DNA of 64,000 nt from Artocarpus heterophyllus (taxonomy: Eukaryota; Streptophyta; Magnoliopsida; Rosales; Moraceae): NCBI GenBank assembly GCA_025403435.1, contig CM046354.1, positions 21,981,467-22,045,466 on the forward strand. The letters run 5' to 3'. Below, piece by piece: positions 1-64,000 of this stretch. The notes beneath the pieces are model-generated. The model ran no database searches and was not told where the DNA came from. It saw nothing but the letters and a program-made list of their open reading frames with translations. Every line of letters begins with the position of its first letter. Position 1 is the stretch's first letter. The translations under genes were made by a program, and so were the position numbers.

Positions 1-1045
1 ACAAGAAGTTTGATGGGTTTATATACAGCAACGGTTTCTTGAGGTGTCAGGGAGATCATTGTTGTTATGTGAAGAATTTTGGTGATTCTTACATCATACT
101 GTTGCTATATGTCGATGATATGATGATAGCATGAGGTTGCAAACAGGAAATTGACAAGCTGAAGAATGAGCTGTCTAAGGAGTTTGCAATGAAGGATTTG
201 AGTGCTGCAAAACAAATCCTTGAGATGAGAATAACGAGGAACCGTAACAGTCTGAAACTGTCACAGGAAGAATATGTTGAAAAGGTGCTGAGCAGATTCA
301 ACATGGGTAATACGAAGCCTGTGAATACTCCTTTGGCCAGTCACCGACCACAGAGCAGGAACGAGACTACATGGCCAAGGTGCCTTATGCTTCCGCTATA
401 GGCAGTCTCATGTATGTCATGGTTTGTACCAGACCAGACATTGCACATGCAGTGGGAGTTGTGAGTAGGTACATGAGTAATCTAGGTAAACAGCATTGGG
501 AGGCAGTAAAGTGGATTCTCAGATATCTGAGAGGTACTACGGGTTTAGCATTGTATTTCAAGAAGTCAGACTTGAGACTACAAGGCTATGTTGATGCTGA
601 TATGGCTGGAGACATTGATGGTACGAAAAGTACCAACGGTTATGTCTACACTTTGGGTGGCACTGCAATTAGTTGGGTCTCGAAGCTGCAGAAGATAGTT
701 GCACTCTCTACTACAGAAGCAGAGTATGTGGCAATGACAGAAGCGAGCAAGGAGATGATTTGGTTGCGGTCGTTTCTGGAAGAACTAGGTCACAAGCAGG
801 AAAGGAGTGCATTACATAGTGACAGTCAGAACGCCATTCATTTGGTGAAAAATCCTGCATTCCATGCTAGGACTAAGCATATACAATTGCGGTATCACTT
901 CATCAGGTCGGCTTTGGAAGATGGAGTGTTGAAGCTTGAGAAGATTCTTGGGAGCCAGAATCCGGCAGATATGCTCACCAAGACGGTTCCGATTGAGAAA
1001 CTGAAGTTGTGCGCAACTTCAGTTGGACTTCTCCATGAAGCATGA
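1..1045 (+). pseudogene. Ty1/copia pol remnant (reverse transcriptase C-part and RNase H), truncated by window start
   Basis: This is the C-terminal part of a copia polyprotein, which copies element RNA into DNA. Positions 100-120 encode the RT active-site motif YVDDM. The stretch from 371 on runs open to the stop at 1043-1045 and contains RNase H features: DADMAGD, the ALSTTEAEY motif near residues 117-125 of that stretch, and TKHIQLRYHF followed by NPADMLTK. The wording resembles the Tork/Tnt1 group (inference). It is broken: an in-frame TGA follows YVDDMMIA at about 127-129, and a short deletion near 345 shifts the frame. The element is therefore not autonomous. Its 3' LTR follows directly after a purine tract. 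Confidence 0.9.
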
Positions 1046-1089
1046 GAAGTCGTTGCCGCTGCAGTGAGAGACATGGTGATTGATTAGTC

Positions 1090-1103
1090 TCCAAGTGGGA
1101 GAT
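1090..1103 (+). other. Polypurine tract of the copia element
   Basis: The purine-rich run CCAAGTGGGAGAT sits directly before the TGTTG start of the LTR. This is where plus-strand DNA synthesis is primed in copia elements. Confidence 0.75.
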
Positions 1104-1198
1104 TGTTGCAGATGTGGAGCCAAATCAAGTCGACAACCCAGCAAAAGGAAGAAAAAGGGAGAAAAACGCGTCCTTGGAGATAGGGAGCAAGCGTCGCG

Positions 1199-1345
1199 GC
1201 TCTAGCAGAAGAGCGCCTAGGCGCTGGAATGAGGGCGCCTAGGCGCCATGTGGAGAGTGCCTAGGTGCCAGGTGGATTACGCCTAGGCTGAATGTTGATG
1301 GCGCCTAGGCGCCAGGAGAAGAGCGCCTAGGTGCCACAAGGGAGC
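1199..1345. repeat. Cluster of palindromic GGCGCCTAGGCGCC units inside the LTR
   Basis: Six or seven full or degenerate copies of the self-complementary core GCGCCTAGGCGC occur in about 150 bp, spaced roughly 20-25 bp apart. They are followed by a second GC palindrome type (AGCGCTCGAACGAGCGCT) near 1350-1370. The block is much more GC-rich than the rest of the LTR and lies upstream of its TATA box, in the U3 region. Confidence 0.85.
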
Positions 1346-1485
1346 GCGGCAGCGCTCGAACGAGCGCTGCGGCGCTGACGCGTTGTGTTGTGCGATGTTT
1401 TTTGAGTCCGAGTCGAACTCAAAAGTCCCAAAAATGGGAAACCACTAGGGTTTCCAATTAGTTGCTATTTTTCTCCTCCTTTGGT

Positions 1486-1493
1486 TATAAATA
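1486..1493 (+). promoter_or_regulatory. TATA box of the copia LTR
   Basis: TATAAATA preceded by GGT and followed by GACACAATG is a good plant TATA context, placed about 380 bp into the LTR as expected for a U3/R boundary. Confidence 0.65.
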
Positions 1494-1976
1494 GACACAA
1501 TGTGGCTAAGATTGTGTGTGTGAAAAGTGTGTGAAAATTGTGAGTGGTATAATTGTGTGAGAGGCAAAATTCTTGAGAGCTCCATCCTTGAGAGAGAAAA
1601 ATTCCCACAGGGTGTTAGATAGAAGAGAGTTTTGGTAAGCACAGTTTGTGAGTGTGTGAGAAACTGCTCTTGTAATCTGTAATCTCCTTCATCATAGTGG
1701 AATCTGCAAGCGGCAAAAACAGGACGTAGTCTCAATTTTGGACGAACATGTATAAAAATTTGGTGTCTCTTTTTCTTCTTTTCTCCTATTTATTTTCTAC
1801 AATTGTTTATTTTTACAATCCTTAAAATTAGGAGTCGTCTAATCCTCCGACAATTTCCACAGTTCACTCTCGATTTATACTCTCATCTCTCAATTCATCC
1901 TTCGTCTATTCTATGTATACCCTCTCTCTCATAAGTAAAAAGTCCCCGTCTCCTTTCCCGCCAAAGAGAAAGGGCA

Positions 1977-2785
1977 ATGAAGCAAGAAGCTTCTCGATTT
2001 GCAAGGCCAGATCGCAGCAGATTGAAGAAGAAACCGACGGCCAGATCTTTGGTTTTCGACCAGATTTCTGAGAATGTAAATTTTTCTTTTCTGCGTTAAT
2101 TTTGATTTTGGTCCTTCTGATTCCAAAGCATTCCTGATTACGTTTAATTTGTTTGTTTGTTTTCCAAGAAAGAAAACGTAGGAAGGAAAGTGATACTGAG
2201 TAGCGGAATTTGATAATAGTTGATTTTGAAATTCTGGAGTTCTTTCCTTGTGTTTCGTAGAGCGCAAGTCCGGCCGATTCAGATCTGTCAGCTTTGCTTC
2301 ACTCTGAGATGAGTCAGAGTCAGTCATCGGAAGTCAAACCGGGACTCGCCAGCGAAGAAAGCTCGCTTCACTCCGAGCTGAGTCAGTCATTGGAAGTCAA
2401 ACCGGGACTTGCAAGCTCGCTTCACTCTGAGCTGAGTCAGAGTCGGTCATCGGAAGTCAAATCGGGACTTGCCTCTGCCTCGACAAGCTTCAACTCCTCG
2501 GAGGCGGAGATCGCCGTCGATCTTTTCAGGAAAGTCCTGTTGCAGGTGTTGAACTCCCCTGAAGTGGTGGATTCTCAATCGAAGAAGCTTCTGGATGCAC
2601 TGCTGGAGATTGTCATAGAGATGCACCCAACGGTTCTAGACGAGAGAGACATAATCGATAAAATCCTCCAGGCTAGAACTCGCATTGTCTTGGTCTTCCT
2701 CTTGCTCTGCATCTTTGCATCGGCGGTGGTTTGGATCTTCTGCTCCGGATCGCAGAGCTCTCTCGGCAACCTTTCTCCAACTTGA
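1977..2785 (+). CDS. Tail-anchored membrane protein of unknown function, two exons
   Basis: I do not recognise the family. The model is exon 1 at 1977-2075, a GT-AG intron at 2076-2260, and exon 2 at 2261-2785, joined in phase 0 to give 207 residues. It starts MKQEASRFARPDRSR and has a basic N-terminus. Residues about 46-105 hold three imperfect copies of a unit of about 20 residues (LHSELSQSRSSEVKSGLAS type). Residues about 120-170 are probably helical. A single hydrophobic segment at about 175-193 (IVLVFLLLCIFASAVVWIF) lies 14 residues from the C-terminus, which fits a tail-anchored protein with its bulk in the cytosol (inference). There is no signal peptide. Upstream 1862-1976 is CT-rich and looks like a 5' leader. 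The copia LTR ends just before it, so the native promoter may be displaced. Confidence 0.75.
2294..2480 (+). repeat. Three-unit coding repeat in the tail-anchored protein gene
   Basis: Three near-identical units (CTTCACTCTGAG..GAAGTCAAACCGGGACT type) of about 50-65 bp lie in tandem and in frame, so copy-number change would leave the reading frame open. Confidence 0.85.
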
Positions 2786-3950
2786 ATTCTTGTCGTATAG
2801 GTTCGTCGAACAGCTTGCTTAACACTAATTACTGATTTGTTTAAGTTTCTCAAGTTAGTATAATGTGCATATAATAGCTATACTTTTACAATTTGTAGTT
2901 TGGTATTACTAATTGCAAGTTGTGTGTAAAAATGATGTTGACAATGAATGACAGGCTTGAGATTTCCCAACTGTGTAAAAATATTCCAGATACTTTCTTC
3001 CAAACCTTAATAGACGACCTCTAGCAACCACAATTCTAACTAGATAAAGTTTACAAGCGTGTTTTTTTCCCCTCCTTGATAAGATTTCTGAAAATCTAGA
3101 AGCGAGTCTTGTTAATTGGAAATCCACATATATATGTGTGTGTGTGTGTGTGTAAGGTAGAACTTTCTCATAGGACTAAGGGTGGCTGGTTATTCAACCA
3201 ACCATCATTCGGCTGTGCAGGCATATAAATGAGGCCAACTTTGAACTCTAATGTAAATTAGAGGTCCATTCAATTCAACCACTTGAGTAGGATCAGCAAC
3301 TTGTAATTGACGGATATATCTTTTTGAATCAAATAGAATCCTACAAACTGAAGCCAAAAAAAAAAAAAAATCCATCTACACAGTAGATGGAATTAAAGAA
3401 TGGTAGGCTCCGCATTTCAATCTTGTACTGTGAGACCCACCATCTATTGGTTCCTAGCATTGCTCTTCTATTAGATAAGAGGCTCAACACTCAGCACCCA
3501 TAGAGCTAAATAGCATTGCTCAGGATACAAAATTCAAACTGAACAAACTACAAACTGTATCATTATAAAAGTAAAGGAAAAGAGGGTCTAAGTCAAAGGC
3601 AGACACTCTTCTTTCCCTTTCTTTTCTTTTCTTTTGTTTCTTTTTTTTTTTATTATTTGTTTTTAATTCTTTAAAGATGCATCATACGCTTGTTCTTGAA
3701 ACCAGTAAAAGCATAACCACTAATGTAGTGAAGGGTAAAAGACACGCAGCTACTAGACCCACAAAAGATTACTCTTTGGCTTTTCCTTCCTCATGTGGCC
3801 ATTCAAGGTAAAACTAAGCTAGTTAGATATATTTGAATGTTAAACCCGAACCCTTTAGTTTTTTCTTCACTTACCTTTTTTATGTGCTCTGCCATGGAAG
3901 GGCTAAGATGGTTAACCCAGTCACCGACTTCTCCTTTCCTTAAGTAACTT
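2786..3950. other. Intergenic, no gene seen; (TG)n microsatellite at 3135-3153
   Basis: AT-rich sequence with a TATATATG(TG)n tract, a 14-base A run near 3357-3371 and a C/T-rich tract at 3600-3655. I see no coding stretch. The left part is presumably the 3' leader and terminator of the tail-anchored gene. The right part is the 3' flank of the sulfotransferase pseudogene. Confidence 0.6.
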
Positions 3951-5061
3951 TTATTCCCAATGTTGGGCATGAACTTTAACTTTTTTGTTCACTTCTAAAT
4001 CCTTCGAACTGCTCAAAATACACAGATCGAATATTTGCTTGACAACTCCTCCGCTCTCTTCCTCCTCAGAAAAAGGAAACCCAATGAACTCTGCAATCCG
4101 TTTCACATGAAAAATATTTTCTTCCTTCATGTCTTCATACCTCAAAAACAACAGTTTTTCCTTCTTCTCCAAGCACTCTGTCAATAACCCAAAACATGGT
4201 GCCAAAAAGACCTGAACCCCTCCTCTCCTTAGCAAAACTTGTCCACATATTCCTCCATGTTTTCCCACTGCAAGCGGGTACGATCTGGATGATCCTGTGT
4301 CCCAAAATGCCAAGAGGAGATGATAATGTCAACAGGGTTTCGACAAATGTAGATGATTCGACATTTTGAGCTCTTGACAGATTCAGGCAAGGATGAGTGG
4401 GGAATGTGAGTGGAGAATAGCCGTGGGAATGTAATGCTACTTAGATCCGGAACTTTGATAGCATTACTACAGGGAAAAAAATACTTTTATTCAATGTAAT
4501 TATGTATGTAAATCTACAAGTCTCAATGACAAGCTAAAAGTACTTTATCAGAAAATTCTTTGTAATGTTGCATGAGAATAAAAATTAACAAAGAGATATT
4601 CTCATTTTCCTAAAAACAAAGGAAAGACGGGTATTAATATTGTGAGTAAAAATTAGGACGTCACCAAACCCCTTTTTTTGTACTGCATTAGCAAAGAGCG
4701 TGAACTTGATGAAAAGTACGAGTTGATGCGGATTGAAAGTGAGCAAAGGAGTGTTGGAAGGCATGCAACGAGTGAGGTTGACGATGGAATACACAAGAGC
4801 TTTCAGCCAGGTGGTGCCACATTTGGGCTTTGATACTAGAATGACGTCTTGGTCAAGAGCTGGGGAATGTTTTTGGAAGGAGATGATGTTGGGAACAATT
4901 CTGGAAGGACACCAAAAACCTTGGTAGAAGGAGAGACACGAAGAACCCAAAAATCCTTTTGTTTTGGGTAGTAATTGGGAAAGAACAACTTCTAGCTGAT
5001 TAGACTAATCATCCTTATTGCTCCTTGCTTCTACTAAAAACTGAATAGGATTCATCATCAT
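3951..5061 (-). pseudogene. Cytosolic (flavonoid/steroid-type) sulfotransferase pseudogene
   Basis: Plant cytosolic sulfotransferases move sulfate from PAPS onto small hydroxylated metabolites. Reading leftwards, three in-line ATG codons (5061-5053) start MMMNPIQFLVEARSNKDD, then a stop. At 4950-4770 come YQGFWCPSRI and the PAPS-binding loop DVILVSKPKCGTTWLKAL. At about 4440-4315 come PRLFSTHIPHSSLPES and the 3'-phosphate motif CRIIYICRNPVDI. At 4180-3951 come LRYEDMKEE, KRIAEFIGFPFS and EVNKK. All family blocks are present in order, but they are spread over three frames with stops and an unrelated-looking AT-rich stretch at about 4450-4600. The Tat-type element is inserted exactly at the start codons, so the promoter and most of the leader now lie 10.8 kb away at about 15895. 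Confidence 0.88.
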
Positions 5062-5064
5062 GAT

Positions 5065-5697
5065 TGTTGATGCTTACCGTTGTTCGGCGTCGGATCAACA
5101 CCCACGTGTAGTTGTGCACGGTCTGACCTCTTATTAGTCTTGCCTCTGGCCGGGAGTGTGTACCTGCAAGAGGAGGGATGCTTCGGAGAATAATGGGGTA
5201 GGTCAATAGACAAGGGCTCTCCGATGCTCAAGGCAGGTATTGCTCGGCAGAGGTCGGCAACTGGTTAGGTGTGTAGAAGTTGTCTCTCTCTAGAATGTCA
5301 TAAATGCATCCTATTTATAGGCTACCACTTGGTTCGGGTGTGAGATGGGTTTTACCCATCACCGGGCGTCACATCAAGGTGTGTCAAGTAGTAGGTAACA
5401 AGTGTTGCGCCCATCGCCCAGTGGATTGGACTCTATCGGACGGCAATGTATCTGCCTTGTGTTGGCCTATAATGGCGAGTAGTAGCCTATTTATGAGAAA
5501 TGTTAGCCCGACCCGAGCTACCGTGTGTCCCGAGGCAGCAGCCTTCTTGGGGCGTAGCCTTGGATGCCTGAGAGGCACCTCGGGAAGAAGTATAACGCAT
5601 CGGGGGCCGACAGTAAGCCTCCAGGGGGTCTGCCGAGCTTATTCACCGACCACCAAAGTTAATGTCCTCGGTGGTAGCGCTGAGCTTAGCCTCAACA
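5065..5697 (-). mobile_element. 3' LTR of the Tat-type element (left copy)
   Basis: Starts TGTTGATGC and ends CTCAACA. It is near-identical to 15255-15889. On the minus strand TATAAATA lies at plus positions 5312-5319. Confidence 0.95.
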
Positions 5698-5712
5698 TAA
5701 GCCCCCCAGTTC
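5698..5712 (-). other. Polypurine tract of the Tat-type element
   Basis: On the minus strand AACTGGGGGGCTTA abuts the TGTTGAGG start of the 3' LTR. This is the expected place for the plus-strand primer. Confidence 0.7.
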
Positions 5713-5922
5713 ACCTGGTCGGTGTTCAGCCGGGTAGACTATGCCGAGTGGGTGAGGTCGGCTCAAAGAAGGAAAGCCAAATGACACTTAGAAGCGGGGT
5801 GAGGTGAAAAGACGCGCGGGTCAACGAGGGACGCGTGTCGCACCACGGCCGTCTGCGCGCCTATCAGGCGTATTAATTGCGCCTCCTGGGTTTTCGCGCT
5901 CGAGTTTCCCGCTCAAAATGGC

Positions 5923-5930
5923 TATAAATA
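5923..5930 (+). promoter_or_regulatory. TATA box for the antisense gene
   Basis: TATAAATA in the context GGCTATAAATAGGGCC lies on the plus strand, about 145 bp before the antisense ATG. It is outside the LTR and points away from gag-pol, so it fits a promoter dedicated to the antisense transcript (inference). Confidence 0.6.
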
Positions 5931-6074
5931 GGGCCACCTCCTTCGTAATTTGCACTTCATTTTCAGAAATCTTACGACCGAAGAGTTTTAGCTGTCGAGC
6001 TAAAGTAATATAGCCGAGGATCGTATCTCCCGAGCTACCGAGAACCCGAGCAGGTAAATTTCCCCTAAGTGAAA

Positions 6075-8508
6075 ATGAGTGATTTATCTGATTCCCAGAA
6101 CGTAGAGGTTTCCTGGTCAGACAGTAGCGCGGAGAGTAGTAGCTCTTCTTCTACCCAATCTGACATCGAAGTGGCGTCCCCAAGACGGGACGGGGCCGGC
6201 CGACTGGAGCAAATGCTAAGGGTCGACTCCCAGACTGTACCCGAACAGGAGTTTTTAAACATGCTGGACGGGCGTAGGATCATTAGGCCGTCCAGGGAGC
6301 AAGACCCTTACGTAGGGGCGGCTACAGCGGGCTCATCCCGAGTTCTACCAAAGGAGATGACCGAGCTTCAGGCCCGCGAGGATGCTCCGAGCACTTCTGG
6401 CAGGAATGCTGGGGCCCCCACCCAAGTCGCGGGGGTGATCACAGTCGACGTCTCCAATGAGGAGCATGCAGCCGAAGAGGCAGAGGCAGAGTAGCCGGAG
6501 ATGGAACAGGAGGTCCAGGTCACCCGCGTCCGGGGTGTGACGGCATATCGGGTAAGCCGACCTGGGCAAACTTCGACGGCGGGCTATACGAGCGCCATCA
6601 CAGAGTCGCGGTTAGAGAGCCTACGCATCAAGTATGGCATCCCGGCCGATGTGATTCTTGCTGTCCCCGGCGAGGAATACTCACCCCTAGCCGCACCAGA
6701 GGGATTTATCACGCTCTATGTCGAGTTCTTCAAGGCTGGGCTGCGTTTGCCACTGCACCGCTTTCTCCGCTGGGCACTCAACGACTTCAACGTGTGCCCA
6801 GCTCAATTAAAACCGAACAGCTATAGGTCGCTGATCGGGATGTACATCTTATGGAAGTACCACCGGAGTACCGAGATGCCGCTGGAGGCCTTCAAATAAG
6901 TATTCAAGATGAAGAAGCTTCCTCGGCAGTCCGGCTGGTACTACTTCACCAGCTTCTGAAAGGATTTTATCCTGGGCAACCCCGACTCGGACAAGTTATG
7001 GAAGTACGAGTGGTTCTACGCCAGGGGAAACTTTCTAGCCCGAGCCGGTGAAGCTGTCCCCGAGGATCAGCAAGTGCCGAGGTCGTTCGAGCAAGGGCAC
7101 GTTTGGACCAAGCGTCCTTGGGCACCGAGCTGCGTAATTAGGGCGGTAGACGAGCTGTTCGAGAAGCCGGAACCGTCCAGACAACAGTCCTTCCTTCTGA
7201 GGAAGGACACTTTATCTAGTTACGGCTGGTTTGGGGAGTCCAGCAGCCTTCCCCGAGCTGTCCGTCCTACATGGGGGGCCAGGCATGTTACAGTTGCTCA
7301 TCCGAGTGCTGCGGACGTTCCAGGGCCAAGCACTTCCCGGTTCGGGTGGCCGACGAGGGAGCCTTCTACGTCCAATTCTGAGGACTCGTCCAGTGGCTCC
7401 TTCGATGCGGGGCCACCTGTAGCCGACGAGGACCTCGAGGACGTGATTAGGTTCCTATACCCGTCTCGCCCACTCTGGATCGGAGGTCAGCCCGGGAACT
7501 TATTTTTAATCACCCTTTCTTATCCCGACCTCACTTTGACTTTGCTCTTCCTTGTGCAGAAATGATGGCACCGACCTCCCGCGCTGATAGGCGTGCCTAG
7601 ATGGCAAGTTTGAGGAAGTAGAAGGGCAAGGCCATCGACACCGGGAGAAAGCGCAAGCGGACGTCGAGACCCGAGCTTCCAACGCGTACCGGGCAGACCT
7701 TCACTTCAGTCCATGTCCCGCCACCCCTGCCGCAGCTGACCAGGGCCTCGCCGAAGGTCACCCCAGCAGACAAGGCAGCCAGAGGCACGTCCGGGGACTT
7801 GTAGAGAAGGCGTCCGGACTACTGTGGCATGGTTCTTGAGCGCCTCAGAGACGCGGTTCCGCAGGATGATTTCTTCATGAACATCCGGGGAGAGGACTTC
7901 CAGAGTCTCTGCAACACGGCCCTCCGAGCCACTGCCTCTGTAAGTATCTGAGCCAATCGATAGTTCTCCTTTTAACATATTGCCGAGGACTGACGCCTTG
8001 CTTTTTGCAGGCGAGCGCCATTCTACACATGGTGCACTCCATCAGGATGAAGGAGATTCACAAAGAAAAGGAGATGCACATGAAGACCCTCTTGAAGAAG
8101 ATGGACTCCGACAAGAAGCTCAATGAGAAAAACATTGAGCTAGACCAAGCCAAGGAGTACCTTTCACGAGCCCAGGAGGAAGCCCGGAAGGCTAAGGTCG
8201 AGGCCGAGGAGACATCGAGGCGGCTCAAGGAGGCGGAGGATAGAGCCGCACGGCTTGAGGGGCAGCTCGCCACCCTGCAAGCGGCACACCAGTATTTTGT
8301 GGCCGGGCTCCCCGATCGCCTAGCCAGTGCGGTCGAGGAATTTAAAACATCCCCGGAGTACGCCAACCTCTACTATGACGGCATGACAAACCTCCGTGAC
8401 CACCTTATAGAGAAGCATCCCGAGGCAGCGGGATTCGACTGGTCGGTTATCGTTGAACCCGACCAAGGTGATGCCGAGCAACAACGGGGTGAACTTGTAG
8501 AGCGTTGA
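6075..8508 (+). pseudogene. Antisense gene of the Tat-type element (Transposase_28-like domain plus coiled coil), three exons, decayed
   Basis: Plus-strand gene facing gag-pol, between integrase and the 3' LTR. Model: exon A 6075-7485, intron 7486-7559, exon B 7560-7939, intron 7940-8010, exon C 8011-8508. Both introns are GT-AG and keep the frame. The N-terminus (MSDLSDSQNVEVSW) is acidic and serine-rich. The part encoded by 6600-7050 (AVPGEEYSPLAAPEG, FKAGLRLPLHRFLRWAL, GWYYF) looks like Pfam Transposase_28, 'putative gypsy type transposon', a domain of unknown role. Exon B is basic, then reads RLRDAVPQDDFF. Exon C is a long charged coiled coil (about residues 15-90 of its 165). In-frame stops fall at 6492, 6897, 6957, 7598, 7619 and 7802; exon C is open. 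The ancestral product probably had about 760 residues. Its function is unknown; expression or silencing control of the element is speculation. Confidence 0.8.
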
Positions 8509-8635
8509 GAGGGGCGGAGACGAGGATGCGGCTGGGGACGAGACCCAGGCCGATTGAACTTGTATTATTTTTTTTCTTTTTGTTCTTTTGTATTCGGGCT
8601 CGGGAGGTGCCCGGTTTCCTTGTACCTCCCTGATA

Positions 8636-8641
8636 AATAAA
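8636..8641 (+). terminator. Poly(A) signal of the antisense gene
   Basis: AATAAA about 130 bp after the antisense stop, preceded by T-rich and TTGTA-type sequence as in plant 3' ends. Confidence 0.55.
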
Positions 8642-9782
8642 GATTTCTCGTTTTGCCCTCGTTGTTTTCTTACGTGTAGTTCTGTTTTATTTTACATCTC
8701 ACGTAATTTTCAAAGTGCAAGTGTCCTTGAGTTAACAATCTAAGCCCTAGGTGCACCTTGGTGCGGCACATTCTTCAGACATCTGGTCACAGTCGGGGAG
8801 GATCTCAGGTTGGGAACCAGCTATCTCGACGGCCATAAAGTTGGTTCGAGTTTGCCTTGCTTCGCTCGATTTATCCAAGCATGTAAGTTTCAATCTCGGC
8901 TCGGCGTCGAGTTGTCCGAGCAGAGGTGAATGGCACCTCTGTTCTCAGTTAATCCGAGTAGTTATCCTTCTCTGCTTGGTTGATTACTCCAAGCAGGTTT
9001 AGGTTGGTCTTGGTTAATCCAAGTACTTCTGTTCTCGGTCACTCCGAGTAGCTATCCTTATCTGCTCAGTTATCCAAGCAGGTTTAGGTTTCTGATCTCG
9101 GTTGGGCAGAATATAGACGACGTATAACTACCCTTACTCTGTTGCCCCCTCTAGACTTGTTTAAGCTTTTAAAGAAACTTTACAAGTGTAGGAGTTGTCG
9201 GACATAGCACTGTACCTAAGCAACTTATCGGGTCGTCTGTACGGCGACAGACCTGGGGTCGGTGTACCGACCAGCCCCCCGGCCTAGTTAATGAGGATGA
9301 CTCTCCCATGACGGGAGTTACTGTCTTGTCTGTCGGGCTGGAGTGATGGCATTTTGGATCTACATTTCCTTTTTGACACATTACTTAGGTGGAAAGGTGC
9401 AAGAAAGCTGTATTCCATTAATGTGATATGTACATGAATTTTTCCAGTCTTGTTCGGCAGGTCTAGTTACAAAAGAATTATGGCCAGAAGTCAAAAAGGT
9501 GTCTCTGGCTCAATTTTAACAATAGAATCTTTTCAAGAGCTCGGCATTCCATGGATGTCCGAGCTGATTCCCTTCCATGTCGGTCAATCTGTACGTGCCC
9601 GGTCGTACGATATCTTCGACTCTAAAAGGACCTTCCTACTTTGGACTAAATGACCCGAGGTCGGACTGTTGAACCGTGACCTTCTTCAATACCAAGTCAC
9701 CAGCTTTAAAGCTTCTAGGTTGAACCCTTTTGTTGTAATACCGAGCTACCACCTGGTTCTGGGATGCGTTACGAATCGATAC
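8642..9782. other. Spacer of the Tat-type element with short direct repeats
   Basis: Non-coding. Two related units of about 65 bp lie at about 8938-9006 and 9028-9092 (CTGTTCTC..TCCGAGTAG..CCAAGCAGGTTTAGG), with extra half-units (TCCAAGTAC, TCCGAGCAG) between 8880 and 9030. I see no gene. The left end is near the antisense poly(A) site; the right end is the tail of pol. Confidence 0.6.
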
Positions 9783-10600
9783 TCAGTTTCTTTTTTCTTC
9801 AAGTAGGTCGAGCTCGACGAACATGAGCTCCGCGTTCAAAGTCTCCTCGTATCGCTCAACCCTTAAGCTCGGTAATCCTACTTCGGCTGGAATGACAGCC
9901 TCTGCCCTGTAGACCAGGGAGAACGGTGTTTCGCCAGTCGCTGTTCGAGTAGTTTTCTGGTATGCCCAGAGCACTTAGGGTAGTTTGTCAATCCACGCAC
10001 CCTTAAGCCCCTCGATTTTTTTCTTTAGGTTATCTTTGATTGTCTTGTTCACGGCCTTAACCTGGCCGTTATTCTGTGGATAGCTCAGGGAGGAGAAAAC
10101 CTTCTTAATGCTAAGCCTCTTGCATAGATGACGTAGACCCGAGGAGTCAAACTGTTTGGCATTGTCAGTCACAATAGTGTGCGGGATTCCGAACCAACAA
10201 ACGATGTTCTTCCACACAAAGTTGGTACACTTGGCTTCGGTCATATTGGTGTAGGGTTCAACTTCGATCCACTTCATCAGATAATCGATGGCGACGATAC
10301 AGTATCTGAATTACGAACGGGCCGGCGGGAAAGGTCCGATCAAGTCGATGGCCCACTTCACGAATGGCCACGCCGAGGTCACTGGATTGAGCGGCTCGGC
10401 ATGTGAGCCGAGCATTCTAGCAAATTGCTGGCACTTGAGGCATTTTCGCGCAAAGTTCCCACAGTCTTGTTGCATGGTGGGCCAATAGTATCCCTGCCAG
10501 AGGCACTTTTGGGCCAAGGAGCGTCCCCCGGAATGATTGCCACATAGGCCTTCGTGGACCTCGCTCATTAGATACTCAGCCTCCTTGGGGTCCAAGCATC
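9783..10600 (-). pseudogene. Integrase of the Tat-type element
   Basis: Reading leftwards: the HHCC zinc-binding part (HEGLCGNHSG..CLKCQQFA, about 10560-10430), then the core with WAIDLIGPF (first catalytic Asp) and IVTDNAKQFD (second Asp). The third acidic residue should follow in the NGQV-x-AVNK motif, but here that position is Lys (NNGQVKAVNK, about 10065). In-frame stops fall at about 10311 (after PFPPARS) and 9975. It shares its frame with the archaeal RNase H stretch upstream. A strand-transfer-competent enzyme is not expected. Confidence 0.85.
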
Positions 10601-10829
10601 TTAAGCATGGCATAGTGTAGCCTCGCCGGTATAATTTTTCACCGATCATCGAATACCGGGCCGAGCTGTTACGTACCCAACATGCTTCTTCTCGGTTGTC
10701 GGGTAACTCGGCTGTGGTCCGGTATCGGATGATCGGGTCCATCCAGGTACTTCTCGGCTCCTCGTCCAGGCTCATGACCTCCTTAACTATGCTTGGTTCA
10801 GACAGTCTTTCGATGGAAACCGACGTCAA

Positions 10830-11230
10830 GTCACTTCCACCCAATCCAGAAGCTAGTTGGGCAAGGACGTCGGCCTCTGCGTTTTTCAATCGGGGGATCT
10901 GTTTAAAAGAATAGGACTTAAATTGTCCAAGCAGTTGTTTTGCTTCCTTTAAATATGTCGCCATCGAGTCTGCCCGGGCCTGAAATCCTCCGGTGACCTG
11001 CTGCACCACTAGCATTGAGTCACTATAGATGTTGAGGCGATTGACGCTGAGATCTCGGGCTATTCGTAGTCCGGCCAGCAGAGCTTCGTACTCCGCCTCG
11101 TTGTTAGAGGCCTTGAAGTCGAACCGGAGGACAAAAATGAGCTTGTACCCGTCCGGGCTTGTTAAAATTAGCCCGACCCCCGATCCGTCGATGCAGGTAG
11201 AGCCGTCGACGTGTAGTTTCCAGTCCGGCT
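10830..11230 (-). pseudogene. Archaeal-type RNase H domain of the Tat-type element
   Basis: Begins at WKLHVDGST, with acidic residues in HVDGS, NNEAEYEAL, YSDSMLV and NAEADVLAQLAS, as expected for an RNase H that removes the RNA template. This extra domain after the normal RNase H is a Tat-lineage mark. Most of it is open, but it is out of frame with RT, so a frameshift lies between about 11770 and 11230. Confidence 0.8.
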
Positions 11231-11309
11231 CCGGGGAAAGGCCTTGTTCACTGCAGCCAGCTGTATCAGGCCCTTAAACGGGTGACTTCTCGACTTGTGG
11301 AGTTGCCTT

Positions 11310-12550
11310 ACTGGCTTCTGTAAATTCGGCAACGAAATCCGCCAGGACTTGAGCTTTTATTGCCGTTCTTGGTACAAAATGCACATCATATTGGCCTAGC
11401 TCAACCGACCATTTGGCCATTCGGCCCGATATCTCCGGGCTCTGCAAAACTTGCCAGAGAGGGAACTTGGTCAGGACCTTGATGGTATGGCCTTGGTAAT
11501 ATAGTCGCAGCTTCCGGACCGATGTTATTAAGGCGTAGGCTAGCTTCTCAAGTGGTGGGTACTGCTCCTCGGCACCCTAGAATGCGTGGCTGGTATAATA
11601 AACTGGTCTCTGGATCTTGTCTTCGTCCCGAACCAAGACCGAGCTAACAGCTTTCTCTAACACCGCTAAATAGGCGGTTAAAACCTCGTCGGGCAAAGGT
11701 TTGGACAGGAGCGGGGAGTAGCCAGGTAAGTTTTTAAATTTTGAAAAACTTCCTCACACTCCCTGCTCTACTCAAACCTCCCCTTAAGCGCCTTGAAAAA
11801 AGGCTGGCACTTGTCGGTAGCCCGGGAGACAAACCTTGACAGGACAGCCACCATGCTAGTGAGCCGTTGTACGTCCTTCACCGTCCGAGGAGAATGCATG
11901 TCGATAATTGCTTGATCTTTCACTGGGTTGACTTCGATTCCTCGTTGATTGACCAAAAATCTGAAGAATTTGCTCGAGCTGACGCCAAATGCGCATTTTG
12001 TCGGGTTGAGTTTCATCCCATATTCCCGGAGAATGTCGAAGCTAGCTCGGATGTCGGCCATGTGGTCCTTCGCTTGGACAGATTTTACCAACATGTCATC
12101 CACGTAGACCTCCATAGTTTTCCCGATCAACTGAGCAAACATCTTGTTGACGAGGTGTTGGTAAGTAGCCCCGGCGTTCTTTAGGCCAAACGGCATCACA
12201 ACGTAACAGTACAAGCCCTGGTCGGTAACGAAGGAGGTTTTGACTTGGTCTTCCTCGGCCATCCTTATCTGATTGTACCCGGAGTATGCATCCATAAAAC
12301 TTAGAAGCTCGTGGCCGGCTGTGGCATCGACGAGCTGGTCTATCCGAGGAAGTGGGAAGCAATCCTTCGGGCAGGCCTTGTTGAGATCGGTGTAGTCAAT
12401 GCAGACCCGCCATTTGCCGTTCGCCTTCTTGACGAGGACAACATTCGCTAACCATTCCGGGTATTTGACCTCTCTGATGAATCCAGCATTCAGGAGTTTC
12501 TGGACTTCATCGTTGATTGCAGCATATCTCTCCGGGTTAAAGGCCCTTCA
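11310..12550 (-). pseudogene. Reverse transcriptase and first RNase H of the Tat-type element
   Basis: From a TGA near 12549 the frame is open to 11768. It includes YPEWLANVVLVKKANGKWR, DYTDLNKACPKD, FMDAYSGYNQI and the catalytic YVDDMLVKS (about 12105), so the RT core itself is intact. The tail holds KCAFGVSSSKF. RNase H follows at about 11740-11310 (VYYTSHAF, then a TAG at 11577-11579). RT shares its frame with protease and gag. Confidence 0.85.
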
Positions 12551-12697
12551 TTTCTGTATCACCGGCTTGTGGCCAGGTTAGACGTTGAGCCGATGACTGA
12601 TAATGCTCGGATCAATGCCGGGCATGTCCTCATGGGACCATGCGAAAACGTCACGATATTCGGAAAGAAAGCACTCCAGGTCGGCCCGGATCTCAGG

Positions 12698-13492
12698 TCA
12701 CAACTCTGATCCGAGTTGGACTGTGCGTTCAGGCCTTTTAGGGTCCAAGGAGAGCGGCACTAAGTCCTCGACCGGAGTGGCCCTTACCTCTTCCTCAGGC
12801 AACCTGGGGTCCAAGTCCGCCAGCATCTTTGGTGCCGAGTCGGTTGGGAGATCGGTCTCGTCGACTGAATAGACGGTAAGGACGCCATGTTGTAGGGTTG
12901 AGGCTGCTCGGACAGCATTAGCGTAACAAGTCTGGGAGTCTGTCTGGGATGAGCGTATCACTCTAATGCCGTCGTCGGTCGGGAATTTCATGGCCAAATG
13001 ATACGTTGAAACAATGGCCTTCAAGCCGTTCAGCGTCGGCCGGCCAACGATGATATTGTACTGGGAAGGTTTGTCGACAACTAAAAAGTCGACTACCCGA
13101 GTGATCCTAGAGGCTCCTTCTCTGAAAGTCACCGGCAGACTAACCTTCCCGGTTGCCCGGACACATTCTCCTGTGAAGCCATAAAGCGGGGTCCGAACCG
13201 GGACTACTGGAGCGTTGCTTATCTTCAACCTGTCGAAGGCTTGTTTGAAGAGGATGTCTGCTGAACTGCCGTTGTCGATCAAGACATGCCGTACTACATT
13301 GTTGGCCATAGGCAGCTCGCATACCAGGGCATCATTATGGGGGTGCATCAATTGGTCAGTCCCCTCCTCGGTAAATGTGATCGGAGTGTCTCCTTGGCGA
13401 CAGATCTTGTTGATGTGCTCGGACATGTTTATTAATTCACCCCGCTCGACCCGCCGAGCTTCTCTGACGTAAGATCGCCGCCCACTCGACAT
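12698..13492 (-). pseudogene. Aspartic protease region of the Tat-type element
   Basis: Open for 264 codons and in frame with gag and RT. It has VLIDNGSSADIL, where DNGS replaces the more usual D[ST]G active-site spelling, and YNIIVGRPTLNGLKAI, the conserved second half of the retropepsin fold. It would cut the polyprotein. It ends at a stop (12698-12700) after LGSEL, in the linker before RT. Confidence 0.8.
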
Positions 13493-13663
13493 GTCCCCGG
13501 TAACAGGCCCGCCGAATATCGTGTGAACAATATTTGGGGGATCCGAGGTGTTCCCATTGTCGATCCTGGGTCGGTTCTGTACGTCTCGGCCCGACGAATT
13601 GTTCCTTCCAGAAGTGGCCCTTGGGGTTATAACCCGCTCTACGAATTCCCACAGCAGACCTTC

Positions 13664-15185
13664 TCAGACCAGTCTTTCTATCTGGTCCTTCAACTGGATG
13701 CATTCCCGAGTTGTATGCCCCACATCCTTATGGAATTCGTAAAACTTTGACTGATTCCGCTTCACCCTGCTCCATCGGAGCTTGGGCAGTGGTGTTAGCA
13801 AATTTTTGTCTCCAACCTGGGTGAGCACCTCATCGATGGTCGCCACCAATGGTGTATAGCTTTGAAACTTACTGGTTGGCCCATTTGGCTTCTCGGATTT
13901 CTCTTTCTTCTGCTTCTTGGCATGCTCAGGGTTGCCCTGTTTCGGCGCCTTCTCCTGCTTCTTATCCTTCTTTGTTTCGCTCGGGCCAGCCTCGTCCCGA
14001 TGGCTTTTCATGTATTCGGCAGTGTTTGCGTGTCTCTGGGCATACCCGAGCATTTGGGAGAACATGCTCGGCTGCTCAAAGGCCAAGGACCAGGTCAGCT
14101 TCTCGTCTTAGAGGCCCCCTACAAAAATGTGTTTGAGGGTCTCGTCTTCGACATGCCTGACCTCGAGAGCTGCCCGGGTAAACCGGTTAATGTAATCCCT
14201 GACGCTGCCGTCTCCCTGCTTAACGGCATACAGGCAAGTTATTTCTTTCCTCTGCGTTTTGGTTGTGGAGAATGCAGAGGAGAAGGCGTCGGCCAGATGC
14301 CTAAAAGAAGGAATTGACCCGGGTTCGAGTCGCCGAAACCACTGTCGGGCAGGGCCAGTTAAAGTGAGTGAGAAGGCTTTGCACATCGCCGCGTCACTGG
14401 CGTTCTGCAGCAGCATGTGTCCCCGAAAGAGTTCGACATGCTCATCGGCATCAGTGGTCCCATCGTAAGACTTGATCTGCGAGACCTTGAACTTTGGTGG
14501 CATGGGCGCCCACATTATGTTATCCAAAAAAGGTGGGTCCTGAGCTCCTGTCTCATCTAGACCGAATCTACAATTTTGAATCTCGTCAATTTGTCGCTGT
14601 AGTGCCCAGAACTGACGGCTATTGGTGTCTTCAGGCAGTTTGACCCGATAGGGTACTCCGCCCTCAGCACAGCCTCCAGCTCCGGCGTGGCAGTTTCTAT
14701 TTATTCCTTGAGACCCGAGCAGGTCAAATACCAAGACTCGGGAACCTTGTGGTGATGGGGCACGGGCCGCTTGGTGTCCCACACGGTGTTTCTGAACTAT
14801 TCTATTGTCGGCTGGAATTCCTCTGGTGGACCCTACAGACTGCTTGGATTGGTCTTCTTCCAGGTCGGCTGTACTTCGCTCAACCCGACCTCTGGCCTGG
14901 TCAACCTGGGCCAGGGGCAGGTAGAGCTGGTGCAGCTTGCCGCTGAGCTTGCTGCGCGAGCTGCTGCGTCAGGATCCGGACCGCGTCAGTAAGTTCTCGG
15001 ATCAGATTTTGGGCGGCTGGGGCCTCCACGGGCTCAGCCCTCGCCGTGCTTCCTTGCCCCCCAAAGCAGGATCTCGCGGTCCAAGGACAGCCCCTAGGTC
15101 GGCCTACGGCTGGTTGCCTATTTCTCGAATCGTCCGACCCTTCCTGTCGGGCTGTGTCATCTCTGGCGTTACCTCGGGTCGTCAT
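13664..15185 (-). pseudogene. gag of the Tat-type element
   Basis: The start MTTRGNARDD at 15185 begins about 70 bp inside the 5' LTR. A low-complexity Gln/Ala-rich stretch ends at 14901, then the frame changes. The part at 14782-14108 contains the retrotransposon gag core (LTLTGPARQWFRRLE, then RDYINRFTRAALEV). A stop at 14108 and one at 13664 split the rest, which is Lys/Glu-rich and ends in a degenerate zinc knuckle (EFHKDVGHTTREC, first Cys missing). Gag would form the particle. Confidence 0.85.
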
Positions 15186-15234
15186 CTCGGGAGTCAGAGA
15201 TAAAGTAGCTAAATTTGGGATGAAGGCGTAGGGG

Positions 15235-15251
15235 CCCTCCTTCTAGCGCCA
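15235..15251 (-). other. Primer-binding site of the Tat-type element
   Basis: Three bases inside the 5' LTR the minus strand reads TGGCGCTAGAAGGAGGG. It begins TGG, as needed to pair with a tRNA 3'-CCA. I did not identify the tRNA. Confidence 0.6.
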
Positions 15252-15254
15252 AAA

Positions 15255-15889
15255 TGTTGATGCTTACCGTTGTTCGGCGTCGGATCAACACCCACGTGCA
15301 GCTGTGCACTGGTCTGACCTCTTCTTAGTCTCGCCTCTGGCCGGGAGTGTGTACCTGCAAGAGGAGGGATGCTTCGAAGAATAATGGGGTTAGTCAATAG
15401 ACAAGGGCTCTCCGATGCTCAAGGCAGGTATTGCTCGGCAGAGGTCGGCAGCTGGTTAGGTGTGTAGAAGTTGTCTCTCTCTAGAATGTCATAAATGCAT
15501 CCTATTTATAGGCTACCACTTGGATCGGGTGTGAGATGGGTTTTACCCATCACCCGGGTGTCACATCAAGGTGTGTCAGGCAGTAGGTAACAAGTGTCGC
15601 GCCCATCGCCCAATGGATTGGACTCTATCGGACGGCAATGTATCTGCCTTGTGTTGGCCTATAATGGCGAGTAGTAGCCTATTTATGAGAAATGTTGGCC
15701 CGACCCGAGCTACCGTGCGTCTTGAGGTGGCAGCCTTCTTGGGGCGTAGCCTTGGATGCCTGAGAGGCACCTCGGGAAGAAGTATAACGCATCGGGGGCC
15801 GACAGTAAGCCTCCAGGGGGTCTGCCGAGCTTATTAGCCGACCACCAAAGTTAATGTCCTCGGTGGTGGCGCCGAGCTTACCCTCAACA
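15255..15889 (-). mobile_element. 5' LTR of the Tat-type element (right copy)
   Basis: Near-identical to 5065-5697, same TG..CA ends. The minus-strand TATA box TATAAATA at 15503-15510 would start gag-pol transcription leftwards. Confidence 0.95.
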
Positions 15890-15922
15890 ATGATCATTAA
15901 GGGCATTGATTATTGATGGAGC

Positions 15923-16337
15923 TGTTAGCTTAAATACGATCTAATATGCAGTAAGCAATAAACATAGAAGATCAAAACGCGGAAACGTTATCGAAAAATA
16001 CCTCCCATCATTGATGCTCACTGTGCAATCCGAACGGCATCCTTGTTGCCTTGCTCCGGTAGAGCTTCTTGTTCCTCTTGGCTTAGGAACTTATAAATCT
16101 TAATGTGAAGTTTAATGATGGTGTATATGCTGAAGAAGTTCAGGAGGCTTAGGGACCCAAACATTTGTTCTGCAAAAAAAGTCCTTTGCTCTGCCCATCA
16201 TAGATTTAATGGCAAGAACAGTCCAAAAATAATGGATAATATAGTCGGGCCACTCAAGGCATTGCTCTCAGTGCTTGTAGTACTTCTGTATATTATATAC
16301 ATAGTGCATAAAGTATTTATATAATATAATTTCTACA
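15923..16337 (-). mobile_element. 3' LTR of a decayed copia element
   Basis: On the minus strand it starts TGTAGAAATT after the purine tract CCAAGTGGGAGAA and ends TTTAAGCTAACA. TATA-like TATATAAATAC lies near the start. Only 28 bp (15895-15922) separate it from the Tat-type target duplication. That 28 bp is what remains of the sulfotransferase 5' leader. Confidence 0.7.
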
Positions 16338-18060
16338 TTCTCCCACTTGGTCTGCATATTCCATCATTTAACACAGTAAGAAACAAATACATAAATTATA
16401 GTGATAGATCCTCTTAAAATGAGTAATATCTTCCATGTATTACAATATATTATGTTTCTTAATACTTTATGAATAAACCCTAGGTCTATTCTAAGTCCAA
16501 ACTTAATGATATTTCTCAAATGAATTAAAAAATATGTACACAAAATAAATATGAGAAAAATATCACAACTGAAATAGAGTTTTGTTTGTTCTAACATCAA
16601 AAATCACATAAAGGAATTAAGTCCCATTTAATCTACATGATCCTTGAATCTAAATGGTGGCATGCCTTTAGTCAAAGGATCCGCTATCATCAATTCAATG
16701 CTAACGTGTTCAATGACCACTATTTTCTTTAACACATTCCCTTGTGGCTAAATTCTTAACATCGATGTGCTTGCTTCGACTACCACTTTAATTGTTTTTA
16801 GCCATAAAAACTACTATGGATTGTCACAATATATCCTCAGTGAATTAGAAATTGAATCTACAATTCTAAGCCCATAAATAAAACTCTTCATCCTACACCA
16901 TTTAAGGTTACCTCAAAACAAGATATGAACTCAACCTCTATATTGGAAATAGCATATAGAGTCTGCTTTGTGCTTCTTCAAGATACAGATCCATCGGCAA
17001 AATTAAAAATGTACCCTGATGTTAATTTCTATGAATCAATACAACCAACGAAGTGTAAATCTAAGTAGCTAATTACCTTCAGAATTTCAATTCATCTATA
17101 CGTAGGCATGTAATTTTTGGTTCCCTAAAGATACCTCATCACTTTTTTTGCAGCTGTTTAGTGGTCCATACCTAAATTACTCTGATATCTTCTTAAAATT
17201 CCCACAGCAAATGTAATGTTAGGCCTTGCATAGACCTGAGGATACATTACGCTTCCAATGGCTAAAGTATATGGAATGTTTTTCATTTGTTCCCTTTCAA
17301 AATCACTTTTGGGGCACTGGTTCAAATTTAATTTTATCATCTTTCACAATGGGAGCTATACTTAATGAACAATCTTTCATCCGAAATTTTTTTAAAACTT
17401 TGTTGATATAGGTCTCTTGAAACAGACCTCAAATACCTCTAAATCTGTCTCCATGGATTTTTATGCCAATGACATAAGATGCATAACCATATCCTTTATA
17501 TAAAAGTTCTTAGAGAGAAATTTTTTACCTCATGTAGCAAAGCCTTATCATTGGTTACAAGTAAAATATTATCCACATAGAGAACAAGAAGATAAATTTT
17601 ATACCTGCTAACCTTTTGGTATATATGTAGATCCATAATATTCTCTACAAATCCGACAAAAGAGATAATATCATGAAATTTTAAATACCATTGATGGGAG
17701 GCTTGTTTCAATCCATATATGGATTTCTTAAGCTTACATACCAAATGCTCACCATCACTAAAGAAAAATTCTTATGGTTGTTTCATATAAACCTCTTTAT
17801 CTAGATCTCCAATAAGAAAAGCCATTTTCACATCCATTTGTTGCAATCCTAAGTAAAAATGTGTAACTCATGCCATAATGGTATGAAAAGAATCTTTCTT
17901 AGATATGGGAACAAAAGTCTCTTTATAGTCAATTCATTCTTTTTGAGTGAATCTTTTAGCGAAGAGTCTTGCTTTATATTTTTCAATGTTGTCCAACGAG
18001 TTTTTCTTTGTTTTAAAGACCCATTCACATGCTGCCTTGCCTTTTTGGGCTGTCACTTAA
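16338..18060 (-). pseudogene. Copia pol remnant, minus strand
   Basis: Heavily broken. Readable blocks in order on the minus strand are CEWVFKTKKNSLDNIEKYKARL (18050-17980), an RT middle with VCKLKKSIYGLKQASHQWY, the active site altered to YVDN (about 17570), YTLAIGSVMYPQVYARPNI (about 17270-17210) and the C-terminal DPLTKGMPPFRFKDHV (about 16680-16625). The element stops abruptly near 18060, so gag and integrase are missing. Its 5' LTR is not seen. Confidence 0.85.
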
Positions 18061-19058
18061 CTTTCTTAAACATCATTTCTTAACTTAAATCTTACTTACA
18101 AGTAATAGAATCCTAGGAATTTTTTTGCCTTTTAAACATACTTTAAAACTGTTGCAACATTTATTGTAGCGTATTTTGATACATAAGTATAAAACTTGTA
18201 ACATACTCTAAAACATACTTTAAACTATTGCGGCTTTCGTTGCAACAAAAATTAAAGCATGCGTTTTAAACTTGTCTTAATAACCATTGGTAAAATATAT
18301 CCTTTAAAATGTTTTTCATCAAACATTTCTTATAAAACATTTCCTTAAACATTTACTTTCTTAAAACTTTTAGAATAATTTTTTGTACAACGAAAACCTT
18401 CTCTTAACACAACAAAAGACTGCCATAGTAGTATCTATAGCCAACCTTCGTCTTTATCAGCGCAACACCGAGCTCGCCAACGAACTACGCTAATCTCTTA
18501 TAGGACTATCTATAGCGTGAACGATCTTATAATGAGCTTTTGCTTAATAAGTTCAAATATAATCTCACAAAATATATATAAAAAAATTATTCATAAAACT
18601 TTCTTCTTTAAACCTTTCTCATAAAACTTCTTTTATAAAACATTGTTCATAAGTCTTTCTCATAAAACATTTCTCAAAATGCCTTTCATAAACATTTCTC
18701 ATAAACATATCATGGAAAGGAATACAAGCAAGGTCATTATGTATGATTTCATTTATGCTCATTTATAAACATTCAATTATGAACTTTTTATTGTCATTCA
18801 CAACTTGAACTTTTATCACCCTTCTTATCTTACTTTATATTACGGTCTTCAGTGTTTGTACCAACATCATCAATCATGAGATCGTTACTTTAACATAGCA
18901 TATTGCTTTCCTTGCGGAAGACTTAGGGCCATTGAATAACAAAATCATAACTTTAACATAACTTGCATACCTCACATCAAAGAAGCTGATACGACACTTA
19001 ATTAATATCTTTGATTTACCTTCTTATATCTTTAGTGAGCATATCAAATACTAATTGT
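18061..19058. other. No gene seen; AT-rich with degenerate CATAAAACATTT repeats
   Basis: The stretch 18130-18740 is built from loosely repeated units such as CATAAAACATTTC and CTTAAAACTTT. I see no coding signal or clear element boundary. Confidence 0.5.
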
Positions 19059-19921
19059 TGAGACTGTAAAAGTATACATTTTACAAGGCTTAAATCATTT
19101 ATTTATACTTTTATTTCTCATTAAATCCTCTAATTAATAGCATTTTGTATTAATAAGTAATTTTGTGTCTTAGTGTGTAAATGTGTCTAATAATATGTTT
19201 TTAGTGTGTTTTTATTTTTAATAATATTTTTGGTAATTTTTAGAATCGTTTTGGTATGTTAAATATAAGTTTAATTTGTAAATAATTAAAACCATAAAAA
19301 TAATATTATATAATTTTATTTTGAGTCATAAAATGTTTGTAAATAAATTTTAAGTTTGTAAATATATTCTATTATATTTCTAATGCCTCAAAAGCTCATA
19401 AAAATCCAAATTTTGAAAAAGAACAGGGCAGGTGCCACATTCCTAGCCATTCGATCTAGCTGCCACTTGCCGAGGACCGTCGGATCCATGCCACATGTCA
19501 AGCGTTGCTCTAGCCACCAGATAAGAGCTGCTAGTGGGTCCCGCATGTCAGCAGCTTTGCCAAATCCAATGCGGCTGTTTCCACACGCTTATTAATTTTT
19601 GAAATATAATATAACATATTTACAACTAAAAATTTATTTACAAACACGTTAAGGCTCAAACTAAAATCATACAATACTATATTTTTATGGTTTTAATTAT
19701 TTATAAATTAAACACATATTTAACATACCGAAACGACTCTAAAAATTACTAAAAATATTATTAAACATAAAAGCACACTAAAAATACATTTTTAAACATA
19801 TTTACACATTATGACACAAAAATACTTATTAATACAAAAATGCTATTAATTAGAGAATTTAACGAAAAATAATGTAAAATAATGATATTTAACCTTAAAA
19901 ATATGTATTTTCACAGTCTCA
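19059..19921. mobile_element. TIR element with long terminal inverted repeats (MULE-like?), about 863 bp
   Basis: The first bases TGAGACTGTAAAA are mirrored by TTTTCACAGTCTCA at the right end, and the inverted similarity continues for about 320 bp on each side (19059-19385 and 19596-19921). A GC-richer core of about 210 bp with no recognisable gene lies between. I found no clean target duplication. Related ends occur at 39566 and 60020. Long inverted repeats suggest a Mutator-like non-autonomous element (inference). Confidence 0.7.
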
Positions 19922-21001
19922 TCAAAATATTGGGCTACGGGGAGCACTAAAGGGTGAAAGAGTATCTAACTATATACATAGAAGTATGTTAGGATTGATG
20001 CCTTACAAGAATAGAAATCATAAATGTATAGAATAACACATTTATTTTGGTTGTTTGTATATATTGTGAATACTTTTAATAAACATCAATAAAATCCCTC
20101 GATTATTAATGTTACTATAAATGTAACATATAATTGTTATATGAATGAGGATTAAATTTATAGATAATCTTGAAAAGTCCATAATAAATTAATTAAAGTT
20201 AAGCTCTTTAATCAAATATTACAAGAACGGTCCATGAAATAGTCTTATCCGGACTGTTAATGAGGAAATATTGGATTGGAGGTTCTTCATATAATGAGAT
20301 TATACAGGACTAAACCAGATAAAATATGAACTTCTAATAATCTTCCGTTATAAATAAAGTGCTCAAATTTATCACTGTGATAATGATATATAAGACAGTC
20401 TCAATCTTGAGAATTTATTAAATTCTTATTTATGATTTTATGTTTTTTTTGCTTGCTTGGTAAGATCTGTCTAAAGAAAGATCATAATTTTGCATTTTAG
20501 AAACATAACAGAATAAATGGCTAGGAATGATAATGTATAGATACATAATCCATTCTTTCCTATTAGAAGTCAAAAAAATAATTCTTTTGGGTGATGATTC
20601 AGGACTTGCATAGTAGAGCGCTCCTCCATGTTAAGATTATGAATTAGATATTCATTATAAAATCATTGGAATTCAAGAATAAAGAAGTAATAAAGAGGTA
20701 ACCAACAATTGAACCTAACTCTTATTATGAACTATTTATAAAGGATAAACTTATATTTAATTGACTACATCAATGGAGTACTTGATGTTTTATTTGAGTA
20801 ATTATTACTATAATTTCAAGAGTACAATTTCAGGTTTTAGTGAAATAACACTTAAACTAATAAATTAAGCATATTAATTAAATAGCTTAATTAATTCATA
20901 AACTTATTGGAGTTTGAATTATAGGTCATAGATCCCCAATGAATTAGATGGATGAATAAATATATGTTTAATTACGATATTGTTCTTTTTACTATTTTAT
21001 A

Positions 21002-21877
21002 TTAAACTTTTGGGAAATGATATGATAAGACTCTCTAAAAGGATCTTATCATTAAGTCTTTTTTGTCCATTAGATTTGGATTCAATGGTAAAAAAACAAA
21101 CGAGCTCACCAAAGTTTCAATGAGTACAAGCACACTAAATTTTTCTTTTAAAAAACCAAGAAACTAGAAGAAAAAAGTCTAAACTAAAAAAAAATAGTGT
21201 TTTGTTCGCTCTGCCTATTTTTCACCGTCGACCAACTGCGATTATCATGTCGCCACACCTGTCACTCCGTTGCCGAACTTTGCTCCGTCACTTAACTCAT
21301 CGAAGGATGGTTGCTCTATCGTTGCTCACCTTTGTTTCCTTTTTGGTCAGATTTTTTTTCAAAAATTTTGATGGAGGTGTCGATGATGATAGTCCACGAC
21401 ACTAACGCGTAGTTTGCGATCCAGCGTGCATGGAGGAGATTCACCGACACGGTGCTAGCAAGGAGGGAAAAAAAAAAAAGATCGCTGCTAGATCTCATCA
21501 AGACAAAGTTGAAGCTCCATTGCAACACCACCATCGCAATTTTGTTCCCAGCCGTTATTTCGTCTCCAATTGCGACCCTTGGTCTGGAATCAAGCCGCCA
21601 CCACTTCTCCGTCAGACTAGGATGGTGTCGATGCCCCCCTTGTCGATGAAGAAGCCTCCTCCATGGGTTTGTCATCACTTTGATTTTTTTTTCTATTGGT
21701 TTGTTAGTTTTTTTAATTTTAATTTTAATTTTTATTTTCATTGTGTAAGGGGAGACTTGTTATTATTAGGTAAAATTGAATGTTTTAAACCGTTAGATTA
21801 AATTCAACGACTTAAAAAGGGGTCCTATTGATAAGACCCTTTTAGAGAGTCTTATCATAGTATTGCCTTAAACTTTT
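21002..21877. mobile_element. MULE-like element with 10-bp target duplication
   Basis: The element body is 21012-21867. The left end GGGAAATGATATGATAAGACTC is matched in inverse by the right end (GGCAATACTATGATAAGACTC when read on the minus strand). The inverted similarity runs about 40-75 bp. TTAAACTTTT is repeated exactly at 21002-21011 and 21868-21877. Duplications of 9-11 bp are typical of Mutator-like elements. The inside (about 21200-21700) is GC-richer than the ends, with no recognisable protein; it could be captured DNA. Confidence 0.75.
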
Positions 21878-22019
21878 TAAAAGATAAAATAGTCTTTTCA
21901 AACCTTTGAGTGTGGATTGCATGAATTCCTTTTAGAAAGTCTTATCATAGCATTGCTTTAAACTTTTTAAAAGATAAAATAATCTTTTTAAACCTTTGAG
22001 TGTGGATTGCATGAATTCC
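21840..22019 (+). repeat. Tandem duplication, period 90 bp, copying a MULE end plus flank
   Basis: Copies at 21840-21929 and 21930-22019 differ at only a few positions. Each holds the last bases of the MULE-like inverted repeat, the target site TTAAACTTTT and 50 bp of flank. Confidence 0.9.
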
Positions 22020-22185
22020 TCCATAAGTAAAGCCGAGGGATACAAAATGGTGGGCCTAGAAGGAGGTCTTCCTCTACCTCTCCTCTTCCTCCTTTTTTAC
22101 CTCTAACTAAACAAGAGATTGGAGCTCCCCCTCCATCTTTCTCCCTCCATCCCTCTCCCTCCCTCCCTTTCTCCTTCCTACCAAA

Positions 22186-22742
22186 CCTACTAAACATTAG
22201 GGGTGTTTTTCGGTTCGGTTACCGAACCGCAACTTTCGGTTTTTAGAATTGCAAAACCAAAACCTCACCGCATACCAAGAGTATTCGATCGGTTAACTGA
22301 CTGTTCATGGTCGGTTTCCATTGTCGGCTTAGTTCGGTTTTCAGCAGATGGTAATCTAATGGTATACAAGAAGCATACTATCAGTTTACCACATTTTATT
22401 GTATTTTTTTGTTAAAGAATTGCTAAAATAGTACAATGTATTGTGTATTATTTAAGTTCTTTTTGAAATGGTGCTAAAAAAAATACTATAACTGAACGAA
22501 AATAGGCTAAAAAATATTATTTAACTTTAGAGTAAAATAGGCATTCGGTTCGGTTCGGTTTATAACCGAACTGAAATATTCAAACCGAAACCGAATCGTC
22601 CACCACCGGACGGTTCAATTAACCGAATCGAACCTGTTCGGTTTTCATGAAACCGATTTTTTCGGTCTTTTCTCGTGCAATTCTTCAGACGGTTTCGGTC
22701 GGTTTTGGTTTTTTGGCTTTTTTGTATAATCCTACTAAACAT
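22186..22742. mobile_element. CGGTTCGG-rich interspersed repeat flanked by 12-bp direct repeats
   Basis: The body 22198-22730 is rich in GGTTCGGTT and its complement (22205-22340, 22545-22710) and carries no gene. CCTACTAAACAT occurs exactly at both edges (22186-22197 and 22731-22742), as for a target duplication. The class is unclear: a 12-bp duplication fits non-LTR or MULE-type insertion better than hAT. Confidence 0.6.
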
Positions 22743-23361
22743 AACATGAAGAGTCCCCTCTCCATCTAACAACTCTATTTTTAACTTCAACTTTATGTCA
22801 TCTAATTTAATCCAATTGTAATTCGATTATGATAAAATATAAAAAAAAAAAACCTTCATTGACAAAGTCAGTTCTAACCAAAACTTTTAATTGTTACGAT
22901 ATAAAACTCTTACATACTACATTCTCAAGCAAAAATGTGCAACAATACCAAGTTCTCACATGCTACATTGTTTGTGACCAATTGGTTCAAACCAATGTTA
23001 CCAAACACTATTATGACATTGGAGCCATATTTAGAAAACAAATTATTATCCATAGGTTTGATTATTGCCAAAAAATAAAATAAAATGAAAACATTAAATG
23101 ACAGGCAACTTTCAAAATAAATGCAAGTTTAAAACACGTGCCATCAACATTCTACAATTTTGGGATCAACATAGGTAGATCGTAGATTATATAATTTAAT
23201 AGTAAGAAGTAAAGACGGATGCCTTGCCACCCATCTATAGATAGACAAGCAAAGAGACATTGCTTCCTAAATTCCAAAAATACATGACCAGCCTACAGAA
23301 AAGACTTGCCTCCTAACTATCAAATTACATTTTCAAAAGAAGCTGAGATGAGAAATTCCAG
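22743..23361. other. No gene seen; 3' flank of the SINA ligase gene
   Basis: AT-rich. The right part (about 23150-23361) is likely the 3' untranslated region of the minus-strand ligase gene. A segment at 22858-22900 (GACAAAGTCAGTTCTAACC) is also found near 35700, so an interspersed repeat fragment is present. Confidence 0.5.
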
Positions 23362-25166
23362 TCACTGTTCTTTCCAAATTCTGCCAGTTACCCTAAGTTT
23401 CAATTCCTTGCGGTCTCCCCCAGAAAAGAAGAGTGCCATATTCCGTTGGATGATTAGACCATCAAAACTGTCACGAACTTTTCGGTGGCCGTCTCTAATG
23501 CTTCTTGGGACCCCCTGCCATATCATCTTCCTGCCATTTCCACCCACTTCAAGACTGTAGCTGTAATTTTTTGCCTCGTTATCATCACCCATGAACCGCA
23601 AGAATGCTATGTAGACGGGAGCCATACCAAGCTGAAAAGCCTCAAAATGCAGACAAAAATACTGGCCAAAACAACTAAAAACCTGAAAAATAGAGAAGGA
23701 ACTAAAATCTTCATCTGTTCCATAAAGGTGAGACTATTGAAAGCTTTACTGCAGTTCCCTTTTTCTCAACCCAACCAAATGGGCTTTTCACCCCAAAAAA
23801 AAAAAAACAAAAAAACAAAAAAACAAAAACAAAAACATTTGGCCCGTTTGATAATGTTTTTAAAATTGATGAAAATAGTTTTTTTTAGAACATAAAGGAA
23901 ATTGTGTTGCGAGTATTTTTGATATTTTTGCCTCAAAAAGACATGCAAAAATATTTCCAAAAACTCCCAAAACAATACCAAATGAGGCCAAAAAACAAAA
24001 ACAAAAACAAAAATCCAAATTGGTGATAACAAAATTGAAATAAGGATACCCTATTCTGACTATTGATTTATAAGGATACTCTTGCTAGCCTATAAATCAT
24101 GTGCCACTGCCACATATGTGGTATACCATCCAACATAGCTCACAAAAACAATATTAAATTGGCACACTGTTGGCTCATAATATCAAGGTGTTCCACTTGG
24201 GAAATGAAAGAAAAATGAATATCCTCACAAAAAGCTCTTTAACTAAAAAGAGAAAAAACTATATGCATAACCAAAGCTTCTGTATCAAGATTGTGACATG
24301 ACATCTGCGTGCAACATTAATTTTCTTGAAGAATGCTCGGAAAGAAACACAGTTCAACAAATATAAACAGTTGCAAAGAAAAGGAAACTAAGGATCATAA
24401 ATGGAGCATTAAAAGGATAAAGCAAGGCAATACCGTTAACATCCATGTGGCATTTTCAACCTCCTGAGGATTTGATTTGACATATCGATGGTTGAAAGTG
24501 CTTCCACTATGCATGTCAACTTTGTGATCGTCTTTTAAGTGAGCCACCAGAAAGGGAATATCACCCATGACGGTGCATTCTGATCCGGCATATGGACAGT
24601 TATACGGCCTATAGATGCACTGGGATTCATGCTTTAGCTTGCTGTAATAAGGGTATATACCAATGCAACCATAACTCTGGTATTTACATGGCAGCTCAAG
24701 GGATGCAGCCACTTTCTCCAAAGCAAGACACCTGATGTTCCCAAGCTCATGCCTGCAGGTGGGGCACCGATTATGAACCCTAGGCTTGCAACCGGAACAT
24801 AATGTATGACCATTTGAACACTGCAAACAATAAAGAACTTGAGCGGGGAAAAAAGCATAGCTTTTTTTCTTGGAATTACTCAAACTTTGTTTTCAGATAG
24901 GTATGATAGTGGAAATAACATGATAAAAGCAGGATTTGTATTGTAATAAACCAAACCTGATGAATAGGAGGGTACATAGCATTCAAACAAACGGGGCACT
25001 CCAATAGCTCACGAACACTGCTAGAAACGGTTACATTAGATTTCACAGCACTTGTAGCAGAATCGTTCACAGTTTCACCAACATCAGTGGTATCTTCACC
25101 CTCAGGGGGGTCAATAACCTCAGATTTGGTACGCATGTCTTCAAAATATGGACTCCCAGCTGCCAT
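23362..25166 (-). CDS. SINAT: SINA-type RING E3 ubiquitin ligase (SINAT/SIAH family)
   Basis: Attaches ubiquitin to target proteins as a dimeric RING ligase. Coding exons on the minus strand are 25166-24957, 24820-24434 and 23682-23362, all GT-AG, giving 305 residues, normal for plant SINATs. Residues 1-56 are acidic and variable. The C3HC4 RING starts at CPVC (57-60) and runs through CSNGHTLCSGC to CPTC. The SINA zinc fingers follow (CKYQSYGC..HESQC, CPYAGSEC..HLKDDH). The TRAF-like C-terminus includes GMAPVYIAFLRFMGDD and ends LKLRVTGRIWKEQ. No residue of the RING looks lost. The intron at 24433-23683 contains a MITE. The leader is split: an acceptor at 25190 lies 23 bp before the ATG, and candidate leader exons lie far upstream beyond a copia insertion. 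Confidence 0.93.
23841..23989. mobile_element. Small MITE in a SINA ligase intron
   Basis: GGCCCGTTTGATAATG at the left is mirrored by CAATACCAAATGAGGCC at the right, 149 bp in all, between A-rich simple sequence on both sides. It has no coding content. The superfamily (PIF/Harbinger or hAT) is not decided because the A-rich flanks hide the target duplication. Confidence 0.5.
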
Positions 25167-25189
25167 GTAAACACAGCAGGCAACTTGAT

Positions 25190-26024
25190 CTATGGAGGAA
25201 ATAAATAATTAATAAATACACAAGAAGTCAGGTATCAAATGAAAGCTATTCAAAAGATACAAAATTGGAAGATTATTCTATCAAATCAACCAAGAAATTG
25301 GAGGGAAAAAAGATGTCCATATTTTTTAGTTGGAATAAACTTCTCACCACAAGAATATTAGAATGCTTATGTGATCAAAGGATTATACATCTAGCAAGTA
25401 GCATAGTAAGTAAATATTACAGAAACAAGTCAACAACTACATTAAGTCAGTCCTGGCTTTCACCACGAAGAAAAATAAACAAATAAAAGAAAACGAGGTA
25501 CCGTAAGTGAACTGATTTCAACTTTATATATGAAAATAATCTTTCTAACAAGAAAGAAAACTTCCTAAGATGTGAACGTAAATCATAAAAGACTCTCATA
25601 CAAGAAGCAAGCAAAATGTATGTTAGTGCTGTACCAAAAAAAAAAACCTTTGCCGTTTCAGCAACTTTATAGAATATGTAATTAAGGTTTTATTTATTTT
25701 ATGGGACCACATCGTTACTAGCATCAAGGATCCCAACTTATCCACCGGTTATATTTATTTATTTATTTGAACTTTAGGGCGGGGAGAATAAACTCTACAC
25801 CTTATCGTGGAGTATAATTACTGTTACGCTATCCCCACATGCTGCAACGTATAGAAATGTACAAAGAAATGTAGAAAGTAAATTTCATCTTTCAATTGGT
25901 GAGTCTATTCATAATTTTACCAATTGAAAACTAACAAATCATTTACCACATCATTGATAAGATATCAATTTCTAACACCCAGATGAACAATAAAAAATGA
26001 ATCTTAATGAAGTAAAACTGATAA
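25190..26024 (-). other. SINA ligase leader intron, part left of the copia insertion
   Basis: AT-rich, no coding signal. It joins 31497-32284 once the copia element with its ATCTC duplication is removed. Confidence 0.5.
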
Positions 26025-26029
26025 ATCTC

Positions 26030-26264
26030 TATCATGAGATATCGTTATGGGGAGACTAGTATCTCTAATTTCAGGATACGGTTATTGGGAAACTAGCATC
26101 CCTAATTTCAGGAATTATGTCACTAAACAATAGTTACCTAATTTCAGGAATTAGTTTCCCGATTTGTATAGTTTTCTCCTTTTTCTTTCTTTTTACTATA
26201 AAAGCTCCTTGTATGTATTCTATATAGTGAATTAAGGAAGTTTTTCTCCAAACCATTTGTGACA
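26030..26264 (+). mobile_element. 5' LTR of the leader-intron copia element
   Basis: Starts TATCATGAGATAT (the first TG has become TA) and ends TTTGTGACA. It holds two copies of a 33-bp unit (GGGAAACTAGCATCCCTAAT type) where the right LTR has one. Confidence 0.9.
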
Positions 26265-26451
26265 TGGTACCAGAGCCCTGGGCTTACTCTGAAAAATCAT
26301 GCTGCAGTTCCCTTCTTTAGGCTCTTTCCTGGAAAATTCTCTCTGCCCTCCCTTGAAACTGATCTTCCTTAGCCTCCCTTTGAATCCGAATTTCCCAGTT
26401 TTCCATCCGAATTTATTCCCTGCCTCACCATCCATATTCCTCTCAAAAATA

Positions 26452-29400
26452 TGTCAACCACCATGGTTGAATCCACCGAAACCAGCCCTGCTATATGTGT
26501 CTTCAACCGAGAATCCTGCTGCGGTTTCAACAGGAGATTTACAGAACACACAGGTTGCTTACAGGCTGAATGGAAAAAAATACTTGAGGTGGTCACAGCT
26601 GGTCCGCACTTTTTTAAAGGGTAAAGGCAAACTTAGTCATTTGTTGGGCACGGGACCAAAGAAGGGGATCCTAAATCCAGTGCTTGGGATGAGCAAGATT
26701 CGATGGTGATGTCGTGGCTATGGAATTCGATGCTTCTGGAAATTAGTGATACTTGTATGTTTCTCGATACAACCAAGGAGATATGGGATGCCATAAAACA
26801 GACCTACTCTAAGGTTCATGATGCTGCACAAATCTACGAGATTAAGTCAAACATTTCAGCAATGAAACAAGGATCGTGATCGGTTTTGGATGACACTAGT
26901 TTTTTTGCAAGGTTTGTGCCAAGTGATGGATCATTATCAGTGCATTCAAATGAGTTGTAGTCAAGATGCAGCCATTCTCAAAAGGTTTGTCCAAAAAGAA
27001 TGCATATATGGTTTTCTTGTGGGTCTTAATGTTGAGCTTGATGCTATGAGAGTGCAAATCTTAGGAAAAGCGAATCCGCCTTCTTTGAATGAAACCATCT
27101 CCATAACTCGAGTAGAAGAAGGGAGAAGAGGAGTGATGCTTGAGACTCATGTTAGTGACAGTTTGGCCCTTGTGGCAAAATCTGTTGGTGCAAAAAATTT
27201 CAGCCCCACAAACACGTGGTAACCAAACAGATTTATTGAAAACAGCTAAAAATAGAAGGCAAACATCGGACACCCCTAGGCACTCTAACCGAGACTCTGT
27301 TTTGCACCTACGGCAGGAAACATCACCATACAAAGGATAAATGTTGGAAGCTTCACGGTAGGCCTCCAAGGAATCAAGGTGACCAGAATTTGGGAGAACG
27401 GAGACAAGCCCACACAGCTAGCAATGAAGGATGCAGCCCACTGAGCCCAATAATGGAGTTCAACAGGGAGGAACTTCAGAAGTTGAAGAAGTTTTGGGGC
27501 ACATTCAAAAAATCGGCTATAGGTACATGCTCTTTAGCCTTTTTAGGTAATTCATCCTCCTCTTGTGTTGCTAATTTTTTGGATAAAATTTCTCCAAATA
27601 TGTGGGTAATTCATTCGGGAGCTACATATCATATGACACACTCCTCTAAATTGTTTACTTCATACATACCTTGCCCTCGTCATAGAAAAATAACCTTGGC
27701 AGATGGATCCATCGCTGCGGTGGCAGGTAAAGGAAACATTTTTATAAAAAATTCACTCACTCTTAAAAATGACCTGCATGTTCCCAAACTTTGTGCAAAC
27801 CTGATATCAATCCAAAAACTCACTAAAGATTCAAATTGCAATGTGTGTTTTTCCCTTCTCATTGTATTTTTCATGAACAGGGCACGAGGAGGACGATTGA
27901 ACATGCTAGTGAAAGAGATGATCTTTACTACCTAGATGAACAAGCTGGAAGAACTAGAGTTGAGAATTCCTCTCCTACATCACTCTTTTCTGGGTCCGTT
28001 ATTTCCAATAAAGATAAGATTTGGCTTCTTCAACGTCGTTTAGGTCATCCATCATTTAAAGTTTTTAAAGTTATGTTTCCGTCTTTATTCAAAGGTTCCG
28101 TTCTTGAGAATTTTCATTGTAATGATTGTGAACTTGCTAAACACAAACGTGCTTCGTTTCAAATAAGTGATGCAAAAACTTCTATTCCTTTTACTCTTAT
28201 TCATAGTCACATTTTGGGGACCATCTACGGTTCCAAATATCTCTGGTGCAAGGTGGTTTGTGTCGTTTATTGGTGACTTTACTCTTGTAATGTGGATATA
28301 TCTCATAAAAACTAAGTCTGATGTTGGTACAATTTTTCCCAACTTCTACAACATGGTCAAAACACAATTTGATGGGAGTATTAAACGATTTCGTTCAAAT
28401 AATACGAAGGACTACTTCAATCAATTTCTCTCTCCTTTTTTCGAAAAATAGGGAATTATTCATGAGTCTTCTTGTGTCACTACACCTCAACAAAACGGGG
28501 TGGCCGAACGAAAGAACGGTCACCTCCTTGCTACCACAAGAGCTTTATTGTTCCATAAAAGGGTCTCTAAACAGTATTTGGGAGAAACAGTCCTAACCAA
28601 TATTCATCTTATAAATAGACTTCCTACAACGGTTCTTGATTTCAGAAGTCCAATGGAAATTCTTACAAAATTCTTTCCAAACTTTAATACCTCCAACAAT
28701 CTCACTCCTAGAATCCTTGGAAGCGTCGTCTTTGTCCATGCTCATTCTCAACATCAGGGAAAACTTGATCGACATGCTCAAGTGTGTCTTCATTGGGTAT
28801 TCCTCCACACAAAAAGGGTACAAGTGTTTTCATCCACCTACAAGAAAAGTCTTTGTTTCTGCTGATATTACCTTCGTTGATCAAAGTCGTACTTCCTTGA
28901 GGCCTACTTTCAGGGGGAGAAATTAAGTGAAGATAGAGAAAAAGACCTGTTTCTCCTTAAGTTTCCCGATCAATCCGTGTTTGTGCCTGTCCAATCTGTG
29001 CCTATTGAATCTGTTGTGCCTATCCAGTCTGTCGAGTCTCAATCTGATCCTGTTGAGGTCCCAACTAAATCCATGTCTGTTCACTCAACCCATGTCACAT
29101 GGAATGGTGCAGGAGAAAGGAAATCAAGATTCTACTCAACCACTGCGTACCTATTCAAGGAGGAAAGTGCCAATCTCTCGAGCTATGTAAATTCAATCCC
29201 CATCTTGTGCGCTAGTTCAAACATTTGAATTCACCTTACAAACATTTGAAAAAGACCTGTTTCTCCTTAAGTTTCCCAATCAATCCGTGTTTGTGCCTGT
29301 CCAATCTGTGCCTATTGAATCTGTTGTGCCTATCCAGTCTGTCGAGTCTCAATCTGATCCTGTTGAGGTCCCAACTAAATCCATGTCTGTTGACTCAACC

Positions 29401-31282
29401 CATGTCACGTGGAATGGTGCAGGAGAAAGGAAATCAAGATTCTACTCAACCATTGCGTACCTATTCAAGGAGGAAAGTGCCAATCTCTCGAGCTATGTAA
29501 ATTCAATCCCCATCTTGTGCGCTAGTTCAAACATTTGAATTCACCACCCCTGGAGCTGCCGAAGCCACCTTACAACCATCCAGTCCCATTGAACCAACCA
29601 ATGAACCCAAGAAACAAAATGATCGTGACCTGCCCATTGCCCTCAGAAAAGGAACTAGAACCGATACAAAACATCCCTTATACTTGTTCATGTCCTATAA
29701 AAATTTATCCCAAAATCATAAAGCCTTCCTTAACAGTGTCCATACCATTCCCATTCCGAGAAATCTATCCGAGGCATTAGGCAACAAGGAGTGGGAGAAA
29801 GTCATGAAGCTAGAGATGGAAGCGTTGGTGAAGAATAAGACATGGGAGCTGGTCAAGTTTCCTAAAGGGAAGAAATTGGTGGGATGCATATGGGTCTTCG
29901 TTGTGAAAAATAGGTCTGATGGTTCATTGGAGAGAAATAAGGCGACACTGGTGGCCAAAGGATATACACAAACCCATGGCATAGACTACCTTGAGACGTT
30001 CGCTCCTATTGCGCAAATGAATACAGTTCGGGTCCTATCATTAACAGCCAATTTCAAGTGGAATTTACAGCAGTTTGATGTGAAGAATGCCTTCCTTCGT
30101 GGGGATCTTTAAGAAGAGATTTATATGGAAGTTCCTCCTGGATTTGAATCTAAAGGAGGAATAGTGTGCAAGTTAAAGAAAGCTTTATACGGTTTAAAAC
30201 AATCTCCAAGGGCCTGGTTCGGGAGATTTGCTAGAGTGATGATTATCTTGGGTTACATACAGAGCCAGGGAGATCACACTCTGTTTGTGAGACACTCAAA
30301 GGCAAGGGGAGTAACGGCACTATTGGTGTATGTTAATGATATTATAGTGACTAGCAATGATACAGAAGTATGCAGAATTTGAAAAAAACTCTAGAGAAAG
30401 AATTTGATATCAAGGAGCTCAAGAAGTTAAAAGTACTTCCTAGGTATTGAAGTGGCTCATTCTAAACAAGGGATCCTCATATCACAACAAAAATGTGATT
30501 GACTTGTTGAAGGAAACTGGAAAACTGGGATGTAAACCGTTTGAGACACCTATTGAGATTAATCATGGCCTTTGTGAAGCTCCAAAAGACACTACGGTAG
30601 AGAAAGTTCTTATAAGAGATTCGTAGGGAAATTGATCTACTTGGCACATATGAGACCAAGCATCACTTTTGCAGCAAGTGTTGTTAGCAAGTTTATGCAC
30701 AATCCTAAAGAGATGCATCTCAAGGCCATATATTGAATTCTCCAGTATCTAAATGGCAACCCCGAAAGAGGAATTTTGTTCAAGAAAGGAGGAAGTATGA
30801 CCCTAGAGGCTTACACAGATGCAGGTTATGCTAGATCGCTTGTTGACAGAAGATCCACCTCAAGCTATTGTACCTTTTTATGAGGTGATCTTGTAACCTG
30901 GAGAAGCAAAAAGCAAAGTGTGGTAGCAAGATCAAGTGCAGAGTTAGAATTCAGGTCAATGGCACTAGGAATGTGTGATTTGTTAGGGTTGAAGATAATT
31001 ATGGATGATCTGAGAATAAAATGGGAAGGACCAATGAGATTGTACTGTGATAACAAGTCAGCAATAAGTATTGCTCACAATCCCGTGCAACATGATCAGA
31101 CAAAGCACATTGAAGTTGACAAGCACTTCAGAAAGGAGAAATTGGACATTGGATTAATTTGTACTCCTTTTATCTCAACCAAAGATCAATTGGAGGATGC
31201 TCTTACAAAAGGGCTGCCAAACACTGTTGTCCAAGATATAATCAAGAAGCTTGGAATGGACGATATCCATTCACCAGCTTGA
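26452..31282 (+). pseudogene. gag-pol remnant of the leader-intron copia element
   Basis: Domains are in copia order: gag (YRLNGKKYLRWSQLVRTFLK, about 26555; TTKEIWDAIKQTYSK, about 26770-26820), protease (MWVIHSGATYHMT, about 27600-27640; the usual DSGA reads HSGA), gag-pre-integrase (LLQRRLGHPSFKVF), integrase (28200-28560; the catalytic SDN position reads SNN), RT (29684-30380; the active site reads YVND) and RNase H (ARSSAELEF, 30925; YCDNKSAI, 31040). There are frameshifts and stops throughout, so several independently essential residues are gone. The last stop precedes the right LTR by 7 bp. Confidence 0.88.
28940..29545 (+). repeat. Tandem duplication, period 310 bp, between integrase and RT
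   Basis: From AAAGACCTGTTTCTCC (28941 and 29251) to ACATTTGAATTCACC (29221 and 29531) the two copies differ at only a few bases. The duplication lies in the linker before RT and adds about 100 codons. Confidence 0.95.
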
Positions 31283-31289
31283 GAGGGAG

Positions 31290-31491
31290 TGTCATGAGAT
31301 ATAGTTATTGGGAAACTAGTATTCCTAATTTCAGGAGTTGTGTCACTAAACAATAGTTACCTAATTTCAAGAATTAGTTTCCTAATTTCTATAGGTTTAC
31401 GTCTTTTTGTTTCTTCCTTATTACCATAAAGCTTCTTGTGTGTATTCTATTTAGTGAATTAAGGAAATTTTTCTCCCAACAATTTGTGACA
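31290..31491 (+). mobile_element. 3' LTR of the leader-intron copia element
   Basis: Starts TGTCATGAGATAT and ends TTTGTGACA, followed by ATCTC. Confidence 0.92.
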
Positions 31492-31496
31492 ATCTC

Positions 31497-32284
31497 CAAA
31501 CAATACAAGAATCCCTAACAATGGTATATGAAAGACAACGAACACCCCAAGGGCGACCCCTAAATTCCTTACATCATAAATCCACTCTAGCGCTAACCCA
31601 CTTTTCTTTATAATACTAATTCCTTTCTAACTATTACTCTAACTAACTACTAACAAACTACTAATTAGTTACAACAAATAATCCATCGTTAACTAACCAA
31701 CAAACGATTCCAATCGGTCACTTGGTACAAAAAAAAAATTAATAGATAACATGGGATCTGTAACATTGTCTATAAGTACATTTTATAAAGGCATTCCCAT
31801 TCCTAAAGTCCAATTGATGAATATTTACAAGACTAAAAGGAAACAAGCAAATAAGAGCATATCATTAACACCTTAAAGCAATTTAGAGTTTGTGAAGTAA
31901 ATCAAATTTTAATAAAAATTTGAAGAATTATAACATTATATATAGCATTCGTTAACGGATTCAGGGTCTCAAAAATGGGGAGAAGAACAAGTTATTGTAA
32001 CTTTCCTAATGTCTGATAGATAAAGACATCAGCAACACTGTAACATCTAATGATATAGATTGACGCATGATTAATATGCCAAAAGTTATAAAAGCTATAT
32101 ATAATTGCCATCATAATGAGAGAGGAATATACGTTCACATATCTAGTTGAATTTAACAGAAGCCACAAAGAGACAGTATAATTCACTGTTGGGATTATTG
32201 AAATTAGAAAGCAATACCAAGCTTCTATAAATTGAGTTCACATATAAAATATGTAAATAAATCACAAAACAAAAGACTTATTAC
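31497..32284 (-). other. SINA ligase leader intron, part right of the copia insertion
   Basis: AT-rich with no open coding stretch. Confidence 0.5.
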
Positions 32285-32355
32285 CAGAAAACCTTCTTCT
32301 GCAGTTTTGCCTCAGGGACTGCTTTCCACAAAATCTTAGCAAGCAGCCACGATTC
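32285..32355 (-). other. Predicted non-coding leader exon 2 of the SINA ligase gene
   Basis: On the minus strand an acceptor (GATTAG, ending 32356) and a donor (CTG then GTAATA, at 32284) bound 71 bp that is GC-richer than its surroundings. It is placed between the promoter-like region and the coding exons. This is a prediction from splice signals only. Confidence 0.45.
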
Positions 32356-33215
32356 CTAATCTTCTCCAAAAATCAAAAAGCAGGATGATGATGATGATGA
32401 TAAAAACAAGGTTCGCAATTTTATCAGTTAAGTTCAAATCACAGTGGCAAAGCAATAAGCATTTCCTCACGTACCATAGAAACACGTTATAAAAACACTA
32501 AAACGTGTTTTTATAATGAATACGCGTTTGAATGAACACTAACCACACAAAAAAAAAAAAGAAAAAAAAATAGAACGTGTACTTTATAATGATACACGTT
32601 TGAAAAAGCTAATTTTTTTCACTTGTTTATGATAAGATAATTTCATAAGAATTCTCCATAGCACCACCATACCACAGAAAAAAAAAAAAAAAAGAAAGTT
32701 TGCTCTCGTCTCAATAGATGCTGATAATATACTTTCAAAAGCCCTCCACCTGTCTTAAACCACGCTAATTAACAACGCATTTTTTGAGATTCCACATCAA
32801 AATCAAATAAATGAGTAATTATGAATACAAGTAAATTAAATGAACCCAAGTTAAGTCAATCAAAAAGCAATTACTGCATATCAACAAAATCAAGAGAAAT
32901 ATCCTCAAAATCAAAATTAGCTAAGCGAGGCCAAATCTGACCAAAAAAAATTATCAACAATTCCTACATAATTATAGATGAATCTCAAATAATGATAATT
33001 CAGTCGAAAAGACGGACGTAAACACTAGAAATTCCAATGCATTGGGATTTTCGAAGCACCAGAACGCAGAGGCTCAAGATTAGAACATGGAAAAAATAAG
33101 ATTTTTCGAAGAGAAGGAAGGAAAATCCCCGAACCAACTTAGAGAAATTAGAGATCAATCACCGTGAAAACGAGGACAAAATGAACGAAATTAATAAACA
33201 AAAACAAGAGAATAC

Positions 33216-33440
33216 CTTTTGATGACATTGACATGGTCGAATCAAAAGCCCCAACCCTAAGTGAGAGAAAGAGTTGGTGGATGGATGGCCGTCTAGATAT
33301 GAAATGGAGGAAATGATAGAGCGGTAATGAATAAAAAACACCCAAAAAAAAAAAAAAAGCAAGTGCGCGTATACGAGCAGAGGATTTTCAAATTAAAGCC
33401 GTTGAAAGAGAGAGAGAGAGAGACAGACAGACTCAGAGAA
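33216..33440 (-). promoter_or_regulatory. Predicted first leader exon and start region of the SINA ligase gene
   Basis: On the minus strand a CT-rich tract (GTCTGTCTGTCTCTCTCTC at about 33440-33408), typical of plant transcription starts, is followed by leader-like sequence and a donor AAAAG|GTATTC at 33215. It contains two ATGs near its 3' end. No other gene is available to own this leader. Confidence 0.45.
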
Positions 33441-35871
33441 TCCTGGAAGTAGGAGAGAGAAATTTCTCGAGAAAATACAAAATTGAAAGGTTAAGATCAG
33501 TGGTCCCAGATTGTCTCTAGAGTTTGAATCTGCTTTTTCTCGCTTCTTAAACGCGGAGATTTGAAAAAACGGCGAAAAGAAAATTTTAACGGGGGAAATG
33601 GGTTTTTTTTTAATAAAAAAATAAGATTTTTTTTTACAAAAAACAATTCTAGTGCTTTTCAAAAAGATGAGCAAAAAAAAATTATTGTAATGGAAAAAAC
33701 CTTAACCGGATAAAAAAAAAACTTGAGCAGCTTTTTATCTAAAAAATTTATTTTTTTACCCAAAAAAACAAAAGAGGTTATTTGTCTAAAAAAGTTTTTT
33801 CTTAAAGCCTTTTATTAAAATCTTCTTTTTTTAAACAAAGGTTATTGTAAACAAAGTTTATTTTTTTTAAGGAGTTCTATCTCCTATTTGGCTGAAGGTG
33901 TTCCCATCACAAACTTAATTATAAATATTATAAAATTTTTACATATTACAGTAAAAAGAAAAAAATTACTACAATGTTGTTACATACTATAGTAAAAATA
34001 GTTTCTACCAATGGTTCCCATCACTAGCTAAACACTTTTATAGTTCAATATTTGAAGTGTTTGTGAGATGTGTTTAGCAAAGTCGTTTTAGCTATAGTTT
34101 CAACTGTTATAATATAGAGCTTTCATGTATTATAATATAAAATAAAAGTATATGATAATGTAAAACTCTCACATGTTATAGTAAATCGGATCTAATTTTT
34201 TGTTCTAACTGCGTTGTCAAACGCACTCAATATGATTGGAACTGCGCACGGCAGCATGTAAAAGCTTTATATTATTTGTAAAACTCTCACATGTATATCA
34301 TATACTATAATATAAAATAAAAGTATATGATAATGTAAAACTCTCACATGTTATAGTAAATCGGATCTAATTTTTTGTTCTAACTGCGTTGTCAAACGCA
34401 CTCAATATGATTGGAACTGCGCACGGCAGCATGTAAAAGCTTTATATTATTTGTATTTAAAACTATGTGAGTATGCATATTAAAAATTTGCAATGCATGA
34501 ATACCACAATTGTTATGTTAATCGAATTAATTTTTCAACAATTTAATTTATGAGAATGCATGTTAACAATTTATAATGCATGACGCAGAAATAATTCTAG
34601 TCATATATCATATGTTTAAAAGTTACTCCAAGATTAAGACTTTTAAAAATGCTGTTGAAACTACAAAATGTAATTTTAATTAACCCCTGGTTTAAATTTT
34701 ATGAGACAAAATGTTGTAACTAAAGTTGGTTGCAACTATATTTTATGGTTCCAACTGCATCAAATGCTTATTCTACTATTAGTTTTGCTTATTTTCTCTT
34801 TTATACTTACATTTTGAGTTCAAAGCAAAAAACTTGCAATTTAGATGTTCTTGAGATTATACCTTAAAAACTGAAATTCATGTCAATTTGTACATTTTTG
34901 GGATAAAAAGTTGATTTTAATCTTAAGATTGAACTTTTGTAGCTCAAATATCTTACCATAAAAAAAAAAATAAAGCATAATGTTTGAATAAACAAAAAAA
35001 GGTCACAAAATAGAAAATTCAAGTTAAGTTGGAAAAAGTAATTTGTTAATTAGTGTTCTACTATAAGTTTGTTTAAGTTACAAAGGGTAAATCCGTCAAT
35101 TCAAAGGTCAAAAATTAGTTTTTAACTTGGAAATGTACAAATTTAATATGGATTTGAAACAAACATAGAAAGAAGTTATGAAAGAAGACTAATATATGTC
35201 TCGAGATTTTTTTAATCTTAAAGGTCTATTTAATTTCCAACCTAAAAATCATTCTTTTTAAGGGACTCAAAAATCATTTTTATGGCTTCAAAAAGTGAAT
35301 AAAAACAAAGCACTTGAAAATGTGAAAAAGGTTTTTTTTTAGAACGCCTTGGTAATCTCTCACAAATGTGAAAAACATTGGGATTTGCTAGAGATAGAAT
35401 GGGGTGGGACGAGGGTGGCCGCCTGTTTTTGTTTTAACGGGGCATCCAATAGAAAGAGACAAGAAAAAGAAAGTTGAAACCAACTTTTTTCCCCATAAAA
35501 ATTTGCAAAAAAAACCAAATATTTTTGGAACTACTCTCATTCTTATTTTCCTAAAATTTTAACCAAACATGTTTTTAACATTTTCATTTTTGGTTCATTG
35601 GGAAAAGTACAGAAACATCCCAAAAATAGACCCAAATAGGACCATTTCTCTATGATGGGACAATATTGTTATAGTTGTTTATCATATATAAGAGTCTTTG
35701 ACAAAATCAGTTCTAACCAAAACTTTTGGTAGCTAATGTGCAAAGCTCCCACTTGTATAGTTGTCAATTCAAATGTTTCAGTTCTAACCATACTTCCCAA
35801 ACACCCTATATGTTTATTTCTATGATTGTGTCATGCTTAATTGCTTTATGATATTTTGTCATATTGGCTTC
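33441..35871. other. No gene seen; AT-rich intergenic with MITE-like debris
   Basis: Contains the near-perfect repeat pair described at 34131-34455 and scattered short segments (CTCACATGTTATAGTA, GTTCTAACCAAAAC, CAAACATGTTTTTAAC) that recur elsewhere in the window. I see no coding sequence. Confidence 0.5.
34131..34455 (+). repeat. Direct repeat of 150 bp, spaced by 25 bp
   Basis: 34131-34280 and 34306-34455 are essentially identical, from TATAATATAAAATAAAAG to GCTTTATATTATTTGTA. The 25-bp spacer echoes part of the unit (AAAACTCTCACATG). Confidence 0.95.
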
Positions 35872-36865
35872 TGTTAGCAAAAATTACATATAATATGGAG
35901 AAAAACGAACAAGTTACTATTAACAAAATATTACAACAAAGATAAACAAATACAACAAAACTTGCAATAGAGTAAAACACATAAATTTGACGTCAAAGCA
36001 CGTGTAATATACGCTTTCCTTGAAACAGATTCGTCCTTTCCACAGGTGCTTGAGATCACGTTGAGTGTCTGTTTTTTAAGATGCAATAACGATCGAGCAG
36101 GACTTCAGTATCACAAGTACTACTCTGGCGAACTTTAATTGTGTCTTCCCTCTATCATCAGAAACCTAAAGCTCTAAGAATACTTAAGCGCCTAAGAACA
36201 CTAGAGAGTATAAAGAAAATCTCAAATGTTGTGCAACTAAGTTAAGGATGCCTCCTTTTATAGGCTCATGAGAAGGGTATTACAAAGTATGAAATAATGA
36301 GGAATTAATCCAAAATTATTTCCAAAATAATGAGAGCAATTCAAAGCCTACAACCTTTGATATTTAGTCTTCAGTATGCCCAAAATCTGGTCTAGATTCA
36401 TGCACAACGTGCAAAAGCTCTAACATTCATATTGACTATTCATATTTTGGAATGAATACAAAATAACTCTAGATTTTAAGTTAGAAAAAACAAATAAAAA
36501 TTTTTTGCAAAACAGGGCCAATGATTGCTCCCCCGATGCATCAGAGAGCCTCTTGGGTACAAGTTTTTACCCAAGAGCAAAAGTATAAACTTATTTAGAC
36601 TCTACCAAAGCAATTTGCCAAAGCAATATGGGATTCTAATTTTTTAGCATTCTTTCCTACAATAACCATTTTTAATGGGCATAATTTGAACATCAATTTC
36701 TCATTCACCCGATAATCATTTTGAGCGTATAAATATATGATTTCGATCTCCTCACGACCAAGAAAGTAAATCCGCTAGGACCTGTCGCTTATACGAAGTG
36801 GGTTCTACTCTAATTTGAGCCTCAAAATTGTTTATGACAATGGCTCATTAAACCATTTTTCAACA
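35872..36865 (-). mobile_element. 3' LTR of a minus-strand copia element
   Basis: On the minus strand it starts TGTTGAAAAATGG after the purine tract ATTTATGTGGGGGAT and ends TTGCTAACA, about 994 bp. TATAAAAG lies at 36255-36262. The gene-like GC-richer part around 36000-36200 is the R/U5 region. Confidence 0.7.
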
Positions 36866-37440
36866 ATCCCCCACATAAATGAAAATTGAATGATGACGAG
36901 AGAAAACAGAGACTCAATGCAGTGAGAAAGTTCTACGGTTAACACTTGCATAGGATAGATAAGCATTGAACCTTGAACCTTCCCTTATGAGAATATATTT
37001 ACTTTATTAGCTGATCAATAGATGTGATTTCCTTGAACTGTTCTTCCATTTGTATAAATGATGATATATCTCATGCAGATATCTTCCTGACATAGTTTTT
37101 CTTATGGTTATTTTCATTTTGACCACAAGCATCTGCCTGGTTCTGCAAAAGTTTCTAAATAATTGTATCCTAACAATTTTCCTTTGAAGCAGCTCTATTT
37201 CTCTTTCACATAGGTGATTTCTTAATTAAGAGTAACCTGCATTACTTCACTTAGATTCCAAACGCATCTAATGTATAAGAATCATTAAAAGCAATCGATT
37301 AACCTTATTCGTATGGGCATCACTATTTTTATCATAGGAATGGGCCGGGGTTAACCCTTATAGTGATTTGACTCGGTCTATATAGTTTAATTGTCTTATT
37401 AAACCTAGATCTAGGGATCTCTAGTCAACTAAGTTAGGTT

Positions 37441-40125
37441 TTCACTGCTTCAACCTATTCTTTCTTGGGCTAAGACCCATTCTCCTTGATGATTTCTCGA
37501 CTTGATCTCTATTCAAACCTTTAGTTAACGAATCGCAATATTCTCTTTTGACCTTTGTTGGTTGATTTCAGTGATTCGCAAGCGCACGTGGTCTTCTCCA
37601 GTAGTAAAATGTATAATTAAGTACGAATGTCGATCATACGATGATTGTGTTGATTTTTAGTTAAGTACTGAAATTGTGTTAATTCTAAGATCATTTGAAC
37701 AACCAATGAATTTAAATTGAAAATAAGAAATTATAAGAAATTAAACATACAATTTATGGAACAATTTAACATAAACAACCAATAACAAAAAGGTCTAGAG
37801 GAACTATTTCACTTTGTCTTCATTATGTTTGATAATTTCCTAAATTATTTACAATTCAAATACCCCAATTTATTGACTAAGAATTCTACTCTATTCCAAC
37901 TTTCCTATTTCAAGTACTAATTGAGAAATGCCCAAAATAATTAATTCCAATATCCCTATTGTTAACCAATTATTAAAGATTCATAATGATTTAATTCTAT
38001 TTATTGGCTACAAAGAAAACTATAAGTATCTCGACTTTTATAATTTCTTAGGTTATACTTCCTAAACATGTATTCAAAATCCTCCCATCTCAAGTACTAA
38101 TTCTATATAAAAAAATCATTTAATTGGTGAACAACCAACTAAAGACATTATGCTCAAAGAAACACAAATAAATGGAATTGGAATTTAAATCATAACAATC
38201 CAAGTTAATTATCCTAAAAGTAAATTTAACTAAGTTATGGTTCTCTAGACTAATCTCTAGACTAACAAATCAGCTACACATAATTACAAAAATTAATTAA
38301 CAATAAAAATAATAATAAAAAACACACACAAACGTTATAATATTAAAATAAATATTAAACTAATATAGATGGAGTTTTGAAGGAACCAGATGACAACAGT
38401 CACTGATGAGCCTTCCTTTCACACTGACAGAACCTCACAAAATATGTTACAAAACACTCAAAAAAAGAAAAAAAAAACAACTAAAAATAGAATTGACAAA
38501 ATGACATTTGGAAACACGAATCCTCACGGTTGGGTTCTGTCTCTAAAAGACTCTCCTTTGGTATGAGCATGAATGCCTCCTTTATAAAGGCATTATAACA
38601 CCTAGCAATTTTTTTGGAATCGGTGGTGGGAACCGTTGGTTAGAACCATTTTTATTATAGCATATAAAAGATTTACATTATAGTAATTTTTTTATAATTA
38701 TTGTAGCATCTAAGAACTTTATACTATTTATAATTGAGTTTGTGGTGAAAACTATGTCAAACTGAGGGTTAAATGTGTTTACAGCAGGTGAGGATTTAAT
38801 TTGTTGAACAATTATTTTTCTTTTCTTCTTTGTCTTCAACTCTTCATAAGGCAGCAAGAAGACAAGTCTAATGCCTCCCAGCTTGACGCAACCTTCTTTC
38901 TATTTTCTTGATTTTGAACCGGCCGAACGTGCATCAATCGCGAGTGACCGACATAGCTGAAGATGGGTTGAAACGTGCAAGCAACGCTCGAAGAAATGGA
39001 GGAGACTAGGCATCTAGCTAGGCTGCCGACTAGCTGCTGACCGGCCAATCCGGAAAATCCAAGAGGTCGTTCGCCGCTGACTGGGCTATGTTGACATTGG
39101 TTACAAAATTATGTTTTGGCCCCAGTTTTTGAACTTTTCTGACAATTTTCTTCCTATTTTGACCCTGAAATAAAATAATCTGCAATTAAGCCCAAAAATT
39201 AAAAATTTTACAAAATAAAAATGACCAATAGCAACTAAATATTTTTAGATACTTATTTAATATAAAACTAAATTAAAAATAAATTCACATGTTAAAATAA
39301 AAATAAAACTTAATTAAACTTATGGTTTTAAATCTAATTTGTATTAATTAATTAATTATTTAACACATAAAAATCCTTCCAAAGATTACCAAAAATATGA
39401 TTAAGCATAAAAACATAATAAAAATGAATAACTAAACATATTTTACAAATAACACACTAAAAATGATAGAAACACACAAAAATGCTTAAATAGAGGATTT
39501 AATAACAAATAAAATGATAAATAAATTATTTTAAACTTTATAAACATGCATTTTTACGTGTTATCAATCTTACATAGTCAACAGTTATAAGACCGGTAGA
39601 GATCAATTGTCTAACGATGTATGTGTCTTGATTTATTGTTGGCATGGTATTATGTGCTCTGCCAATAGCCAATTGCCTATCATAGTGTATACTTATTGTA
39701 GGCACATGTTTTGACCATTTAGGGATATCCTCTAAGAAATGTCACAGCCATTCAGCCTCTTTAACGCATTTATCTAATGCTACAAATTCAGATTCTATTG
39801 TAGATCTAGTTATTACCGTCTGCTTAGAGGATTTTCACGACACAACTACGCCTCTTAAAGTGAATATATATCCACTAGTAGCTTTAGAATATCATATATC
39901 TAGCTTGCATCTGAGTATCCTTTTAATACAACGAGATCTCTAGTATGGTGCAGTCCATAGTCACAAGTATATCGTAAGTATCTAAGTACTTTAACAATTG
40001 CTTTTCACTGGTCAACTCTTAGATTACTTGTAAATTTGCTCAAACTACTCATGGTATAGACAAAATCTGGTCTTGTATAGTCATCAAGTACGTTAAATTG
40101 CCTATTATTTAGCCAAACTATGACT
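37441..40125 (-). pseudogene. Copia pol remnant (RT end and RNase H), split by a 2.0-kb insertion
   Basis: On the minus strand 40080-39570 reads [43 protein letters not shown] and, last, a broken RQLISTGLITVDYV. After the insertion (39566-37563) it resumes and reads DSLTKGLNRDQVEKSS at about 37530-37480. A non-coding tail (37440-36866) leads to the LTR. It is decayed by stops and frame changes and truncated on the right near 40125. Confidence 0.8.
37563..39566. mobile_element. Unclassified 2.0-kb insertion (TGAT..ATCA ends) in copia pol
   Basis: The copia reading frame stops at 39567 and resumes at about 37562, which fixes the edges to within a few bases. The left end TGATTTCAGTGATTCGCAAGCGCACG and the right end TTTTTACGTGTTATCA are not inverted copies of each other. 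The right 400 bp is related to the TIR arms at 19059-19921. It is AT-rich with a GC-richer part at 38880-39090 and has no recognisable protein. No clear target duplication; about 2 bp at most. Confidence 0.55.
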
Positions 40126-40694
40126 CATTAAAGGACCCAGAACGTGGATTGAATCCACGTACTTTACCTTGGCCCATACTATGGGATATTGGTTGGGCTT
40201 GTTTCTTGTAAAAAAAAGATATTCTCTAAGAGAAATAATAAAGGTCAAAGAGTGGAAAAAAAAAAGAGAATAAAATAATGATATTAAAAACAATAGTATG
40301 TGACTTCTTCTACTTCAACTGGGTTCATATCCAAGCCCAAACCCATTAATCAACCCAAACTCCCAAAGCTGTAGAGCTTTATTCAGGTGAAGCATCAAAA
40401 ATATTCCACCCAGAGTCCTCTCCTCTCCTGTCTCCTCCCCAAACAAACTAAAAACCCTTTTCTTCAATCATTCTCAATACGCCTGCCTCTTCGCCCTCTT
40501 CGCCTCTTACAATTTTTTGTTTTGCGTTCCCCTCGGAAAGCAAATTTGGTATTTCGTTCCCAAAACACGTCTTTCTGAGACCTAATTCTCAGGTTACGAG
40601 GAGGACCAGAAGACCTGAACAACATCTTTCTCGGAAAAGTAAAAATATTAGTCTTTGTCTGTGGCGATTTAATAATTCTCAGTGTTTAAAGAAG
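40126..40694 (+). promoter_or_regulatory. Promoter and 5' leader region of the eIF2B-beta gene
   Basis: From about 40400 the sequence becomes C/T-rich (CCTCTCCTCTCCTGTCTCCTCCCC), as in a plant 5' leader, and runs to the ATG at 40695. I see no convincing TATA box. There are short upstream ATGs in poor frames. Confidence 0.4.
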
Positions 40695-43600
40695 ATGCCG
40701 GATATGCAGGCCCTCGTTAATGAATTCCTTGTCAAGCTTAAGAAACGGTCAGTACTTCTTGCTTGAACTTGCTTAACCATGAACTCCTGTCCTTTATATG
40801 ATCTTTTTTTTTTTTTTCCTTTTTTTCATTGGGTTTTTGGTTATATATATATATATTTATATTTATATTGCGTGGGTTTTGTTTGTCAGTAAAATCGAGG
40901 GTTCACAGGCGACGGCTAAGCAGACGGCTGAATTGCTTCGGTCAGTGATATCACAGCAGAGAGTGCCTTATTCGAACCAAGCTGGAGCTTTGATCGATGC
41001 TGTCAAGGCTGTTGGAGAGCAGCTGATTGCCGCCAATCCTGTTGGTATGTAGGTTTTTTTTTTTTTTTTTTTAATAAATAAAATTATTATCGGAGTAAAG
41101 ATTATTATTCAATAATTGGGCATGCTTTATGTAATAACTTGTGATCAAATATAATGGAAAATTGGTGATGGAAAGGAAAGAACATGAAGTTGAAAAGAGA
41201 TAGGTTGAAATTGGTTATACTTAGACTTTTTTCATATTTTTTCTTTAATATTTTGGTTTCACTAGAGTTTAATTTCTTTAAGGGAGATGAATCTTGTATG
41301 AAGATGCAGGGAGGTTATAATAGCTTATTACTGTAATAGAAAACAAGGTTTTTCATTTGCCTTTTCTTTAGTGAAGTTAAAAAAAAATTATGGATGTGTT
41401 AAAAAACGACCCTTTTTAAAGCATGTTTTGGGTAAAGGTCGCTAATTTTGTTAAATAAAAAAAATTGTCCATTTTCTTAAAAATCAGGTAAATCCCTGGT
41501 GGACTTGGTAGTAAGTCATTGATTGACCAAATATCAATAAGTAGTTGATCAATATAAATCAATGATCAACCAAAACTCCTCTCTCTTCTCTATTCTTGCT
41601 GCCGCCATTCTTGCTGCCGCCATTCTTGCCCTACTGTGGAGACCATGGTGTGTTGCCGGAGACCATTATGTGACGCTGATGATCCTTGTGCATTGCTCAT
41701 GATGCCAGGAGCACCCTTACAAATTTGGGAAAATATTGAAAAAGTACAAAATTATACATTATTTCGAATTCAAGAATCTGATTTACGTTGCATTGAAAAT
41801 TGATAAATTAGACATGATCAATTGACCATCTACCAAAAGTAGTTGTGTGGCCTTTTTTTTAATTTAGCAAAATTTTAGACATTTGCTCATAGTAGGCCTC
41901 AAAATGGGCTATCTGCCGCAATTTGTCAAAATTAGGTGTTCTTATTGCTGAAGCTTGATTTACTTTTGAGTAAACTATGCCCACGATTTGTCAAAATTAG
42001 ATGTTATTACCGAACCTTGATATCTTTTTGTGGGGACTACTATCGTAAAGCATGTGTGGAAAAGAAATTTCTTCAGCGGCCTTTGTTGGGTGTTGAGGTG
42101 TTCTTTCTTAATAGAATCGATTTTACACATTTGTGAGCCTAGAGCATTATTTCATGAAGCCAAAGCTGCAATATTGTAAGTGGTGTCAATATAGATATTA
42201 TAATTTGTAAAATGCTGTCCTCCTGTTGCAGTTCTATGATATACACCTGAATTGCATGGCAGATGCTTAGTTACTTAAAGTCTTTGCATTTTAGAATCTT
42301 GTCCAAAGATTATTCCATTTTTATCCTTTCTTATGTGTATTAACGAGGCGTATTTATTCTTCTTACATGGGAATGTTCCATGTGTATAATTGCAGAGCTT
42401 GCTGTGGGTAATATTGTGAGACGTGTTTTGCACATTATTAGGGAAGAGGATCTTTCTCTTACAACAGCAGCCATGGCAGGCTTGAACTTATCATCCATAA
42501 GTGATGATGATGAGGATACTGAACATGACTGATCATCCAGTCCTATCAGCTGCTGTTGTTGCAGCTGCTGCAAGAAGCACATTGCGTCCTCCTTCCCTGC
42601 AGACCCTTCTTGAGGATGTTCCTGATGCAACGGCCTATTCGTCGTACTTCTTCATCAGGGGGCGATTCTGAAGGAAAAAGCAAATGTGAGCTTTGGTTAT
42701 AAACTTTCTAAAAATTTCCTCCTTTTTTTTTTGTCAGACCTGATGTGTTTCAGCTTTGTTGAATATGTAATTTTAAGGGCGTTTTTGTTTTTATTTTTTA
42801 ATTCAGAATATTGGTTTGGCAGTGTGGACGATACTAGGGCATTTGTAGATAATTAAGATCCTTTTGAAGTCTTACAGGCATGAGCATTTACTTTTGCTTA
42901 CAGCTGCTGATAAAAGCTCAAGAACTCGGAAACTGAAGCATGATGTCATTGAAGCAGTTAATGAACTTATTCAAGATATCAGCACTTGTTACGAACAGAT
43001 TGCAGAGCAAGCAGTAGAGCACATTCACCAGAAGTACGTTTGTTTTCTTTAACTCTGGTATATTTAAGCTTGGTTTTCTAGTGCCTGTTCTTTTTCTTTG
43101 TTTCCTTACTTTTTGCTTTGTTAGGAGCACTCTTTTGAACTACTTGAGTTGACTCTGAAGCAGCATTTCTCTATTTCGTTAATTTCCTTTTATTGTTAAT
43201 CTTATTCTGTTATGATGTTGATTCTCATAAGAGGGAGTATTCGCTTCATGGTATCCATATCATGCTTTTTGTTTCTGCATTGTTCATAAAAAATTGTGTA
43301 ATCTAGTATCATATTCAAATAATTTAATGATCTATGTGTTCAGTATTTGGGTCTAAATAATTAGTGTTTCTTTTTTAGCTTATCAGAGTAGTTGTAAATT
43401 TGAATTGGGATGAAGGCTAGGAGTATTTTATTATTTTAATGGGACTTCTAAAATGGGATGTCATTAGAATTCATATTTCATTTGACATTGTTTTTCTTGA
43501 TATCCTTAAAAGCTTCGTAATTAAGAAAAATAGAATTCATATTTCATATGACATTGTTTTTCTTGATATCCTTAAAAGCTTCGTAATTAAGATTTTTTCA

Positions 43601-46055
43601 GATGTATCTTTGCAGAATTCATACTTCATGTGACATTATTTTACTCGATATTCTTAATTAAGAATTTTTCAGATGTATCTTTGCAACAGTTAATGACGAC
43701 TTTTCCAAGAAAGAAAGAGAGCTGCTCAGGGTTTGTATTACAATTAAAGTAGATTGTAGTTAACATGATAAATTCTAATGAAAATCGGAATGGAACTTAA
43801 TTTACACCGATAAACACTTGAGATAGATTACTTAAATACATGCTTAGTTGTAACAGAAATTTGGAAGTTTACGGTCTTGCTGAATGTCATAATCTATATT
43901 CCATCTTTAAAAAAAAAAAAAAAAAAAACCTACATTCAAAGTTCAATTTTTGTATATCTTTGTCCAGTTGTGCTAGTTTGGAAGGGAAGCATTTGAAGTA
44001 CCAAAATCTAATGAGAAAGGGGGATCAATTAGCTAATAGGTAATAGTGTAAGGCTAGATTGTGTCATGATGGCACAAGAAAGAATTTGTCGGACAATACT
44101 CAACACAATTACCACAAAGTATGCGAAATGAAAGAACTAGCGAGAATGAGTTTGAGTTTTACCATTTGATGTAGTTTTTTAGTTGTTGTTTGCTACTTGC
44201 CATGGAAGACCTGTTCTCCTTTTCCTTTTGTGTTCTCACAAACACACACACAAAACACACACCACCACACATGACTGTATAAAATTTAATTGTTAAATGG
44301 ATTAATGGAATAAATATAATCTGACAGTTAAAACATACATAGCCAAGACTATAGTCCCTCAGAGGGACTGGTTTCTCAGGTCATATTTAACTGTTCAGAT
44401 GGAATGAAATTTGATCTGGCAGTTAAAACAGGCTTAGGGGAAACATGAGAAAAGTTAGATTTGTTACGCAACACCTTTAGTATGTTACTTCCCTTAACTA
44501 TATTGTTACAGTTACCCATCAACGCATTAGGAACTAATCTCTTTGAGTCCCAGGGACTACAGCCAGTACTATACAAATTTGATGATTTCAATTTTATCTA
44601 TCCTAAACTGTTCGAAGTTCTATCAAGTACTTGGTTGTGTCTTTGTTTTCTTGTTATATGAACTAAAATCACTTGCAGACTGCATTTTGCTTCATATATC
44701 GTCCATTCATGATGGTTTTCAATTTGGAGATTTGTGTTTCTTATTTTCTTAACCATGTTTCTAATTGGACTGATTTTCCAGTGAGGTAATATTAACATTA
44801 GGGAGTTCAAGAACAGGTACTGGAATTTCTTTGCGCTGCAAAGGAGAAAAAGAGATCTTTTCGGGTATTTGTTGCAGAAGGAGCTCCAAGGTCAGCTAAA
44901 AAAACCTTACTATTTGTTTTACGGAAGGTTCTAGTAGTTGGTATAATTCTGCTTGTTTATGATTTCTTTGTCATTGCTTTCAAATTAGGTATCAGGGGCA
45001 TCTTCTCGCAAAAGAATTGGTCTCGAGAGGCTTACAAACCACACTGATAACTGATTCAGCAGTTTTTGCCATGATATCGCGAGTCAACATGGTAGGGAGA
45101 AAATCTTTTCACCGTTATTTCAGCTTTCCATTTGGAAATTCATGTTCTGTATCTTTATACTAACCTTGAAATTTGTAATGCAAAGGTCATAGTTGGTGCT
45201 CATGCTGTCATGGCCAATGGTGGTGTAATAGCACCTGTTGGGTTGAATATGGTCGCACTTGCAGCTCAAAGGCATGCTGTACCTTTTGTGGTACTTGCTG
45301 GTAGTCATAAGGTAATCTATAACATTGATTGCTTTAGTTTGACGCCAAGGTTTAAATAGTCAATAGTTTTCAATTTGTTCTCTCTTTTGATGGAGTCTTG
45401 TCTTATCTCTTTGGTTTACATGTTTAGATTTTCATTTTATTTTTTCCTCTTGTTGGCTTTCTTTATATAACAGTTGTGCCCTTTGTATCCACACAATCCT
45501 GAAGTCTTACTAAATGAGCTGAGATCCCCTTCTGAACTGCTGGATTTTGGAGAATTCTCAGAATGCATGGACTTTGGGAATGGGGCTGGTGCCCCTCTTC
45601 TACATGTTGTAAACCCCGCATTTGATTATGTACCGCCAAAGCTTGTTAGTTTGTTTATCACTGACACGTAAGTTAATCTTATTTCACTAACATTTGTGGG
45701 ATTCCTGCTCTGAATGTATATCTGTCTGTGTTTATGTGTGCAAGGAGTATAAAAGCCTTGTGTTAAAGAAAGTGAAAGCCTAACCAGATGTAGATAGATG
45801 ACTTTTCAGATAATATCGTCTTTATTGTTATGTCCAAGCATGTTCGTATGCTATAACTTTAGTGTTTTGCATTTGCCAAGTGGGTCTTCTGGTTCTTTTT
45901 TCCTCCATTTGTCCTGTCATTCTTAGACTGTTCGTAATCATCACTTCATCCTTAACAGAGGAGGGCATAACCCATCTTACATGTACCGGCTGATTGCGGA
46001 CTATTATTCTGCTGATGATTTGGTAGTGCAACGAAGACCTGCTACTGGGAGTTGA
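40695..46055 (+). CDS. EIF2B2: Translation initiation factor eIF2B, beta subunit (nine coding exons; three one-base frame breaks)
   Basis: eIF2B reloads eIF2 with GTP; beta is one of its regulatory subunits and acts in the cytosol. Exons: 40695-40747, 40890-41044, 42396-42685, 42904-43033, 44782-44890, 44989-45091, 45186-45311, 45474-45667, 45959-46055. All junctions are GT-AG and phases match. The product is about 417 residues after allowing for the breaks. Landmarks: KIEGSQATAKQTAELLRSVI, AVGNIVRRVLHIIREEDLSL, SSRTRKLKHDVIEAVNELIQ, APRYQGHLLAKEL, VGAHAVMANGGVIAPVGLNM, FDYVPPKLVSLFI and the end YYSADDLVVQRRPATGS. One extra base appears near 42530 and one between 42531 and 42650 (both exon 3), and one near 44816 (exon 5). 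Everything else is conserved, so these look either like assembly errors or very recent inactivation. Confidence 0.9.
43467..43690 (+). repeat. Three-copy tandem repeat in eIF2B-beta intron 4
   Basis: Copies start at GAATTCATATTTCAT (43467, 43533) and GAATTCATACTTCAT (43615). The first two are almost identical over 58 bp; the third is diverged. Two copies of TTTTTCAGATGTATCTTTGCA follow copies 2 and 3. Confidence 0.85.
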
Positions 46056-46644
46056 GATTTGCTCCTACTTTGTGGTATATTGAGTAAGTAACTCTCTCTA
46101 CAATTTCAATTATTACTTTTTGTAAGTTGTTGCTGTAAACTGATCCTTGTGCATAACACTTTTAGTTTTTGTTTTCAACTCACAAGTTTTGATTTTTGCT
46201 TGAATTGAAAAACTCAAATTATGTTTTTTGCTTGAATTGATGGACAAAATGAGATTTATCAGTGAAATAGAACTCTTAGAAACTGTAGATCTTGATGCAT
46301 GTATGTCAACTCCCTTAGAAAGGCTCTGTTCTCATTTCATTTACGCCTCATTTAAAGGGCTTTTTTTAACCAGTATTTTTTTAATTCTGCAAGCATTCCG
46401 TTTACCAACTGTACTTATCTCTTCTACAATTTCTTGAGCTGTATTCTCCTAAGCAGTTTAGTCTCCGAGATAAGATTATTTATGTGGTTGTAGTTTCTCG
46501 TAATATGGTGAGATTAAAGTCCGGACAACAGCTTAATAATCCGTTTGGAAAAGTATTTTGACTGCTGATTCATTTCATTCGAAAAGGTTGCATTTGTGCC
46601 TGCAAATGCTTATTCAAAGGAAACTGCAGAGCAGGATAAAAGTT

Positions 46645-46907
46645 TAGGGAAGTCTACAAGAATGCCCTTCCTTTTTTTTTTTTTTGATGAGAAACGAAAC
46701 TTTCATCAATCAAATGAAAACTATATAAAATTTTAGATGGATGAGAGATCCATCAAGAAATACAAAGAGCACCATAATTGTTAAACTATATAGGACTATA
46801 ACAATCTTTCACAACACAAAAAGCTGACCAAAAACCATTTCTCTAAACCAGAAAAACACAAACTAAACCAAAATGCCCTTCTAGGGAAGTCTAGAAGAAT
46901 GCCCTTC
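46645..46907 (-). mobile_element. 5'-truncated LINE-type fragment with 26-bp target duplication
   Basis: The body is 46671-46881. On the minus strand it ends in CTCATCAAAAAAAAAA, a poly(A) tail. The 26 bp before the tail (46645-46670) recur right after the body (46882-46907) with one mismatch. A poly(A) end plus a long duplication points to target-primed reverse transcription. Confidence 0.75.
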
Positions 46908-48021
46908 TAGTAAGGGAGTAACAAGATTAATACCAATTTTTTTTAACACTAAAAGATTTCTGTTATCTCTTTCTCCTTTATATATTAACTTAAAGGGGCA
47001 CAATTCTAAGAGAATGGCAGCGAGTTAAGAGAGGCACATTTCTTAAATCTTCTCTTAAGAAAATATTACACTTGATCAGTGTGGAGAGAGAACATACGAT
47101 GTCATAGATCCCAAAGGATGTATGTTGAACCAGTCACCAACCCCTGAACAAGAACTCAAAGTGTTGAATATGACCTTGATGAAAATTAATAACATAAAAA
47201 TTCTTCACATTATCATGTTGCACGCTTTTGGAGTTTCGTGTGAGCTTAACTTTTTCCCGTTCCTTTTCTTTATATATGTATGGCGAATCATTTACCGTGA
47301 CTGTGACTTCAAAAGTAGCTTATGCATCATGATGTGCTTGTTTCAGATGGATGTCGAACTACTTTGGTTAGAATTGGATGGCTAGCAAATCCGAATTTGT
47401 TGGTACTTTCACAAGTCTGTTTACAATCTCCATAGCCAGGACAAATGGTGGAAACATTGCATTCTGGGGTTTTAGCTGACCAAACCAGCAATATTAGTGC
47501 ACACAAAGAAATGGGCCAATTTTGTGTTTGTGGCGATTTAGGAAGCTTAGATGTGTACTGTTGAGCAGAAGCAGAGAGAGGTATTTTTGCACTTGTGGAA
47601 GAACAAGCGCGCAGTGTTTTTTCATTTGACAAGCTATGCACATTGCACATATAAAAGAGTCGAAACATTTGATGTATTGCTTGCGGGCCTTGTTGCATTT
47701 ACCACCCAGTTTCTATGCCTATTATTTTTGGATGGGTTAAATTTAGCAGATTTTATATTTACTGTGAAGTTTCCAAAAATTTTATTTTATTTTATTTTTC
47801 TTCCTACTATGTAAGGCATGTGGAACCAAATCAACAAATGCCTTCCGAAAATTTGTGTGATATCTAAAACTAGTGCTAAATAAAACTATATTCCCCAACT
47901 TATCTGAAAGGGTGTATTTATTTATTTATTTTTGTGGCTTATGCAAGAAAGAGTGCAAAACACTTGGAAAATTTCTTATAAAAATGGAAGGCAACCCCTA
48001 TCTACAAGTAATGCTTTGTAG

Positions 48022-48435
48022 GGCTCGTTTGATACATTGGATAGGATAGTATTGGAAAAGCTAAGATAAAATTTTACCTAATCTAATTTCATGTTTAGTA
48101 TTGTACTATTTGGATAGGGTTTTTTTATAATTTTTTTTTCAAAAATTAAGATCAAATTGTAATTTTTTAAAATTAAAGGGGCAAAAATATAATTTTTGGA
48201 AAAATTTTGCATCACATGTAAATTACATTTGATCCTTTTTAAAATTATAATTAAACCCCAAAGTTTACAAAATATTGCAAATAGGCCCTTAAAGATCTTT
48301 GCAATATGCAACAATTGTGTTTAATCTCATGCTTTAGCAAAGGATTGCTTAATCTCTTTCTAAGAGAATTCAAGTATGGATTTGATAAAAGCTTATCTAA
48401 TCCAATCCTCTCTAATCCTGTATGCTAAACATGCC
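48022..48435. mobile_element. MITE with imperfect terminal inverted repeats
   Basis: GGCTCGTTTGATACATTGGATAGG at the left corresponds in inverse to the right end (GGCATGTTTAGCATACAGGATTAG on the minus strand). Flanking TAG/TAA could be a 3-bp PIF/Harbinger-type duplication, but with one mismatch. Confidence 0.5.
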
Positions 48436-48761
48436 TAAGGATCTCACGAATCAGAAGCTAATTGGATTGCATGAAAGAAATCCAATCCCGGATTTGAGCA
48501 TCAAAACAAAAAATAAGGAGAAAAGAAACTATGAGCTACATCTTCTTCCGGTCAAAAACTATTATCTACCGTTGCATCTATAAGAACACAAAAAAGACAA
48601 GCGATATGTTCGTACGCATGTTTTCCTTTTCCTTGTGATGATAACATTAAGATTTCTGAAGAATATTTAAAGCTATTGCTACAACACTTGAGTTTGAATT
48701 AACACGGTTCAAATGGTTAGATAATGTTGCACAGACCCAGGAAGAATAGGGGGAAAAAACA

Positions 48762-51700
48762 TCATTGATGCTCCATATCGAACCAGAAAAAGAGAGAAGT
48801 CCTAGCATAAATTACTCTAACTCGTTGCAGTGTGAGGTCCCCACTTGTTGATACAGCCTTGGCGCCACCCTCGATTCGTGTTCGAGAAACTGAGACACCA
48901 TCTCTATGGTACTTCTTCACAGAGGAAGAGAACACCCGGCCACTGGCTGTGCTCACAATGGGACAAGAAAGGAAGTCCAAGGGATTTGACTCGCACTGAA
49001 GCACACAATCATCAATTGTAAGCCTTCCACTTCTATGAAGCAAGCAGCAGCCAAGCTCAGCCTTCACAGTTAGATTCGCTAGTTTGCAGGTAGAAAGGAA
49101 TTCCAATGCACTGACACCAAATAAAATGAACAGATTCCACCATGATTTTGTTTTGGGACTAAAAAAAAACCTTCCCTCCCCTATGTATAATCGGAAAACA
49201 AGAACCTATCCTCCTTGAAAAAGATATTATTGAGTTATCTCGTGCTTTTATTATTAGATAAAACTTATCAATGATTTCTAATCACACAAAATCCACTCCT
49301 GACGTTAGATTTTGTTAAAATTAAATGTGCAAAAAAGACACTATTACCCCTCATACAAGAAGTGAGTTTTTTACAATAGAAATCTCAAAAATTGTAGCTT
49401 CCATATTCAATTTTCCTGGCATTTGAAAACAATCCACTTTGAATTTTTTGAGAAAATTTATACTTTTGTTGTTTTTAAAATCAAACGGTCCATTTTTTAT
49501 GAAGGGTAAAACGGTCTTCTGTACAGTAAATATTGAATAAATTTGACATTATGAGTGAGTTGTGTGATTAAAAAAACACAAGTACAATCTCAGTATTGTT
49601 AAAAACACATGGTAGAATAATGCATTTCAATTACACACAAGGGAGTTATTATTCGTATTGTTTTTTAGGTGTTGCAAACTTAGTGACAGACATTCAAGAA
49701 AATAGTGAAGTGGCAAGCAAAATGTCCAACAATTTATCAAATTTGCTCAATTTGGCAGAAATGGAGAATAAAAAATTGTCAAGCTAATAAATTGCTCATA
49801 CTAATTTCATTCATGTGACAGAACATGTTAGAAGCCATTAAGCCATGCAAATGGCTAGTAAGGCTCAAGGTTTTGCACCTTTAAGTCGGAAATATTTTGC
49901 AATACCAGCAGTCTAGATTTAGGCTGATCAACTAAAAGCGAGAAGAGATCTTAACATGGCCACATAGCAGTGAAATGTAAAAAAAACATGACAACCTTCA
50001 CCAGTGATCATTAAAAAAAAAAAAAGGAAAAGGCAAAACATAATTTAGATGTTCCATACCTGTCTGAACCTCGAGAACAGATAAGGGTTGTCTCGTCGGG
50101 CACCTCACCTCCACCAATCTAAAAAGGATACACTTGAGAAGGCACTTGACAGAGAAGTAAAAAATTTCAAATATCCAAGATTTCACCAAGCATGTATTGT
50201 AGTTTCAACAATTTGCTTCATCGAATACAAGTTGTAGCCAGGAGTTCCTTACCATGAGCATTCAAGGAATTGTATTCTAGACATAAATTACTAGAAGCTC
50301 CCACTAAGGCTAGGGTAAATTTATGGTAGCTTGCAGTTATATAGTTGCCTAACTATGTCAAGTTGAATTTGAAAACATACATTCCAACGCTAACAGCTTG
50401 AGAAAATAATCACAGAAATGAAAGGCTGCAAATGACCCTTAGAGAAGATGTTTAACTCATTAGAGAAATATACATGTGTGTGTGTGTGTGTGTGTGTGTA
50501 TGAAAGGCTGTTATATATATATATATGAAAGGCTGTTTAGCTCATAGGGAAATGTGTGAGTGTGTGTGTGTGTGTGGAATTCCAGTTCCCATGAGAGAGG
50601 ACAGCTAGGAACAGGCTGAGGACCATCACCATCCTGATCCAAAAAGCAGGCAAGCTTTGTATAGCACAATTCAAATCTATCAACAAAACATGTGCAATTA
50701 CCCTAGAGAAGGCCACTAAAATTAAGCGTCACAACAAAATTCCTATATCAGCAGGGATGTTCAGAAAAAGAAGAATTCTTTTGGCAAATTGTAAAAATTT
50801 AAGATGCTTCATCAAGAAGATACAACCGCCTGTCAATACCAACGGCTTTCAAGTTATACGCATGCACACATCAACATGTTCAAGAACTTGAAGGAAATAC
50901 CAGGCAAAGAGGCTTTTTTATTTGAATATTAGAGGCCAAATGCTTCCCACCTGCTGCAATTAGAATTGTGTCGCCTGGCCTGTAATGAAAATAAAATGAA
51001 ATACATCCCAGTTCAATACTTAAAGAAAAACAGATAATAGCAGTTATAATTAACAAACCTTGCAGCAGCAACAGCTGTCTCAATGCTGGGAAAAACTCCA
51101 GGCTCGGATAGATCTTTAACCGATCGATCTACTCGCAACCAAAGTTGAGGATGACATGCCAAGTATTTCCATCTGTGGCAAACGAGGGCGGTGTTATACC
51201 GATCTGCAAACTCAATAGCAACATGTGACATGTCAAGTATTCTTGAAAATGCGGGCTAGATTTCAGCCTTATAATTTAATGCATAAGAGTGCTTTTTTTT
51301 TTTTTTGTAATTGTTGTTGTCTCTAGAAGAATATCATGGCCAAGTCAAGTTTCTCTTTTCCAGTAGCACTAAGAAGAGAAATGTGAGGCAAACAAATCAT
51401 AAATGGTGGCGCGTTCCACAGACATTAAAGGTTTTGAAACAAAGTCATAACCTGTTTTTTTTTTTTACTTTTTATTATTATTAATTTTTTGGTCTAATGC
51501 TGACAATAACATTTTTTTCCCCTTCATAAATTTGACGCTTACTAGTACCACTAATTTAAGCAACAACCCTTCTTCTCATTTTCACCACACTGTCCAATTT
51601 AAATTTGTTGCCTTGTAATACTAATTAAGGTATAGAAGACATTTTCAGAACTTCTGCAAAAAAAAAAAAAAGGCAAAAATAATACTACTAGGGAAAAAAA

Positions 51701-52129
51701 AAGTCTTTTTCTATCCACTATTGGTGATTCTTCTATAGTCTGAAAAAATGTTAGGTTGAATTTAACTTATTCTACTGAGTAGTCGACTCCAATGTCTTCT
51801 ATAAAAGGCTAAAAAATTAGGGTCTTTTTTTTTTTTTTTTCAGTTGTGCTCACACGATTAAAGTTTGAGGTTAATTTTCGCCAAATTACAATGTTTTGAG
51901 GTCAATCCAGCAATTCTGTATTGGGAAAAAGAAAAAAAAAAACTAAAAATGAAAGATGAAAACAATAATAATTGAAGGTGAAGAAGAAGAAGGGGGGATA
52001 CCTGGGATAGGAGAGAGGAAGCTGAAGATGTGCATGAGACAACCATCATCTAAATTGTTTATTGGAGCTGATTCTTTCGATGATGACCTCTTCCTCTTCC
52101 TCTTCCTTTTCTCTTCCTCCAACTCCATA

Positions 52130-52134
<5 letters not shown>
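48762..52134 (-). CDS. SKIP5: F-box protein, SKIP5-like (SCF ubiquitin ligase receptor)
   Basis: F-box proteins link a target to the SKP1-cullin ligase. Minus-strand exons are 52134-52002, 51203-51059, 50979-50901, 50118-50060 and 49110-48762, with matching phases and GT-AG ends, giving 254 residues. A very basic start (EEEKRKRKRKRSSSK) precedes the F-box (about 27-70: LDDGCLMHIFSFLSPIPDRY, HRWKYLACHPQLW). Then come PSIETAVAAARPGDTILIAA, IKKPLCLIGGGEVPDETTL, LANLTVKAELGCCLLHRSG, and TRIEGGAKAVSTSGDLTLQRVRV, repeats that look like a right-handed beta-helix as in SKIP5. The basic N-terminus could be a nuclear signal (inference). The start ATG lies at the edge of a (GA)n leader. The gene converges on eIF2B-beta. 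Confidence 0.9.
50475..50575. repeat. (TG)n and (TA)n microsatellites in a SKIP5-like intron
   Basis: Two TG tracts (about 50475-50499 and 50555-50575) flank a TA tract (about 50511-50526). The phrase ATGAAAGGCTGTT is repeated at 50500 and 50526, so the block arose by local duplication. Confidence 0.85.
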
Positions 52135-52181
<47 letters not shown>

Positions 52182-52255
52182 CTCTTTCGAAGGATTTTCC
52201 TTCGAGTTTCTTTCTTTTATTTTATTTTATTTATTTATTTATTTATTTTTTGAGA
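52135..52255. repeat. (CT)n and (TTTA)n simple repeats in the SKIP5-like leader
   Basis: About 20 CT units at 52136-52172, with interruptions to about 52185, read as GA repeats in the transcript. An ATTT-type tract follows at 52219-52250. Confidence 0.9.
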
Positions 52256-53603
52256 TAATCGTTTGAGTATTGAGTTGGTTTAGGAAAGAACTTAAAAATA
52301 ATAAGTTGAGCGTAAAGCTCTTTCAATGTTAAGTTTCAACTGTCCCAAACAAATTAACAAATTTCACATACTCTAATTTCAATTTTTTACAATCAAAACA
52401 TCATATATTTTGTCTAAATATTATTTTTGTCTCACTTATTATCCAAATGCTCAAATCACTCTTTGTTTTTATAAAATTATACTTAAATAACTTCTGAGCT
52501 AATTAAATTTAAAAAAATACTTAGATTAACCTTTTCAGTCTATTTTTTATAAATATAACTTAATTAAAAAATTAAAATTTTTTTTAAAAAATGTTCAGTT
52601 AGTATTTCAATCAAGCAAATGCTTTAATCATTTTAAATTTTTTTAATATTTTAAGATTGATTTTATTTAATATTTTGATTTAATAATATTCTAAACTATG
52701 TTTAATAAAAGGTTGAGAAAGATAATCTTACTATGTTATAAAATTCAATTGTTGTGGTGGGTATTTTGAGTCTATTTTATTAACATATGTGACATTTTGA
52801 TAATAAAAAAACATAAAAACAATATTTACATATAATATAAAAGGTGCTTTATGTATTCTTTTTTTATTTTTATCTATATTTTTATAAAGATCGGTTGTAA
52901 ACCTTCGCAATCTTTGTCCAGACAATTAGGAGCACATGTCCATGACACTGCACCTTTCGGACTTCTGAGACCTGTGCTTCAACAAGTCTCAAGCACTATT
53001 TTTTTTTTTTTTTTAAAATGAGTTTGGTTCTTTCTTTCTTTTTAGCACCCAAATTTTCTAAAATTCTAGTAGCTTCAAATTTTTGTTTCCATTATTTTAT
53101 AAGATTTTTGGCATATTTACCTTTTAAACTTTGGGCTTTTTGTAATGAGGTTCTTAATTTTTTTTTTTGATAGCAATTGACACCTTAAACTTAGTTAACG
53201 GTAACAATTAAGTCCCTGATTGCAGATGCTTATAAAAATTAAGATGGAAAATGATAACATGAAATACACATGAGCCATTTAGAAGGAAAATGATAGAATT
53301 TTGAACCCTTTAATGATTAAAATATACAAATAAACCAACAAAATTTTTTTAAAAAATCATTAACAATGATATAATTTTTTTCTTTCTATTTTTGGGCATA
53401 AAAAATTGAACAATTTGACTGTTGTTAGAAGCAGGAGGCGCATAAGTATTCTAAAGAGGTCACGTGCATAGCACATGATTGTGTTATTGGTTTTGAAAAA
53501 CATTTTTGACAAAATGGTGGAAACATGGTTATGGTGCAGAACATAATAACAAAAATTTTCTCAAAAGCTTTTATTAAACATGCTATAGATTATATTAATT
53601 TAA
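52256..53603. other. Intergenic, no gene seen
   Basis: Very AT-rich. Contains the SKIP5-like promoter region next to 52250 and T-runs at 53000 and 53160. No coding sequence or element boundary recognised. Confidence 0.5.
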
Positions 53604-55309
53604 TGTTAAATAAATATATATAAAACCTTGCTTACTTGGATGAAGACAAGAGATGAAAAAACTTCTTGTGAGATAGGGACATTCTCTATTCAAAACTACC
53701 GTTTTCCTTGCTTATGTGAGGGAATTTTAGTAGAGTTCCCCCAGTCTCTTTAAGACTTACACGTATATATAATGAATAGAGTGGGCCTCTATTTATAGAG
53801 AAGGGAAGACTCAATTAATACTGGAAGTTTTCTTTATTTTAATTTAAATATCAAATATTTAATTAAAATAAAGACACAAGTTTTCTATTCCCATACTACA
53901 TGTGGCGTCACATACAGAGAGAATCTCTATGCTTATGGTGTCAATCTCTATAAGTGTAGAAAGGAATATTGCATGTTACTTAGTCTGATTTGTTTCTAAA
54001 TTTAACTTTCTATATTTGTAATAAATCACATTTATCCAAGAATAAAAATCCTAAAGAAACTTTGTAAACAAGCTTTGGACTGCACAAGGAACTTTTCCCA
54101 CTAATAGTAGGCAACACACACAATGGGACTTACCCACTCTGTATCTTTCAAAATTAATTATTGATTATTAAATAATCTTATTATTTGGTAATCATAAATT
54201 AATTCATCATTAATTTATTTTGAATGCTATTTAATTTAGAATTCTATATTTCTAAATTAATTAATTAGACCAATAATTCCATTTGTGTAAAGAGTGTTTA
54301 CAAGGACTAGTAAACCGATAATTTTAAGCTCCAAATAAACCAATACATTAACCAAGCTTTTTAATTAATATATTATTCTTTTATTAATTCTAATATAACT
54401 CCACTAAATACTTGAAAATGCACTCTGAAAATTATAGATATACAATTACTCATTTTTTAGAGTTGTCCATTTGATATGGTCATTACATTACACATAAATT
54501 AATCCTCCATAAATAATTCATAATTAGAGCTAGGTAAAATCCATTAACCTCTTTAATTACTTCTTTATCCTTGAGTGTCATTGATTCACTAATAAATAAC
54601 AAATTTATGAACTTAATCACAAATTGAGTGCTCATATTATTCAAGACCCAAATCAATACTCAAAAGAATTATTTATCTACTTCCCATTAGAGAAGGAATG
54701 GATTCCATCTTGTAATATTAATATTTTCAACTACTTACTTCATTTTATCTCCAAAAAACAAGGGATGAGATTAGATTCTCGAATCTGTACCAAGTAAATC
54801 AAAAGACATAAATTCATAAATAGGAGTCTACTAATAACTCAGGATTAAGATAATAGGACCATTAGTTGACGTGATAAGAACTTGCTATATTTAACGAAAA
54901 TTATTTGCTGTTCATATCACATGTCTCGGTCCTACATAATCTCATTATGAACGGTGCACTGATTTAATGACTCACTCATTAATGATTCAGATAAGACCAT
55001 TCTATTCTTAATGAAAATGACCTACAATAGTAACGCTCAATTAAAGATTCTACAATTTAATTGAATAGTTAATTATAATAATTTATTATATGTTAATGAT
55101 TATTTTAATTATCATCCTTTAATATTTTTCTCTTGTATATAACACATATATACAATGTTTAAGGTTATATATATAATTATAAAATTTTAATGATATTCAT
55201 AAAATATTAAAAAATTCATGTACATAAATATAATAGGAAATTCACTTCATTTATTTATAAATTTGTCCTTTATAAAACATCATATACTTTAAAGGCATGT
55301 ATTCTAACA
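53604..55309 (-). mobile_element. 3' LTR of a minus-strand copia element (about 1.7 kb)
   Basis: On the minus strand it begins TGTTAGAATACATGCC straight after a purine tract (AGGACGAGTAGAAGAT). The far edge is placed at TGTTA (53604), giving TGTTA..TAACA ends; this edge is uncertain. A TATA motif (TATAAATAG on the minus strand) lies at about 53792. The opening resembles the LTRs at 19987 and 63067. Confidence 0.65.
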
Positions 55310-55323
55310 ATCTTCTACTCGTC

Positions 55324-55530
55324 CTAAAGCAGATGAGAAATGTCTTTTAATCCAAAATCTTCTAGATGCTTCTCGAAAACTTTGATCAATAAGGTCTTTA
55401 TGAACAGATTTGCTAGGTTGTCTTCAGACGCGATGTTTAACAGGGTCAAGTCACCTTTGTTGGAAATGTCCCGAACCAAATAATATCTCATCTTTATATG
55501 CTTCGTGCCCTTATGGTTTTTAGGCTTGCC
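55324..55530 (-). pseudogene. Copia pol C-terminal fragment
   Basis: On the minus strand it reads TKHIKMRYYLVRDISNKGDL, then NIASEDNLANLFIKTL, the usual RNase H tail of copia pol, to a stop at 55324. It is open over this length but cut off at about 55530, where it meets the next element. Confidence 0.8.
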
Positions 55531-55966
55531 AATAACCCAAGATCAGCCTGCCAAATGCCCTACATTAGCCTGTCGATCTGGAGGCTTTTAAGCCTGGTTT
55601 TGTAGAGGTTCTGACGACCTGTCGAACTGCCACATTGGCCTGCCTATCAGATGACTGTTTGTAGTCTTATTTTAAAGTTTTCAAACTTTGGCTTGTCAAA
55701 CCTATTTTTTGGCCAGTCAAACTGTCTATAACGGTTAGTTTTCAAACCATTAGAACTCTAATTACAACGGTTATTTTAACCAAAAATTGATATTTTAAGT
55801 TATATCTAAGCACTTGGAAGCTATATATATATATATACATATATATATTCATCAATTCATTATGCTCAAGATAGAGAACAAGGTGAACAAATTGCTAAGT
55901 GTTCTAACATTGTTTTGATCTTTTCACACTCTTATACACACTCTTTGAGCCTACATTGTCTATATT

Positions 55967-58812
55967 CATTCTGTAACGCCCCCCTTTACGGACGTCACAG
56001 ATGTTATTACATTTATACATTCATACTTGTTTAAACTTTAAATATAAACATAATTACAAAACTTAAATGATACTTTTAATTGTAAACGTAATTTAACATA
56101 CTTAACCAGGATCCATTCATGCATTTTTTTTAATAACATAACATTGCTTAACTTATTCCATATCATAATTTATTCAATTAAACTTTAAATTAATTACAAA
56201 TTTATTTTAATAAAATAGAAATACCAAGTTGTAAAATCATAACTTATGAAAAAAAACATCACATCATTTAATAGTTACATGCTCCCACAGTTCGGCAGGC
56301 CGAACTTGGGACTTCGGCAGGCCGGTAGAGACTTTGTAAATCTAGCTTAAAAACTCATCATTATCCGGCAGGCCGAAAACACGATCGGCAGGCTGTACTT
56401 TCAAACATCGGCAGGCCGACCGACCAAAATCCTTGAGAAAACTTAGTTTGTAAAACAGCTTTAACTTTTCATAAAAATGCAGAAGATCAAAATTCTTTAA
56501 AATGATAAAATAAAATATAAAACCATAGTTCGAGTATTCTTAAAACTTAACATAAAAATAATGTTCAAATTATAAAACTTGATTTAAAACATAAAATCAT
56601 TCTTCTTGGCGTTCTTCCGGTTACAATTCATCGTGCTTTGTGTTGACACGTCTTCCCATGTCCTCTGCCTATTCCAAGATTTTCTTACCCTTATCTGCAA
56701 CATGACATAAAACTTGATTAAACTAATGCTTAGTAAGTACATATAATTCTCACAATTTAAAACATTTCATATACATCATCATCATCATCATATCATAGAA
56801 GTGCCTTAAGCACAATTTCATAGAAACATATCTTTCATTACATTGACCATATTAAAACTTATTCCATTTTATCTTAAGGGCCCAAGTGTTGCACCATGAA
56901 CATCATTGTAGGCGCGCCGTTATGAGAGGAGAAGGGTAGCTAATCTTAAACCAAACACGACATCATAATATATCATATCATAACATTGGTGTGCAACACT
57001 TATTAGGTAATACATATATATATATAACTTTCATGATTTAAAATTTGCCATAATCAAACATGCATAACTTTAAATGAAACCATCATAAAATCCATCATAG
57101 ATATCATCAAGAACATGTTTTCAAATCTTTATAACATGTCATGTTGCAGGTGAGAATGTACTTACCTTAACAGCTAGCTTACTTAACCTTAATACGATTT
57201 GGTGACGACGCCGCGGTCTCTAAGTGCTCGTTTCTTTGAGTGTTCATGCCATTTCTCCATTTAAAAATACAATAAAATTAATACTTATCATAAAACATCT
57301 ATTCATATAACATTCATATATATATTCGTCTCATATTACAAACATAATTCACAACCATAATTGTCAAAACATAAAATTATCATCACATATACATACATCT
57401 CATATAAACATTATTCATAACATGCTTCTTTAAATATTATCATCAAAACATCTCATACATTACAAACATGAAAATCTTTTGAAAACGTTTTCTAATAATT
57501 TAAGATACATATATTTTAATTTTAAAATTCATACAAACATCTTATTATCATGCATTTCAATATCATAGAATTATTTCATCATCAATAAAAGTCATTTAAA
57601 CATATAAAACATTTCATAACATAAAATACATTCATCATACATTATTCATGTACATTCTTGACAACTTTCATGAAAAACATCATTCATTTACCCCTTGAAT
57701 AAACATTACATTTTTCATGCATCAATGTTAAACAACAATATTTTACTGTGAGGGGTAGAGGATAGAAAATTCATATTTTTCATAAAAACACCGAAATGAC
57801 TTGAAACTTGGAGAAACATCACATAATACATACATGAACATCATATTAAAAACTCAGGACAAAATACAATACCTAGAGAAAGATATTGCAGACAAATTGA
57901 GGAAAAGAAATGCTTTTCAAAGACACAAAGAAACGAGTCATTACCTTAAAAATTTCTTCTTAAAATCCTTGAATTCAACCAACAAAATATAACTTTTTCT
58001 TTCAATACTTGCAGAGAATTTTTGAGAGGAAAGAGGATGAAATTCGTGTAGAAGAGAAGAGGAAGAGAGGAATACAGAAGAAGCGTCTCAGAAATTGAGA
58101 GAGAAGACGTGAGAGGATGAGAGAAAAACTGAGGAAAAGAACGTTAAAATTTTTAACGTTATGAGCATAACCGATGAATCATTCAATACTCTCCATTAAG
58201 TCAGAATTTTCTGACTCATTGATGGCTCATTGGCGTGGAGGAAGGAGAGAAAAGAGGGAAGTCAAACAATCACTCATCACTTTCCATGTTTTGCCCTCTT
58301 AAAATAGGAAACCATTTAAAATGACATAAATCAATGCAAAGTTAAACCTTTATATTTCCTTAACTGATAAAACATTCCATTATTATGCCAATTAATCACA
58401 ATAAATCACCCATTTAACGTAATTATCTCAGTCATAAATTTGGAGAGATTTTTGCTGACTGCTCGTCAGCTGTATTCGGCCTGGCGATTTTCCCTTTCGG
58501 CCTGCCGGTTCCACCAAGTCCGGCCTGCTAAACTTGAAAGTCCGGCCTGCCGAACTGTCCTTAAATGCCATACATTAAAACATTCAATTCATCATTGTAT
58601 CATAATTAAACATTCATTAAAATAATCATGAACACTTGAGTACAACGATTCCATGCTATCGTCACCTGTCATAAAACTTGAAATAAAAAGTTAGTAACAT
58701 AAAAAAAATCATGAATCATATCATATAACATAAATTATTATAAAAATTTCCTTAACATCGTTACTAACTTAACGTGATTCATTACAAAAAAATAGGTGGA
58801 TGTTACACATTC
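55967..58812. mobile_element. Nested 2.8-kb LTR-like insertion with CATTC target duplication
   Basis: The body is 55972-58807 (2836 bp), beginning TGTAACGCC and ending GATGTTACA, so TGTAAC..GTTACA are inverted. CATTC is exact on both sides (55967-55971 and 58808-58812). There is no coding sequence. This fits a solo LTR of a large element, or a non-autonomous LTR element whose internal LTR edges I cannot see. GGCAGGCCG motifs cluster near both ends. Confidence 0.7.
56289..56430. repeat. CGGCAGGCCG motif cluster (left), mirrored at 58476-58560
   Basis: At least five copies of TCGGCAGGC(C) occur here. At 58476-58560 at least four copies of the reverse complement (CGGCCTGCCG type) occur. The two clusters thus form a long-range inverted arrangement. 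Confidence 0.8.
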
Positions 58813-59362
58813 TTAGAGTTGCTCACACCCTCCATATAAAGCTTATATTATATTCATCTACATTTAGAGAGTTTATCTTGTGGGTGAGTTAAAAATTGTA
58901 AATCACATCCTTTAAGTGATAGGTTACCAAGCCTTAGAAGTTGGGGGAATTATTGGTTTACCAATCTCCATAGAATTGGCAGGTTTGTGGTTAGTCAATC
59001 TTCGTATAAAATTGACGGTTGTAAGAAGGTGTGGTGAGACTTGGGTAGAAAAATACACCAGATTGTATAAGGAGTGATCATGCTAAAAAGATGGTCGTGA
59101 TAGTGGAATAGGCCGAGTTGAAGACTTTGCTTGATGACTGTGGACATGGGCGTATTGTCTAACCACTGTAAATCATGTTTGCATTTCTCTATCCCTACCT
59201 CTTTACATTAATGTATTTATATTTTGTTTAAGTTTATTACATTATCATTTGTGTGTTGCTTTCACTTGTGCGTTTAATCTAGAATATTCTAATAATTGAG
59301 AAAAAGTTTTAAAACCCAATCTACCCCCCCCGCCCCTCTGGGGTAGCTATTCTTGGGCTAAC

Positions 59363-60019
59363 AACTTGGATATCTTTTTATTGTTTTTCTTCTTTCTTTC
59401 TTCCTTCACATGTTCGAGCCAAACTTATCTTCATTTTTTTCTTTTGCTGACATCATGGTCGTGCATGCGTTGATGCAACACTTGTTGTCCAATTTTGTCC
59501 GTTTTGCTCCAAATTTCAAATCTAAAAATAGAAAATTGAAACAAAATTAATAGTTTTACAAACATTATATTTACAATAATTATAAAATAAAAATAAACTA
59601 AAACCCATAAAAGATTACTAATATAAGAATATGGCTGAGCTAATTCAGTTACACTGAAAAAACTACTTAAAACATGAAAATATTTTTAGAAATTACTAAA
59701 AATACATTACAAAATATTTACAAACTAAAAACATACTATAAAGTTCATTAAGATTGAAAATGTAATTTTAACATGAAAATTAGAGGTTTTTACCGATTGG
59801 ACACATAACAAATATTTAATACATAAAAATGACTCTAAAATTGTCAAAAACATACTTAAACATAAAAACATATTAAAAACACATAATTAAATATATTTTT
59901 ATACTAAGATATAAAAACAATATAAAGCACAAAAATGCTATAATTAAGGGGTTTAATGAGAAATATAATTGCAAAATGATGATATTTAACCTTAAGAAAT
60001 GTGCATTTTTACAGTCTTA
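59363..60019. mobile_element. One-ended copy of the TGATAAGACTGTAAAAATG family
   Basis: The right end GCATTTTTACAGTCTTATCA and about 450 bp inward match the family seen at 19059-19921 and 39160-39566. The left end is missing, or merged with the copia remnant. Confidence 0.5.
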
Positions 60020-61209
60020 TCAGGACTCTAACTTAAGATATGATTTTTAATGAAATTTTACACATGCGAATATAGAGTTTGGAAATGGATGTCAAAAACA
60101 GGAATAGTAGAAGGCCCAAATATGGATCATAACATTACAATAGGAATTATGGGTCCAACGTCCGTACAAGTTTAGAATCTAATTCTTGGATCCAAATTTC
60201 TATTAGTTAGTGCTCAAAAATATCGTAGAACACTTTTAGTGTAAGTGAACCATATTGGGCCTATTGAAATGAATAGTAACCAGACATGGGCTTATAGACC
60301 TAATAACACTCTTCATATTTAAATGGAGTTTTTATATTAAAATGAGCCTAATATAAGTAGTATGGGAAATTATTAAGTCAAGTTATAAGGAAAAGATAAT
60401 TAATTGATTACAAATTAACTAATTAATTAATTATCCAATGATAGCACAAATGATTAAAGACAATTAAGGAAAATAATTTAGATAAGAATTCCAAGTTATA
60501 AGGATTTAAATTTAATTAATCCTTATAACTAACCAAGTGGCCAATTTGTTAATAAATGGAAAATTTTAAGAAAAGATTTTATTTACTTTTTTATGATATG
60601 TTAAACTAATTGGCATAAAACAAGTTAAACTCACACTTGAACATGGATATTTCTATTTTTCCATAGAATATAAGAATAGTGGATAATAACATGATGAGTT
60701 AGTAGATCCTATTTCTGAAAACCAGGTAAGTAAGAAATCTCTCATACAACATAAAAACTATTGTTTTCAAATTAGTTTTTATATGTTTTATAAAAATTAT
60801 GAATATGCATGACTAGTGTTTTGCCATGTCATGTTATGTCATGTCAGATATGCCATGATTAAGTTATGCTAGGACTATGATTTTTCAGTTTATGTCATGT
60901 CATGTGATGTTGTGATTATGTCATGAGCCGTATGTGATCACTTTAGTTAAGCATGTTTATGATATACTATATGTGATATTATATAGTAATTAGTCATACT
61001 GCATACACACCATAAAATAAGTGATACAAATAAGACAAGATCAATAATAGATGTCATCCCAACCTCTAGCCCTACGAGGAGGTATTTAGTTCAGTTTAGT
61101 TTATGATCTCGGTTTTGATGGGGACCTTGTGTACCCTAACCTCTTAAGAATTGTGCGCAACTAGTATGAACACATGGGCACCTTCAGTATGAAAAGATAA
61201 GGCTTAATA
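60020..61209. other. No gene seen; probable decayed LTR-element sequence
   Basis: AT-rich. ATGTCATGTCAT-type repeats lie at 60820-60930 and a short CTCTAGCCCTACGAGGAGGT at about 61063, both common in gypsy LTRs. No boundary recognised. Confidence 0.4.
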
Positions 61210-62317
61210 GGGTAAATTGCTTTAGTAATTCCCAACCTTTCATAAAAGTGAGCATTTGGGTCCCAATCTTTTTTTTTTTAATTGAATCAACCCCAACCTT
61301 TCATTTTAGTTGTTGAAGGACCAATTTAACTTGACAGATGTTAAATGTACATCATTAAGGGGCACATGACTAATTTAGTAATGGTATCTTAGTACCTTAA
61401 ATGATTTAAAGAAATTAAAATAAAAACATATTTCTTTAAAAAATTAAAATTAAATAGTAAAGAAAACAAACAATCCTTCGGTGAGGACGAGAAGAGGAAG
61501 AGAGAGTGATAGGGGTGGAGGCGACAAGGGAGGGGATGAGGGAGCTTTGGTGGTCATGTCGAGGTTTGGGAGCAATAGGGAGGGGGTTCGACCATGCCAA
61601 CGACAATGGCAGGGGGCTGGGCTAAACACAATCTTTCGCCTTTAAAGAGAAATCGCACCGTTGGAGCTCGTGATTTTGATGCAGTCCTTCGGCCATACAC
61701 TACCTTAGCATAGCTCAAATCCATTATCGTCGAGCAAACCTTTTGGCGTCGTTTGATTTCTAGTGGTTCCTTGAGTTGATGGCCAAGCATATGAAGCCAT
61801 AGCCATTCGACGCCAACTCTACAATGCCTTCAAGGTCTTTAACAAGGACTTGGGTTTGTAATTTTGTGATTTTGATCTTGATTAGGGTTTGGCATTTTAT
61901 GATATTTGTGGGATTTCTGATTTAGGTTTTTCTAGGTTTTTTTTGGGTTTTCAATTTCTTTAGGAATAAGATCACTAGGGTGAGCGACGGGGGAGGGAGC
62001 CTGAATTTGGGTTTTAGTTTTTTTTTTTAATACTTTTTTGGGGTAAAAATCAAACCAATAGCTATGATTTGGAGTTTTTGAATTAATGGTTGTGATTTAC
62101 CCTTAAATTTTAATGTAACAATTATTTTAAAGGGTAATTTAGTAATTTTAATTAAAAATGATATTCAGTAATTTTTAACAGTCAAACCGTTATGTTTGGC
62201 CATTAAATTGGTCCCTTAGCAACTAAATGAAAGGTTGTGGTTTGTTCAATAAAAAAATGTTTAAGGCACCAAATGCTCACTTTCTTAAAAGGTTGGGATT
62301 AATAGAGCAATTTACCC
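61210..62317. mobile_element. TIR element (MULE-like) of about 1.1 kb with GC-rich core
   Basis: The left GGGTAAATTGCTTTAGTAAT is mirrored by the right end, and the inverted similarity extends about 110-150 bp (GTGAGCATTTGG, AACCTTTCATTT on both sides). No clean target duplication was found. The core (61480-61900) is GC-rich and holds short gene-like phrases in broken frames, so it may carry captured host DNA. Confidence 0.65.
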
Positions 62318-63066
62318 AATTTAAGATTAAGCATAAAACACGTCCATAAGCAAGCATAAGTTATTCATGCATGTTTTTCTTATTAACTGTTTTCAATTAT
62401 GTTCTGCAAATGTAAGTTAGTACTTGCCAAGCGAAAGCTAATTCAGTCATGTTCATTGTTAAGGTATGATTTGGTCAGACCTAAATCTTGGATCAAAGGC
62501 CTAGCAAGGGAAGCCTAGTTCATGGCTGAAACGAATCAAGGCCAACGAGAGTAATTCAAACTCATTGATACTATCGAGTTCAATAGCTCATTTGATGACT
62601 CTTGGCTCCTTGGGAAGTCCCTACTTGGGTCGCTTGGAAAGGATTGGCGTATCATCCATTATTGTGAATCTACTAAGAGTGGGTTCATTGGGATCGACAG
62701 AGTGTATTAGAGTTCAACAGTTACAAGGAAGCACCCATTAAAATACAAAAGAGAACATGGAAGCAAGGCTTGAAGTTCTCGCCTAATTGGAGACTTACAT
62801 GTGCACCACTTCTATGAGCGTCATTGCACCCACTAAGTTGACGTCCATGATCTTATAAAGGACCTCTATAGATAGAGGTTGAAGCTTTTAGTGAAGGCAT
62901 TCAAATTCACTACTTCTAGCCAAAACTCTATTGAAATCTTTCCAAGACTTCATCCTTTAGAAATCATTTATTTTGTACTCAAATACTTGTAATTTGTATT
63001 CATATCATCACCTTAGTGAAGAGCAGTTGATGTAGCTCTTATTATAGAGTGAACTACTATAAAAAC
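62318..63066. other. No gene seen; LTR-like 3' portion
   Basis: A TATA-like CTTATAAAGGACC at about 62855, followed by leader-like sequence ending in TTTTGTACTCAAATAC, resembles the promoter-R-U5 part of an LTR. The rest of such an element is not recognisable. Confidence 0.35.
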
Positions 63067-64000
63067 TGTTAGACATGTATGCCCTAAGGAGTAAAAATGT
63101 AATACATTTTTGGAGACATTTTTATCAATAAAGAATTTATTCTTTTATATACCAAATCTTGTCCTTTTTACGTTCATATTTGTTGAATGTATGATAAGCA
63201 AACTGTAGTCTGAGACTGTCAGTCTAAACCTTAAGAATTGGGCATATGATGGACTGATTATGCGAAAGACACGATTCTTAAAGTGACGGTCTAAAACATA
63301 TGATCCACAATCGAGGGAATAAAGTTAGGCGCTTTATTCATGTAAAGATTGTTATGTTGTCTATATCCTTTTTGGGAGATGGTTTGTCTTGACCATCAGA
63401 GTTGGACTCCGTGAATAGAAACATTGGCACGTTGTCATAGGTGACGATGTGTTGGATCATGACATAAAGTGAATTGATTTGGATTAATAATTTTGTCTTG
63501 GCAAATCGATTCACTTTAGACAGTTATTTGTATTGTATCTTAATCCTGAGATGAATAGTGGGCCTGTTGTCTCGACTTATGTCTTTTGATGTACCAAAGG
63601 GTGACACCCACATCTTAATAGTGGTATGCATACCGGTACGTTGGAGGCATGACTCTTGATAGCGTAGACTTATTATTCATAGATATGGAATCCATAGCTC
63701 CTCTTTAGGAGTAATGATATCCTCTTATATGCGTTGTCCTGTAATTGGAAAACTAAAGCGCTCAACCATTTGGATACATAGGTGTAACCGAATGGTATAC
63801 TATCTTTGGATGACAAGTTTTCTAATGGTGAGACAATGGAACGTAAGATAAAAATAATCGGGAAGGTAAGACAGAACTTGTTCTTAAGCCGATTATGGAT
63901 GATCATATGGGGATGTGATACACTATGATATGTCATGGAGACTTAGCTACACGAGCTTCGTAATTCTATAAAGTTCGAGAGTGCAGCTCCAAGCTTTTAG
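63067..64000 (+). mobile_element. Copia LTR, continuing beyond the window
   Basis: Starts TGTTAGACATGTATGCCC, the same opening type as 19987 and (minus) 55309. There is no coding sequence. The right edge is outside the window. Confidence 0.6.

Follow-up and report, generated by a model that had tools for sequence, protein, structure and literature searches.

Does the antisense region of a Retand-type retrotransposon hold separate open reading frames (ORFs), or the exons of one spliced gene? Antisense Transposase_28 (TRP28) ORFs have been reported from almost every recently active cluster of Retand elements, but their product is still undefined. In the available text of Vicient (2025; PMC11963269), antisense TRP28 ORFs are recorded in 97% of Retand clusters, with 104 antisense ORFs overall and eleven Smc domains listed separately, and in that of Neumann (2019; PMC6317226) 23% of Retand elements are credited with TRP28, and the sole intron mentioned is in the polyprotein RNA of Ogre. 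Attention to spliced antisense transcripts was urged by Vicient and Casacuberta (2020; PMC7264820); the word intron is absent from the available text of that paper and from the main text of Vicient (2025). A 2025 review (PMC12786077), in the part available, describes plant LTR elements as generally intron-free, with Ogre and EVADE as notable exceptions, and the accessible part of a sunflower study deals with other additional ORFs. The window analyzed here comprises 64,000 nucleotides of Artocarpus heterophyllus (contig CM046354.1, positions 21,981,467 to 22,045,466), in which an initial annotation had placed a three-exon gene antisense to gag-pol inside a Tat-type element and had proposed that its ancestral protein was a spliced product.

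The gene was found to lie within a minus-strand Ty3/gypsy element of the Tat/Retand type spanning 5065-15889 of the window (Table 1), whose LTRs are flanked by a 5 bp target duplication, ATGAT (5060-5064 and 15890-15894). The Pfam domains of its gag-pol, which is split into several ORFs, follow the Ty3/gypsy order of gag, RT, RNase H, RVT_3 and integrase, and sequences resembling a primer-binding site and a purine tract adjoin the LTRs on their inner sides. The two LTRs are 95.7% identical by blastn (K2P distance 0.041), which at a rate of 1.3e-8 per site per year places the insertion at about 1.6 million years ago. A mark of the Tat lineage is an additional RNase H, of archaeal type, placed between RNase H and integrase, and in this element RVT_3 sits between RT_RNaseH and the integrase zinc domain, in agreement with the Tat assignment proposed earlier. 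From its domain order, RVT_3 and the region of approximately 4.3 kb that separates the last recognized integrase ORF from the 3' LTR and carries an antisense TRP28 ORF, the assignment can be narrowed to Retand-like, since such a region fits the range of 2,933-6,566 bp given for Retand in the available text of Vicient (2025; PMC11963269).

Several other features were observed around the element. Two minus-strand ORFs with sulfotransferase pieces (PF00685) at 3951-5004 end approximately 60 bp from its left LTR and represent a broken or intron-containing host gene adjoining the insertion. A Ty1/copia-type RVT_2 fragment (17496-17771, minus strand) lies downstream, and a plus-strand stretch at 311-1045 resembles the RNase H end of a further copia element, with no Pfam match. 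An inverted repeat at 19143-19839 resembles a MITE or another element with inverted repeats; its arms, 160 and 61 nt long and respectively 90% and 84% complementary, enclose approximately 270-380 nt. A 298 nt tandem duplication, 99% identical at a spacing of 310 nt, was found at 28938-29545.

Table 1. Features of the retrotransposon and of its antisense gene, in window coordinates.
Feature	Position	Strand	Basis
3' LTR	5065-5697	-	LTR-versus-LTR blastn; edges and target duplication
TATA box of antisense gene (putative), TATAAATA	5923-5930	+	Motif and position only
Exon 1: ATG at 6075, acidic Ser-rich N-terminus, TRP28 domain (~6717-6854)	6075-7485	+	PF04195; tblastn
Intron 1: 74 bp, phase 1, GT-AG	7486-7559	+	Sequence; junction common to relatives; T-rich
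Exon 2: linker with RKRKR basic cluster, nuclear-signal-like	7560-7939	+	Frame-specific profile score
Intron 2: 71 bp, phase 0, GTAAGT...GCAG	7940-8010	+	Sequence; matching acceptor in fig and kiwifruit
Exon 3: coiled coil, conserved C-terminal block, stop codon	8011-8508	+	tblastn; profile; helix in fig model
AATAAA poly(A) signal (putative)	8636-8641	+	Motif and position only
gag-pol: gag, RT, RNase H, second RNase H (RVT_3), integrase	9975-15242	-	ORFs and Pfam matches
5' LTR	15255-15889	-	LTR-versus-LTR blastn; edges and target duplication

The gene outline lies on the plus strand between integrase and the 3' LTR, and its coordinates, intron lengths, splice dinucleotides, restored frame and six stops, all part of the initial annotation, were verified in the sequence. 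The GT-AG ends of both introns restore a single frame, which gives 763 codons when the exons are joined and is interrupted ahead of its final stop at 6492, 6897 and 6957 in exon 1 and at 7598, 7619 and 7802 in exon 2. Because of these six internal stops the copy in the window is a dead gene, a pseudogene. The start codon is backed by the N-terminus of relatives, MSDLSDSEN in fig protein P0001 versus MSDLSDSQN in the window. The T content of intron 1 (0.378) and intron 2 (0.338) exceeds that of all exonic stretches of the respective length (2068 and 2077 overlapping stretches, none of them as T-rich). The proposed TATA box and AATAAA are likewise present as plus-strand motifs, and by motif and position mark a putative promoter and poly(A) signal; the former, 226 bp inward of the LTR edge, is the sole plus-strand copy of its sequence within the element, and AATAAA occurs on that strand of the element at two places, 8636 and 11597. 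The sense promoter boxes of the LTRs (5311-5320 and 15502-15511, minus strand) read CTATAAATAG, identical to the antisense promoter at 5922, and no similarity between sense LTR and antisense promoters was found beyond this box.

Each exon was then compared with relatives in its own frame. The Transposase_28-like domain named in the initial annotation (PF04195) was recovered from exon 1 at 27.7 bits versus a curated Pfam cut-off of 26.2, over profile positions 3-48 of 69; fig P0001 itself scores 25.2 bits, slightly under that cut-off. The joined translation, with X at stops, retrieved 26 proteins (nine fig, one ENA and sixteen kiwifruit), a profile search 117 proteins, mostly from fig (Ficus carica), and a third search started from kiwifruit (Actinidia) 359 matches, of which the best 120 were listed. 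All 26 proteins matched exon 1 in frame by tblastn (best E 3.6e-64, with fig P0001), and four of the 26 matched exon 3 in frame with the low-complexity filter off (best E 1.8e-9). A profile of 133 relatives gave the end of exon 3, past the coiled coil, a score of 19.1 bits; the highest of 1802 reported shuffles reached 5.7. None of the 26 proteins matched exon 2 by tblastn. Against a profile that combined exon-2 pieces from fig (26) and kiwifruit (30), its predicted frame scored 11.8 bits, a value reached by one of 2000 shuffles, and its other two frames 0.1 and -7.2 bits; the predicted frame scored 9.0 bits with a fig-only profile (3 of 1999 shuffles as high) and 1.8 bits, without significance, with a kiwifruit-only one (149 of 1976). 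Each exon is thus recognizable in its own predicted frame, and all three are homologous at the sequence level to those of the relatives. Three Actinidia rufa proteins named hexosaminidase (P0145), RING/FYVE/PHD (P0166) and kinase (P0222) also match a TRP28-type profile; these are probably annotation run-ons and conceivably fusions.

Intron 1 was examined in the protein sequences of 117 non-kiwifruit relatives from the joined-translation and profile searches, 45 of which were left out of the count for want of a readable exon-1 end. With a phase-1 G|GT donor and a next exon opening with A and a purine, the donor codon should encode E if the intron is spliced and G if it is not, and the relatives match this pattern. 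Joining at the window's intron-1 junction was found in 51 of the 72 readable relatives, with E in 50 and K in one; the 21 others have G in 19 cases, V in one and N in one. These counts are of sequences and not of independent events, because many of the fig sequences are related element copies of one assembly. The 21 unjoined relatives were sorted by reading their sequences: ten end within 18 residues past the donor (P0072, P0073, P0074, P0078, P0081, P0083, P0092, P0096, P0098 and P0111), four emerge in a wrong frame (P0007, P0104, P0116 and P0120), three show joins of other kinds (P0045, P0095 and P0123), and only four keep the intron and remain in frame with exon 2 (P0028, P0030, P0044 and P0108). 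P0007, an ORF from an ENA contig, reads through intron 1 into the wrong frame of exon 2. The initial annotation would have been contradicted by intact relatives reading straight through; among these protein sequences such in-frame reading is confined to the last four, which mean that an open frame does not need splicing in every copy. The joined relatives are mostly gene models, and several of the short unjoined ORFs from ENA/LGN contigs, which carry no gene name, are probably independent of splice prediction. Read solely through the encoded residues, the splice dinucleotides appear to be conserved among the relatives.

The case for a shared position is less firm for intron 2, where the sequence is too diverged for residue-exact placing, than for intron 1. 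In the window, GTAAGT...TTTTTGCAG stands at the matching point, immediately ahead of the coiled coil. The fig acceptor usually precedes (A/T/G)(L/V)C, and P0075 keeps a stretch fitting the intron, which opens with VS after KLIE, as GTAAGT reads. In fig P0002 and P0004 the usual acceptor is paired with a more upstream donor, and the join lies slightly downstream of the usual point in P0005, P0035, P0037, P0052 and P0066. The kiwifruit relatives carry both junctions at points matching the window. Of 121 listed kiwifruit proteins, 81 have the exon-2 start (A/T)MSA(R/G), which follows 16 different preceding residue groups (RSDA in 53), and 93 have the exon-3 start motif, mostly after GQ. Kiwifruit P0019 retains an intron just ahead of the exon-2 start, and isoforms X1 and X2 of A. 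eriantha (P0011 and P0013) differ by a segment upstream of it. Junctions at matching points were thus found in fig, in ENA/LGN contigs and in Actinidia, and support the proposal that the ancestral protein was made from a spliced message.

Judged from sequence, it is very probable that the region is a three-exon accessory gene, antisense within a Retand-like element, that was made as a spliced product and has decayed in this copy. A first alternative concerns its origin and is compatible with this explanation: a host or DNA-transposon gene, already spliced, may have been captured and inserted antisense in a Retand ancestor, its introns being kept because splicing cannot act on them in the sense RNA. 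The logic of intron reporters (PMC12786077, in the part available) implies that introns antisense to an element survive copying through sense RNA, and PF04195 is described as a transposon-type domain; however, none of the proteins listed was recognized as clearly outside such elements, and the available text of Vicient (2025; PMC11963269) reports no similarity of TRP28 beyond transposable elements. We consider capture rather unlikely. An improbable second alternative holds that the introns are real but not fixed, so that retained or alternative forms occur and the gene's main product is a short one, from exon 1, with TRP28 alone. The ten relatives that stop shortly past the donor would give such a product of approximately 430-500 residues, the four in-frame read-through relatives keep an open frame, the two A. 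eriantha isoforms differ by a segment, and several different upstream sites occur among the fig and kiwifruit models. A TRP28-only product, however, does not require the in-frame conservation of exons 2 and 3.

It is more doubtful still that the working part is the antisense transcript rather than a protein, pairing with genomic RNA and feeding or tuning RNA silencing. This role has been proposed for such transcripts (PMC7264820, in the part available), and the window copy is untranslatable with promoter and poly(A) motifs still present, but a silencing RNA needs no conservation of one protein frame per exon, with junctions, as seen across distant relatives. That unrelated degenerate ORFs merely happen to have GT and AG flanks is hardly credible: GT and AG are common, T-rich stretches arise by chance and this copy has six stops, but the homology lies in the predicted frames, the junctions are common to relatives and the donor codon switches from E to G as predicted.

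For the spliced gene, the joined conceptual protein is approximately 760-870 residues long (window, fig P0001 and P0002). The first 140 residues of the window protein contain 26 acidic, 12 basic and 29 Ser/Thr residues. In the AlphaFold model of fig P0001, a confident region at approximately 181-390 contains TRP28 (block means mostly 76-93, one 58), and is separated by low-confidence stretches from a long helix at 656-804, as expected of a coiled-coil C-terminus; the model of a TRP28-only protein (P0099) was weaker, with a mean of 64. No solved fold matched the predicted structures, the TRP28 model included, so they give no structural support for DNA binding. The combination of acidic N-terminus, TRP28, basic linker and coiled coil suggests a dimeric nuclear protein, and GENE23 of Grande is reported to be nuclear. 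That the protein serves as a DNA- or chromatin-associated regulator of the element is a possible role, which we put forward tentatively.

For intact relatives, we infer that transcription by Pol II would begin inside the element, at a TATA box belonging to the gene itself, and proceed towards pol, and that host splicing would take out the two short T-rich introns. The joined message would encode one protein with an acidic Ser-rich N-terminus, TRP28, a basic nuclear-type linker, a coiled coil and a conserved tail, whose dimeric form may act on the element in transcription, anti-silencing or targeting. The splice sites are opposite in strand to the genomic RNA, which would retain the introns, so that retrotransposition would transmit both and the full protein would be obtainable only from a separate, host-spliced antisense message. 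By established logic, antisense splice sites are unread in genomic RNA and the introns should therefore outlast retrotransposition; a copy made from the antisense message would lack them, and their persistence in distant relatives points to transmission of the gene in the sense RNA and to its expression from a different one. On balance, we lean towards the broader reading that the TRP28 ORFs and the Smc-like coiled-coil ORFs of Retand represent the first and third exons of a single ancestral antisense gene with three exons, that both introns predate the split of fig and kiwifruit, and that the antisense introns act as a lock, by which the full regulator comes only from a separate nuclear, host-spliced message.

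If this is true, expression and testing should be directed at the joined protein, and ORF-based surveys have cut the product into pieces. It would also mean that a retrotransposon uses host splicing to separate an accessory protein from its genomic RNA, and would add to the short list of intron-using plant LTR elements. In the literature covered, which is without some key older work, no report was found of TRP28 and coiled-coil ORFs as exons of one gene; within that literature, the antisense TRP28 ORFs of Retand are known and their joining with the coiled-coil ORFs into one spliced gene is new.

The region shares with the Retand ORFs of Vicient (PMC11963269, in the available text) an antisense PF04195 ORF between pol and the 3' LTR, with fitting layout and sizes, but TRP28, Smc-like and other ORFs are kept separate there, whereas here they are read as exons of one gene. 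Gene23 of maize Grande (Gomez-Orte 2013, as described in the available text of PMC7264820) is likewise an antisense gene of the 3' internal region with its own promoter and a nuclear protein, a likeness of description. The antisense genes of HTLV (PMC11963269, in the part available) offer a likeness in working, as antisense accessory genes near the 3' end of a retroelement, for which no sequence relation is claimed. Ogre, also of the Tat lineage, provides a spliced intron in a related retrotransposon lineage; according to the available text of PMC6317226, however, that intron lies in the sense polyprotein RNA, in contrast to the two introns of an antisense gene described here.
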